A stretch of 42,061 nucleotides of DNA from a virus, in IMG/VR virus record IMGVR_UViG_3300049825_000158, positions 1 through 42,061 of that record. One strand, written 5' to 3'. The translations under genes and the position numbers were made by a program. The notes beneath the pieces are model-generated. The model had not been told where the DNA came from, made no database searches, and was given only the letters and a program-made list of their open reading frames with translations. This document shows, in pieces, positions 1-42,061 of the stretch (within the stretch, counting starts at the first letter, position 1; every line of letters begins with the position of its first letter).

Positions 1-798
1 GCGCACATGCCGGTGCATACGCACCGTATGACGACCGAACGAGCTGACATACAGATTCGCCGCATTGATGATCGATGCCTGCGAAGCCTTGTCCACGTCC
101 ACAAAGCGAGTCGCAACACCCGTGAAGGTATCGATGACCTGCTTTTGAACCGGGCCGACCAGAATCTGCGTCGGCTGACCACCAGAGGACCATGCGCCTT
201 GAAGCGCGAGGTTCAAAGAGGCCACCGTCATCGCCGCAGTCGTGCTGCCGTCAGTCGGAGCTGCCACAACACCACCGGAGAACCCGGTGGTTGCCGCCGA
301 AGCGGTAGTAGTTGCGCGAACCGGGTTGGTAGACAACCACGATTCAATGCCGGCCGATGAACGACCCGTTGCCGCGCCGCCAGCCGAAGAAGCCGCGTTA
401 CGCACAATGGCAAACTCGATGTCGTTTTTCAGTTCACGCATCTGCTTGACGACCTGTCGAGCCGATTCGCGACGACGACCAGCCTTCGCCACTCGTTCCT
501 GAGTGCGTGACACCGCAAAGATCTTGCGGCTGATCTGCTGGTAATTGCCGACCCGGCTCGGGCTGACAATGCTGGTGAACGTCGCGTCATCGCCTTCCAG
601 GCCGATATTCGCGGCAGGCGCCACGATTGCATCCGTCAACCATTCATGGAAGGTGCCGGAGGCATCAACCTTGTCGAAATTGGTCAGGCAGTAGGTTTCT
701 TCCGGGTACAGGTCCCAGATCGTGTCTTCGAGGTCTTCGCGGTTACCACCCGCAGCACCTACACCGTAGGTAAGGGTTGAACCAGTCAAAATCGCCAT
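1..798 (-). CDS. Major capsid protein, DUF5309/SU10 type (N-terminal part, continues at the other window end)
   Basis: This encodes residues 1-266 of the major capsid protein, starting at ATG 798. The remaining 57 residues lie at 41761-41934, because the window ends cut a circular genome; the full protein is 323 aa. The motif SRVGNYQQISRKIFAVS followed by RRESARQVVKQMRELKNDIE matches my recollection of the DUF5309 (SU10 major capsid) family, in which this segment leads into the spine helix of the HK97-like fold. The gene lies 7 bp after the scaffold gene, the usual scaffold-capsid order. Fold and family are from memory of motifs, not a search. Confidence 0.9.
   Translation of the reverse strand, partial: MAILTGSTLTYGVGAAGGNREDLEDTIWDLYPEETYCLTNFDKVDASGTFHEWLTDAIVAPAANIGLEGDDATFTSIVSPSRVGNYQQISRKIFAVSRTQERVAKAGRRRESARQVVKQMRELKNDIEFAIVRNAASSAGGAATGRSSAGIESWLSTNPVRATTTASAATTGFSGGVVAAPTDGSTTAAMTVASLNLALQGAWSSGGQPTQILVGPVQKQVIDTFTGVATRFVDVDKASQASIINAANLYVSSFGRHTVRMHRHVR
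2..127. repeat. Terminal direct repeat, left copy (circular-assembly overlap)
   Basis: These 126 bases are identical to 41936-42061. The overlap sits inside the capsid gene and preserves its frame, so it reflects a circular or circularly permuted genome written with redundant ends rather than a genetic duplication. Confidence 0.93.
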
Positions 799-805
799 GA
801 TGTTC

Positions 806-1768
806 TCACTTGAAGAATTTGCTCACCAGCCGATCACCGATCAATTCGGCCTTACGCGAGTCGCTTCCGGCGGTGCGTATGGATTTCTTGAAATTGACCA
901 GTCCACTCTGCTGTGAACGTGAATCGATTGCCCCAGGCTTTACAACCGGGGGCGCGTTAGCGACTTTGCCGGTAGCGGTCGCCTTCGATGCCTGCAACTT
1001 GTCCCACTGCATCGCTTTGTACAGGGTTCGTGCAAACACGGGATCAACCACACCGGGACCAACCCTTTGACCGCTTTGTCGATCATGGCCGGTAATGTGT
1101 TCGTATTGGTAGCCTTCGTTCAAGGCGAACTTCGCCACGTCCGTAGCTACGCTATTCCAGTTGGGAATGTCTTTCAAAATAACGGCTTGGGCTCGGTTAG
1201 CCAATTCATCCCACGAGCCTAAAACGCGACTGCGAAATTCATTCTGTTTGTCTGAAACAGCCTTTTCGAGTTTTTCCTGCTTGTCCTTCAGGTTGTCAGC
1301 CGCAAACCGCATCCTGTTGAGGGTTTCCCCGTCAATCTGGGTGATGTCCACATTGCTGTACTGCTCCAACTGTGATCGAATCGCATTGATTTGCTCTATC
1401 TCTGCTGAAGCCGCTTGCTGAAGCGCGGCGTACTCTTGCTGGCTACGCACATTCGAGTCGAGCAGCCGTTTTTCTTCGGCCAGTCGTTGCGTTTTCTGCG
1501 TGTAGTCAGCACCTTTGTCGATCTCAGCCTTGAGCTTGGCGGGAATCTTCCCTTTCCACCCATCAACCTCGATTTCGATTTCATCGATTGTCTTGGTAGA
1601 TTCTGGAGCAGTTTCCTCCGCAGAATCTTCTTCGACTGGATCGACTTCGGCCTCGTCGGCGGCTTCTTCGACTTCGGGAGTTTCTACAGGGGCTTCACCC
1701 CATAGTTTGTTCCCGATTCGCTCTTCGACTGACTGCTGCGGTGCAGCTTGGTCAACTTCTGAAGGCAT
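806..1768 (-). CDS. Capsid scaffolding protein
   Basis: A 320-aa protein with a very acidic N-terminal third (Glu/Asp/Ala/Pro, residues about 25-65), a long Gln/Glu/Ala-rich predicted helical middle, and a basic C-terminus ending in RLVSKFFK. This composition and its place directly upstream of the capsid gene are typical of phage scaffold proteins. These chaperone prohead assembly and bind the capsid protein through a basic C-terminal helix. Its ATG overlaps the end of the preceding 94-aa gene by 17 bp. Function is inferred from position and composition, as scaffolds diverge too fast for motif recognition. Confidence 0.8.
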   Translation of the reverse strand: MPSEVDQAAPQQSVEERIGNKLWGEAPVETPEVEEAADEAEVDPVEEDSAEETAPESTKTIDEIEIEVDGWKGKIPAKLKAEIDKGADYTQKTQRLAEEKRLLDSNVRSQQEYAALQQAASAEIEQINAIRSQLEQYSNVDITQIDGETLNRMRFAADNLKDKQEKLEKAVSDKQNEFRSRVLGSWDELANRAQAVILKDIPNWNSVATDVAKFALNEGYQYEHITGHDRQSGQRVGPGVVDPVFARTLYKAMQWDKLQASKATATGKVANAPPVVKPGAIDSRSQQSGLVNFKKSIRTAGSDSRKAELIGDRLVSKFFK

Positions 1769-2036
1769 TTAATCCCTTTTTCGCTCTTTCGAGCATAGTG
1801 ATGCGAGATTGTATGACTTTGCCGGCATCCAGAAAAGAGTGAAGATTTGCGCGAACGTCGCCGAGCAGTTTGAGCATCAACTTGATCTCATGCTGGCCCT
1901 CAATATCCCGGATAGGGCATTGCTCAAACCTATCCAGCAGCGCCGCCCGCACACCCAGGAATGCGGCACTCAATTCTGGATCTTCCAATAGCCGGTGCGC
2001 ATTACCAGCTCGGGTAAGTATCTGGTTGTCGTTCAT
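1752..2036 (-). CDS. Small helical protein upstream of scaffold, unknown function
   Basis: A 94-aa predicted all-helical protein. ATG 2036 is preferred because it overlaps the TGA of the upstream gene (ATGA). A TTG nine bases earlier would add three residues. It lies in the head-gene operon between the acidic-repeat protein and the scaffold. No family was recognised; a head-assembly or minor virion role is a guess from position. Confidence 0.7.
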   Translation of the reverse strand: MNDNQILTRAGNAHRLLEDPELSAAFLGVRAALLDRFEQCPIRDIEGQHEIKLMLKLLGDVRANLHSFLDAGKVIQSRITMLERAKKGLNAFRS

Positions 2037-4330
2037 ATCAGCCAAATCAGCGTCTCCTCATCATCATCCTCATCATCCCGCATTTTCTTGAATATGCCAT
2101 CGATACGTCTAATCTGAGCCATTGCCGCGGGTACCGGCATCAACTGGATTCTGCGTGGAATCTCAATATATTCCTCGATTTCCTCCATAAAATCAGGCGA
2201 TAGACTGATCTTGATAGCGGAGCGTACACGTTTAGGCTTCGATTGCTCGGCCTTTTTAACGTCGGAAACGAATTGTTCAAGATCCTCAAGAGTCGAAAAT
2301 TCATATTCCTCTCCCTTGTACCGGGCGATATACCGCTCTTTGCGCCTGCGAACGCCTGCTGAAACGACATCAGGCGGCGGTACAACAACAATAAATACGT
2401 CATCGGGTGTCTGAAAGTCCTCGAACGCAAAGTCCTCGTCCTCCGGTTCCTCCGACTGGTCCGGGTAGACGCAGAACGGCAGAGGCTGTTCGATGAATAG
2501 TTCTGGTACTGCCTGATCAAAGGTAAAGCCGAAGTCCTCGTCCCCGACATCTTCCTCTCGGGTGTTTGCAAGTTCGGTGAATACCTGATCTGACTGAACA
2601 TCATTCGGGAGTGGGTCTGCGGAGAAGAAGAAGTCTTCCAGCTCGGGTTCTTCGGACTGGTCGGGGAATGAAGCGGGGATGCCGACATCGTTGTCTTCGG
2701 CCAGAGGAGGTACAGAGAACCCATAGTCATCATCCACGTCTTCCAGTTGATCGGAAGAATCATCGACAACAATCTGATCTTGCGGTGCAACAAAATCATC
2801 AGCTAGCGGCTGGATAGAGAACCCGTAGTCCTCATCGACATCCTCTAGCTGGTCTGCCGAGTCCTCGGGTTCGATGAAATCAGTTTCCGCAACAGGATCG
2901 TCCGGGATGCTGATAGCAAAACCGAAATCCTCGTCAACGTCTTCTAACTGCTCAGAAGAATCAACGACGCGCGTAACCGCTACATCGTTGTCATCCGCAA
3001 GCGGGGATATATCGAAACCCAGTTGATCCTGGTCTTCGATATATTCCGGCTGGGTTGAAGCGTCCTCGATTCGAGTAAACGCCTCGTAGTTGTCGTCGAT
3101 TGGAGGCGCTTGACTCCAATAGTCCGGGAAGTCATCGTTGTTCTCAGACAAGTATTCATCCGGAAATTCTGGTGATGCAGGCTGCTCCTGTACAACCACA
3201 TTGTCTGCAAGCGGATCAGAGGAATAGAAGACAAAGCAACTGTGGTCATTCCAATCGGAAGCTTCCAGATATTCAATTGAGTCGTCAAACCACGGGGTAA
3301 TACCGGGGTCTTGTGGTGTTGCTCCTGCCATCGTCGGATCACGCAGCCGAACATCGTCTGGGTCCGTGTCCTCCGGCATCTCGTACAGGAAGACATCGTT
3401 GTACGTGAGCGTGAGATTCGCCGAATTGCTGTTGACGCTGGTTCCGTCAGTGACGACGCATCGGTAGTTACGCCGCTGAAACAGGCTGGTCGTGACCGCC
3501 GTGGTGTACGTGTTGGTCGTGGCGCCCGTTCCACCCGAGACATTGGCGAAACTGCCGCTGCTGTCGTCCTGCCACTGGTAGGTCGGCGTGCTCGGCCCGG
3601 TGGCATCGACGGAGAAGGTCGCGGGTGCGCCGAGGACGACGTTGGTATTGCCCGGCTGTTGCGTGATCGTGGGCGCAGCGACTGGCGCGAACGACACGAC
3701 GATGTTCGCGCCCGCGGAACCCGTTCCTCCCATCGGCGGGTAGTTGAACGTGATCGAGTACGGACCGGTGCTGCCTGCGGCGATCTGGAAAATGCTCTGC
3801 CACGGTACTGAATTTGTCGAATTGCCGTCTTGGGCGAGTTCGGTCCACGAGCCGAGCGTCGAGGTCCAGACTTGCGTATCGCTGTCGTCTGCGACTGCCG
3901 AAGCGACGACCAGGGCGTTCGGGCTTGTTGTGGTGTGATTGCCGGAGGCCCAAGTCGCCGACCCCACCGAGCCATCAGCCGTTGTCTGTGACTCGAACGA
4001 GGCCGAAGTTGCTACACCTGTGTACTGATCGAGTTTGGCCCCGCCAAAGTTATTACTTGGTCCTCCCGTGAGGTTCAAAGAAACTGTCGTGACAGAAGCA
4101 GCATTTTCTCGGTAGCAGACAAAGGCAACCTCGGTTCCCGCGCCCGTCTTCGACTTGACTACCCACGTGCCAGACCCGGAATCGGAAACTGTGGGGGGGT
4201 TGACAAAGGTTCCTCCGGAGACGACCAAGTGCCTGCTGGCATTCGTCGTGAACGTGATTGTCTGAGCGCCGTCGCTGACAGCGACCCACAGAATCTTGGC
4301 GGCGCCGGTGCCGTCGCGTGCGATAGCCAT
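2033..4330 (-). CDS. Large virion-associated protein: Ig-like domain plus acidic tandem repeats
   Basis: A 765-aa protein with three parts. Residues about 1-215 are a Ser/Thr/Gly-rich beta domain. Residues about 217-313 look like an Ig-like domain (ITQQPGNTNVVLGAPATFSV, a central YQW, then YRCVVTDG). Residues about 316-643 are extremely acidic and imperfectly repetitive, with the core QLEDVDEDYGF strictly repeated near 459, 491 and 527 and looser copies before and after. The C-terminus is basic, then ends in an Asp/Glu tract. ATG 4330 is chosen because it lies 1 bp after the upstream stop. Likely a capsid-decorating or head-associated protein, since Ig-like domains are common on phage capsids. 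The role of the acidic repeats is unknown. Confidence 0.75.
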   Translation of the reverse strand: MAIARDGTGAAKILWVAVSDGAQTITFTTNASRHLVVSGGTFVNPPTVSDSGSGTWVVKSKTGAGTEVAFVCYRENAASVTTVSLNLTGGPSNNFGGAKLDQYTGVATSASFESQTTADGSVGSATWASGNHTTTSPNALVVASAVADDSDTQVWTSTLGSWTELAQDGNSTNSVPWQSIFQIAAGSTGPYSITFNYPPMGGTGSAGANIVVSFAPVAAPTITQQPGNTNVVLGAPATFSVDATGPSTPTYQWQDDSSGSFANVSGGTGATTNTYTTAVTTSLFQRRNYRCVVTDGTSVNSNSANLTLTYNDVFLYEMPEDTDPDDVRLRDPTMAGATPQDPGITPWFDDSIEYLEASDWNDHSCFVFYSSDPLADNVVVQEQPASPEFPDEYLSENNDDFPDYWSQAPPIDDNYEAFTRIEDASTQPEYIEDQDQLGFDISPLADDNDVAVTRVVDSSEQLEDVDEDFGFAISIPDDPVAETDFIEPEDSADQLEDVDEDYGFSIQPLADDFVAPQDQIVVDDSSDQLEDVDDDYGFSVPPLAEDNDVGIPASFPDQSEEPELEDFFFSADPLPNDVQSDQVFTELANTREEDVGDEDFGFTFDQAVPELFIEQPLPFCVYPDQSEEPEDEDFAFEDFQTPDDVFIVVVPPPDVVSAGVRRRKERYIARYKGEEYEFSTLEDLEQFVSDVKKAEQSKPKRVRSAIKISLSPDFMEEIEEYIEIPRRIQLMPVPAAMAQIRRIDGIFKKMRDDEDDDEETLIWLI

Positions 4331-4331
4331 G

Positions 4332-4691
4332 TCAGGTACCGTCCACGGTCGCGCTGCAATCGAGCGCGACACTCAGCACGATGCTCCCGCGCACGCGGGT
4401 CTGCGAGTCCGAGGGCTGCGTCAGGCCGAAGCCAATTGCGCTCGGGGCGTCAGGGTTGCCTTTGTAGAGGATTTGACCCCCATCGAGCGCCGATTCGTAC
4501 TTGATGGCCCACGTCGCGCCGCCATTGAAGGAGAGTTCCAGCGACAGCGCAACAACACGCGAGCCCGCAGGCCACGCGAAGCGGTTGACAGTGAGTACGA
4601 CGTTGCGCAACCCAGCCGGCACGGCCGTGCTCGGGATGTTCACGGTCGTTGGTCCCCTGACCGCGCGTGGGACGGTCAGTAGCACCGTCAC
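4332..4691 (-). CDS. Probable virion structural protein, beta-rich
   Basis: A 119-aa beta-rich protein starting at GTG 4691, one base after the stop of the preceding gene. It includes a segment LSFNGGATWAIKYES that resembles short domains of phage structural proteins. It belongs to the run of small genes between portal and scaffold. No family was recognised. Confidence 0.7.
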   Translation of the reverse strand: MTVLLTVPRAVRGPTTVNIPSTAVPAGLRNVVLTVNRFAWPAGSRVVALSLELSFNGGATWAIKYESALDGGQILYKGNPDAPSAIGFGLTQPSDSQTRVRGSIVLSVALDCSATVDGT

Positions 4692-4692
4692 G

Positions 4693-5274
4693 TCAGTTCA
4701 CCTTTGCCGGGAGGTTGGTGTTGATGCTGGTGCCGGCTCTGTCCGGTGATCCGATCTTGTACTCGACGTAGTAGAACGGCCCGGGCTCGACACCAACGTC
4801 TGGGATCGACCAGTTGCCGGATCCGTCGCTTGTCGTCTCGAACGCCTTGGTGTCGTTGACGGTGCGGAATATCTTGACGGTGCAGGTTCCAAGCGTCGCG
4901 CCAGCGCTGTCGCGCGACACGCCGGCCAGGGACAGGCGCTCGTAGCCACCAATGGTGTTGCGCAGCAGCGGCGACCAGTCGTTGCTGACCCAGGCGCCGC
5001 ACGGCGTGGAGATTCCGCCGTTCGCGCGCTGCTGCATGACGCCGTTCTTCTGCCGGCGCACGGACAACTGGCCGATTTCGCAGAACGAGTTCATCGGCGG
5101 GAACGCGTCCTCGTCCGTCACGATGCTTCCAAACCCGCTCAGGGTCGGGTTGCCCTGCATCACCCCAATCGCGTAATCGGGGATGTTGTTCGGGTCTAGG
5201 ACCGCTTGACGGAGTTGCTCACCCTGGAGCACAAGATCGGTCGGATCCTGCGGAATGTAGCGGAGGACTGGCAC
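4693..5274 (-). CDS. Probable virion protein with a carboxypeptidase-regulatory-like beta domain
   Basis: A 193-aa protein starting at GTG 5274. The C-terminal half (LAGVSRDSAGATLGTCTVK ... DGSGNWSIPDV) resembles a carboxypeptidase-regulatory-like/Ig-type beta-sandwich module, which is common in phage virion surface proteins. The N-terminal half is unrecognised. It sits in a tight minus-strand operon with 1-3 bp gaps. Confidence 0.7.
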   Translation of the reverse strand: MPVLRYIPQDPTDLVLQGEQLRQAVLDPNNIPDYAIGVMQGNPTLSGFGSIVTDEDAFPPMNSFCEIGQLSVRRQKNGVMQQRANGGISTPCGAWVSNDWSPLLRNTIGGYERLSLAGVSRDSAGATLGTCTVKIFRTVNDTKAFETTSDGSGNWSIPDVGVEPGPFYYVEYKIGSPDRAGTSINTNLPAKVN

Positions 5275-5277
5275 GGC

Positions 5278-5829
5278 TCACGGAGTCATTTGCTCGATGA
5301 TCGCCTGATGCACGGTCATGGAGCCGGTGGCGACGGTCTGCGTGAAGAACACGTCCAACGTGAGCGCGGACTGGCTGTTGAAGCCAGAGCCCACCACGGG
5401 AGCCGTATTCCATGGCAGCGGGTTGGCGCCAGGGCCGGGGCCGGTTGCCTGCAGCGGCGAGAGGATCGAAGCCTCGGTTGCCAACAGCCACTGGTTCATG
5501 ATGTTGGCCGATGTGCCGGAGCCCACCGCGCGGCACGTCAGCCAGCCTTCGAGGATGAACGGCACGTTGGTCTTGGCAACGATGTTGCCGAGCACTGCAA
5601 GGGTGTCCGCAGCGACGACTCCACCCAGGCGCACATCCCAGCGCAGGGTGCCAGGCGTAGTGACGACCACGGACACGCGGCCGGTCAGGATCACGCGCCA
5701 GATACGGCCGATCTGCCAGTAACCCGCGGGCAACGTGGTCGGGAAGTAGGTCGGCACACACGACGCTGCGGCAGCAGCAGTGAGCGCCGGGCCGTCGGTG
5801 TAGGAAGAGGCGATGACTTGAACGGCCAT
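5278..5829 (-). CDS. Probable virion structural protein
   Basis: A 183-aa Ala/Val/Thr-rich protein with predicted beta structure (IWRVILTGRVSVVVTTPGTLRWDVRLGG). ATG 5829 lies 3 bp after the stop of the upstream gene. Position between portal and capsid implies a head or head-decoration component. No family was recognised. Confidence 0.7.
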   Translation of the reverse strand: MAVQVIASSYTDGPALTAAAAASCVPTYFPTTLPAGYWQIGRIWRVILTGRVSVVVTTPGTLRWDVRLGGVVAADTLAVLGNIVAKTNVPFILEGWLTCRAVGSGTSANIMNQWLLATEASILSPLQATGPGPGANPLPWNTAPVVGSGFNSQSALTLDVFFTQTVATGSMTVHQAIIEQMTP

Positions 5830-5832
5830 GAT

Positions 5833-6129
5833 TCAGGCTCCTTGCAGCATGTTCGCCGCGATGATTTCGTTGGTTTGTTGTATGGCTTGCGCGTTTCGGA
5901 ATTCCTGGATAGCAATGCCGAGCAGTTGCTGCGCGTTCTGCACGACGAACAGGCCGAACTGGTGCGCCGGGTCGTTGGGGTTGAACGCCATGCCCGATGG
6001 CAGCCGCAACTCCAGCGCCATGCTGCCGCTCTTATGCCGGCCGATGGTGATGTTGCCGACCAACATCGTGTCGGTCGGCGCTGTGTCCACCGGGATTGCC
6101 GGGCTTCCGCCCAGAGAGATCAGGTCCAC
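5833..6129 (-). CDS. Small protein of the head operon, unknown
   Basis: A 98-aa protein with a beta-rich first half and a Gln/Ala/Asn-rich helical end (LLGIAIQEFRNAQAIQQTNEIIAANMLQGA). The long Gln-rich helix may mediate assembly. Gaps of 3 bp on both sides place it in the structural operon. Confidence 0.65.
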   Translation of the reverse strand: MDLISLGGSPAIPVDTAPTDTMLVGNITIGRHKSGSMALELRLPSGMAFNPNDPAHQFGLFVVQNAQQLLGIAIQEFRNAQAIQQTNEIIAANMLQGA

Positions 6130-6132
6130 AAT

Positions 6133-6600
6133 TTACAGCTCTTCAAAGATCATATGCCCGGACACGTTCGTGCCGGCGGCAGACACGCATTTCCAGTTCA
6201 TCGACTGGTAACCGGCGACGGACTGCATGGAAATCAACTCGAAGTTGGTTTTCGCCAGCCAGCGATACGTGCCGCCGTTGGCATTGACGCCAAAAGCCAC
6301 GCCAGCATTTGTATTGACGGTTGGAATCGCCGTTGCGTAGGTTGTTCCAGCAGTGAAGCCTGCGACAGCCGTACTCATTGGGTGCAGCGGAAATGGCGTC
6401 AAGTTGGTCAACGCGCCAGTTCCAGAGTCGCCAGGAGCAACGCGGAAATCGTTTGCGCCGGATGCGGTACCCAGTCCAGAGGCTGAAAACTCCTGAACAC
6501 GCAGAGCGCGAGTGGTTGCCGCGAGAGCGGAGAGATAAGTCACAGTACCCGTATCGGCAGCGGGAGTACCGGCTGCTTTGCGCATCGAGAAAACAGCCAT
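6133..6600 (-). CDS. Probable virion structural protein
   Basis: A 155-aa protein. ATG 6600 is chosen over an upstream in-frame extension because AAGGAG stands just before it and the previous gene stops 2 bp upstream. The Ala/Thr/Gly-rich composition and predicted beta content suggest a capsid-decoration or minor head protein. No family was recognised. Confidence 0.7.
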   Translation of the reverse strand: MAVFSMRKAAGTPAADTGTVTYLSALAATTRALRVQEFSASGLGTASGANDFRVAPGDSGTGALTNLTPFPLHPMSTAVAGFTAGTTYATAIPTVNTNAGVAFGVNANGGTYRWLAKTNFELISMQSVAGYQSMNWKCVSAAGTNVSGHMIFEEL

Positions 6601-6602
6601 GA

Positions 6603-6971
6603 TTAGGCTCCTTGAGTTTGGATGAGGTTGGAAATACAGGTCGAGGAATAATCCCCTGCCCACTCGAAGTCTCCGGGCTGATACGGACTTTGTGCCCGAG
6701 TCAATCCGAAGCCGGCGAGATCGATGTCGGAGAGGGTTTCGCCTTTGCCGACGTGAGAGTTTTCATATTCCCCGGTTCCTCTGCGGAACAGGCGGAAGAC
6801 GCCTTCGGCGTTCTGGCCAAGGTCGTAGATTTCCCCTTTGCCTAGGACGTTTCCGTCAGACGCCGGTCTTTCAACGGAGGCGACATGGCGGAATCCGTGG
6901 GGTAGAACCCACTCGAACATGATCCAGTCTTCAGAGCTGGCTTGGGGATATTTCGGCAGCAGAATCTGCAC
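6603..6971 (-). CDS. Conserved-looking head-operon protein, unknown
   Basis: A 122-aa protein starting at GTG 6971. The aromatic-rich beginning (EDWIMFEWVLPHGFRHVASVERP) and regular secondary structure look like a folded globular protein. It lies 3 bp after the 52-aa gene and 2 bp before the next. Function unknown. Confidence 0.65.
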   Translation of the reverse strand: MQILLPKYPQASSEDWIMFEWVLPHGFRHVASVERPASDGNVLGKGEIYDLGQNAEGVFRLFRRGTGEYENSHVGKGETLSDIDLAGFGLTRAQSPYQPGDFEWAGDYSSTCISNLIQTQGA

Positions 6972-6974
6972 GGC

Positions 6975-7133
6975 TTACTTCTTTTTGCCCATCGAAACAT
7001 CCCGCTTCTGACCGACGTATTGATCCGTCGTTTCCGGCTTCATTCTAGCCCTCATGCGGATCATGTCGCCCTTGTTGGGCATCGGAGCGGTTTGCTTCGG
7101 GTAGCTGATCGGGTGCTTCATGAGTTTCTTCAT
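6975..7133 (-). CDS. Short basic protein following the portal gene
   Basis: A 52-aa very basic, Met/Lys-rich peptide (MKKLMKHPISYPKQ ... MGKKK). Its ATG 7133 overlaps the portal stop codon in a TGATG arrangement, which supports real, coupled translation. Function unknown; possibly a small head component. Confidence 0.6.
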   Translation of the reverse strand: MKKLMKHPISYPKQTAPMPNKGDMIRMRARMKPETTDQYVGQKRDVSMGKKK

Positions 7134-9526
7134 CACTGGACTCCAATGATCTTCTGATCCGGACCGCGGATCACGGTTTTTGGCCGGCTCATGGCTTCGC
7201 CGAGCGAGGAAATCGCAGCATGCAGGTTTTGCAGCAGTTCGGCCATCTGATCGTCTTTTTCCTTGGCCGCTTCTATGGGCTGCTGGATGGCTCGATCTTC
7301 ACGGGCAAATGTAGCTCCGAGTTTCTGCGCCTCGAATGTCTGCGTCTTGTCCAGGGATTGGTTCTGGTTCTCGGCATTGAGTTCAGCAATAGCGAGTTTT
7401 GTCGCTTCCGATCTAACGGATTTTTCCAATTCGACAGCGCGGTCTTTTTCTGCTTCTGATGCTTCAAATGCTCGTTTTTCACGTTCAAGTTGAGCTGTAG
7501 CCTGAAACTTTTGCTGGTCTGCCAACAAATCCATTTGTTTGTGTTTTTGACCGTCCTCAATCTTCATTTGCTCGCGCTGGATCTCCGGAGGGGGCGGTTG
7601 TGGTTGTGGGGGACCTGGGATTTTCCAGAACATATCCGGGCTACCAAAACCTGCCATTTTGGAGATCTCAGCCACCGTGTTGTAGATCAACTTCGGGTCG
7701 GTGACGCCCATTGGAAGAAGCGCCATCTGCATCTGGAACATCTGGTTCAGGTGCGACAGGACGGCATCCTTGTTTCCACTGCCCAGACCCACCGCAATGC
7801 TCAGATCGGTACGTTTTCTCCACTGACTCGGGTCTACAGTGACCCAGTTTCCTTCGAGACGGACGACTTCTTCCTTGTGACCGTGCTTCAGGACCAATTC
7901 ATGCACGCAGGCAAACAGGTACTCCACCGAGGGAGACATCATCCGTGCGATCTGCTCCACCTTCTGGGCCGCGGCGGTGCCCATCTGGTTCATTGCCATA
8001 CCCGTGGTCTGGGTCAGGACTTCCGGAGAGACGTTTCCGGTGAATACCCCATTGACCCCCGTCCGTCGCTCGGACAGGCGATCCATGTACTCCATGCCCT
8101 GAACCGCTTGCGGGAAGATGTTCGGGATGACAATCGGGGCAATATCCCGGCCGAATACCGCATCGACACCCCGCATCGAACGAACGACACCTCCTGGACG
8201 ACTTACCAGGGCATCCTCGATATTGATCTTGCCGTCCGCCACGAACAAGCGCGGATTGTTGGCGTGGAACAGGTTATCGATACCCTGACGAAGCATGGCC
8301 TGCTTCGTATCCTGGATCTCTAGCATCACATCGGCGATGGAAATACCGATATGCCGGTGCGGGATCGGTGTTGCAACAATGGAGGCTACCGGAATACGGG
8401 AGCATTCTTCGCGGAACAGCACCTTGTTGCCGACCACGATGGCATATTGCATTTCAGCGATGCCGTCATCGTCGTAGTCGTGTCGAATCCAGCACATCCG
8501 GACTCGAACACGGCGCATCGAAGGTTCCCAGCCTTCTCCAGAGCGGTCGCGGTTCTCGTTGTAGAGATCCCGCGCAAAATCTTCGTTCGTATCGCCACGA
8601 GAACCCCGCAGATCGTCGCCAATGTCGTCATCGACATCGAAGCCCATCTGGCGCACGTCGGATAGCGTCATTTCCTCCCAATACTCGAAGAAATTCGCGC
8701 TATCCAGGGTGTAATCGCGGGTGCTGTGATGGACAACACACCGCTCGGGAGGAAGAACCCGCAAACAGACCTTGCCTTCTTCCTCGGTCCGTCTCAGTTT
8801 GATGCTGTGAAGCATCGGAGTCGGTGGTTTTTGAGGCGGCGGAGGTGGTTCTGGAGGCGGGGGCGGTTGTTGTCCGCTCTGTTGAGCCTGCATTGCCGCT
8901 TGCTGGTACTGACCCTGCATCTGCTGCATACCCATCTGGTACTGCTGCATGGCCTGGGCAAACTGCTGCTCATTTGCCTTTTGCTGGTCCTCATCGACCT
9001 CTGAAGAGTGTTCGAGAACCTCGAAATCGTCCTTGTCCTGCATCAGCAGGGCAAAACTATCGTCGGACTGATTGACATAGGTTTCGTACTCGACCATCTT
9101 GGTCTTGTCGTAGTACGCCATGCAATACGCATTCTTGGTCAAGAGCGCGTCTTTGCACCAGTCATGGAATATCTGGGTCCACTGGTTCCGTTTGGTCACC
9201 AGGTGGTTGATATACATCGTCTCCTGCTTGGCCTGAGCTTCATCCTCTTGGCCGACAGGATTGAATTTCACCACCTCATCCGAACCCGCAAAGATTCTCA
9301 CCAGTGACGGGGTGATCCACTCGATGGTATCGAATAAATCCCTGGAGACAACCTGTGAATTACCCTCCGGGGCCGGATTCGTGTTCTTACCCAGATACGC
9401 ATCGATAGCGGCGGCTCTTTCGGCCGACAGCTCACCATCCATCGAATAATCACCAGATCCGTAGGATTCGACCTCGGCCTGATAGATAGCCGCGATCAGC
9501 CCTTCGTCTTTGTCACTTTGGTCCAT
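7133..9526 (-). CDS. Portal protein, P22-like
   Basis: A 797-aa portal, the dodecameric ring through which DNA is packaged and ejected. The segment SLVRIFAGSDEVVKFNPVG, the following QAKQETMYINHLVTKRN and the KDALLTKNAYCMAYYDK stretch fit P22-type portals. A Gln/Pro-rich insertion lies at residues about 190-240, and a long Glu/Lys/Gln coiled coil near the C-terminus may form the portal barrel. ATG 9526 is chosen over an upstream in-frame extension because it begins a plausible head (MDQSDKDEG) and overlaps the previous gene by only 14 bp. It follows terminase, as expected. Confidence 0.88.
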   Translation of the reverse strand: MDQSDKDEGLIAAIYQAEVESYGSGDYSMDGELSAERAAAIDAYLGKNTNPAPEGNSQVVSRDLFDTIEWITPSLVRIFAGSDEVVKFNPVGQEDEAQAKQETMYINHLVTKRNQWTQIFHDWCKDALLTKNAYCMAYYDKTKMVEYETYVNQSDDSFALLMQDKDDFEVLEHSSEVDEDQQKANEQQFAQAMQQYQMGMQQMQGQYQQAAMQAQQSGQQPPPPPEPPPPPQKPPTPMLHSIKLRRTEEEGKVCLRVLPPERCVVHHSTRDYTLDSANFFEYWEEMTLSDVRQMGFDVDDDIGDDLRGSRGDTNEDFARDLYNENRDRSGEGWEPSMRRVRVRMCWIRHDYDDDGIAEMQYAIVVGNKVLFREECSRIPVASIVATPIPHRHIGISIADVMLEIQDTKQAMLRQGIDNLFHANNPRLFVADGKINIEDALVSRPGGVVRSMRGVDAVFGRDIAPIVIPNIFPQAVQGMEYMDRLSERRTGVNGVFTGNVSPEVLTQTTGMAMNQMGTAAAQKVEQIARMMSPSVEYLFACVHELVLKHGHKEEVVRLEGNWVTVDPSQWRKRTDLSIAVGLGSGNKDAVLSHLNQMFQMQMALLPMGVTDPKLIYNTVAEISKMAGFGSPDMFWKIPGPPQPQPPPPEIQREQMKIEDGQKHKQMDLLADQQKFQATAQLEREKRAFEASEAEKDRAVELEKSVRSEATKLAIAELNAENQNQSLDKTQTFEAQKLGATFAREDRAIQQPIEAAKEKDDQMAELLQNLHAAISSLGEAMSRPKTVIRGPDQKIIGVQ

Positions 9527-9743
9527 TGATGGATCCTCGCTCCGATGACCCATTGCTGAAGACCTCGCGCCGCTCGGCATTACCTATTTTCATGAGAGTA
9601 GGAATGTCCTTGCTAGGAAGCGTCAGGGTTTCACGCTTCTTGCGCAATTCCGCTCGACTATCTTCCAGAGATTCGATGCGCTGCACAAGTTCCAGCACCT
9701 GTTTGCGCATGAGTTTCATCTCATTCCATAGCTGAATGGACAT
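9513..9743 (-). CDS. Small coiled-coil protein between terminase and portal
   Basis: A 76-aa protein whose first half is a heptad-like coiled coil (MRKQVLELVQRIESLED). Its ATG overlaps the terminase stop (TAATG), and its end overlaps the portal start by 14 bp. Such small ORFs between terL and portal are common in podoviruses. Function unknown. Confidence 0.65.
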   Translation of the reverse strand: MSIQLWNEMKLMRKQVLELVQRIESLEDSRAELRKKRETLTLPSKDIPTLMKIGNAERREVFSNGSSERGSINGPK

Positions 9744-11155
9744 TAAATCCGCCCCGGAATTCCCAAATGCGGATAGTGTAAAGGCTTTGATTTGGTTGCG
9801 CCGCTGTTGATGAACTTCAATCCCCGTCCAAACAGGCTCATCACGTCCACCGAATCATCGTACTTTCCGGCCGGGAATTTCATCATCTGGCCCTGGACAT
9901 CCGTTTTCCACGGAGCAAAGCGGGGCCAGAACACCTTGCCCATGCTCATCATGGCCTGAATCCCTCTGGCTCGGGATTCCTTGTCATTGACGCTCGGAAG
10001 CCATTCCACTCGGCAGTGAGCGCCCCGCTCACTCAGCCGTTTCATCATGAAAGGCTCTACCGACCGTCTTATAGGTCCAGATTCTCCGAACCAGCAACTG
10101 GGACCATGCTTGATAACAAGGTCAGCCATTCGATCAATCCAGTGATCCGCTGCTTTCTGTCCTCGCCACCAGTCAAGTATGTAGAGGTTTCCGGAGGCAT
10201 CGACTCCCGCAATTCCATGCTCAGTGAAGTCTCCAGAACCCTCAGTAACCGCAAAGTCTGAAGCGGCATATATTCGCATTCCTTTGGGTGGTGAGTCATA
10301 TTCATTGAACCACTCCCGCTTGAAGAAATCACCATCTTCCGCAGTAGGCTGCTGCTGATACAGCGCCCACCAGCTTCTCGTATCCTGCTTTGCCCGCTGT
10401 ACCATTTCTTCGGTGAAATAGTCAGACCAGAGCCTTTCCCCATACTCCCGGCCTAGAGGATCATCCTCCATAGCCTCCATCGGAATCGAAATCACCTTCC
10501 AGTTCTTCCCATCCCGCTCAAGAATTCTCCCGCCCAGGTCATTTTCCGCCCACCGGGTCATGATAATGATCTGCGGAGCACCAGGCTTGAGACGAGTCAG
10601 GAAATCATTGAGATACCACTGCCACACACTCTCCTGCGCCCTCTCCGAATCCGCATGCTCCCGACTCTTCACCGGATCATCGATAAGCCCCAGATCCCCA
10701 CGCCGACCCGCAATCGCAGCACCCACACCCGCAGCGAAATACTCCCCATTTCTCTCGGTAACCCAATTCCCCACACCCGTCTTGTCAGAACTCAGTCCAA
10801 ACCCAAACACATTGCGGAAGTCTTGAGTATCGACAATGTTCCTCACTCTCCGGCTGAATACCTCCGCTAGTTCATCCGTATTAGCCGCCCCAATCACCAA
10901 CTTATCCGGATTCCTGCCCATATACCAAGCCGGAAACTCCACCGACCCATACGTACTCTTAGCCGCACCCGGAGGTAGATTGAACATCAAGTTTCGCGTG
11001 TCACCACGCTCCACCATTTCCAACTCCGCAATCAACATCTTGTGATGCAAAGCCGGCTTATGCGGACTCTCCCGATACCGCATCCACGCCTCAATCCCAT
11101 CAGCAGCCTTTCGCCGCCTCAATAACTCCTGCGCAAATCCAGTGTCAGTAACCAC
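9743..11155 (-). CDS. terL: Terminase large subunit
   Basis: A 470-aa packaging ATPase/nuclease. The ATPase domain shows a Walker A-type loop LPPGAAKST at residues about 60-68 and a Walker B-type LGLIDD near 154-160. The RNase H-like nuclease domain begins with AASDFAV near 298, and a further acidic cluster YDDSVDV near 431 completes the metal site. GTG 11155 is preferred because GGGG stands six bases upstream; a TTG at 11167 is the alternative. It works with the small subunit encoded at 11320-11817. Confidence 0.92.
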   Translation of the reverse strand: MVTDTGFAQELLRRRKAADGIEAWMRYRESPHKPALHHKMLIAELEMVERGDTRNLMFNLPPGAAKSTYGSVEFPAWYMGRNPDKLVIGAANTDELAEVFSRRVRNIVDTQDFRNVFGFGLSSDKTGVGNWVTERNGEYFAAGVGAAIAGRRGDLGLIDDPVKSREHADSERAQESVWQWYLNDFLTRLKPGAPQIIIMTRWAENDLGGRILERDGKNWKVISIPMEAMEDDPLGREYGERLWSDYFTEEMVQRAKQDTRSWWALYQQQPTAEDGDFFKREWFNEYDSPPKGMRIYAASDFAVTEGSGDFTEHGIAGVDASGNLYILDWWRGQKAADHWIDRMADLVIKHGPSCWFGESGPIRRSVEPFMMKRLSERGAHCRVEWLPSVNDKESRARGIQAMMSMGKVFWPRFAPWKTDVQGQMMKFPAGKYDDSVDVMSLFGRGLKFINSGATKSKPLHYPHLGIPGRI

Positions 11156-11319
11156 TAATAACCCCAATGCTGTAGAAACTATTGCGCATATATTTTTAAG
11201 CGTGAATCACTTAACCCCCTAGCGAAAACCATGTTTGTGGAATATGGCGAATATTTATGGATAGGGTCCCACCTTTTCATACACCCGGCCTCGCTGTATT
11301 CCCTCCTACCCCCACCCGT
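11156..11319. other. Intergenic region between small and large terminase genes
   Basis: 164 bases without a supported ORF. The part near the terL start is AT-rich (11185-11200, tatatttttaag), in contrast to the GC-rich genes around it. It may carry a minus-strand promoter or processing site for terL. No clear -35/-10 pair or terminator hairpin was found. Confidence 0.4.
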
Positions 11320-11817
11320 CTACTCTGCTGGTTCGGTCACTTCCCCATCGTGGCCCAGCTGTAGTGTGTCGCGCTGCTGTGCTACCAGTCGCTCAAGCTC
11401 TTGCGTGCTGATCTGCCTCACATCGTGGGTAATGTTCACATTGACATCGCTGGTGCGCTTGTCGCTGTACCTGCGTGGGTCTCGCACGCTGGCCTGTCGC
11501 CACGCTGCCTGGGCGCGCTCCCTGGCCAGTGCCACGATAGCGCTGCTGATCTGCGGTTCGGCGCGTATCGCCTGCTCTGCCATTTGCAGGTGCTCGATAG
11601 CCTGGTGCTCGAACATGTCAGCGCCCACTATCTGGGCTTCGGAGACTCGCGCGGATCGTATCACGTCAGCCGATAGCCAACGGCTAAGACTCATCGCTGA
11701 TGTACCGATCTGCTCTGCGATCCACCGCAGGCCCTTGCCGTCGGCGATCCAGTCCGCTATCTGATCGATCCCGATCTGCTCGATGCGGCTGGTGGCTGGT
11801 GTTGGGTAGGTGCGCAC
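11320..11817 (-). CDS. Terminase small subunit (putative)
   Basis: A 165-aa protein starting at GTG 11817. Residues 17-60 form a helix-turn-helix (QIADWIADGKGLRWIAEQIG then SAMSLSRWLS), as in small terminases that recognise the packaging site. The middle is helical and oligomerisation-like, followed by RWRQ-type Ala/Arg-rich helices and a charged C-terminus. It lies directly upstream of terL and is the first gene of the minus-strand morphogenesis operon after the divergent control region. Assignment rests on HTH plus position. Confidence 0.75.
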   Translation of the reverse strand: MRTYPTPATSRIEQIGIDQIADWIADGKGLRWIAEQIGTSAMSLSRWLSADVIRSARVSEAQIVGADMFEHQAIEHLQMAEQAIRAEPQISSAIVALARERAQAAWRQASVRDPRRYSDKRTSDVNVNITHDVRQISTQELERLVAQQRDTLQLGHDGEVTEPAE

Positions 11818-12100
11818 TGATACCAGTGTAGCCGCACTGCCTGCGGCATTGCTAGTGCTCGCTGTGCTCGCATTCAGCGGTGGATTCTGCTCACTGGCTA
11901 CAGAGTCCTACAGAGCATATTGGTTGTACTCCCTGTCAATAGCTTTTGACCGTTTATCTGCCATCCATCCGACGAACGGTATGTTCTAGGGTGACGAACG
12001 GTAGCTTGGTTAGGGTTTCCCCTAGTATCCATGTTCGCATCTTTCGACGATATTACTGTCATGGGTTGGCGCTGTGCTGACCCTCTCAGGAGCCTAGACC
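11818..12100. promoter_or_regulatory. Divergent control region with 11-bp direct repeats
   Basis: This 283-bp non-coding region separates the minus-strand terminase operon from the plus-strand early genes. It contains the direct repeat GACGAACGGTA at 11971-11981 and 11993-12003, spaced 22 bp centre to centre, about two helical turns, with a related inverted motif (GACCGTTT) at 11948-11955. This arrangement suggests a repressor or activator operator controlling one or both directions. AT-rich sequence at 12040-12060 may hold the plus-strand promoter, but no consensus -35/-10 pair is convincing. Confidence 0.5.
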
Positions 12101-12346
12101 ATGACATTCAAGCCCTGCAAGCTTTGCTATCAAGACCAAGACTATCGGATTGACTCCGAAGGCCGAGTCTATTGGCAATCGCGCCCAGTTGAAAAACGCA
12201 TCATTGACGAAGAATTCCTGAAAGACCTATTCGCAGAGGTCGCGCGCAGGCGCAGGAACAAGACCCGCCGGGAACGCGACGAAGCCTATCGGTCTTGCGG
12301 GCTTGTCAAGGTGCGCGGCGCGCTTGGCGGCGTTTATTGGGAATGA
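12101..12346 (+). CDS. Small early protein with a CxxC motif, unknown
   Basis: An 81-aa protein with an N-terminal CKLC motif (MTFKPCKLCYQDQDYRIDSEG) and a strongly basic helix EVARRRRNKTRRERDEAYR. AGGAG stands nine bases before ATG 12101. It is the first plus-strand gene after the divergent control region and probably early expressed. The Cys pair plus basic helix suggests nucleic-acid contact, but no family was recognised. Confidence 0.7.
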   Translation: MTFKPCKLCYQDQDYRIDSEGRVYWQSRPVEKRIIDEEFLKDLFAEVARRRRNKTRRERDEAYRSCGLVKVRGALGGVYWE

Positions 12347-12421
12347 TCCCCGCCTGACCTCACCCGATAGCCTCTACCAGAAGCTATGGAGTGCGATCTG
12401 CACTACTTAGGAGCACACACC

Positions 12422-12682
12422 ATGCGTCAATCAATCAGCACCAAGTATCACGGCCCGACCAACACTCGCGGGTCCAAGGTCATCGCCACGTCGGCCAGTG
12501 GCCATCGCTTATCCCTTGAATGGGATGACGCGCTCAATAACGATGAAAACCATACCGCCGCCGCTATGGCCCTTGCGAACAAACTGCAATGGACCGGCGC
12601 ATGGCATGGTGGAGCGACAAAGACCGGCTATTGCTTCGTCAATCAGGACGGCGACGGGTTCGCCATTGTCCGCAACAACTGA
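12422..12682 (+). CDS. Small early protein, unknown
   Basis: An 86-aa protein beginning MRQSISTKYHGPTNTRGSKV. The pattern of an N-terminal strand, then DDALNNDENHTAAAMALANKL and GYCFVN near the end, resembles short phage proteins often found in early regions. ATG 12422 is preferred over an upstream in-frame start because it begins the conserved-looking part. Function unknown. Confidence 0.7.
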   Translation: MRQSISTKYHGPTNTRGSKVIATSASGHRLSLEWDDALNNDENHTAAAMALANKLQWTGAWHGGATKTGYCFVNQDGDGFAIVRNN

Positions 12683-12691
12683 AAGCACACC

Positions 12692-12793
12692 ATGCAACGC
12701 ACTATCCGCCACTACTTCGCGCTCCGGCGCGTCAATATCAGTCCTGCCCGCGCTTGGTCGCTGGCCTGCATCCATACAAGGGGTAAACAATGA
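12692..12793 (+). CDS. Very short basic peptide
   Basis: A 33-aa Arg-rich peptide (MQRTIRHYFALRRVN ...) that begins 9 bp after the previous stop. Its TGA overlaps the ATG of the next gene (ATGA). The overlap supports translation, perhaps mainly as a coupling leader. Function unknown. Confidence 0.5.
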   Translation: MQRTIRHYFALRRVNISPARAWSLACIHTRGKQ

Positions 12794-13203
12794 TCTGCAC
12801 ATCCCTCATTCTCGGGCTACACCTTGCCAGCTATCACGCCCAGCACCACGACTACCAAAACAACGTCAATCCTGGCGCCTACGTGGAGTGCGATGGATGG
12901 ACCGCTGGCGCATATCGCAACACGCTTTCCCGCACCAGTGCCTATGCTGGCTATACCCTGCGCTCAGGCCCGTTTGCACTGTCCCTTGGGGCAATTTCAG
13001 GCTATCAGAAGCGCATCGAAGCCGTGCCCTGTCAGCGCGGCCGGCGCACTGGGTGCACGCGGGAATATGGGTTCTCTGACTCGGCCTTCACTCCAATGGT
13101 CGCCCCATCGGTGACGTTGGGACCGGCTCGCCTATGGTACATACCCAGCATCGGGGTTAGCTCTTCGGTGCTACACCTGTCACTTCAAAAGGAGTTCAAA
13201 TGA
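12790..13203 (+). CDS. Probable exported beta-rich protein of unknown function
   Basis: A 137-aa protein with a hydrophobic start (MICTSLILGLHLASYHA) and a Gly/Tyr/Ser-rich beta-type body with repeated aromatic strands (AYAGYTLRSGPFALSLGAISGYQ). Four internal Cys may pair. It looks like a phage-encoded periplasmic or outer-membrane-type protein. The ATG overlaps the upstream stop, and its TGA overlaps the next ATG. Function unknown. Confidence 0.65.
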   Translation: MICTSLILGLHLASYHAQHHDYQNNVNPGAYVECDGWTAGAYRNTLSRTSAYAGYTLRSGPFALSLGAISGYQKRIEAVPCQRGRRTGCTREYGFSDSAFTPMVAPSVTLGPARLWYIPSIGVSSSVLHLSLQKEFK

Positions 13204-13382
13204 GCGGCCGGCGCAGCTCCGCTGTACAGGCCGGCGTGGACCTAGCCCTATCCGGGCTTACCATCCGGGAGTCCGCCCGGCAGGCTAAATGCCACCATGC
13301 TTCAATTGCTCGTGTGCTCAAGGCACAGGGCGAACCACCCCGCAAGGCCGGCAGGCCGCGCACAACCAAGGAAACATCTTGA
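13200..13382 (+). CDS. Small helix-turn-helix DNA-binding protein
   Basis: A 60-aa protein with a Hin/homeodomain-like helix-turn-helix at residues about 10-42 (GLTIRESARQAKCHHASIARVLK) and a basic tail ending in GRPRTTKETS. It may act as a small transcription regulator of the early region. It overlaps both neighbours: ATGA with the upstream gene, and TTGA with the downstream TTG start. Confidence 0.7.
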   Translation: MSGRRSSAVQAGVDLALSGLTIRESARQAKCHHASIARVLKAQGEPPRKAGRPRTTKETS

Positions 13383-13765
13383 ACAAGCTACTCGCTACTC
13401 TTTGTCTCTCCATCTCTCTGCACGCCGTTGCAAGCGATGAGCACAAGCCGCCCCCGCCAGCTCCGAAGCCTTCCTGCACCGACTGCTGGAATGGATCGGA
13501 CAAGGCCATGCACTTCGGTGTCTCGGCGGTCGTCGGGTTCGCGGCCGTCAATCAATGGCCCGACAACAAGCCCAAGGCATTCGCGGTTGCGATGATCCCA
13601 GGAGTGCTAAAAGAGATCAGCGACGCCCAGAAAGGCGGCAGCGGGTTCTCGGGCAAGGATCTTGTGGCCGACGCTCTAGGCGCTGCGTTCGGGGTCTACG
13701 CGGGTGGTTGGCTCATTACCCGCGCCCAAGGGACCACCAAGGTCGCTTACGCCACGGGGTTCTGA
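13379..13765 (+). CDS. YfiM-like (DUF2279-type) secreted protein
   Basis: A 128-aa protein starting at TTG 13379, with AAGGAAA upstream and a TTGA overlap with the HTH gene. Residues 1-19 form a signal peptide (NKLLATLCLSISLHAVAS). The mature part has DKAMHFGVSAVVGFAAV and a second hydrophobic segment around DLVADALGAAFGVYAGGWLI, as in YfiM/DUF2279 and VanZ-like membrane proteins. It may sit in the envelope; the role in infection is unknown. Confidence 0.65.
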   Translation: MNKLLATLCLSISLHAVASDEHKPPPPAPKPSCTDCWNGSDKAMHFGVSAVVGFAAVNQWPDNKPKAFAVAMIPGVLKEISDAQKGGSGFSGKDLVADALGAAFGVYAGGWLITRAQGTTKVAYATGF

Positions 13766-13814
13766 TACCGGCCAGCCATTGAGCAGTGCCGCCCGGGTCA
13801 TCCGAGCTGTAGGC

Positions 13815-13850
13815 ACAGAGACAAAAGCCCCTTGTCGGGGCTCTGTCTCG
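13815..13850 (+). terminator. Hairpin terminator after the first plus-strand operon
   Basis: A hairpin with stem AGCCCC/GGGGCT and a TTGTC loop, extended by GAGACA/TGTCTC on the outside. The following U-tract is weak (CTCTTT), so termination strength is uncertain. It lies 50 bp after the YfiM-like gene. Confidence 0.55.
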
Positions 13851-13950
13851 TTCACTCTTTCCAGCAATCGCGGCAGTACCTTGTAGGTGTTTGCGGCGAG
13901 ATGATCGGCTTGCATGCGCACATTCTATGCGCATAGTTACTTACAAGTCA

Positions 13951-13972
13951 ATAAAAAAGCCCCGATCCGGGC
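13951..13972 (-). terminator. Intrinsic terminator of the minus-strand operon ending with VRR-NUC
   Basis: Read on the minus strand, a GC-rich hairpin (GCCC ... GGGC, 13959-13972) is followed directly by a run of six or more T. It lies 22 bp after the stop of the nuclease gene and closes the 17.4-14 kb minus-strand transcription unit. Confidence 0.75.
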
Positions 13973-13994
13973 CGCTGGAAACTAGGGGGAGGAC

Positions 13995-14327
13995 CTAGAA
14001 CGCGGAAGCCGCATCATCGGAAGCGCCGACACGCCGGGGCAAACCTTTGAGCATGGAAACCAACCTAAGCGCTCCGTCAACGTCTGTCAGCGTGGCGACT
14101 GGCCCACCTAGCCAGTCCCTCATGAAATCGCGCTGTAGGTCCGTATAACGCGCCGGACGGGGCTTCTTCTTGCCTTGGAGTATCTTCACTTCGGCCAAGG
14201 CAGTTACGCCATTGCACCCAATCAACAGATCGACAGGTAAACCGATGATCCAGACAACGGCGCCGGCTTTGCGTAGTGCCTCGACTATCAACGCCTGGTT
14301 TTCATCGACGCGGGCAGCGTGCCTCAT
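13995..14327 (-). CDS. VRR-NUC-type nuclease
   Basis: A 110-aa protein. The pattern RVDENQALIVEALRKAGAVVWIIGLPVDLLIG followed by ALAEVKILQGKKKPRPARYTDLQRDFMRDW fits the PD-(D/E)XK VRR-NUC family: the acidic Glu and Lys of the catalytic EVK motif are present, and an Asp lies in the preceding strand. Such small stand-alone nucleases are common in phage recombination modules, where they may act as Holliday-junction or flap nucleases. It starts 7 bp beyond an attC-like site (14334-14385) and is the last gene before a terminator. Confidence 0.75.
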   Translation of the reverse strand: MRHAARVDENQALIVEALRKAGAVVWIIGLPVDLLIGCNGVTALAEVKILQGKKKPRPARYTDLQRDFMRDWLGGPVATLTDVDGALRLVSMLKGLPRRVGASDDAASAF

Positions 14328-14333
14328 GCCTCA

Positions 14334-14385
14334 GTCTAACTGACGATGCAGCGGACGCTACGCGCAGCTGATCCTTTGGTTAGGG
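14334..14385 (+). mobile_element. attC-like site 0
   Basis: Cores GTCTAAC (14334-14340) and GTTAGGG (14379-14385), 52 bp. On the minus strand it follows the ribbon-helix-helix gene, whose TAA stop lies inside the core (CCC TAA C), and precedes VRR-NUC. The unpaired arm base is 7 nt from the core next to VRR-NUC. Its left part is identical over 21 bases to the minus strand of the site at 26397-26446. The strand given is canonical attC polarity, which is opposite to the genes. Confidence 0.65.
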
Positions 14386-14562
14386 CGCACGCGGCGGGCG
14401 CAGCTTGTGCGCCTTCAGCAGTGCGGCTTCGATCAACTCCGCAGGCGTCTCGGGCTGCTCTGCCATCCACTGCACCAGCCATTCAGGCAGACGCAGCGGC
14501 ACGTTTACCCGGCGCATGCCGGGCGGTGCTGGCGGGCGACCGCCTTTGCTTTTGCTTTCCAT
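14380..14562 (-). CDS. Ribbon-helix-helix-like small DNA-binding protein
   Basis: A 60-aa protein. A basic, Pro-rich N-terminus (MESKSKGGRPPAPPGMRR) leads into VNVPLRLPEWLVQWMAE and PAELIEAALLKAHKL, a strand-helix-helix pattern as in ribbon-helix-helix regulators and antitoxins. ATG 14562 overlaps the TGA of the upstream 77-aa gene (TGATG), so the pair is translationally coupled. The stop codon TAA lies inside the core of the attC-like site. The pair could be a toxin-antitoxin or regulator module; this is inference. Confidence 0.65.
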   Translation of the reverse strand: MESKSKGGRPPAPPGMRRVNVPLRLPEWLVQWMAEQPETPAELIEAALLKAHKLRPPRAP

Positions 14563-14795
14563 CAATGCACCCACTTGTTGCGCACCAGATAGTCAACCAC
14601 CGCCGTGTGGCTGGTGCTTTCAAAGTAGCGCCCACCAGCGGGCCAGCAGTAGTACACCGTGGTTCCATCGCGGCACAGTTCGCCAACCATCGGCGCGGCC
14701 TTGGCTTCCAGCTTCTCGGCCCGGCACATCGCGCGGTGCTCGGCGGCAAATCGGCGGGCTTCGCGTGCGTTCAGGTGTTGCTCAATGGTTTGCAT
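14562..14795 (-). CDS. Small protein co-transcribed with the RHH gene, unknown
   Basis: A 77-aa protein with a highly charged helical N-terminal half (EARRFAAEHRAMCRAEKLEAK) and a beta-type C-terminal half (TTVYYCWPAGGRYFESTSHTAVVDYLV). CCGGAGAGAC precedes ATG 14795, and a good sigma-70 promoter lies upstream. It shares a cassette with the RHH gene. No family was recognised; toxin of a toxin-antitoxin pair is one possibility. Confidence 0.6.
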   Translation of the reverse strand: MQTIEQHLNAREARRFAAEHRAMCRAEKLEAKAAPMVGELCRDGTTVYYCWPAGGRYFESTSHTAVVDYLVRNKWVH

Positions 14796-14827
14796 TTGTC
14801 TCTCCGGTTGCGTGTTGCGATGTATTT

Positions 14828-14855
14828 ACTGTAGCACAGCAACAGCCAGCGTCAA
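14828..14855 (-). promoter_or_regulatory. Sigma-70 promoter inside a cassette
   Basis: On the minus strand, TTGACG (14855-14850) and TACAGT (14833-14828) are separated by 16 bases, close to the sigma-70 consensus. Transcription would begin near 14820 and drive the 77-aa/RHH gene pair. A private promoter is typical of integron cassettes whose genes cannot rely on an upstream Pc promoter, including toxin-antitoxin cassettes. Confidence 0.65.
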
Positions 14856-14901
14856 CAACTATTTTGTAACACGCAAACATTGTCACGCTTCGGCACCAGC
14901 G

Positions 14902-14959
14902 CCCTAACCCGCAATTCAAGCGGACTGCCTACGGCAGCCGCTTAATTGCACCGTTAGCC
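14902..14959 (+). mobile_element. attC-like site 1
   Basis: Cores CCCTAAC (14902-14908) and GTTAGCC (14953-14959), 58 bp. Arms GCAATTCAAGCGG and CCGCTTAATTGC pair with one extra C on the left, 8 nt from the left core, just as in canonical plus-oriented attC sites such as aadA1. The cassette genes on both sides run on the minus strand. The GACTGCC/GGCAGC centre forms a short stem. Confidence 0.85.
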
Positions 14960-14995
14960 GGCCTGTGGCGCTCCACCATCCAGGCCGGCGGGTGA

Positions 14996-15364
14996 TCACG
15001 CCTTGTGGGTGCCTTCCACGCCCCGGCGCATGCGCTCCAGGGTGCGGCGGTTCAGCCAGTTCTGCGCGTCCTCGATGTGCGTCAGGGCCAGGGCGTTGTA
15101 CCGGCTGGCAAACGGCCCTTGCTGGAAGCGGCGAAGCCGGTCGGCCACGATGGCGAGCAACACCTCGTGCGTCAGGCCATTCACGCCGTCCTCGTTGATC
15201 GGCCCGTTCTGGAACTCGATCAGCACGCTGTTCGCGCCGCTCTTGCCCTTGTAGCCGCTCACCTCGTACATGTGGTTCGCGCCTCCGCTGCCGGGCTCAT
15301 CAGTCACGGCCACGGTCAGCACGTCGTTTGCAGGGTTCACTTTGTGGTCGGTCAGTTCACGCAT
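14996..15364 (-). CDS. Tad1/Acb2-like cyclic-nucleotide sponge (anti-Thoeris/anti-CBASS)
   Basis: A 122-aa protein. The segment VLIEFQNGPINEDGVNGLTH, then LLAIVADRLRRFQQGPFASR, NALALTHIEDAQNWLNRRT and the ending RRGVEGTH match my recollection of phage Tad1/Acb2-type proteins. In that family a beta-domain and helical hairpin sequester signalling nucleotides (gcADPR for Tad1, cyclic di/trinucleotides for Acb2) and so blunt Thoeris or CBASS immunity. ATG 15364 is chosen over an upstream TTG within the attC because GGAG stands six bases before it. The gene is alone in a cassette between sites 15401-15458 and 14902-14959. Ligand specificity cannot be told from sequence. Confidence 0.72.
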   Translation of the reverse strand: MRELTDHKVNPANDVLTVAVTDEPGSGGANHMYEVSGYKGKSGANSVLIEFQNGPINEDGVNGLTHEVLLAIVADRLRRFQQGPFASRYNALALTHIEDAQNWLNRRTLERMRRGVEGTHKA

Positions 15365-15400
15365 TTGCGCTCCAAGGTTGTGCCGGTTTTCGTGGGGGCC

Positions 15401-15458
15401 GGCTAACCCCTCGCTCAACTTGACCGCCTACGGCGACAAGTTAGCTCGAACGTTAGGC
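15401..15458 (+). mobile_element. attC-like site 2
   Basis: Cores GGCTAAC (15401-15407) and GTTAGGC (15452-15458), 58 bp. Arms CGCTCAACTTG and CAAGTTAGCTCG pair with one extra C on the left, 8 nt from the core. The minus-strand 43-aa gene stops inside the right core (GCC TAA C). The Tad1-like gene starts 37 bp beyond the left core. Confidence 0.85.
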
Positions 15459-15584
15459 CCAATCCCCAGTTTTTCTTAACGCCCAATTCACCCACCCGTT
15501 CGGGATGAACCACCCCGACCCATCGCGGACTCGGTTCAGGATCTTGTGCGCCGCAGCAAGCTGGTATTTGTTGGTGGTTTTCAT
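15453..15584 (-). CDS. Short cassette-terminal protein, unknown
   Basis: A 43-aa peptide (MKTTNKYQLAAAHKILNRV ... WVNWALRKTGDWA). Its ATG overlaps the TGA of the upstream gene (ATGA), and its stop codon is the TAA embedded in an attC core, the usual cassette-gene ending. Both features support a real gene. The Trp-rich C-terminus is notable. Function unknown. Confidence 0.6.
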   Translation of the reverse strand: MKTTNKYQLAAAHKILNRVRDGSGWFIPNGWVNWALRKTGDWA

Positions 15585-16021
15585 GGCTTTTTTTGCCCGG
15601 CGGCTAGCTGCGCCCTCTCAGCAACCAGACTGTCGATGTGCCGCCCCCACTCTGCATCCCACTCTGGATCAGCCAGAATGCCGATCATGGCGTCCTTGAG
15701 CATAACACGCTCGCGCTCACTTGGGGTGTGGCAAGCATCGGCCCCGGTAGCGTCCTCGCCGATCCAATCGTAGTTGGCCACATAGGCGTCGATGATTGAT
15801 TCCAGTGCGTCGGGTTGTAGCCAGTCGCGCTCAGGCTCTGCGGCCGGCTCCGCGTCGTGGGCGGCAAATGGTTGATCAGAGCGCATGCGCCTGATTTCCC
15901 GCGCCATTACATCTTCCGCCAAGGTTGCAATGTGCATTCCAACCCCGTCGTATATTGCAATGCTTCCGTCTGGCCTGAACTCGGCGCTGTACCCGTCAGG
16001 AAGTTTTTCAATCGTTGTCAT
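15581..16021 (-). CDS. Acidic accessory protein, unknown
   Basis: A 146-aa acidic protein. The N-terminal part (LPDGYSAEFRPDGSIAIYDGVGMHIATLAEDVMAREI) looks like a small beta-alpha domain. The C-terminal part is helical with WDAEWGRHIDSLVAERAQLAAG. ATG 16021 overlaps the upstream TGA and its stop overlaps the next ATG, so it is in a tightly coupled minus-strand operon. No family was recognised. Confidence 0.6.
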   Translation of the reverse strand: MTTIEKLPDGYSAEFRPDGSIAIYDGVGMHIATLAEDVMAREIRRMRSDQPFAAHDAEPAAEPERDWLQPDALESIIDAYVANYDWIGEDATGADACHTPSERERVMLKDAMIGILADPEWDAEWGRHIDSLVAERAQLAAGQKKP

Positions 16022-16323
16022 TTGCGCATCGCAGCAATAGAAGCCGCCAAGTGTCTTTGATAGGCGTCATCGTGCGCCTTTGCCACTTCCGGCGCAATGG
16101 CGTTTACCCTTAGTGCTTTCTCCCTCAGCGGGAATACATCCCGCCAGCCGTTCCTGATCGACTGGTCTAGACAGGCTTGTGGATCCTCGCCTGCGCTCTT
16201 GAGCCTGACCAGCTCCATGATGACCAGCTTGGCAGCGTAAATGGTCAGCGGGGCTTTGCACGTCTTGCGCCTCGATTCCTCGAAGGCTTGCCAGGACTCG
16301 GGAGTTATCCACACTGGAATCAT
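16018..16323 (-). CDS. Accessory protein, helical, unknown
   Basis: A 101-aa predicted helical protein (ESWQAFEESRRKTCKAPLTI; EVAKAHDDAYQRHLAASIAAMRK). Its ATG directly follows the TGA of the 106-aa gene, and its end overlaps the next start. It is part of the minus-strand accessory operon. Function unknown. Confidence 0.6.
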   Translation of the reverse strand: MIPVWITPESWQAFEESRRKTCKAPLTIYAAKLVIMELVRLKSAGEDPQACLDQSIRNGWRDVFPLREKALRVNAIAPEVAKAHDDAYQRHLAASIAAMRK

Positions 16324-16644
16324 TCATTGCTCCATAGATTCTGCAAGGGTGATGCATTGGCATCGGCCCTCGCCCGGGTGCTGTGTGCATGCGGCCAGGA
16401 CGGGACCCCTGACTTGACCGACCCTTGCAAGGTCTTTTGCCTTTCGGCTATCGGTTGCCTGCCTCACAGGCTTCGCATGCACAAAACACCCCGGCGCACC
16501 CGGAGGCAGCGATTCAATCGGCGGGGCGTTGCTCTCACCACTCGGCCCCCGCTTGCCCCGATCCCTCACTGACAGGTCGGGCCGGTCGCGCAGGGTGAAC
16601 CGAGCGCCGGTTGTGTTTCTTGGGTGCAGCCCATACAGGCCCAT
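16324..16644 (-). CDS. Cys-containing small protein, unknown
   Basis: A 106-aa Pro/Arg-rich protein whose C-terminal part has Cys residues in LAACTQHPGEGRCQCITLAE, possibly metal binding. ATG 16644 follows GGGCGGG. It is the first gene after the structured RNA element and may be controlled by it. The composition is unusual and no family is recognised, so coding status is less certain than for its neighbours. Confidence 0.45.
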   Translation of the reverse strand: MGLYGLHPRNTTGARFTLRDRPDLSVRDRGKRGPSGESNAPPIESLPPGAPGCFVHAKPVRQATDSRKAKDLARVGQVRGPVLAACTQHPGEGRCQCITLAESMEQ

Positions 16645-16658
16645 AGCTAACCCGCCCT

Positions 16659-16774
16659 GAGGATCCAGAACGCAAAAAGCCCCTTGCTACTGCGTTCCGA
16701 TGTGGTGGCATCGTCCGGTTTCCCGGTGAACGCATGAGCAAGGGGCCTCATGTTCCGATCCTCTGCCACCACAT
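16659..16774 (-). ncRNA. Structured RNA element with terminator and competing pseudoknot (attenuator candidate)
   Basis: Read on the minus strand, a 10-bp stem (16737-16746 with 16679-16688) and a 7-bp stem (16728-16734 with 16691-16697) enclose a three-way junction. One branch is CCGG-GAAA-CCGG, a GNRA tetraloop at 16715-16726; the other is CGATG-CCACCA-CATCG at 16698-16713. The outer stem runs into TTTTT (16678-16674), like an intrinsic terminator. An upstream 11-mer (16774-16764) is perfectly complementary to 16710-16700 and would break one branch, giving an alternative fold. A further outer pairing joins 16757-16763 with 16659-16665. It lies between the 78-aa and 106-aa genes. The GNRA loop and T-run favour the minus strand. 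Confidence 0.55.
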
Positions 16775-16802
16775 TGGATAGATTGATCTTAGCACGCATG
16801 GG

Positions 16803-17039
16803 CTAGGGCTTGTCAAGCCCCATTGAATCAATGGATGCGTCCAAGCAATTCATAGACACGCGCAGCAGCCAGTGATCTTTGAACTTGATTTCATCTGCGT
16901 TTCCAATCAGCCACCGATACCGCGCCGCATCAGCGGCAAGCGACTCGATGGCTGCGCGTAGAACGTTGCGGGACCGTGAAGTCTCGCGGACTTCGTGTCC
17001 GTACTCTTCCGCCAGTGCCATGATCTCATCGGTTGTCAT
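16803..17039 (-). CDS. Small helical early protein, unknown
   Basis: A 78-aa protein with the pattern LRAAIESLAADAARYRWLIG and LDASIDSMG, which recurs in many short phage early proteins of unknown function. ATG 17039 overlaps the TGA of the 37-aa zinc-ribbon gene. It ends just before the structured RNA element. Confidence 0.65.
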   Translation of the reverse strand: MTTDEIMALAEEYGHEVRETSRSRNVLRAAIESLAADAARYRWLIGNADEIKFKDHWLLRVSMNCLDASIDSMGLDKP

Positions 17040-17149
17040 TTCTTCCTCCTAGGATTGCGCCAAGCATTGCCGCACTTGACGCCACAGTACTTTGCCCAGT
17101 GCTTCGTAGAGGCAAAGGGTGCTTTGCAGTGCAGGCATTTGAAGATCAT
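17036..17149 (-). CDS. Tiny zinc-ribbon protein
   Basis: A 37-aa protein with four Cys as CLHC ... CGVKC in a compact CxxC-x(n)-CxxxC arrangement, likely binding one zinc (MIFKCLHCKAPFASTKHW ...). It has ATGA overlaps on both sides (start 17149 and stop 17036-17038). The basic tail NPRRKK suggests nucleic-acid binding. Function unknown. Confidence 0.6.
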   Translation of the reverse strand: MIFKCLHCKAPFASTKHWAKYCGVKCGNAWRNPRRKK

Positions 17150-17403
17150 CGCTTGCCCCAAGACTTGCCAGTTGAAGGATCGATACCCGGCCAGTGCGCC
17201 GCGAAGTAGGGCTCGACATCTTTTCCCGGCGTGTAGCGGGTGTCGAGAACCGTAGGTACCTTGGTGATCTTCACCTTGACGGGTGGCTTGTCCACAGCGA
17301 AAGTGGGCAGTCTGTGCGAGCCGGCCAACTTGTAGGGCTCGGTGCCACGTTGAACGTCGGTCTTAAGGCCCTTGATGCGCCTGCCGATGTTGTGGAGTGT
17401 CAT
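17146..17403 (-). CDS. First gene of the minus-strand accessory operon, unknown
   Basis: An 85-aa protein when started at ATG 17403 (MTLHNIGRRIKGLKTDVQRG). A TTG at 17460 would add 19 residues with no better ribosome site. It is basic, with a beta-type centre (PPVKVKITKVPTVLD). Its TGA overlaps the ATG of the zinc-ribbon gene. It is divergently arranged to the cassette run that begins at 17494. Confidence 0.55.
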   Translation of the reverse strand: MTLHNIGRRIKGLKTDVQRGTEPYKLAGSHRLPTFAVDKPPVKVKITKVPTVLDTRYTPGKDVEPYFAAHWPGIDPSTGKSWGKR

Positions 17404-17493
17404 CTCGCCATAGTAGGGTGAAAACAACCAGCGCGTACTAGGGAAAACCACTAGAGACAATAACTATTTGTGGAGAATAGCATGCAGCATGGA

Positions 17494-17589
17494 GGCTAAC
17501 GTTTGAGCTAAGCGGGAGACGCCCCATGACCAAACATGAAGACACCACCCAAGCTGCCGGCGGCTCTCCGCTTGAGCGACAGGTTAGGC
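17494..17589 (-). mobile_element. attC-like site 3 (contains a start codon)
   Basis: Cores GGCTAAC (17494-17500) and GTTAGGC (17583-17589), 96 bp. Arms GAGCTAAGCGG and CCGCTTGAGC pair with one extra G in the right arm, 8 nt from the right core. This is the mirror image of canonical attC, so polarity is minus while the genes run plus. GGGAGA and ATG 17526 lie in the centre. The 20 bases before it resemble those before site 5 (both contain ATGCAGCATG). Confidence 0.85.
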
Positions 17590-17621
17590 GTTTCGTGGAG
17601 AAAGCAAAGGAAATAGCATGA
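17526..17621 (+). CDS. Leader peptide encoded across an attC-like site
   Basis: A 31-aa ORF (MTKHEDTTQAAGGSPLERQ ...) that begins in the centre of site 3 with GGGAGA upstream. It reads through the right arm and core (GTT AGG CGT as Val-Arg-Arg), and its TGA overlaps the ATG of the methyltransferase gene. It probably opens the hairpin and couples translation to the cassette gene. It is the head of the same kind seen fused to other cassette proteins, so it may be a degenerate fusion head. Confidence 0.55.
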   Translation: MTKHEDTTQAAGGSPLERQVRRFVEKAKEIA

Positions 17622-18076
17622 GAGGTTACGCGGCCATTGGCCTAGACCACCCGAAATGCCCCGCGAATGTGGGCGGCGCAATGCGTGCTGCCGGTTGCTA
17701 CGGTGCTGCGATGGTAGCGATGTCGGGGCACCGCTTTGACAAGGCCCCGACCGACGTGCAGAAGCAATGGCGCTTGACGCCTGTGATTCAAACTGAAGAC
17801 CTTCGATTGGTGATTCCATACGACTGCGTTCCTGTGGCCGTGGACTTGATCCCTGGCGCTCAATCGCTTGCCGACTACAAACACCCAGAACGGGCGTTCT
17901 ACATTTTTGGACCTGAAGATGGCACATTGGGCGCGCGTGTGCTGTCATGGTGCAGGGATGTGATTTATATCCCTATGAACGGTTGTATGAATCTCGCGGC
18001 CACCGTGAACGTGGTGTTGTATGACAGGGCGTCGAAAATGCGCAAGACGCCTAACGTGGGAGCTGAGAGGCAATGA
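17618..18076 (+). CDS. SPOUT-family RNA 2'-O-methyltransferase (TrmH/SpoU-like)
   Basis: A 152-aa single-domain SPOUT enzyme. Motif 1 is HPKCPANVGGAMRAAGCYGA (Asn and Arg of the N..G..R signature), motif 2 is FYIFGPEDGTLGARVLSWC, and motif 3 is CMNLAATVNVVLYDR. Together these form the knotted SAM site. SpoU-like enzymes methylate tRNA or rRNA ribose, so the phage may modify host or phage tRNA. ATG 17618 overlaps the leader peptide stop. The C-terminus runs into site 4 (reading the core as Pro-Asn) and ends in an ATGA overlap with the next gene. Target RNA is unknown. Confidence 0.85.
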   Translation: MRGYAAIGLDHPKCPANVGGAMRAAGCYGAAMVAMSGHRFDKAPTDVQKQWRLTPVIQTEDLRLVIPYDCVPVAVDLIPGAQSLADYKHPERAFYIFGPEDGTLGARVLSWCRDVIYIPMNGCMNLAATVNVVLYDRASKMRKTPNVGAERQ

Positions 18077-18150
18077 CCGGCGCAACTGAACTTGACGAAG
18101 CGGGACAACCTGGCACGCCGGGCATTGTCCTTTCGAGCGACGGGTTAGCC
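18049..18150 (-). mobile_element. attC-like site 4 (contains a start codon)
   Basis: Cores GCCTAAC (18049-18055) and GTTAGCC (18144-18150), 102 bp. The extra arm base (G) lies 8 nt from the right core. The left arm encodes the end of the methyltransferase. GAGAGG and ATG 18073 initiate the next gene inside the hairpin, with the centre and right arm coding for its N-terminus. Confidence 0.8.
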
Positions 18151-18933
18151 GTCTCTTCCCGAAGCGCGCGTGTGGTGGCGCAGTTTTCTTGCGGTGCCGC
18201 CTCGGCTGTTGCGACGAAGCTGGCCATTGCCGAGTACGGGGACCGCGTGGTGATTGTGAACGCCTTCATCGAGGAAGAACACGAGGACAACCGCCGATTC
18301 GCCGCTGACTGCGAGGTGTGGTTCGGCCAAACCATCGTCAACCTGCGAGATACCAAGTACGACGCAAGCGCGATCAAGGTGTTTGAAACCGTGGGCTACA
18401 TCAAGGGGCCGCAGGGCGCGGCTTGCACATCGCGCATCAAGCGCGGCCTGCTGCGCACGTTTGAACAGCCCGGCGATGTGCTTGTGTTGGGCTACACCGC
18501 TGAGGAACAGGAGCGATATGACGACTGGCTGACCGACTGGCCCGACCGCAAGATCATTGCACCGCTCATCGAGCGCGGACTGACCAAGGAAGACTGCAAA
18601 GCGATGGTCGAGCGCGCCGGTCTGAAACTGCCAGCGATGTACCTGCTCGGCTATGACAATGCGAACTGCATTGGCTGTGTGAAGGGTGGGCTCGGGTACT
18701 TCCGGGCCGTCCGCGAAGACTTCCCGGTGCAGTTTGAACGCCTCGCCCAGGCCGAAGACAAGGTGGCTGGCTTGCGCGGCGAGAACGCCTACATCCTGCG
18801 CCACCGTTCGGGGCCGCTTGCAGGCCAGCGATTCCCGCTGCGGGAGTTGCCAGCAGGCAAGGCGCATCGTGGGGAGCCGCTGCCATCGTGCGGGCTGTTT
18901 TGCGAGAGTGCCGAACAGGAATATGCAGCATGA
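18073..18933 (+). CDS. PP-loop ATPase / PAPS-reductase-like protein
   Basis: A 286-aa protein. About 26 residues are encoded by site 4, then VVAQFSCGAASAVATKLAI gives the PP-loop (SxGxxSA in place of SGGxDS), followed by RVVIVNAFIEEEHEDNRRFAAD and a Cys-bearing region CIGCVKGGLGYFRA. This is the adenine-nucleotide alpha-hydrolase fold of PAPS reductases and DndC-like enzymes. Phage members are usually annotated only by homology. Possible roles are tRNA or DNA sulfur chemistry, or nucleotide removal. The Asp of the classical PP-loop is replaced by Ala, so activity is uncertain. It stops just before site 5. Confidence 0.75.
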   Translation: MTGATELDEAGQPGTPGIVLSSDGLAVSSRSARVVAQFSCGAASAVATKLAIAEYGDRVVIVNAFIEEEHEDNRRFAADCEVWFGQTIVNLRDTKYDASAIKVFETVGYIKGPQGAACTSRIKRGLLRTFEQPGDVLVLGYTAEEQERYDDWLTDWPDRKIIAPLIERGLTKEDCKAMVERAGLKLPAMYLLGYDNANCIGCVKGGLGYFRAVREDFPVQFERLAQAEDKVAGLRGENAYILRHRSGPLAGQRFPLRELPAGKAHRGEPLPSCGLFCESAEQEYAA

Positions 18934-18934
18934 C

Positions 18935-19034
18935 GGCTAACGTTGCAATTAAGCGGGGACCAACGGCGTGACACTGCACGAAGAAGCCACTACAGCGGAT
19001 GCCGTTGGGCGTCCGCTCGACCTGCGTGTTGGGC
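18935..19034 (-). mobile_element. attC-like site 5 (contains a start codon)
   Basis: Cores GGCTAAC (18935-18941) and GTTGGGC (19028-19034), 100 bp. Left arm TTGCAATTAAGCGG, right arm CCGCTCGACCTGCGT, with the extra G 8 nt from the right core. GTG 18968 starts the next gene within the long centre. Confidence 0.78.
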
Positions 19035-19264
19035 GGCTGGTGCCGAAGCGCGTTATGCCGAGCGAGGTGCATTTGGACGATGCGGGCCGGCCAATTTGCA
19101 TGTACTGCGACAAGCCGCTTCGTAAGGCCACGGCAAGCGCTTTTTGGAGGTATGACGCCAGCGTTGTGCAACTCTACGGATGGCTGGGTTGTTGCAACTT
19201 CTGTAGCGAACGATGCGCGGCTAGGTGGGGCGTCGTCAAGGCGTCCTCGACGTGCGCCGACTAG
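18968..19264 (+). CDS. Cassette zinc-finger protein, unknown function
   Basis: A 98-aa protein starting at GTG 18968 inside site 5. Residues about 14-23 (GRPLDLRVGR) are encoded by the attC arm and core. The remainder has CMYCDKPL and CNFCSERCAARW, two CxxC knuckles likely to bind zinc. It stops at TAG three bases before site 6. It may bind nucleic acid; no family was recognised. Confidence 0.6.
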   Translation: MTLHEEATTADAVGRPLDLRVGRLVPKRVMPSEVHLDDAGRPICMYCDKPLRKATASAFWRYDASVVQLYGWLGCCNFCSERCAARWGVVKASSTCAD

Positions 19265-19266
19265 CC

Positions 19267-19368
19267 GCTCAACGTAAAGCTAACCGGCCCACAATGGCCA
19301 CACGAAAGGTGAACATGAGCACAAAAGTAGCCGGCCCTTGTGGGTCCGAGTTGAGCGACGGGTTAGGC
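19267..19368 (-). mobile_element. attC-like site 6 (contains a start codon)
   Basis: Degenerate left core GCTCAAC (19267-19273) and right core GTTAGGC (19362-19368), 102 bp. Arms AAGCTAACCGG and CGAGTTGAGC have the extra G 8 nt from the right core. A longer stem GGCCCACAA/TTGTGGGTCC extends inward. AAAGGTGA and ATG 19315 lie in the loop. Confidence 0.75.
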
Positions 19369-19596
19369 GGCACTTGGCGCTACCACGGCAGGCCAGAGCC
19401 AAGCAAAGACTGCCGATGCTTGGTTACGCTGGAGCAAGGCGGATCGTGGCGCTGGGTTGGCATACGAGCCTACGACGCAAACCGAGGCGTGTGGCTGAAC
19501 AATGGCGAGCCGGAGCGCGACAAAGTGGTGGCTTGGCAGGTGTTGCCAGAGCCGGCGACAGGCTATTACGCACGGGGCATTCTCCGTGACGCCTAA
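19315..19596 (+). CDS. DUF551-like cassette protein
   Basis: A 93-aa protein starting at ATG 19315 in the loop of site 6 (AAAGGTGA upstream). Its first residues (STKVAGPCGSELSDGLGG) are attC-encoded. The body, with CRCLVTLEQGGSWRWVG, VWLNNGEPERDKVVAWQ and LPEPATG, resembles DUF551 domains, which end in a VxAWxxLPEPP motif and occur in phage and integron cassettes with unknown function. Its TAA stop lies inside the core of site 7 (GCC TAA C). An in-frame ATG at 19294 is possible but lacks a ribosome site. Confidence 0.6.
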   Translation: MSTKVAGPCGSELSDGLGGTWRYHGRPEPSKDCRCLVTLEQGGSWRWVGIRAYDANRGVWLNNGEPERDKVVAWQVLPEPATGYYARGILRDA

Positions 19597-19690
19597 CGAG
19601 GAGGTAACCGGATGACAACGGCGCAGATGAACGACCCGAAGCGCGGCGACGGCGCCGCCGTTGGCATTCCGGTTGACCGCAGGGTTAGGC
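19591..19690 (-). mobile_element. attC-like site 7 (contains RBS and start codon)
   Basis: Cores GCCTAAC (19591-19597) and GTTAGGC (19684-19690), 100 bp. Arms GAGGTAACCGG and CCGGTTGACC have the extra G 8 nt from the right core. The ribosome binding site GAGGAGG is the core-to-arm spacer itself, and ATG 19612 follows the left arm, so folding of the mRNA hairpin would hide the start region. Confidence 0.85.
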
Positions 19691-19947
19691 GTCCTCGCGT
19701 GCAGGCACAAGTGCGTGAGACGCACGAGTTTCAAGGCCGCTACAAGCAGCACGACCTAGACCTGATGCGCGACGGCTGGCACAGCAACTGGTACATCCGG
19801 GTGTGTGCGCCGAGCGGCCTGTATGCCTATGACGGCTACTGGCGCGAATCGCAAGGCAAGAGCCTGGACGACGCGATAACAGAGGCATGCACGGGCGCAT
19901 GTCTTTGGACGCCTAACGTAGTGTTAACCGGGAGACAACCGACGTGA
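19612..19947 (+). CDS. Cassette protein, unknown function
   Basis: A 111-aa protein with an ideal ribosome site (GAGGAGG) within site 7. Residues about 18-27 (VGIPVDRRVRR) come from the attC right arm. The body contains HDLDLMRDGWHSNWYIRVCAPSG and a Tyr/Trp-rich centre, suggesting a small folded domain. The C-terminus is encoded by site 8 (WTPNVVLTGRQPT), and its TGA overlaps the next GTG. No family was recognised. Confidence 0.6.
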   Translation: MTTAQMNDPKRGDGAAVGIPVDRRVRRPRVQAQVRETHEFQGRYKQHDLDLMRDGWHSNWYIRVCAPSGLYAYDGYWRESQGKSLDDAITEACTGACLWTPNVVLTGRQPT

Positions 19948-20004
19948 GCACCGAACAACCACAGCCCGGGGCCGTTGGCTTTCCGGTTGAACACATAGTT
20001 AGGC
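19911..20004 (-). mobile_element. attC-like site 8 (contains a start codon)
   Basis: Cores GCCTAAC (19911-19917) and GTTAGGC (19998-20004), 94 bp. Arms GTGTTAACCGG and CCGGTTGAACAC have the extra G 8 nt from the right core. GGGAGA and GTG 19944 lie in the centre. Both flanking genes overlap the site. Confidence 0.83.
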
Positions 20005-20240
20005 GCGTGGTGGATGGAGAGATGCCGCCCGCACTGACGCCGGTGCTGTTCTTCGTTCGCGGCTTGTGGCGCGCTGGCTGTTGGGCGAAGCGCGAGGACG
20101 GAATTTGCTGGCAGGTGGAGGGCACCTCATGGGTGGAACCAAGCGAATGGTGTGCGCGAATGGAGCGCCCGTCACACTGGATGCCTCAACCCGAAGCGCC
20201 TAACGTTGCAATTAAGCCGCCGGTACTCCGGTCGGCTTGA
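19944..20240 (+). CDS. DUF551-like cassette protein
   Basis: A 98-aa protein starting at GTG 19944, overlapping the upstream TGA. Its start AVGFPVEHIVRRVVD is attC-encoded. The C-terminal part has GICWQVEGTSWVEPSEWCARM and HWMPQPEAP, the DUF551-type ending also seen in the 19315-19596 gene. The protein then continues into site 9 (APNVAIKPPVLRSA) and stops inside its right arm. Function unknown. Confidence 0.55.
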   Translation: MSTEQPQPGAVGFPVEHIVRRVVDGEMPPALTPVLFFVRGLWRAGCWAKREDGICWQVEGTSWVEPSEWCARMERPSHWMPQPEAPNVAIKPPVLRSA

Positions 20241-20254
20241 ATTGCGTGTTAGGC
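20198..20254 (-). mobile_element. attC-like site 9 (compact)
   Basis: Cores GCCTAAC (20198-20204) and GTTAGGC (20248-20254), 57 bp. Arms GCAATTAAGCCG and CGGCTTGAATTGC pair perfectly except for one extra G, 8 nt from the right core. The centre is CCGG-TACT-CCGG. This is the most textbook-like site and clearly shows the mirrored polarity. Confidence 0.9.
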
Positions 20255-20283
20255 CCCCATGTTTCCGAAGCGAGGAGATGGTG

Positions 20284-20499
20284 ATGAGCTACGACGAAGA
20301 GATGTTCAAGAAGTGGCGCGAAGCGCGGGTGAAGTTCATTGCGGACAACCCAGCCACGGCGCAGGCGCTTGCGCTGAAGGTGCCGAGCCCGACTGGCGAC
20401 GAGCACATTGCCAGCGAGCACTGTTGGTGCGGGCCGGAAGCGGCCTACACCGACCCTGAGACTGGCGCGACGGTGTTTGTGCATCGGAGGATTCAATGA
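20284..20499 (+). CDS. Small cassette protein, unknown
   Basis: A 71-aa protein (MSYDEEMFKKWREARVKF ...) with GAGGAG six bases before ATG 20284. It has a helical N-terminus, a Cys pair in HCWCGPEAAY and a beta-type ending TGATVFVHRRIQ. It begins 30 bp after site 9 and overlaps the next gene by ATGA. No family was recognised. Confidence 0.62.
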   Translation: MSYDEEMFKKWREARVKFIADNPATAQALALKVPSPTGDEHIASEHCWCGPEAAYTDPETGATVFVHRRIQ

Positions 20500-20975
20500 G
20501 CGGCGACATGGACATAGACCGGCACCTGCGAGCCAAAATCGCGGCCTTGACAGAAGAGTGCAAGGTGCTTCGCGCGAACATTGACAGCTCGCCGTCGGTC
20601 GATGAGTGGCGCGCGAAGGACGCAGAGATTGCGCTGCTGCGCGCCGAATACGCCAAGTCAGAGCGCCGCGCAATAATGTTCGGCGACATCTTGCACAGCC
20701 AGGTGGTTGCAATGCAGGCGGCCGTGCTTGATGGCCACCTGAAGACGCCAGCCAACGGCTTGCAGTGGATCGTGAACACACTGACCGGCCCAGGCCACTT
20801 GCCGGACCTGGACGAAGCCCGCGCGCTCGGTGGAGCGCAGGCGTATTGGGTTCGCGAGATGGCCAAGCACGAGGAATTTAGGGCTGCGCACCCCGGCCCT
20901 GCTGCCTTGGGGCCTAACGTTGGAATTGAGCCGCCGTACTCGGTCGGCTCGAATGACGGGTTAGGTCCGTTGTAA
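20496..20975 (+). CDS. Helical cassette protein reading through a whole attC-like site
   Basis: A 159-aa protein with a predicted coiled-coil N-terminal half (LRAKIAALTEECKVLRANI; DAEIALLRAEYAKSERRA). The last about 22 residues (LGPNVGIEPPYSVGSNDG and LGPL) are encoded by the complete site 10, from left core to beyond the right core. Residues about 65-135 resemble short phage proteins with an LQWIVNTLTGPGHLPD motif. Function unknown. Confidence 0.6.
   Translation: MSGDMDIDRHLRAKIAALTEECKVLRANIDSSPSVDEWRAKDAEIALLRAEYAKSERRAIMFGDILHSQVVAMQAAVLDGHLKTPANGLQWIVNTLTGPGHLPDLDEARALGGAQAYWVREMAKHEEFRAAHPGPAALGPNVGIEPPYSVGSNDGLGPL
20912..20966 (-). mobile_element. attC-like site 10 (compact)
   Basis: Cores GCCTAAC (20912-20918) and GTTAGGT (20960-20966), 55 bp. 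Arms GGAATTGAGCCG and CGGCTCGAATGAC, extra G 8 nt from the right core. It is nearly identical to site 12, including about 17 bases (CCGTTGTAACCGGAGCG) beyond the right core, so the two cassettes share their 5' leader. Confidence 0.87.
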
Positions 20976-20990
20976 CCGGAGCGAGAAACT

Positions 20991-21251
20991 ATGAGCGCAG
21001 CTATGTTTGAAACGTTCCGCGACATTGGAACGTATGAAGTGCATCAGCTTAGGCAGGCGGAGCCTTCTTGTTTTAACGGCATGGTGCGGGTTGAAAAGTA
21101 CCGCGTGACCGTTGAGAAAGTGGAAGAGCCCGCCGACGTGATCCACGCGCGCTTGCGAAAGATGTGGGATGAGTGCGACAACAGCCACCACCGTGAACCG
21201 CTGATCCGTGCCGGGCTGAAGTACGGCATCGACCTGCGCAAACGGGCCTAA
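20991..21251 (+). CDS. Small cassette protein, unknown
   Basis: An 86-aa protein (MSAAMFETFRDIGTYEVHQ ...) with a beta-type first half (FNGMVRVEKYRVTVEKVEEP) and a helical second half (VIHARLRKMWDECDNSHHREPL). GGAGCGAGAAACT precedes the ATG. Its stop is the TAA inside the site 11 core, a cassette hallmark. No family was recognised. Confidence 0.65.
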   Translation: MSAAMFETFRDIGTYEVHQLRQAEPSCFNGMVRVEKYRVTVEKVEEPADVIHARLRKMWDECDNSHHREPLIRAGLKYGIDLRKRA

Positions 21252-21332
21252 CGTGGAGTTCAGCGGCGTGCCCGCTGGACATTCGAGCAACCACCCTGCT
21301 GGCGGCACGTCCGCTGGAACGCAGGGTTAGGC
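21246..21332 (-). mobile_element. attC-like site 11
   Basis: Cores GCCTAAC (21246-21252) and GTTAGGC (21326-21332), 87 bp. Arms GGAGTTCAGCGGCGTGCC and GGCACGTCCGCTGGAACGC have the extra G 8 nt from the right core. The stem is long and the centre carries no start codon in use. Confidence 0.85.
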
Positions 21333-21354
21333 GTCAAGGCGCCGGAGCGTGACC

Positions 21355-21546
21355 ATGAGCGAAGACTACGAAATCAAGAACCTGCGCGAACAGTTCAAGA
21401 TCGTGTGCCGCAAGTGCGGCAGCGAGGATGTGGCGATCAACAAGGAAGACGGCATCGACTATGGCGGCGAAACCGGCTACCAAAGCGGCAGCTTCCAGAT
21501 CGGGTGCAACGGCTGCAAGGCCAATGACTGGTGCGTGTGGATTTGA
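21355..21546 (+). CDS. Zinc-ribbon cassette protein
   Basis: A 63-aa protein with CRKCGSEDV and CNGCKAND, a two-knuckle CxxC/CxxC zinc ribbon, and a Trp/Cys ending NDWCVWI. ATG 21355 has GGAG upstream; an in-frame GTG at 21349 is less likely. It stops 1 bp before site 12. It could bind nucleic acid or another protein; function unknown. Confidence 0.65.
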   Translation: MSEDYEIKNLREQFKIVCRKCGSEDVAINKEDGIDYGGETGYQSGSFQIGCNGCKANDWCVWI

Positions 21547-21547
21547 C

Positions 21548-21603
21548 GCCTAACGTCGGAATTGAGCCGCCGCGTAGCGGTCGGCTCGAATGACGGGTTA
21601 GGC
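21548..21603 (-). mobile_element. attC-like site 12 (compact)
   Basis: Cores GCCTAAC (21548-21554) and GTTAGGC (21597-21603), 56 bp. Arms as in site 10, centre CGCGTAGCGG. The extra G is 8 nt from the right core. The near-identity to site 10, continuing into the following leader, suggests cassette duplication with replacement of the gene, or recent exchange. Confidence 0.88.
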
Positions 21604-21622
21604 CCGTTGTAACCGGAGCGTG

Positions 21623-21772
21623 ATGATGTTGAAAAGGCTTTGCATTTTTCTTTTGGGCGGATGCTATGAGGTGTCTCATGTTTCTACACACGACACCTGG
21701 ATGACATGGCGAAGGAAGCGCGATGGTTGGTGGCCTACCAAATTTGACTCATGGATGAACCCGCGGGCCTAA
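21623..21772 (+). CDS. Short cassette peptide with possible lipoprotein signal
   Basis: A 49-aa peptide. The N-terminus has basic residues, a short hydrophobic stretch and Leu-Gly-Gly-Cys (MMLKRLCIFLLGGC), which could be a lipobox. The rest is Trp-rich (TWMTWRRKRDGWWPTKF). CCGGAGCG precedes the start. Its TAA lies inside the core of site 13, which supports a genuine cassette gene despite its length. Confidence 0.55.
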   Translation: MMLKRLCIFLLGGCYEVSHVSTHDTWMTWRRKRDGWWPTKFDSWMNPRA

Positions 21773-21859
21773 CGTTTGAGGTAACCGGCTTGCGCCGTGA
21801 AGGAGTTGGAATGACCACAAATGCTGCCGGCGCAAGTCCGGTTGACCGAGGGGTTAGGC
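21767..21859 (-). mobile_element. attC-like site 13 (contains RBS and start codon)
   Basis: Cores GCCTAAC (21767-21773) and GTTAGGC (21853-21859), 93 bp. Arms GAGGTAACCGG and CCGGTTGACC have the extra G 8 nt from the right core; the inner stem CTTGCGCC/GGCGCAAG closes the loop. GAAGGAG and ATG 21811 lie in the loop, as in site 7. Confidence 0.85.
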
Positions 21860-22056
21860 GCAGGCGCGTAGAACTTGCCCTGCACCGCTTGAAAGGGCTG
21901 GAGCTTTCAGGTGGGCAGATTAAGGAGCGGCTGGAGGTGCGCGAGGTCGAGGTGATGGCGCGGGCCAAAGGCTATGCAATGGTGCGCCGCAAGGGCTGCG
22001 CCCCCTATGTGGTGAGCGAGAAAGAACTGCTGGCCCCTGCGCCTAACGTGAGTTAG
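21811..22056 (+). CDS. Small cassette protein, unknown
   Basis: An 81-aa protein starting in the loop of site 13. Residues 7-18 (GASPVDRGVRRR) are attC-encoded. The body is basic and helical-to-beta (ALHRLKGLELSGGQIKERLEV; RRKGCAPYVVSEKELL). It ends APAPNVS in the collapsed site 14, where TAG arises from the right core. No family was recognised. Confidence 0.58.
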   Translation: MTTNAAGASPVDRGVRRRRVELALHRLKGLELSGGQIKERLEVREVEVMARAKGYAMVRRKGCAPYVVSEKELLAPAPNVS

Positions 22057-22058
22057 GC
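22041..22058. mobile_element. Collapsed attC-like site 14
   Basis: GCCTAAC and GTTAGGC are separated by only four bases (GTGA), so both cores are intact but all arm and centre sequence is missing. It marks the right end of the dense cassette run and the boundary with the recombination core. It looks like a deletion derivative and would not be expected to recombine as attC. Confidence 0.65.
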
Positions 22059-22077
22059 GACTTCACCAGACTTTGCG

Positions 22078-22371
22078 ATGAAGAAAATCCCAAAACGCGG
22101 CCATGATTGAGCCAAGCGCAGAGCCGATGCAGAACGGGCGGTCGGCATCCCTGATCGTCCAGCTCCGACAGACCGTCGCCAGCCGATCACGCTCGATCTG
22201 CGCAGCGCTGGCGGGCAACTGCTGACTCTGGAGCCGCGTCTAGGCTACGTGGCGTGGCGGGCAGTCAATGAGGCCGGAGCGGTGGTAGATGCTGCGGCGC
22301 TCAAGGAGTTGTTGCACCGAATTGCGGACGAATTGCCGCGTCAATTAAGCGCAAGGCACTATGCGGGCTAA
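22078..22371 (+). pseudogene. Small early gene interrupted by an in-frame TGA
   Basis: From ATG 22078 the frame reads MKKIPKRGHD, then TGA at 22108-22110, then AKRRADAERAVGIPDR and onward to a TAA at 22369-22371 (98 codons). The downstream part has strong coding character: an extended regular sequence such as ITLDLRSAGGQLLTLEPRLG and ALKELLHRIADELPRQL. TGA differs from TGG (Trp) by one base, and many other genes in this genome end in TGA, so code reassignment is unlikely. Nonsense mutation, programmed readthrough or a sequence error are possible. Confidence 0.6.
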
Positions 22372-22432
22372 TGGTTTACACCTATGGTTTTCTGCCTGCG
22401 AAAACAGAAAATAGACGCAACAGGAGCGCGAC

Positions 22433-22864
22433 TTGAGCAAGACAGCCAACGACATCATCACGGCATCGCACGTTGCCGCCGCGGCGTTTGCCGATCCCGA
22501 TGTGCGCCAAGCGCATCGGCTGGGTTTCCTTGAAGCCGAATTGAAGAAGCTGGTGGACAAGTACGAAGGCGTGCGTGATCCAACGTGCGGCTACCTTGAA
22601 ACCACGCTGGGTGACTCACCGATCCTGATCGAATACGAGTACGAAGCCGGTGAGGATGCGGTTTACAACCTCGACAGCCCCATGTGCGGGCCCGGCTGCC
22701 CTGCATCGGTTCGCATCGGCATGGCACTGATAAACGGGCACTGGACATCCACCGAAGGCTGGCCTGATGCGTGGATTGATCGCTGGGAGCAGCAAGCCTT
22801 CGATCAGGAGCAGAACCAACAGCAGGAAGATTACGAAACTCGCAAATCCGAACGGGAGTATTGA
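22433..22864 (+). CDS. Acidic early protein, unknown
   Basis: A 143-aa protein starting at TTG 22433 with AGGAG seven bases upstream. It has an acidic beta-type centre (SPILIEYEYEAGEDAVYNLDSPMCGPGCPASV) and a charged Gln/Glu-rich helical tail. A 7-bp hairpin (TTTTCTG/CAGAAAA) lies at 22390-22410 just upstream. Its TGA overlaps a following ATG. Function unknown. Confidence 0.6.
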   Translation: MSKTANDIITASHVAAAAFADPDVRQAHRLGFLEAELKKLVDKYEGVRDPTCGYLETTLGDSPILIEYEYEAGEDAVYNLDSPMCGPGCPASVRIGMALINGHWTSTEGWPDAWIDRWEQQAFDQEQNQQQEDYETRKSEREY

Positions 22865-22926
22865 TGGATCACGAAGAGTGGCACCTTCCGCACATGCGCA
22901 ATCAACCCAACGACTCAGGAGCCGAC

Positions 22927-23106
22927 ATGACCATTCTTTTCAACGAGAGCGTCTTCCCGCGCGCCAGCCGCGACAACTGCCTGCGCCATTCAGATCCTGT
23001 GCAGGGCCCGTACATCAACGACAGCCGGCTGGGAAAGGTGATCTGGGTTGTCCTGTGCCTGTTGTCCTTTGCGGCGATCGGCGTGCTGCTGGCGATCAGG
23101 GGCTGA
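22927..23106 (+). CDS. Small membrane protein
   Basis: A 59-aa protein with one C-terminal transmembrane helix (KVIWVVLCLLSFAAIGVLLAI). ATG 22927 has CAGGAG seven bases upstream. The in-frame ATG 22864, which overlaps the previous stop, would add 21 residues. Likely an inner-membrane early protein; function unknown. Confidence 0.6.
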   Translation: MTILFNESVFPRASRDNCLRHSDPVQGPYINDSRLGKVIWVVLCLLSFAAIGVLLAIRG

Positions 23107-23107
23107 C

Positions 23108-23299
23108 ATGAAAAACCACGTTATCGCTTTCCAGGGCTCCATGAAACCGCGCAAGGTCCGCGAGTCCGATCTGGACGCTCGCATTGCCGAAATGCGTGAA
23201 GCCTGGAACGAAGCATTCGACCTGGCTGCGATGGAGCATGCAAAGCCGTCTCTGTGGCTGCGCATTGGCTGCGCTTGGACTAACTTCTGGAGAATGTGA
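23108..23299 (+). CDS. Small protein, unknown
   Basis: A 63-aa protein with a helical, charged centre (ESDLDARIAEMREAWNEAF) and a Trp-rich end (SLWLRIGCAWTNFWRM) that could be amphipathic. It begins 1 bp after the membrane protein gene and overlaps the next ATG (TGATG). Function unknown. Confidence 0.6.
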   Translation: MKNHVIAFQGSMKPRKVRESDLDARIAEMREAWNEAFDLAAMEHAKPSLWLRIGCAWTNFWRM

Positions 23300-23529
23300 T
23301 GGGCAAATGGCACAGGGGGCCGCCTCCAAGCATCGGATGGTGGCCTGCATGTTTCGCTAGATCGTCAGGACCATGCCGATGGTGGGATGGATCGAATTGG
23401 TCCTTGCCCGCAACATTTGGCACGAGTGCCGAAAATGCGGCTAAGGCGGCATCTATTATTTCAAGCTTAGGCGAGCTAATCGAATGGCAGCACCGCCCAA
23501 AGTCGTGGCCCGCAAGGAGCAAGACATGA
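23299..23529 (+). CDS. Small Trp-rich protein, unknown
   Basis: A 76-aa protein (MGKWHRGPPPSIGWWPACF ...) that begins in a TGATG overlap and ends in an ATGA overlap. The early part is Trp/Pro-rich and the later part helical (ENAAKAASIISSLGELIEWQ). It resembles short ORFs of phage early regions that start WHRGPPPSIGWWPAS; function unknown. Confidence 0.58.
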   Translation: MGKWHRGPPPSIGWWPACFARSSGPCRWWDGSNWSLPATFGTSAENAAKAASIISSLGELIEWQHRPKSWPARSKT

Positions 23530-23645
23530 TCTCGAAAGCAAAAGACTTTGCCTACGTCTATCGGCTCTACCGCAATGGTGGGCACAACCGGCTGTACAGC
23601 CTCAAGACAGCGTGGAACATCGGCGTGCGCGGGTGGGATTTTTAA
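23526..23645 (+). CDS. Tiny basic protein before ERF
   Basis: A 39-aa protein (MISKAKDFAYVYRLYRNGG ...) overlapping the upstream stop (ATGA) and followed after 11 bp by the ERF gene. The end KTAWNIGVRGWDF is well ordered. Function unknown. Confidence 0.55.
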   Translation: MISKAKDFAYVYRLYRNGGHNRLYSLKTAWNIGVRGWDF

Positions 23646-23656
23646 CAGGAGAACCA

Positions 23657-24310
23657 ATGTCAGTCTATTCAAAACTCAACGAAGCGCGAGCCAAGTTCCA
23701 CGAACTAAAGCTGGAAAAAACCGGGCACAACAAGTTTGCCGGGTACTACTACTTCGAGCTGGGAGACTTCCTGATCCCGGCTCTGCAAATCTTCAACGAA
23801 GTGGGGCTGTGCGCCATCGTTTCCTTCGACAAGGAAATGGCTCGCATGGACATTCACGACGTATCTGATGCCGATGGTCGCAAGTCACTCACTATCACTT
23901 CGCCACTGAGCGAGGCAAACCTAAAAGGGTGCCACCCGATCCAGAATGTAGGCGCATGCGAGACGTACAGCCGCCGCTATCTCTGGGTTGCCGCGCTGGA
24001 AATCGTCGAACACGATGCGCTGGATGCGACCACCGGCAAGGATCAAAAGGAAAAGACCGGCGTGCCGGCCAACGTCAAGGCAAGCGGGCCAGAGTTGATC
24101 TTCCAGTCACTACAGCCAGAGGATGCAGACTATTGCAGACGAGTCGCCAAACAAATCGTCGATGTGATGCCGGATGCAAGCCGCGCCGTTGACATCATTG
24201 ACAACGAGGGTATGAACAACGATCAGAAGGTCGGTGTCTGGCACTTGTTGGATAGCAAAACCCGTTCGTTAATCAGAGCTGCCCAGGCGGCACAAAAGGA
24301 GCCAGTGTGA
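23657..24310 (+). CDS. ERF-family single-strand annealing recombinase
   Basis: A 217-aa protein. The N-terminal region (YSKLNEARAKFHELKLEKTG; KFAGYYYFELGDFLIPALQ), the following VSFDKEMARMDIHD, and the LPS-like segment GACETYSRRYLWVAALEI are diagnostic of the ERF superfamily. These annealing proteins act in phage recombination and replication. AGGAGAACC precedes ATG 23657. It is followed by SpoVG-like, DUF1364 and NinB genes, giving a complete recombination module. Confidence 0.88.
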   Translation: MSVYSKLNEARAKFHELKLEKTGHNKFAGYYYFELGDFLIPALQIFNEVGLCAIVSFDKEMARMDIHDVSDADGRKSLTITSPLSEANLKGCHPIQNVGACETYSRRYLWVAALEIVEHDALDATTGKDQKEKTGVPANVKASGPELIFQSLQPEDADYCRRVAKQIVDVMPDASRAVDIIDNEGMNNDQKVGVWHLLDSKTRSLIRAAQAAQKEPV

Positions 24311-24618
24311 AGATCACCGCAACCCGCCGCGAAGCCGGCAAATGGACTTTCTATGACGTGATGCTCGCGTCTGGAGAGGGAAAAGAGCCCTTCCTAACGA
24401 TTAAAGACTGCAAGATTGTCGAAGGCAGCAAGGGGCAGTTCGTCGGCTTCCCGTCGCGCAAGGACGGTGAGAAATGGTGGCCGATGGTGTACGGCAGCGA
24501 CGCCTTCCAGGTCGAAGTGATTCGTGCGATGAACGCTGTGAAGACTCACGATGGCCGCACGCTTTCCGAGCGCCGGCCTAAGCCGCCTGTTGTTGATGAC
24601 GATTTGCCGCCCTTTTGA
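24307..24618 (+). CDS. SpoVG-like nucleic-acid-binding protein
   Basis: A 103-aa protein starting at GTG 24307, overlapping the ERF stop. The segment FLTIKDCKIVEGSKGQFVGF followed by PSRKDGEKWWPMVYG resembles the SpoVG fold (VxDxRI..G..GxFVxxPSRK), and the tail is acidic and Pro-rich (PPVVDDDLPPF), as in single-strand-binding proteins. Next to ERF it may serve as an SSB-like partner that recruits the annealase. The SSB role is inference. Confidence 0.7.
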   Translation: MKITATRREAGKWTFYDVMLASGEGKEPFLTIKDCKIVEGSKGQFVGFPSRKDGEKWWPMVYGSDAFQVEVIRAMNAVKTHDGRTLSERRPKPPVVDDDLPPF

Positions 24619-24621
24619 GCC

Positions 24622-24828
24622 ATGAAAGCAACCCAAGGCCGTCGCCTGATCGCGGCACTCAAGCGCAAGCCGCACACCTACCTTGAAATGCAGATGCTGG
24701 GCGTTTCTACTTCACCCCAAAAACGGGTGATGGAAAGCCTGCACTTCGGTGAGTACGTTCACAAACGCATCAACAAGCGCGGGCTGGTGACGTGGCGCGT
24801 ACTGACAGCAACGAAGTGGACGGCGTGA
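24622..24828 (+). CDS. Small winged-helix-like protein
   Basis: A 68-aa basic protein (RRLIAALKRKPHTYLEMQM; SPQKRVMESLHFGEYVHKR; GLVTWRVLTAT) with the helix-helix-wing pattern of small phage winged-helix proteins. Its TGA overlaps the GTG of the DUF1364-like gene. It may regulate or assist DNA transactions in the recombination module. Confidence 0.6.
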   Translation: MKATQGRRLIAALKRKPHTYLEMQMLGVSTSPQKRVMESLHFGEYVHKRINKRGLVTWRVLTATKWTA

Positions 24829-25121
24829 ACTATCTCAAGCAACCCACATACCGCAGCGAAGCCTGGCTGCGTGCCGTCGCATCGTTGCCGTGCGTGAAGT
24901 GTGGCCTGGAAGGCTCGACGCAAGCCGCCCACCGAAATGAGGGCAAATCCATGGGCAAGAAGGTGGACGACTGCCTTACCGCAGCCCTATGCGTTGGCTG
25001 CCATGCGCTGATAGATCAGGGACCGACAATGAATAAAGCTGAACGCAGGAGCGTCATGGACTTGGCGATTCTGCTTACCTTGGTGCAGTTGGCTCGACAA
25101 GGATTGGTGAGGGCAATATGA
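24825..25121 (+). CDS. DUF1364-like putative HNH-type nuclease
   Basis: A 98-aa protein starting at GTG 24825 (overlap with the upstream TGA). It contains YRSEAWLRAVASLPCVKCG, then STQAAHRNEGKSMGKKVDD and ALCVGCHALIDQG. The two CxxC knuckles with the central His resemble HNH-like DUF1364 phage nucleases, where paired Cys bind zinc. It sits between recombination genes and probably acts on recombination intermediates. Confidence 0.75.
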   Translation: MNYLKQPTYRSEAWLRAVASLPCVKCGLEGSTQAAHRNEGKSMGKKVDDCLTAALCVGCHALIDQGPTMNKAERRSVMDLAILLTLVQLARQGLVRAI

Positions 25122-25459
25122 CAGACCGCGAGCTGCTCGAACTCGCTGCCAAGGCTGCGGGGATTGACGTGATTAGATCGCGTTTGCATGATCCTTTGCA
25201 ACGCGACATGCTAGTCAAAAACAGTGTACGCAACTCGGAGCATCTAGCTGGCCAATGGAACCCGCTCACCGATGACGGCGACGCGCTACGGCTGGCGGTG
25301 AAGTTGCTTTTTCGTGTTGATGTTGATAAGTCGGCGTGTGTCGTGTCATACGCTTGGAAAATACAGAAGAAAGAAGAGTGCGGCACAGATCCATACGCGG
25401 CCACCCGTCGAGCCATCGTGCACGCTGCTGCTGAGATCGGAAAGCAATGCTCTACGTAA
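25118..25459 (+). CDS. Phage early protein with DGDALRLAVKL motif, unknown
   Basis: A 113-aa protein whose pattern LLELAAKAAGI ... WNPLTDDGDALRLAVKL ... DPYAATRRAIVHAAAEIG is widespread in phage early regions without an assigned function. The ATG overlaps the upstream TGA, and the end overlaps NinB. Confidence 0.7.
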   Translation: MTDRELLELAAKAAGIDVIRSRLHDPLQRDMLVKNSVRNSEHLAGQWNPLTDDGDALRLAVKLLFRVDVDKSACVVSYAWKIQKKEECGTDPYAATRRAIVHAAAEIGKQCST

Positions 25460-25845
25460 TGCCAGCCGGCAGAGCCAGCGCACTCGCGGCTGTAGCGAAT
25501 GCGCCAGATGACTGGCGCGTCAAGGTTGAACCGCCGAAGCGCAGTCTCGATCAGAACGCTGCGCAGTGGCCGATTTTGCAAGCATTCAGCCGTTCTATAA
25601 AGTGGCCTGTGAACGGCTATCTAGTGTTGATGTCGCCAGAGGATTGGAAGGACGTTCTAACCGCGGCGTTCAAGCGGCAGACGGTTCGCGTTGCGATGGG
25701 TCTGGACGGCGGCATGGTGATGCTTGGTACACGCACCAGCAAAATGACAAAACCGGAGTTCAGCGACTATCTGGACTTTTTACACGCGACTGCCATAGAA
25801 CGCGGCGTACAACTAGAAGTACAACATGACCCCCAAAGAACGTAA
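25447..25845 (+). CDS. ninB: NinB/Orf-family recombination mediator
   Basis: A 132-aa protein. KRSLDQNAAQWPILQAFSR, KWPVNGYL, SPEDWKDVLTAAF and DGGMVMLGTRTSKMTKPEFS match the NinB family (lambda Orf), which binds single-stranded DNA and helps load recombinases or annealases. Start 25447 has a weak GGAAAG; an alternative ATG at 25459 overlaps the previous stop (TAATG). It completes the recombination module with ERF. Confidence 0.88.
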   Translation: MLYVMPAGRASALAAVANAPDDWRVKVEPPKRSLDQNAAQWPILQAFSRSIKWPVNGYLVLMSPEDWKDVLTAAFKRQTVRVAMGLDGGMVMLGTRTSKMTKPEFSDYLDFLHATAIERGVQLEVQHDPQRT

Positions 25846-26080
25846 CGTGCTATGGATGACCGTACAAAAGCCTCAGTGCATGAGTTGCGCGAATGTGATC
25901 TATACGCCACCGGCCATGAAATGCCGTGCATTGCCCATCGCTGGGCGCGGGCACCTTGGCAAAACATCGGGACACGAATACTGCATCGATGCGCGGGATG
26001 GAGCCTGCGGAGATGAGGCTGTGCTGTATGAGGCTAACGTGCGGCTCACTGGCGGACCTTCCAGTGCGGCAGCGGGTTAG
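25826..26080 (+). CDS. Cys-rich protein ending in an attC-like site
   Basis: An 84-aa protein starting within the end of ninB. It has CMSC in VQKPQCMSCANVIYTPPAMKC and further Cys in HEYCIDARDGACGDEA, suggesting a small zinc-binding fold. The last about 17 residues are encoded by site 15, and TAG comes from its right core. Function unknown. Confidence 0.62.
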   Translation: MTPKERNVLWMTVQKPQCMSCANVIYTPPAMKCRALPIAGRGHLGKTSGHEYCIDARDGACGDEAVLYEANVRLTGGPSSAAAG

Positions 26081-26082
26081 GC
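26032..26082 (-). mobile_element. attC-like site 15
   Basis: Cores GGCTAAC (26032-26038) and GTTAGGC (26076-26082), 51 bp. Arms CGGCTCACTGG and CCAGTGCGGCAG, extra C in the right arm 8 nt from the core. It is the first site after a 4-kb stretch without any and separates NinB-linked genes from the last plus-strand cassette. Confidence 0.72.
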
Positions 26083-26111
26083 GTCTTGGTGGGTAAACAC
26101 GGAGAACGATG

Positions 26112-26387
26112 ATGGCAAAGATGACGACGCGCGAAATGCGCGCAGAGATTGGCAACCACTTGAGCGAGGCCGAAGACCTGACCGTGACATACCTTCGGGC
26201 GTGCGGCTGGCGGCATACGTGCTCGACGCCGGACAGCTACTGGTTTTGGATGCGCGATGTGCCCGAGGAAATCGGGCGCGACATCAAGGTGGCGATGTTC
26301 GGCAATGCGCAAGACGCACTGCGCTTTCAAGATCGCCTGACCGCCGAGCAGTTCCCGCTCGCCGAAGACCACGACCAGCCCGAGTAG
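26112..26387 (+). CDS. Small cassette protein, unknown
   Basis: A 91-aa protein (ATG 26112 with GGAG seven bases upstream; ATG 26109 adds one residue). Pattern: helical N-terminus (TTREMRAEIGNHLSEAEDL), Trp-rich middle (WRHTCSTPDSYWFWMRDVP) and helical C-terminus. It is the last plus-strand gene and stops 9 bp before site 16. No family was recognised. Confidence 0.62.
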   Translation: MAKMTTREMRAEIGNHLSEAEDLTVTYLRACGWRHTCSTPDSYWFWMRDVPEEIGRDIKVAMFGNAQDALRFQDRLTAEQFPLAEDHDQPE

Positions 26388-26396
26388 AGCGCTGAC

Positions 26397-26446
26397 GCCT
26401 AACCCAAAGATCAGCGGCTGAAAGTCCGCTGCATCGTCAGTTAGGC
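26397..26446 (-). mobile_element. attC-like site 16 at the convergent end
   Basis: Cores GCCTAAC (26397-26403) and GTTAGGC (26440-26446), 50 bp. The extra arm base is 7 nt from the right core. The minus strand shares 21 identical bases with the plus strand of site 0, so the two sites flank the whole accessory region in inverted orientation. The minus-strand Rz gene ends inside the right core (ending AWPN). Confidence 0.75.
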
Positions 26447-26895
26447 CACGCCATCAGCAGGGTTCTAAGGTCGCTGCTGACCCGCTCACCGTCCGCTGCA
26501 CAAGCCTCACTAACTCGCAGTGCCTCTTGGAGAAGGTTCCCGGTGCTGGCACATCGCTCACGATAGGCTTCTGCGGTATCGTCGGGACGGGCACTGGTAA
26601 AGCCGGCAATTGACTGGCGCAACCCGTCGCGCTCAGTACGCAGACTAGCAATAACGCGCGCTGTACGGTCTTTCTCAAGTTGTCCATTGCGTTGTGCCTC
26701 GGTGAGTTGAAATTGCCACGCCTGCTCCTTGGCTCTTGCCGCATCTGTGGCTGCGAGTTGTGCCTTGACCTGTGCCGCTGTAGCCAGATCCCACTTGCGT
26801 TGAATCCGAGCCTCTCCGTTCGAGAATCCGAACATGAAGACAATCCCCGCGATGAGCAGGGGGCCGAGGATGCGCAGGATCAGACCGTAGGGCAT
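26437..26895 (-). CDS. Rz-like inner-membrane spanin
   Basis: A 152-aa protein with an N-terminal transmembrane segment (LILRILGPLLIAGIVFMFGF) followed by a long periplasmic coiled coil (AAQVKAQLAATDAARAKEQ ...). This is the i-spanin layout that disrupts the outer membrane with Rz1 after peptidoglycan degradation. ATG 26895 overlaps the M15 peptidase stop (TAATG). The last residues lie within attC-like site 16. Confidence 0.82.
   Translation of the reverse strand: MPYGLILRILGPLLIAGIVFMFGFSNGEARIQRKWDLATAAQVKAQLAATDAARAKEQAWQFQLTEAQRNGQLEKDRTARVIASLRTERDGLRQSIAGFTSARPDDTAEAYRERCASTGNLLQEALRVSEACAADGERVSSDLRTLLMAWPN
26454..26687 (-). CDS. Rz1-like outer-membrane spanin, embedded in Rz in another frame
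   Basis: A 77-aa lipoprotein from ATG 26687. The signal peptide RALLLVCVLSATGC ends in a lipobox Cys, followed by a Pro-rich stretch (QLPALPVPVPTIPQKP), exactly as in Rz1. It lies wholly inside the Rz gene in a different frame, the classical lambda-type embedded arrangement. Confidence 0.85.
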   Translation of the reverse strand: MDNLRKTVQRALLLVCVLSATGCASQLPALPVPVPTIPQKPIVSDVPAPGTFSKRHCELVRLVQRTVSGSAATLEPC

Positions 26896-27332
26896 TACGC
26901 GAACAGAGGCACTGTGCCTTTGTTGTCGATCAGCAGCGCCTGCTGCCGGCCATAGCCAGCAACGACAGAGACGTGAATCCATCCGTTCGGCGGATACTCA
27001 AGTATCAATTGATCGAATTCCATCTTGGCATCGATGATACGGTCAATGACATGCCTTGGCGAACCGAAGCCGGGGGCCGTGAAGTCTGCCGCCTGCCCTA
27101 GAACATGCTGGCTCGTGTCCTTGCTGCCAATCGCCCGATTCAGCTCTAGACACCGGTAGCCGCTGCTGATCGTGATGGGAACGCCGAGCAGGATGCGCAC
27201 GCCTTCAAGCCATTGGGCGGTGCGTTTCAGGTGCTCGATGGCATAGGGTGGCGGGGTGTTGTCGATCCCGAGCCTGGCCGCGGTCTGAGATACCGTGAAC
27301 TCGGACAACTCAAAATGGGAGCTGAGCTTCAA
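26895..27332 (-). CDS. M15-family peptidase endolysin
   Basis: A 145-aa protein. After HFELSEFTVSQTAARLGIDN come the zinc ligands in SQHVLGQAADF (His, Asp) and WIHVSV (His), the M15 D,D-carboxypeptidase/L-Ala-D-Glu endopeptidase signature. It cleaves peptidoglycan cross-links or stems during lysis. TTG 27332 is preferred because GGAAGG stands upstream and it overlaps the previous TGA (TTGA); an in-frame ATG at 27368 would add 12 residues. Confidence 0.85.
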   Translation of the reverse strand: MKLSSHFELSEFTVSQTAARLGIDNTPPPYAIEHLKRTAQWLEGVRILLGVPITISSGYRCLELNRAIGSKDTSQHVLGQAADFTAPGFGSPRHVIDRIIDAKMEFDQLILEYPPNGWIHVSVVAGYGRQQALLIDNKGTVPLFA

Positions 27333-27505
27333 GAATGCACCTTCCCATCGATCAAGCGCAGATTGCACAGCCGCACCATTTCCTCAAGAGGCATTGGCTT
27401 GGATGGCTGGATTGGTTGAGCCTCCGCCCACTTGCCGTTGATCTTGATGACGTTGTTAGGGACAACATCGTCGCCGCCCCAATCCATTGTGATTGCGCGC
27501 TTCAC
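27329..27505 (-). CDS. Small protein of the lysis cluster, unknown
   Basis: A 58-aa protein starting at GTG 27505, which overlaps the stop of the preceding gene (GTGA), or at ATG 27487. It is hydrophilic (NNVIKINGKWAEAQPIQPSKP). Its TGA overlaps the endolysin TTG, so it may be a coupling peptide. Function unknown. Confidence 0.55.
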   Translation of the reverse strand: MKRAITMDWGGDDVVPNNVIKINGKWAEAQPIQPSKPMPLEEMVRLCNLRLIDGKVHS

Positions 27506-27858
27506 TTCGGCATCCCAGCCATTGAAGGATCGGTGAGCGGAACGATGGTGTATCGCTTGCCGGCATCCTGAGCAGACTTGAGCGGATCTGCTGCTTTCCT
27601 GATCGTGGCAACCCTGCCCGGAACCTTGGCAAACTCAGCCCATGTCCCGCAGTAGGTTACCGCACGATATTTGCCGTCAACTTCGTAGGTGCTGGGTACG
27701 CAGTCCCATTGAACACAGACACCCACATCATTCCATTTCAACTGCGGCTCTGTGGCGGCCCAGCCCGGAGTGGATAGAGCCGGAATGCATGTCACCGGAA
27801 CCGTGTAGGGGGTTTGAGCGGCTGCCGTCAAAGGCAGCGCTAGCAGTAGCCATTTCAT
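27502..27858 (-). CDS. Small exported protein, lysis region
   Basis: A 118-aa protein with a signal peptide (MKWLLLALPLTAAAQ) and mature part with four Cys (CIPALSTPG; GVCVQWDCVPS; TYCGTW), likely disulfide-bonded in the periplasm. ATG 27858 follows GGGGG and overlaps the holin-candidate stop. The function is unknown; periplasmic superinfection or lysis control is possible. Confidence 0.65.
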   Translation of the reverse strand: MKWLLLALPLTAAAQTPYTVPVTCIPALSTPGWAATEPQLKWNDVGVCVQWDCVPSTYEVDGKYRAVTYCGTWAEFAKVPGRVATIRKAADPLKSAQDAGKRYTIVPLTDPSMAGMPK

Positions 27859-28202
27859 TCGACCCCCTTTGCCCAAGGCAAATGCCCGTCCCAGCGCTCG
27901 CACATCTTCCCCAAGACAGGGGCGCCGAACGTGCCGCCGATGAATGTGGCATACAACAACGTGTCAGCCCCCTCTGGGCGTAACGCATCTTTCATAAGCA
28001 CCCAGGCGGCGACCATGAAACCCCACACCGCGATAAGCCGTAGAACGCTGGGTTTCCCAGTCTCATCCTGCATCATCTTGCCGATGAAACTCTCCGGCGT
28101 TCGTGATGCGCAGATAAGCATCCAAAGCGAGATCAGCAGCATCAGTGCCAGCAGCAGCAGCGGAACATCGCTGGAGGCATGTTCAATCAGCCACTCTCTC
28201 AT
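27855..28202 (-). CDS. Holin candidate, three transmembrane segments
   Basis: A 115-aa membrane protein with hydrophobic segments PLLLLALMLLISLWMLICA, LRLIAVWGFMVAAWVLMK and LLYATFIGGTFGAPVLG. Three helices and a charged C-terminus in the lysis cluster fit a class I-like holin that triggers release of the endolysin. Two other small membrane proteins lie next to it, so which one forms the hole is uncertain. Confidence 0.65.
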   Translation of the reverse strand: MREWLIEHASSDVPLLLLALMLLISLWMLICASRTPESFIGKMMQDETGKPSVLRLIAVWGFMVAAWVLMKDALRPEGADTLLYATFIGGTFGAPVLGKMCERWDGHLPWAKGVE

Positions 28203-28456
28203 TTGTCTACCTTGTTATCTAGTTTTGCCTCGATTCGATCCAGCTTGGCAAAAAGAGCTTCTTCCATGCGTTCCAGTTGGTCGCGCTTGACGTACTCGCC
28301 AGCCACAAGCAACTCGATAGCCTGAACCTTATCAGCAAGAAGTTTGTCCTGTGTAGTCAACTCGGCCAGTCTGTCGTAGAAGAACTTTAGTAGACCGCCC
28401 ATGACCACACCGGCCAGGCTGAACAGGCCATTGATGACGACCTGTGAATCGTTCAC
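28199..28456 (-). CDS. Membrane-anchored coiled-coil protein
   Basis: An 85-aa protein when started at GTG 28456 (TTG 28465 adds three residues). One transmembrane helix (VVINGLFSLAGVVMGGLLKFF) is followed by a coiled coil (ALFAKLDRIEAKLDNKVDK). The stop overlaps the next ATG. It may be a second holin or antiholin-like partner. Confidence 0.6.
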   Translation of the reverse strand: MNDSQVVINGLFSLAGVVMGGLLKFFYDRLAELTTQDKLLADKVQAIELLVAGEYVKRDQLERMEEALFAKLDRIEAKLDNKVDK

Positions 28457-28457
28457 T

Positions 28458-28601
28458 TTACCCAACCAACATTGCGCGCAACTTGGCGCGCGTAGAGTCC
28501 GCTGGGGCAGATTTGCTAGCCCGCAAAGTCATCACGATAGCGACCGCAGTCGCAACTGAAGACCCCGCTCCTACCAAGACGAGAAGAATGAGTGTTTCCA
28601 T
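28458..28601 (-). CDS. Tiny membrane protein
   Basis: A 47-aa protein with a single transmembrane helix (ETLILLVLVGAGSSVATAVA) and a basic C-terminus (DSTRAKLRAMLVG). It sits at the head of the lysis genes, next to two other membrane proteins. Probably translated, since the following gene begins in its end; function unknown. Confidence 0.55.
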   Translation of the reverse strand: METLILLVLVGAGSSVATAVAIVMTLRASKSAPADSTRAKLRAMLVG

Positions 28602-28625
28602 GATGTTTGGCTTTCGAGTCTGAAT

Positions 28626-30044
28626 CTAGACAATGACATAAGTAAACATGAACGCAGTCAAATTACTTGCTGTTGAATTTGAGATCCATTGCAGACTGGC
28701 TCTGTCGTTTGTGGCATCAGCATAACAACCAACGGAATATCCGAATGTCTGCACCTGTCCAGCCCCTCCGAGTTGTGTGGTCAGCGTCATTGCGGAGGCT
28801 ATTGGCAGCGACACTCCCAGTTCGGTAAAACTTCCAGCGGCGGCAGTTGCCGCAGCAGTGATTACTCCGGATACGGTGACGACATTTCCAACCCGAGTCC
28901 ATTGAGAAACATCGGAAGTAGAAGAGGCGATATTTGTAACCGCAGTGAGCGTCGGAGTGTACGTTCCGCTCGTAATGTACTGGCTCGTCGTTCCAGTCAC
29001 CGCTCCTGCGTTGTTGTGGATCGAAGTGCCATACGGAAGGCCTCGGTCTGTAACTCGGAAGCTGCCCGAAGTACCGCCGTTGAAGATCGCGGTGTCGGAG
29101 CCGGCAAAACCGGTGGTTGTAAGCCCAACTCCGCCACTCGGCGCAGCAAACGTGTGGTTTCCCGTATTGCTGATTGTGTGGCGGTCAGTGTTATTCGTAC
29201 GGGTGATCAGCGGATGATTGGTCGAGGTCCCCGCGTAGACGTTGTTGGAGCCATCAAAAAACTGAGAGTATTGAGCGGTGCCGTTGAAAGCCTGATATCC
29301 GTAGGACACCGACGCGCCGGGAACAGTTGCCGTGAATACCGTCGCCCCAGAGAAGCCACTGGCTGCGAGTGTGTTGCCGCCGCCTGGCGCAGCAAACGTG
29401 GCGTTGCCACCAGCAAAGTTGTAGGACATCCCCCCTGCAACACCACTACTGCTGATGATCAACCCGTTGGAAACGCCAAGATGGCCGAAGATCGCTATTT
29501 CTCTAGCTGCCGCACCAGCAGAGCCCAAGGCGGAAATAGCGTATCCGGTCGTTGCGGCTGGGCTACTGATTGCAAGTGTTGCTCCGCTGCTCGGCGCAGC
29601 AATGACGACATTCCCCGCGAGCAATGCGCCTGATCCTGCTTTCTGATAAGTATTGCAGCGCCACGCGCCAGATCCAGTCTGCACGAACGTAGCCACATCG
29701 TTTGCCGCAGTGGTGATGTTCACCGAGCCCGGCAATGCAAGATTGGCGCCATGAGTCAGCGTCAGCGCACCGGCAAAGATAAACGTGACTACCCGGCCAT
29801 CCCAGCTATTCGTGCTGGCGATACCCGTGATTGCCGTTGTTCCTGTGATGTTGAACACGCTACCCGTGCTGAGTGGCGTGATGCTGGATGCGGAGGCGAT
29901 GTTGCTGCCAAGGGTGACTCCTTGACGGATAAAGGCATACGCCTGACGCAGACCATCATCGGCGACGGAGCGGTCATCCGTACCGGCAGGACCATTGCTG
30001 GCTGCCGTTGTTGAAAGAGACTCGATGGAACTTGGGATGGCCAT
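28626..30044 (-). CDS. Tail fibre/spike-like structural protein
   Basis: A 472-aa protein with Gly/Ser/Thr/Ala-rich repetitive beta sequence (LSTGSVFNITGTTAITGI; AAPSSGATLAISSPAATTG) typical of trimeric tail fibres, likely receptor binding. The ATG overlaps the upstream stop (TAATG). It lies at the end of the structural operon next to the lysis genes. Repeats of the form APxGGxxLxTxGFxG (three copies in the central half) support a fibrous architecture. Confidence 0.7.
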   Translation of the reverse strand: MAIPSSIESLSTTAASNGPAGTDDRSVADDGLRQAYAFIRQGVTLGSNIASASSITPLSTGSVFNITGTTAITGIASTNSWDGRVVTFIFAGALTLTHGANLALPGSVNITTAANDVATFVQTGSGAWRCNTYQKAGSGALLAGNVVIAAPSSGATLAISSPAATTGYAISALGSAGAAAREIAIFGHLGVSNGLIISSSGVAGGMSYNFAGGNATFAAPGGGNTLAASGFSGATVFTATVPGASVSYGYQAFNGTAQYSQFFDGSNNVYAGTSTNHPLITRTNNTDRHTISNTGNHTFAAPSGGVGLTTTGFAGSDTAIFNGGTSGSFRVTDRGLPYGTSIHNNAGAVTGTTSQYITSGTYTPTLTAVTNIASSTSDVSQWTRVGNVVTVSGVITAAATAAAGSFTELGVSLPIASAMTLTTQLGGAGQVQTFGYSVGCYADATNDRASLQWISNSTASNLTAFMFTYVIV

Positions 30045-31942
30045 TACTTTTCCTGTTCATTCAACTTGGCGAGGAGCCTTGCCACCATGCTGTCCGTGAC
30101 GCCTTCACCGCGCTCAAGTTCGATGTATTTCGTACCATCCCATTGCGCAGTTGTTTGACCGCGGCCGGGCTTCAAATCCACTTCCGTAGGATTCTTGAGT
30201 TGGCGGATATTGGACGCGTCCCGATTGCCGATGTACCTGTACCGCCCCGCGGCCTGATCTGATGCAAACCGACGCGCCGCTTCATTGGTCACGGCGCCCT
30301 GTCCTACAGTGAAGTTCTCCAGACCGCTGGATTTTTTCAAGTCACCAAACATCCCGGCCGGCATGGGAATCTCGGTTGCTTGACCAATCGGCAACAAACC
30401 GCCGCCCATAGGACCACTTCCAATCGGAGAAGTTGGAACTGTCGGCATGGACTTCGGGAGATTTTTTTCGATCATGGCCCGAGCAAGCGTCGGGCCTGCT
30501 CGGTTGTAGAGATTGGCAAGGCCATACAAGCCGCCTCCAATAGCAGCAGGCAGGGCGGGGCCAGTCGCAACACCAATACCGGCACCCGCAGCGCCAAGGC
30601 CGGCATACGCCAGTTTGCGTTCAGCAAGGTTGTTCAGCACCGGCTCACGCATGAACTGCCGTGTCAGGTCATATAGATCGCCCGTGTCACCGGCAGTCCC
30701 GGCTGCCATGCGATCTTTTGCCGCCTTGGTCCCGAATGACTTCGCAAGCGATTGCGGAGTGACAACGCCGATGGTGGGAGATTCGGCTACGGTAGGCATC
30801 AACTGCTTTGCGGTCGCGTACTCGCGTCGATACGCCTTCCACGCTGGAAGATCACCAACATCCATTGACGACTCAAACGCATCCATTGCCGAGTTCTGCA
30901 ACTTGCTCAACTGAGTTGCCGCATTTGAATCACCCGCAGATCGAATGTCCTGAAGCATCTGACTGTTCCACTTCTTGAACGCAGAACCATCAACGACACC
31001 ATCGTTAATTAGTTTTCTGAAATCTCGTGCCCTAGCTCCCACGAGTCGTTTAACATCAGCCCCGTAATCTGCTGCGCTCGTGACAATGGATTTCAGGCCG
31101 GCATCAACAAGCCCAGCATCCAGCAAAGGATTGCGAGCAGCAATCTCAGAAATGCCTGAGCCAGAACGGTTCAGCGCTCTTTGGTACACATCGCTGGTCA
31201 ACTTGCCCGCGGTTTCTTCAGGGTTAATCGACTTGACGACGTTCTTTGTGACGGCCAACTCTCTAGCCATTTTTTGCGAGCCTGCGCCCGGAACGTCTTC
31301 AAAGAACGACCCCATCCCACGTAGCGCCTTGCTCTCCGATAGCATGTCAGGACGAATAGGTATGCCTGCGTCAAGCGCCTTTTTGCCAAGCAACGCCACC
31401 TGAGGATCAATCGATGGAATGGCCGCTTTTTTCAGCGCCGACTCCGCTGCGTTTAGTGGTGTTCTTGCACCCAACAAACCAACCAAATCCGGGAGAGATT
31501 TAAGACCGGCAGCGACACCAGCTCCAAATTTGGATGATTCTCCAACGGCATCGACAGCGTTACCGATTGCCTTGACTGGGCGTGTTGCGGCAACCCACTT
31601 GGCAGCATCACCCACACCGCCCATGATGGTTTTGCCAGCATCTGACCTGGGCTCATAGGTCATCGCATCCTGCGTGCCTTTCAGCCAACTTTCGGCCTGC
31701 CCCTGCGGGCCTGGGACCATAGCGCCGATACCACCAGCGACAAGTCCGCCGAATCTTCCAAGCATCGAACTGCCAAGAGATAACGCAGCCTCCGGAACGC
31801 CAAACATATTTTGTGGCTTTGCTTCCGTAACCTTCGGCTGATTCTTCTGCGCATACGCCAGCACATCCTCATGGCTCGCGCCATCCGGGGCTGTTACCTC
31901 GAACTTCCTACCGTCTGGGGACGTGATTTCAAACGTAGCCAT
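30044..31942 (-). CDS. Probable ejection/internal virion protein
   Basis: A 632-aa protein. The N-terminus (FEITSPDGRKFEVTAPDGAS; DVLAYAQKN) is a short module found at the start of many podovirus virion proteins, followed by Gly/Ala-rich segments and a long helical middle. Together with the two next upstream genes it forms a block of three proteins that resemble internal core or ejection proteins. Direct homology was not recognised. Confidence 0.62.
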   Translation of the reverse strand: MATFEITSPDGRKFEVTAPDGASHEDVLAYAQKNQPKVTEAKPQNMFGVPEAALSLGSSMLGRFGGLVAGGIGAMVPGPQGQAESWLKGTQDAMTYEPRSDAGKTIMGGVGDAAKWVAATRPVKAIGNAVDAVGESSKFGAGVAAGLKSLPDLVGLLGARTPLNAAESALKKAAIPSIDPQVALLGKKALDAGIPIRPDMLSESKALRGMGSFFEDVPGAGSQKMARELAVTKNVVKSINPEETAGKLTSDVYQRALNRSGSGISEIAARNPLLDAGLVDAGLKSIVTSAADYGADVKRLVGARARDFRKLINDGVVDGSAFKKWNSQMLQDIRSAGDSNAATQLSKLQNSAMDAFESSMDVGDLPAWKAYRREYATAKQLMPTVAESPTIGVVTPQSLAKSFGTKAAKDRMAAGTAGDTGDLYDLTRQFMREPVLNNLAERKLAYAGLGAAGAGIGVATGPALPAAIGGGLYGLANLYNRAGPTLARAMIEKNLPKSMPTVPTSPIGSGPMGGGLLPIGQATEIPMPAGMFGDLKKSSGLENFTVGQGAVTNEAARRFASDQAAGRYRYIGNRDASNIRQLKNPTEVDLKPGRGQTTAQWDGTKYIELERGEGVTDSMVARLLAKLNEQEK

Positions 31943-31943
31943 G

Positions 31944-33272
31944 TCATTTCGGCTTTATGGACCATCCATCGCTAGACCCAGAACTTGATGTGTTCTGCTT
32001 TGCATGAGGAGGAGTCTCGTAATCCAACTTGCCGTAAGTCTTTTCATAAGCTGCACGGACTCTAGTCATCGAGGAATCTACCTGAGCGACAAGGTTATCC
32101 AGGGCGGTCTTATACCCTTCCGGGGTCTGAGCCTTGCCTACTGCGGCAATGGATTGTTGAAGGATGGGCCATTCGCGTTCCGTCACCTGACCAACAGCAC
32201 CGCCAGTCTTTGACATTTGCCGCATGTCATTAAGCGCCTGTATGCCGATCTGATTCACCAATGAATCTTGCAAAGCCCGCGCATCGCGGGTTGATGGCAG
32301 CAAGTCCAACGCGGGATATTGGCTGATCTTCCCAACAATGCTGGGAAGGCCCGGATGTGTTTTTAGCTCGGAAGCAAGAGACTTGATGCGATCTGACATT
32401 TGCAATGCCGAGGACGCAACCGATTGCGCCGCGGGCTGATCGATGGTCAATTGCTGACGTTCTTTCGGCGACACCTGTTCAAGAATGGGTGGCGAGCCGG
32501 CTTTGCCTTCTGGCACTTTAACAGAACCCTTGGCGCCACCAATATCAAAATCGAATGCTTTGGTCCCAGTTCTTTTTGCGTCTTCCATAATCATCTGCAT
32601 CACGTCAGCAGATTTGGGAGTCGCAACAGGATTCGACTGCGGCAAGCCGCCAGTTTCCCATTGAAGTCTTGAGTCTTGAACGGCTTGTGTTGCCTGCTGC
32701 GCAGCCGATGGATTGGCATGCTCAAACCTGCGCCATGCATCGGTTTGAGTCTCTCCCGGACTCAAATCCTTTTTATACATGCGCGGCGCGTTGGGATCAT
32801 TCCGATTGACGATCTGCGTGCCGCCACCTGTGTCGATATTTGAATAATCGGGCTTGGTGGACTCATACATCCACTTTGGTACGTTGGTTCCCTTGTTCAT
32901 CAACAAGTCCATTGCAATGGCTTGCTGCGGGATCCCCTGCATCGATCCGGCACTTTGCCCCGGAGTACCTTGCACGCCTGACTGGCTCATACCGGGAATC
33001 ATTTTCATAATGGCTTCGAGCCTGGCAGATTCTTGTTCCCGCTGTTTTGCCTGCGCTGCCGCGTCTGCCATTTGAGCTTCAATCAGCTTTTGCTGCACTT
33101 GCGCCTTGCGAGCGCTTTGGAAAGCCTCTTGCCCGCCCATCGCGGCCTGCCCGGCAACCTGACCGAAGTTGCCGCGTCCGCTCAGGAGCCCCGAGGCAAG
33201 CGCAAGGTAGGCGGCTTGCCTTGGGTCATCGGTCCCGAAGTTGCCGCCAAGAATATCGAGAAGTCCCGGCAT
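31944..33272 (-). CDS. Probable internal virion (ejection) protein
   Basis: A 442-aa protein with MPGLLDILGGNFGTDDPRQA and GQVAGQAAMGGQEAFQSAR at the start, then a Gln/Ala/Arg helical stretch (KLIEAQMADAAAQAKQREQE), a pattern of podovirus ejection proteins. ATG 33272 overlaps the upstream stop (TGATG). Likely ejected into the periplasm during DNA delivery; inferred from position and composition. Confidence 0.62.
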   Translation of the reverse strand: MPGLLDILGGNFGTDDPRQAAYLALASGLLSGRGNFGQVAGQAAMGGQEAFQSARKAQVQQKLIEAQMADAAAQAKQREQESARLEAIMKMIPGMSQSGVQGTPGQSAGSMQGIPQQAIAMDLLMNKGTNVPKWMYESTKPDYSNIDTGGGTQIVNRNDPNAPRMYKKDLSPGETQTDAWRRFEHANPSAAQQATQAVQDSRLQWETGGLPQSNPVATPKSADVMQMIMEDAKRTGTKAFDFDIGGAKGSVKVPEGKAGSPPILEQVSPKERQQLTIDQPAAQSVASSALQMSDRIKSLASELKTHPGLPSIVGKISQYPALDLLPSTRDARALQDSLVNQIGIQALNDMRQMSKTGGAVGQVTEREWPILQQSIAAVGKAQTPEGYKTALDNLVAQVDSSMTRVRAAYEKTYGKLDYETPPHAKQNTSSSGSSDGWSIKPK

Positions 33273-34276
33273 CACGGCCTCCCAAATGTGGGTGCGTTGA
33301 AAGTCCTCATACCGCCACCGAGTTGCTGTTTCATGTACTCATCGAACAGGCCGGCAGATGTAGAGCCCAAACCATTGGGCATTGCCTGCGATGGTTCCCA
33401 CGGGCGCATAGTCGGTGCGTTTTGAGTGACGGGCTGGGCTGACATATTGATCGACGGCCCACCGCCCGATTGGTTGTCGGACACGGCCTTGCCGAATAGA
33501 CCACCGAGCAATGGGCCTACCGTTCTCATCAGACCCGGGTTGTTTTTCAGGAAGTCACCGGCTTGTCCAAGCAAGCCACTACCCACGTCAATGGGTGGAA
33601 CACCGGGCGCATTAATACCCGGCAAGTTTCCCTCGACCGGGGGCCGATTGAACTTGGCGTCATAGGGATCCACGGCAGTTCCCAGTCCCGGATAAAGTTC
33701 TGCGGCCGTAGTCCCGGATGCTCCGCCAGCACCGCCCCAGCCGGCCTCTGTACCGGGTCCAAAGTCAACTGCGCCACTCAACAGCCCACTTCCCTGTAGG
33801 GCGGGATACAGTTCTGCCGCCGTCGTTCCAGCAGCTCCACCGGCACCACCCCATCCTGCCAAAGTTCCAGGCCCAAAGTCGGCAGCAACCGTTCCGGCGC
33901 CACCAAGCCCGGTAGCACCAAGCCCAGCCATTGCGGCAATCCCAACCGGGATCAGGCGATCAATCCAGTTTTCCTGAATATCGCGGCCTTGAAGAGTGCC
34001 AAGCGTTTGGCCTGACTTATCGTAGATGCTTTCCGAATAAGCCAGCGGATCATTCGGGTCTGGAGTGCGGCTGTATTGATAGTCCTGTAGTGGTGAGAAG
34101 TCTTGCGACTGCGACCACATCGAGCGCTCTCTCGCGCCCCAAGGCACATCACCAAATGTCCAAGGAATATTGCTTGCCCGCATCAAGTTTTGCAGGGCGA
34201 GCAAATTTGGCGCAGATCCGTTCTGAACGCTATATGCGTCCAATAGCGGGGACAGAGCGGGAGTAGTAGTTGCCAC
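33272..34276 (-). CDS. Gly/Ala-rich virion protein with an internal repeat
   Basis: A 334-aa protein. Residues about 133-160 and 168-196 repeat each other almost exactly (DFGPGTxAGWGGAGGAxGTT and AAELYP), an internal duplication. The start is Ser/Pro-rich. GTG 34276 is chosen because GGGGGG stands six bases upstream; a TTG at 34282 is the alternative. Likely part of the ejection-protein block. Confidence 0.62.
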   Translation of the reverse strand: MATTTPALSPLLDAYSVQNGSAPNLLALQNLMRASNIPWTFGDVPWGARERSMWSQSQDFSPLQDYQYSRTPDPNDPLAYSESIYDKSGQTLGTLQGRDIQENWIDRLIPVGIAAMAGLGATGLGGAGTVAADFGPGTLAGWGGAGGAAGTTAAELYPALQGSGLLSGAVDFGPGTEAGWGGAGGASGTTAAELYPGLGTAVDPYDAKFNRPPVEGNLPGINAPGVPPIDVGSGLLGQAGDFLKNNPGLMRTVGPLLGGLFGKAVSDNQSGGGPSINMSAQPVTQNAPTMRPWEPSQAMPNGLGSTSAGLFDEYMKQQLGGGMRTFNAPTFGRP

Positions 34277-34278
34277 GA

Positions 34279-35409
34279 TCAACCCCCCGGTGGTTTTTGT
34301 TGTGGCGGCGGCTGGTAACTGTTAAACAATTGATTGCCTAGCATGGCGCCACCCAGCAAGCCTGCTGCGGTACTTCCGCCCGGCGTAGTCGTGCTGCCAC
34401 CGGGGTTCACACCGCCAAACGGGGCGCGCATCGCGTCATAGGTGCGGAACGGCCAGTTCTGCGCGTTCTGGTAGTCGTTGTACTGGTTGTTGAGTACGTT
34501 CTGACCTTGCTGCTGCATGGTGCCACCGATGCCGAGCAATTGCTGCGCCGGTTGGTAGCCAAGGCCGTAGATGCTCGGAGCCATTGAGAGCCCCTGCATG
34601 GTGTTGCCGATACCTTGGTAGTAACCTTGCTGGTTCAGGGCATTCTGCTGTCCGTATGTCCCGGCATTGCGAGACAGATCCTGCCCGTACATGGAGGCAT
34701 TGCGCGATAAGTCTTGCTGCTGCGACTGCATCCTGCGATTGATGTCGGATTCCGCCAACCCCTGTTGCATGCCGTAGTCCTGCATCCGCATGTCGCCAGA
34801 AATGCGCCCCATGTTTCTCTGGAGCATGTTGCGTGACTGGTTCTCCATTTCCTGCTGGCCGGAGTTGCCAAAGCTGCCTGACTTGTACGCGGCCGCCGCC
34901 ATCGATGGTGCAACCTGCTGGTTATAGGTATTGGCTACGTCGCCAAGCGTGTTCTGGATGTTCTGTTCAAGAAATGGATTGGAGCCGGCATATGGGTTTG
35001 AGCCCACCTGAGTCTGCGCGCCATTGAATGCATTGAAGGAATTGGCGTATGGGTTGCCGGTAGGGCCATACATGGCTCCACCAGCAAGCACATTGCTCAA
35101 AGTGCCTTCGGCCTGCTGAGGCAGTCCACCCTGTTGCATGGCCCGCTGCGCCGTCATATCCATGCCGGCAAACTGGTACGGGTCGAATCCTGCAGTACGG
35201 TTGTAGTTGTACGGCTGGTAAGCCATATTCCCGATGTCCATGCCGCGCTGGGCAACGGCACCCGCAAGCGGACGGAACTCTGCCGGCATGTTGTTGGTCG
35301 TCGTGGTGCCGCTGTTGGCACTTGCGGCGCCGATACCGGCCCCAATGGTGGGGGCAAGCCAACCGGCATTGCTACCCAGCCAATCGCCTAGACCATCAAA
35401 CCATGCCAT
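34279..35409 (-). CDS. Gln/Asn-rich virion protein (ejection-type)
   Basis: A 376-aa protein with MAWFDGLGDWLGSNAGWLAP and GAGIGAASANSG at the start, Gln/Asn/Met-rich middle (MQQGLAESDINRRMQSQQQ ... NQQGYYQGIGNTMQGLS) and a Pro-rich end. Such composition and the first-gene position of the block suit an injected or tail-lumen protein. GAGG precedes ATG 35409. No family was recognised. Confidence 0.62.
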   Translation of the reverse strand: MAWFDGLGDWLGSNAGWLAPTIGAGIGAASANSGTTTTNNMPAEFRPLAGAVAQRGMDIGNMAYQPYNYNRTAGFDPYQFAGMDMTAQRAMQQGGLPQQAEGTLSNVLAGGAMYGPTGNPYANSFNAFNGAQTQVGSNPYAGSNPFLEQNIQNTLGDVANTYNQQVAPSMAAAAYKSGSFGNSGQQEMENQSRNMLQRNMGRISGDMRMQDYGMQQGLAESDINRRMQSQQQDLSRNASMYGQDLSRNAGTYGQQNALNQQGYYQGIGNTMQGLSMAPSIYGLGYQPAQQLLGIGGTMQQQGQNVLNNQYNDYQNAQNWPFRTYDAMRAPFGGVNPGGSTTTPGGSTAAGLLGGAMLGNQLFNSYQPPPQQKPPGG

Positions 35410-35526
35410 GTCAACCTCACTCGTGGCTCGACGATAGGCTACGTTGCGGTTCTAACCGAAGTTATGTCGAATACAACTCCAGCGCCAACAAACGCGCCAA
35501 CTCTATATAGATTGTACCTACTGTAA
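35410..35526. other. Intergenic region within the structural operon
   Basis: 117 bases without an ORF. The octamer GCGCCAAC is repeated at 35481-35488 and 35493-35500. On the minus strand it contains AT-rich motifs (TACAAT and TATATA, 35500-35518) that could be -10 elements, but no -35 at proper spacing is convincing. It may separate two transcription units (tail-tip genes before, ejection and lysis genes after). Confidence 0.4.
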
Positions 35527-36297
35527 TCAGGTTGTGTAGGTGCCAGAAGCGGTGAACTTTATAACGGTGTATGAGCCATCAGTTGTCACTGTTGGGGCCC
35601 CAGTCGCGGTCCCAGAATATACCGATGTCAGCAGACGCAAAATTACTATGCCGCTGCCTCCAGCGGCTCCTATTCCACCGTTTCCAGATCCGGCGCCGCC
35701 GCCATTGCCTGTATTTGCTGCTCCGGCAGAACCATTGAATGAGCCCGCCGCCTGGCCTCCATCACCGCCAGCGGCATAGGTGATGCTTGCCCCTGTAATG
35801 CTGCTTGCCAAACCAGTACCACCAGTAATAGGTGATGTTCCAACGGAACCAGCACCGCCACCGCCACCGCCTCGACAACTGTTTACTCCAAATGTTCCGG
35901 TTCCTGCCGCGCCATTGTTTCCTTGACCTCCTGTGCCGGCACCGCCAGCGGCACTTCCGGAAGTTCCCCCACCCGATCCACCAACGCCACCAGTCGAGAA
36001 GCCCCCAAGCCCTCCACCAAGTGCGGTTATCGTAGTGATTCCACTACCAGACACTACGGAATTACTCCCAATAGAGCCAGCAGTATTAAGCCCAGCACCA
36101 CCGGCCCCTCCACCGCCGACCGCGCAAGTCAATACTACGCCAGCGGATGGGAGAACAGATCCGGTAAGCATCCCGCCAGCACCGCCGCCACCACCACCAA
36201 CGTTCGTTCCATATCCAGCACCACTTCCGGCGCCGGCAACGACCAGATATTCAATATCTCGTGCTGCTACAAATCGGTATGGATCAATAAGTCTCAC
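35527..36297 (-). CDS. Glycine-rich tail-tip/adhesin-like protein
   Basis: A 256-aa protein that is about one third Gly. The central half is built of poly-Gly blocks (GGGGGGAGG; GGGLGGFSTGGVGGSGGG), typical of phage glycine-rich adhesin domains that can pack as polyglycine-II helices. It ends YTVIKFTASGTYTT, a frequent ending in glycine-rich phage tail proteins. GTG 36297 overlaps the upstream stop. Possibly a receptor-binding tip. Confidence 0.7.
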   Translation of the reverse strand: MRLIDPYRFVAARDIEYLVVAGAGSGAGYGTNVGGGGGGAGGMLTGSVLPSAGVVLTCAVGGGGAGGAGLNTAGSIGSNSVVSGSGITTITALGGGLGGFSTGGVGGSGGGTSGSAAGGAGTGGQGNNGAAGTGTFGVNSCRGGGGGGAGSVGTSPITGGTGLASSITGASITYAAGGDGGQAAGSFNGSAGAANTGNGGGAGSGNGGIGAAGGSGIVILRLLTSVYSGTATGAPTVTTDGSYTVIKFTASGTYTT

Positions 36298-36761
36298 GGC
36301 GATGTGCCAAGTAGCGCGATCTTCAGCCCAGCACCCGCTATCGTTGACCCAATAGCATCAATATCGATTGAGATTTCATCGTCGTCGGCAAATGAGGGAA
36401 CGCTGATTACTGCTGGAGTCGCTGCCGTCGTTGTGGTCTTTTCAGACGCATCGAATGTTAGTTTTGTCGAAAGAACCGTCGTGCCGTTTTTGTTCACGTC
36501 TACTGTAAGGAGCGTAGCCCCAGTGGGGGCGGTCGTAACAGACGCACGAACTCCTGTCAGGGTAAACGCATAAGGTGTGCGAAATGTCAGTTTCCCGGTA
36601 CCGGTAGTCAGTGCGGTAGTTTCGTCGCTGCAAGCCCCCTGCATTTCAATGGGGCGCTGATTGATTGCCCTTGCAAAGTTTCTAAAAATTGCATACAACG
36701 AAAACGCCAATGTCCTGTCCATTGCCAACGGCAGTTGATTATCGGCATTGACACGAATCAT
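36294..36761 (-). CDS. Probable tail/adhesin-associated protein
   Basis: A 155-aa protein with TLTGVRASVTTAPTGATLLT and DVNKNGTTVLSTKLTFDASE, a beta-sandwich pattern found in phage tail-associated proteins. ATG 36761 overlaps the upstream stop (ATGA), and its end overlaps the Gly-rich gene. Likely part of the same tail structure. Confidence 0.65.
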   Translation of the reverse strand: MIRVNADNQLPLAMDRTLAFSLYAIFRNFARAINQRPIEMQGACSDETTALTTGTGKLTFRTPYAFTLTGVRASVTTAPTGATLLTVDVNKNGTTVLSTKLTFDASEKTTTTAATPAVISVPSFADDDEISIDIDAIGSTIAGAGLKIALLGTSP

Positions 36762-38218
36762 CGTTTTCCTGCCGGCGTCAGCGGAACATCATAGGCAGCC
36801 ACTCGAACATTGCCCGTAAAGTTGAACTTCAATCGATGCCACTTTGCCGTTTGACGCAGCGGGAATGAATTGAATCCCGTAGCGGGTATATCGTAGGCAT
36901 TTTGCAGATCTCCAGCGGTTACGGTCAAACCCGTAGCCATGCTGCTGAAAGCATTCATGCTGGCAGAAGTCGGGGTGGTCATGTACTGCAACTTGGCTCC
37001 GGTCAAACGACCGACTGTGTTGTCGTCTCCGATGTCGCTCAGAGTAAAACTACTGCTGCCCGGAGTCGCATCCAAGGCCGACAGAATGTGCGCCGACGTG
37101 AAAACTGACAGGACCAAGGTTCCGGCTGGAGTCTGGTCAAACGTACCAACATCGGAATCGAATGTCCCGGATGCTGCATCGAATGTCTCTCCGGGCGTGT
37201 TGTAGAGCATCGATGTTTCGATGGTTCGATCAGCCCTTCCCCATTGTCCGGTCTTGACGTGATAGGTCAGTACGCTATCTAGGGCTCCAGTGGAACTTGC
37301 CACACTGGCGTAGAAAATCCAGACAAGATTTGTCAGCCGGTCATACCGGACCTGCGCCTTATAGCGATAGCCGGCAGACGAGTTATCGAGCCACCACTGT
37401 CTTACCTTAAGGTCGGCAACAGGTTCTGGCCTGGCTCCATCAAAGATGTAGATTTGCTCCTGCCCGACGACAAAATGGGCGGTCCCCAGATCCGCTACTG
37501 CGTTGATCCCGGCACATCCATAAACAGGAATTTCCTGCCAAGACCATACAGTCGGTGGCCCGACATACGTTCCAACATAGATGGCCCCAGCTTTGTAGGC
37601 AATGATCCGATCCGATCCGAGCTGTTTGGCTGCTGTTATCGGGCCCGTGGAGCCTATCAATCGCCCCGTGGTCGCCTGTGATGCAACGCTGGGCGTCCAA
37701 GTCGTGACATCGTTCAGGGCACAACACCACCATCGATCAGGAGATGTCCCGTATGTCCCATCAATGGTATTGAAAGCAAAGACAAAACCGCCACCGCTGG
37801 ACAGAACGGCCTCCACAATCTTTGCCTGCGGGGATGTGGCCTGATCCGCAAAGGCTCCCGCCGTCGATGTCTGGATGACGTTATCGATATTGGCCGCAAC
37901 TGAAGTATCGGCAAACTGCGTGAACGACCATTCGGTTGTCGCCCCGAGGGTATAACTTGCTGCGCGGCTGACATCGTTCCATGTGGAACCCGACAATTCA
38001 TAGAGTTTGGCGGCAGAACCGGCAAATACTCTGCGGCTCCCGGCAAGTTTTGTCACCGTCACCGCCCCTCGACAGGCAGCAGCCAAAGCGTCTGAAATCG
38101 TTCTCAGCCCAGGAGCGGAGCGCATGCCCGTGTCATACGGAATGAATTGTGTGCAATCGAGGATGACACCCGGCGTTGTCGTCGGGACATCGGGCGTGAA
38201 GCCAAGTAGAGGATTCAC
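36758..38218 (-). CDS. Probable tail structural protein (beta-propeller-like)
   Basis: A 486-aa protein starting at GTG 38218, which overlaps the preceding stop (GTGA). It begins NPLLGFTPDVPTTTPGVILDC and has repeated Trp/Gly-rich blades (AGSAAKLYELSGSTWNDVS; TPDRWWCCALNDVTTW-like). In position and length it corresponds to podovirus tail-hub or stabiliser proteins such as those of P22 gp10 type; homology was not verified. Confidence 0.62.
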   Translation of the reverse strand: MNPLLGFTPDVPTTTPGVILDCTQFIPYDTGMRSAPGLRTISDALAAACRGAVTVTKLAGSRRVFAGSAAKLYELSGSTWNDVSRAASYTLGATTEWSFTQFADTSVAANIDNVIQTSTAGAFADQATSPQAKIVEAVLSSGGGFVFAFNTIDGTYGTSPDRWWCCALNDVTTWTPSVASQATTGRLIGSTGPITAAKQLGSDRIIAYKAGAIYVGTYVGPPTVWSWQEIPVYGCAGINAVADLGTAHFVVGQEQIYIFDGARPEPVADLKVRQWWLDNSSAGYRYKAQVRYDRLTNLVWIFYASVASSTGALDSVLTYHVKTGQWGRADRTIETSMLYNTPGETFDAASGTFDSDVGTFDQTPAGTLVLSVFTSAHILSALDATPGSSSFTLSDIGDDNTVGRLTGAKLQYMTTPTSASMNAFSSMATGLTVTAGDLQNAYDIPATGFNSFPLRQTAKWHRLKFNFTGNVRVAAYDVPLTPAGKR

Positions 38219-38838
38219 ATTGCCACTCGGGTAGCCAGTGAACCGCCACCTTGATATTTTGTGGCCCCGTTGACTGCCGAGATGGCGGCATTGAACATCC
38301 CAGCCCACGCCTGCAAGATCGACGCATCACCCAGGAAAGGACCGGCCTCCAATAGCGCGCCGTACAGGTACAGACTCGGCGCATTCGCCAGAACCCAGTT
38401 CGTATCCGCGTCTGCACTCAGGCTTGCAAACGCTTGGTAATAGTCAATGGTGTAGGTCGCCGCGCCCGTTCCGGCCGTCTGGATCGTATTGTTCAGATAG
38501 GTGTAGACGGATGGAGCCGAGCTGGACGCTGAAATCTCGGTAAAGCGCTCTGGACTGCTGTAAAGCAGTGACCAACTTGACCCGCCACTGCTTACGGCGA
38601 TTCTGATGGGCTCCAGAAACCTCGTCGGGAAAGCAATCGAGCTTCCCGTGATGGTACCGGTTGCCTGCGTCTGCATCGCTGGTATGCGCAGCGGGGTCGA
38701 TGGATAGGCACCATCGCTCCCGTAATTCAACCGCTGTTCGGCTAGTTTGATGAAATCCGGGATGAAACTCGTCAGATCGGCGCGATTCAACCATGTTGCC
38801 ACGGATGACTTCAATCCAGCGTAGGTGTCAAGAGCCAT
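38215..38838 (-). CDS. Head-tail adaptor/tail protein
   Basis: A 207-aa protein. MALDTYAGLKSSVATWLNRAD, FIKLAEQRLNYG, then FPTRFLEPIRIAV and LYLYGALLEAGPFLGD, resembles podovirus adaptor proteins of the gp4/DUF-type that bridge portal and tail. ATG 38838 is chosen over an upstream TTG because it opens the conserved-looking part; it overlaps the methyltransferase gene by 11 bp. Confidence 0.7.
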   Translation of the reverse strand: MALDTYAGLKSSVATWLNRADLTSFIPDFIKLAEQRLNYGSDGAYPSTPLRIPAMQTQATGTITGSSIAFPTRFLEPIRIAVSSGGSSWSLLYSSPERFTEISASSSAPSVYTYLNNTIQTAGTGAATYTIDYYQAFASLSADADTNWVLANAPSLYLYGALLEAGPFLGDASILQAWAGMFNAAISAVNGATKYQGGGSLATRVAM

Positions 38839-39376
38839 CGTGAACCACCGGAGAGACAAGCACTATGAAGCCTTCCTTGGTACGCTGGAAGGTTTGTAGC
38901 GTGAACCGATCAGTGATTTTCGGGAGCCACCATTCTGGCGGTTCTTGAATCAGGTGAGCGTTTCTGCCATCGGAAAGCATTTTACCCGCAGGGCCGCAAG
39001 CAATGGTGAACAGGCCAATCTTCTGAGTAACCCGCTTCAGGTCGTTCAGGACGTTTTCCAGATAATCAGGCTCGATATGCTCCAGCACATCGATACAAGC
39101 CACCATTTCAGCCGGATCCGGTGATTTAGCGTACATTTCGACTGCGGGCTCATAGGCTCTGTAATCGAACTTTCGGCTGACCAAACGCTGTTCGGCGATT
39201 GTCTTGATAAGCGTGAGTCTGGAGCCTGCCCCATAGTCCAGGAGCGTATCGACCTTGTATTGGTCGATCATCTTGGCAACCATCGTGGCGTAGCTGGCAG
39301 ACGCTACGCCATAGGGCTTGCTCATGTCGTCATGCAGTTCTTTCTGCTGCCTGCGGTATTGGTCCGATATGAGCAT
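38828..39376 (-). CDS. Class I SAM-dependent methyltransferase
   Basis: A 182-aa protein. Motif I is TLLDYGAGSRLTL, and the post-motif II segment is MVACIDVLEHIEPD, the hallmarks of class I methyltransferases. The start overlaps the glycosyltransferase stop (TGATG). Situated between tail and sugar-transfer genes, it may methylate a glycan or a virion protein; the substrate is unknown. Confidence 0.78.
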   Translation of the reverse strand: MLISDQYRRQQKELHDDMSKPYGVASASYATMVAKMIDQYKVDTLLDYGAGSRLTLIKTIAEQRLVSRKFDYRAYEPAVEMYAKSPDPAEMVACIDVLEHIEPDYLENVLNDLKRVTQKIGLFTIACGPAGKMLSDGRNAHLIQEPPEWWLPKITDRFTLQTFQRTKEGFIVLVSPVVHDGS

Positions 39377-40059
39377 CAGTCCGAACCCTCAACAACAATG
39401 TTCCGTCTATCCTGAGCCACGGCCCTGTCATGGTGGATAGAGTGCCCCATCAGATCCTTGTAGTCGCATGTCGAGTTGGCATCAGCCAATTCCTTGAGCC
39501 ATAGATCATCGTAACCAGTATCCGTGGTTTCATCCCACACGGGTATTCCTCTGGTGAAGTGAAGCAGTTTTGACACTCTAGGATCAAAGGGGCCATAACC
39601 AACAATCTGGTTCCACGATTTCGGAAGATTGCCGATATAAGGCGCCCAAGCAAAATCAAACAATTGGTTTTTCTGGTCGTCGATGAACTCAGGTGTCAAT
39701 CTCAAGCATGCACCGCAGTTGAATAGCATCATGCTTGGCCGCTCAAATGGCTCTTGATCCTGCATCACGCTGACGGCATTCATACCGCCCATTTCAAACA
39801 ATTCAGCAATATCGCCAGTCACGATCATGTCTGCGTCTATGAACAATGCTTTTCCCTTGAATCCGCAAAGCCAAGGAACCAGAAAGCGTGAAAACGTAAA
39901 TTCCGTCAATCCCCGACGTTTGATGGGAAGCTGACTGAGAATCAATGGCCGAATAGCGACCGGCTTGCTGGATTTCCACACTACTGAATGTGCTGCCGCT
40001 GTGAGGGCAATGGGTTGTCTTTGGTCCACGCCAATGAAAACTTGAAGCGTCTCATTCAT
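39376..40059 (-). CDS. Glycosyltransferase, GT8-like
   Basis: A 227-aa protein from ATG 40059. QVFIGVDQRQPIALTAAAHS followed by KALFIDADMIVTGDIAEL contains the DxD motif of family 8-type nucleotide-sugar transferases. Residues near LLHFTRGIPVWD complete the domain. It overlaps the upstream glycosyltransferase by 8 bp. Probably modifies phage virion or host surface glycans. Confidence 0.8.
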   Translation of the reverse strand: MNETLQVFIGVDQRQPIALTAAAHSVVWKSSKPVAIRPLILSQLPIKRRGLTEFTFSRFLVPWLCGFKGKALFIDADMIVTGDIAELFEMGGMNAVSVMQDQEPFERPSMMLFNCGACLRLTPEFIDDQKNQLFDFAWAPYIGNLPKSWNQIVGYGPFDPRVSKLLHFTRGIPVWDETTDTGYDDLWLKELADANSTCDYKDLMGHSIHHDRAVAQDRRNIVVEGSD

Positions 40060-41401
40060 GTCCAATTTCCCTTCGCAATAACCGAGCGGCATTGTTGATT
40101 GTTTTGCCCCAATCTCCATCGTTTTCAACCAATGTGCATGGATGAAATGGAAGTCCGCTCGTGTACTTCCAGCAACTGATGGGAGATTTCATGGCAATCG
40201 TCGGAACACCCAATGCACCGGCCAAATGGATGACGCTCGTTGGAACTCCAATCACTGCATCCAGACTTGCCACCAGTGATGCTGTTTGGTCATAGTCTTT
40301 GGAAAGTGTGGCGTGTTCATAGGTTGCCATGCCAGGAGAATCGCATTTTTTATATGACAGATTCACAAAATGCGCATCAATGCCTAATATAGGTTTTAAC
40401 TGCTCTATCGTGAGCGTTCTTGCATGTTCGGCTGTATTTTTGATTCCACCAGTCCACGCCATTCCTACAACTGGTTTTTTCTTGCTTGCCCATAGGGCTT
40501 TCCACATAAATACCTGCTCTTTGTCAGCTACCAGATATGGAACGCGAGGAAAATCTTCATCTTTATTTCTGTATAAACTGCCAAGTTGCACCGCGGAAAT
40601 CGAGTAGTCGATGTGGTGATCTTCTTCGTTCCAGTCCAAAACTTTCTGAGATCTGGTTCCATAAACTTTGGCCGCAGGAAATGAACGCTGGAATATGTTC
40701 TTCAGGCGCGCATCGCAGTCAATAACCAGTTTCTTGCAGTCGCGGATGGCGTCGTTATAGACACTCGCAGCGCAGATTTCGTCTCCGATACCCTGCTCTC
40801 CATAGACGGCTACAGTAGCGTTTTTCTCGCCTTTCCATTCAGGCTCATCGCCATACCTGAACATGATGCGATGGGGGCTTCCAACAGAGGCTTCGTATTG
40901 TTTCCAGCCCTCTTTCCACTCGCGTTGAGCCAGCATAGACAAGCCAACGTTGTGCCTGGCTTTAAGGTGCGTCGGGTCGATCTGTAGTGCCCGTTCAGCG
41001 TAGTGTCGCCCCTGCTGATACTTTCCCATCTGCGTATACATAGCCGACAGGTTATTGAAAACCAGCATCTTGGTCTTGTCGTCACCCGCCTTGATGTTGT
41101 TCAGGGCTCGGCGATAACAGGCTTCGGCCTCTTCCATTTTCCAAAGGTCATCGCAGGCTTTACCAAGGTTCAACCAGCCCGTAGGATTGGCTGGGAACAT
41201 GGTCGTAACGCGCTTCATGAGCTGGTAACCCAGTCCTGCGTTACCTTGCAAATTCATCATGTAGGCAGCGATGCACAGGGCCTGTGGATTGTCGGGTTCG
41301 TCGTTCAGAACCTTGCTGACAATGGGCCAAGCCTTGCCGTAGTTCTCGGACTCTGCATAGTCCTTTGCGTCCAGAAGTTCGGCGTTTACGTCGGCTGCCA
41401 T
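40052..41401 (-). CDS. TPR-containing glycosyltransferase (GT9/GT41-like)
   Basis: A 449-aa protein. Residues about 5-165 are tetratricopeptide repeats (GWLNLGKACDDLWKMEEAEA; MGKYQQGRHYAERALQIDP). The C-terminal GT-B half has AVYGEQGIGDEICAAS, VGMAWTGGIKNTAEHAR and ASLDAVIGVPTSVIHLAGAL, as in SPINDLY/heptosyltransferase-like enzymes. ATG 41401 is used (ATG 41419 adds six residues). With the GT8-like and methyltransferase genes it forms a modification cluster between the capsid and tail genes. Confidence 0.8.
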   Translation of the reverse strand: MAADVNAELLDAKDYAESENYGKAWPIVSKVLNDEPDNPQALCIAAYMMNLQGNAGLGYQLMKRVTTMFPANPTGWLNLGKACDDLWKMEEAEACYRRALNNIKAGDDKTKMLVFNNLSAMYTQMGKYQQGRHYAERALQIDPTHLKARHNVGLSMLAQREWKEGWKQYEASVGSPHRIMFRYGDEPEWKGEKNATVAVYGEQGIGDEICAASVYNDAIRDCKKLVIDCDARLKNIFQRSFPAAKVYGTRSQKVLDWNEEDHHIDYSISAVQLGSLYRNKDEDFPRVPYLVADKEQVFMWKALWASKKKPVVGMAWTGGIKNTAEHARTLTIEQLKPILGIDAHFVNLSYKKCDSPGMATYEHATLSKDYDQTASLVASLDAVIGVPTSVIHLAGALGVPTIAMKSPISCWKYTSGLPFHPCTLVENDGDWGKTINNAARLLRREIGHE

Positions 41402-41727
41402 AGTTTCAGGTCGGTGCATTTCAGCAGAGGGTAGTTTTGCTCAATCTCCCGAGCAATACGGGGCAGATCCGCATCCCTGTCAAGGCGCAATCCTTTTTGC
41501 ATCAGCTCGACTTCCACCATTGCGGGGATCGTGGAGTGCAGACAAAAGTAGTCGTCCTTCTTGAGTGCTTCCCGTGTTCTCCCGGCTGCACGATTCATCG
41601 CCGCCCAGCGCAAGGAAGGCTCTACGTCCTGCTCACGGCGCAGTTTGACCTGATTCGTGTCCTCGTCGAAGTCGAATAGGGTCTTGATGCCCGTCAGCGG
41701 GTCGTAGCTGAAATTCTCAAATGCCAT
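41386..41727 (-). CDS. Conserved phage protein next to capsid gene, unknown
   Basis: A 113-aa protein (MAFENFSYDPLTGIKTLFDF ...) of a type often found one gene from the capsid gene in podovirus-like genomes. A strand-rich N-terminus is followed by a helical core (REALKKDDYFCLHSTIPAMVEVEL). It probably is a virion or assembly factor. It follows the terminator after the capsid gene and overlaps the next gene. Confidence 0.7.
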   Translation of the reverse strand: MAFENFSYDPLTGIKTLFDFDEDTNQVKLRREQDVEPSLRWAAMNRAAGRTREALKKDDYFCLHSTIPAMVEVELMQKGLRLDRDADLPRIAREIEQNYPLLKCTDLKLWQPT

Positions 41728-41731
41728 GTTG

Positions 41732-41753
41732 AAAAAAGGGGCCCGAAGGCCCC
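41732..41753 (-). terminator. Strong intrinsic terminator after the capsid gene
   Basis: On the minus strand, GGGGCC-TTCG-GGCCCC (41753-41738) is followed by TTTTTT (41737-41732). This is a near-ideal rho-independent terminator with a UUCG-type tetraloop, 8 bp after the capsid stop. It would make capsid the end of one transcription unit while allowing some readthrough to the tail genes. Confidence 0.88.
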
Positions 41754-41760
41754 TCCCCTA

Positions 41761-42061
41761 TTAAGCGCAAGCAACAACTTTTGCGCTTGCCGCCTGGTTG
41801 CGAGACACAAGGCCCCATTCACCGATGATCTGGTACTTGACCGCATCGCCGGTTTTCGCCAGTTGCTCCATGAACGGCCGGTCAATGAAGCTGATAGCCC
41901 ACATATCCGGATCCAGACACAACACAACAGACGAACGCACATGCCGGTGCATACGCACCGTATGACGACCGAACGAGCTGACATACAGATTCGCCGCATT
42001 GATGATCGATGCCTGCGAAGCCTTGTCCACGTCCACAAAGCGAGTCGCAACACCCGTGAAG
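41761..42061 (-). CDS. Major capsid protein, DUF5309/SU10 type (C-terminal part)
   Basis: This is the 3' end of the capsid gene that begins at 798. The reading frame enters through bases 41936-42061, which duplicate 2-127, and continues to the TAA at 41761-41763. It ends in NQAASAKVVACA. The unique part adds 57 residues. The single difference at the joint (base 1 against 41935) changes an Arg codon from CGC to CGT, so the protein is unaffected. A strong intrinsic terminator follows the stop. Confidence 0.9.
   Translation of the reverse strand, partial: FTGVATRFVDVDKASQASIINAANLYVSSFGRHTVRMHRHVRSSVVLCLDPDMWAISFIDRPFMEQLAKTGDAVKYQIIGEWGLVSRNQAASAKVVACA
41936..42061. repeat. Terminal direct repeat, right copy
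   Basis: This is the exact copy of bases 2-127. Counting it once gives a genome of about 41,934 bp. A true physical direct terminal repeat is possible but unlikely, because the repeat is short and lies inside an essential gene. Confidence 0.93.

Follow-up and report, generated by a model that had tools for sequence, protein, structure and literature searches.

Long attC sites in a phage-borne cassette array appear to double as portable translation-start modules

Integron cassettes are regarded as gene-then-attC units read from Pc. The stretch of viral DNA analyzed here, hereafter the window (IMG/VR record IMGVR_UViG_3300049825_000158, 42,061 nucleotides), holds Shine-Dalgarno (SD) sequences and start codons inside attC sites. 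Our box/arm pattern search of the window identified 11 attC sites and one 18-bp remnant between positions 17494 and 22058 (S1-S6 are sites 3-8 of an earlier sequence-only reading, S11 is its site 13 and S12 is the remnant). The features are:

15401-15464, minus: isolated attC amid minus-strand genes, antisense to them as well
17494-17589, plus (given in gene sense; the canonical attC top strand is minus): attC S1, from boxes, arms and bulge orientation
17526-17621, plus: 31-aa leader ORF begun in S1; SD GGGAG at 17514-17518; stop overlaps the SpoU start at 17618 (ATGA)
17618-18076, plus: SpoU-type rRNA methylase cassette gene (Pfam PF00588, 2e-14); own start 3' of S1, stop in S2
18049-18150, plus: attC S2, from boxes and arms
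18073-18933, plus: PAPS-reductase-like gene (N-terminal motif resemblance, without Pfam match); ATG in S2
18935-19034, plus: attC S3; GTG 18968 inside, SD weak
18968-19264, plus: 98-aa ORF begun in S3; weak Rtr1-like zinc-finger match below cut-off; start uncertain
19267-19368, plus: attC S4; AAGGTG and ATG 19315 in predicted loop; second in-frame ATG upstream at 19294
19315-19596, plus: 93-aa ORF begun in S4; stop TAA is the S5 left box
19591-19690, plus: attC S5; ATG 19612
19612-19947, plus: 111-aa ORF begun in S5; stop overlaps next start (GTGA)
19911-20004, plus: attC S6; GGGAG and GTG 19944
19944-20240, plus: 98-aa DUF551-like ORF begun in S6 (match below cut-off); end within S7
20198-20254, plus: attC S7, short, without usable internal start
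20912-20966, plus: attC S8, short, read through by upstream ORF 20496-20975
21246-21332, plus: attC S9, 87 bp; internal GTG frame closed by right-box TAG, gene start downstream
21548-21603, plus: attC S10, short, from boxes, arms and bulge
21767-21859, plus: attC S11; AAGGAG 21800-21805 and ATG 21811, predicted apical loop
21811-22056, plus: 81-aa ORF begun in S11; stop TAG falls in the remnant site
22041-22058, plus: attC remnant GCCTAACGTGAGTTAGGC (S12), hairpin deleted
26032-26082, plus: isolated attC-like site outside the array; extra base antisense to genes by inspection
26397-26446, plus: isolated attC-like site outside the array, oriented as the array

The window sites combine R''/R' boxes (RYYYAAC...GTTRRRY) and L''/L' arms that pair, with a single deviating box base in each of S1 and S2; arm and box are 7 nt apart instead of 6. 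An in-frame ATG or GTG lies in seven long sites (93-102 bp), at 17526, 18073, 18968, 19315, 19612, 19944 and 21811, that is, 21-48 nt from the site edge, which bears out the sequence-only reading on the position of these starts. That reading also took GAGGAGG in S5 for the spacer between core and arm, and at 19598-19604 it is exactly that, lying between box GCCTAAC and arm TAACCGG. The SD is clear in S1, S4, S5, S6 and S11, ambiguous in S2 (GAGAGG too near the start, or GGAG 10 nt off) and weak in S3 (GGGGA, with a GTG start), so that five or six of the seven are convincing. All these ORFs except that of S1 cross the right box in frame into the gene, the PAPS-reductase-like gene thereby carrying a 31-aa N-terminal extension derived from S2; S7-S10 have no usable internal start. 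Upstream genes end variously: the stop overlaps the start in S2 (ATGA) and S6 (GTGA), is the TAA within GCCTAAC for S5 and S11, and comes immediately ahead of the site for S3 and S4, while S1 has no upstream gene. The earlier claim of upstream genes ending in the left arm thus holds for only some sites.

We used an unbiased attC set from IMG/VR, with 312 distinct long phage attCs as found by patterns that cover only some arm types, and compared it with 172 bacterial attCs. An SD plus start on the gene strand was present in 194/312 long phage attCs, compared with 105 in shuffles (maximum 121); the count was 46/172 in bacterial attCs, 47 on the canonical strand and 7/154 in short phage attCs. 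The phase of the start, measured beyond the site only, equaled the coding phase in 92/108 cases against about 52 expected (chi-square p 5e-16), through-open ORFs numbered 139/301 versus 9/165, and downstream SD-starts were rarer when the attC held a TIR (19/60 versus 40/61, p 3e-4). The pattern therefore exceeds chance by these population tests, and start-bearing attCs are common to many related environmental phages and not confined to the window, with an in-frame internal start missing from half of the long sites and nearly all short ones. Conservation of the leader peptide as a coding test was negative: differences were spread evenly over codon positions (306/356/357), and syn:nonsyn was 0.42 versus 0.34 under neutrality. 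The attC-encoded leader is thus hardly constrained, being near neutral, and it is frame and phase, instead of a conserved peptide, that mark it as coding.

Identical protein bodies follow different attCs that each supply an in-frame start of their own (L006/L308, L021/L050, L043/L348, L089/L287 with bodies 96% identical, and L246/L266/L287), and every long module checked that was joined to the same body has such a start. A homologue of the 111-aa ORF (L412) sits behind a similar start module. Relatives of the S2 gene outside an attC context have a native start that is absent in the S2 gene, which looks like the capture of a free-standing gene as a cassette. Together with the phase match, these module swaps and this start loss agree with the earlier proposal that translation begins within the attC and that the arrangement tolerates recombination. 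No cassette body common to the phage and bacterial samples was found at the DNA level.

We then analyzed orientation, read from the arm side that carries the extra base, a rule calibrated on bacterial arrays. Viral intervals were antisense to the genes in 221 cases and sense in 11 (94 versus 6 loci), bacterial intervals in 2 and 51, respectively, the phage sites thus departing from the bacterial-type arrangement of a sense gene upstream of its own attC. In the window, the extra base lies on the antisense-making arm in 9/9 scorable plus-strand sites (eight in the array and that at 26397), S2-S4, which scored too low, and the S12 remnant being left out. Because GC-rich shadow ORFs obscured a longest-ORF test, a codon model was used instead; a plasmid match considered for checking aadA1 attC orientation lay outside an aadA context and was dropped, the bacterial loci serving as calibration. 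The antisense placement had gone unnoticed in the sequence-only reading. In five phages with IntI (L242, L243, L244, L389 and L390), attC-intI geometry is classical and the genes run toward intI, the integrase gene following the cassette genes in the same reading direction; control contig L391 has the classical arrangement. IntI scored over the cut-off in 7/93 listed related records, one of the seven being a probable bacterial contig. No recognized tyrosine integrase or intI was found in the window record, which may be a fragment.

Taking into account anatomy, orientation, phase match, module swaps and native-start loss, all read from sequence, we consider it very likely that this is an inverted phage-borne integron cassette array whose long attCs also serve as portable modules for starting translation. 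Each attC would stand 5' of its own gene, antisense to the bacterial convention, and offer an SD and ATG/GTG in the apical loop or an arm of its hairpin. Ribosomes would initiate there and translate some 13-26 freely evolving codons, crossing the right box GTTAGGC in either of two standard phases (GTT AGG or xxG TTA) to enter the joined gene body; the ORF commonly closes on the TAA that the following box provides (GCC TAA C). With shared phases and a stop in the box, body and start module could be exchanged at the boxes while start, frame and stop are kept; the exchanges would be made by IntI of phage or host, and the genes co-transcribed as an operon.

The sequence-only reading had proposed that ribosomes ending the upstream gene melt the stem, making expression obligatorily coupled. 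The overlaps at S2 and S6 and the starts in the predicted stem of S1, S2 and S5 agree with this. Among 145 long sites with an internal start, however, stop and start overlap in only 13-15 (about 10%), and 107 upstream genes end in or ahead of the left box (75 at its TAA and 32 earlier), about a quarter (38) ending inside the hairpin. A distance of 21-60 nt separates the start from the upstream stop in 97/145 sites, and RNA-fold prediction makes the start likelier unpaired than paired in 69% of 140 sites, frequently placing it in the apical loop, so that melting would often be unneeded; S1 has no upstream gene to couple to. Melting may thus operate at some sites, and obligatory coupling appears doubtful. 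That the internal ATGs are incidental, genes starting past the right box and the attC codons being chance-open untranslated 5' sequence, would accord with the unconserved leaders, with GTG/ATG candidates downstream in some genes and with S1 and S9, whose genes indeed start downstream; the phase match, the TIR enrichment, the scarcity of downstream SD-starts, the in-frame starts of the swapped modules and the lost native start of the S2 gene make it highly improbable.

Two further alternatives concern the cassette itself. These could be ordinary cassettes, gene then attC in the same sense, odd only in bulge side, with gene n taking its start from the attC in cassette n-1. Breakpoints of homology occur at either box, the right-box type (25+3 pairs) fitting the right-box exchange expected of such cassettes and the left-box type (11+17 pairs) fitting the left box, and so point to no single cassette boundary; the attC/intI geometry, however, is classical in 5/5 phages only if the bulge sets orientation, and we regard ordinary cassettes as unlikely. 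Assigning the start module to the upstream cassette was considered and rejected: bulge orientation speaks for the opposite, and the breakpoints divide between the two assignments. Exchange without integrase, in which the phage's homologous recombination would join the short matching boxes by Erf-type annealing, would suit the Erf-like protein at 23612-24310 and the lack of a detected integrase in the window, but boxes of 7 nt give annealing very little length to work on, hairpin and bulges are retained and some relatives encode IntI, making this route quite improbable.

Returning to the inverted array, we lean, with moderate confidence, toward a widespread phage-specific integron architecture in which cassettes would all be inverted (5' attC), genes and intI would form one co-directional unit with intI last, attCs would be interchangeable start modules in two reading-frame compatibility groups, and free-standing phage genes would become cassettes by losing their start to an attC. 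Since the coding strand would be the recombinogenic bottom strand, transcription would expose the foldable strand. A phage lineage with inverted cassettes and a hairpin-supplied start would alter views on how cassettes are made and expressed. The apparent capture in S2 bears on the open question of gene-to-cassette conversion. The phage seems to use attCs as interchangeable "start here" modules, which would account for arrays staying translatable under shuffling and predicts numerous misannotated N-termini in phage genomes.

Among known elements, Qi et al. (2023; PMC9892861) report, in the parts consulted, phage CALINs/integrons with attC arrays, often without an integrase, and phage attCs active with IntI1; those parts and a term search of the paper yielded no inverted genes or internal start codons. 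The pattern finder used here returned no credible attC site in TJE1. The OTH-22-1 motif, which contains RYYYAAC, is presented as a structured element that is attC-like and probably novel, in a passage without a phage or start-codon link (PMC8632094). Isolated phages gave no match at the nucleotide level, either for the window or for its attCs (best TerL match, 45% identity), and no Rfam family scored above its gathering score. With bacterial integrons, class 1 and sedentary chromosomal, the phage arrays share R boxes (GTTRRRY/RYYYAAC), imperfect arms with an extra base, small-ORF arrays and, in some relatives, a true IntI; they differ in that each attC precedes its gene and lies antisense to it, the genes run toward intI and the start lies in the attC. 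An attC hairpin in a polycistronic mRNA hinders the next gene (Jacquier 2009, as cited in PMC8876359 and PMC4670013), whereas here the start lies within the hairpin. A recombination site with SD and start codon is known in attI1, as ORF-11/ORF-17/ORF-18 (Hanau-Bercot 2002, as reviewed in PMC8876359); ORF-11 and ORF-18 span the crossover point and aid TIR-poor cassettes, and the leaders are short peptides whose coupling effect is confined to the first cassette, ORF-11 usually ending at the core TAG. By anatomy, S1 with its ATGA is a candidate leader of the ORF-11 type and the other six are in-frame fusions; in contrast to attI1, the phage starts lie in attC, at many sites, and their frame usually continues into the gene.

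Eleven attC sites lie on the + strand of the window at 17494-21859 (S1-S11), followed by an 18-bp remnant at 22041-22058 (GCCTAACGTGAGTTAGGC) in which the two boxes of one attC are fused and the hairpin is deleted, apparently an inactivated site at the array end. A sequence-only reading had placed start codons inside seven of these sites, and this was borne out in S1-S6 and S11 (its sites 3-8 and 13), the long sites (93-102 bp) of the array that carry a start codon, listed here with their Shine-Dalgarno (SD) sequences:

17526, + strand, internal start of S1, clear SD
18073, + strand, internal start of S2, doubtful SD
18968, + strand, internal start (GTG) of S3, weak SD
19315, + strand, internal start of S4, clear SD
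19612, + strand, internal start of S5, clear SD
19944, + strand, internal start (GTG) of S6, clear SD
21811, + strand, internal start of S11, clear SD

The sequence of S5 (its site 7) also has the SD GAGGAGG as the box-arm spacer, as claimed. Six of the seven internal-start ORFs cross the right box (GTTAGGC type) in frame to enter the cassette gene (81-286 aa), and that of S1 is a 31-aa leader whose end overlaps the SpoU start as ATGA. The short sites S7, S8 and S10 lack a usable internal start, as does S9 (87 bp).

Patterns free of any start codon or SD were used to find attC sites in IMG/VR and GTDB genomes, giving a sample of 255 viral loci (window counted) with 486 sites and 120 bacterial loci with 199 sites. 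The gene strand of distinct long viral attCs held an SD with ATG/GTG in 194 of 312 (50 dinucleotide shuffles: mean 105, highest 121), and the opposite strand in 47; the same signal was found in 46/172 distinct long bacterial attCs (shuffles 53) and in 7/154 short viral attCs (shuffles 22). An ORF from such a start remained open for 30 codons or more beyond the attC in 139/301 viral sites, against 9/165 in bacteria, and the phase hitting the TAG of GTTAG was under-used in viral sites (phases 125/80/35; bacterial 19/22/20). In a blind test on long sites that hold just one SD-ATG and whose coding frame, gauged solely downstream of the site, is clear, start phase equalled coding phase in 92/108 viral cases (kappa ~0.7, marginal expectation ~52, p = 5e-16) and 4/19 bacterial ones. 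Viral sites form two phase groups, GTT AGG (..VR) and xxG TTA (..GL), and a downstream SD-start is scarcer where the attC holds an in-frame one (19/60 vs 40/61).

The gene behind S2 appears, from comparison with its relatives, to be a captured gene. Its body, the part beyond the right box, has 20 viral relatives (34-87% identity); no adjoining attC was found in the 16 inspected, most of which begin M-(S/T)-R-I-V-C-Q-F-S-C-G-A-A-S or similar. That start is lost from the window gene, whose ORF instead opens in the attC and is thereby extended by 31 residues; close to the old start, two GTGs persist, both without an SD. In several phage pairs, one protein body (DNA up to 96% identical) is shared but follows unrelated attCs, the junction being the right box, and each attC supplies an in-frame start, as in L006 and L308, where MIEDKPQTDPDNRPAVGAQVERS and MTEANQTSRPVVGRLEAP each precede VRPRAAFEAWIS; further sets are L021/L050, L043/L348, L089/L287 and L246/L266/L287. 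Near-identical attC start modules (TAACCGGCCTTGG...AGGAGCAACGATG) also stand ahead of different bodies in different phages (L010:9736/10095, L088:5590, L118:4720, L023:2899). The attC-encoded leaders evolve almost neutrally, so that only start, frame and openness would seem to matter in them.

Homology breakpoints of the arrays occur at left and right boxes alike. At the left box, where the crossover is the one expected from the bulge, the attC and downstream gene were kept 11 times and only the upstream side 17 times; at the right box, only the downstream body was kept 25 times and the upstream side with the site 3 times. Either both strands of these attCs may recombine, or another route may replace start modules.

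The sequence-only reading further stated that the upstream gene ends in the left arm or overlaps the start, and proposed that ribosomes finishing this gene melt the stem. Among 145 long start-bearing sites, the upstream stop lay inside the hairpin in 38 and overlapped the internal start in 13-15; in 107 the stop lies in or before the left box (GCCTAAC type), being its TAA in 75 and earlier in 32. Across all viral loci, this box doubles as a stop, its TAA ending about half of the cassette genes. The predicted RNA hairpins reach -28 to -48 kcal/mol, with the start paired in S1, S2 and S5 and mostly unpaired in S4, S6 and S11. The start is mostly unpaired in 69% of 140 folded sites, suggesting that loop placement, and not melting by an upstream ribosome alone, can keep it usable. 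S2 and S6 are plausible cases of coupling, and so is S1 by way of its leader peptide.

Canonical attCs carry their extra base in the left arm. Orientation was called from the extra-base side, calibrated on the bacterial arrays of the sample, where genes were sense to attC in 51 intervals and antisense in 2. Viral loci were reversed: antisense intervals numbered 221, from 94 loci, and sense intervals 11, from 6 loci. Inspection showed L359, the source of five of these sense intervals, to be an integron of classical type on an isolate-genome contig. All scorable window sites are antisense to genes, one of them amid minus-strand genes. Solitary attC sites outside the array, at 15401-15464, 26032-26082 and 26397-26446, are each antisense to adjoining genes, and phage L243 has a nearly identical copy of the first as its intI-proximal site (8934-8991).

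The window, an IMG/VR virus contig of 42,061 bases, encodes a portal protein, terminase large subunit (closest match 45% identical), an Erf-like annealing protein and ejection-type proteins. We found neither a tyrosine recombinase in it nor a nucleotide relative in the isolated-phage collection. True IntI genes are present in a few records of the viral sample, and five phage regions combine intI with attC (L242, L243, L244, L389 and L390). Tail-fibre, primase and phage integrase genes support the view that L242, L243 and L390 are phages. In all five, the attCs have the classical integron geometry, directed away from intI, but the cassette genes run toward intI in its own direction. In L243, L389 and L390, intI follows the cassettes immediately or at a distance of one gene, and in L242 and L244 it is ~3 kb away. 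At L243 6318-8448, IntI adjoins a second tyrosine recombinase directly after the cassette operon, beside tail-fibre genes.

In class 1 integrons, attI1 ORF-11 and its relatives, as well as attC hairpins as translation barriers, are already known (PMC8876359, PMC4670013). Phage CALINs and phage integrons have also been described (PMC9892861), and no mention of inverted genes or internal starts was found there. In the open-access literature, our searches turned up no account of phage cassettes that are inverted or of attCs with a start codon inside.
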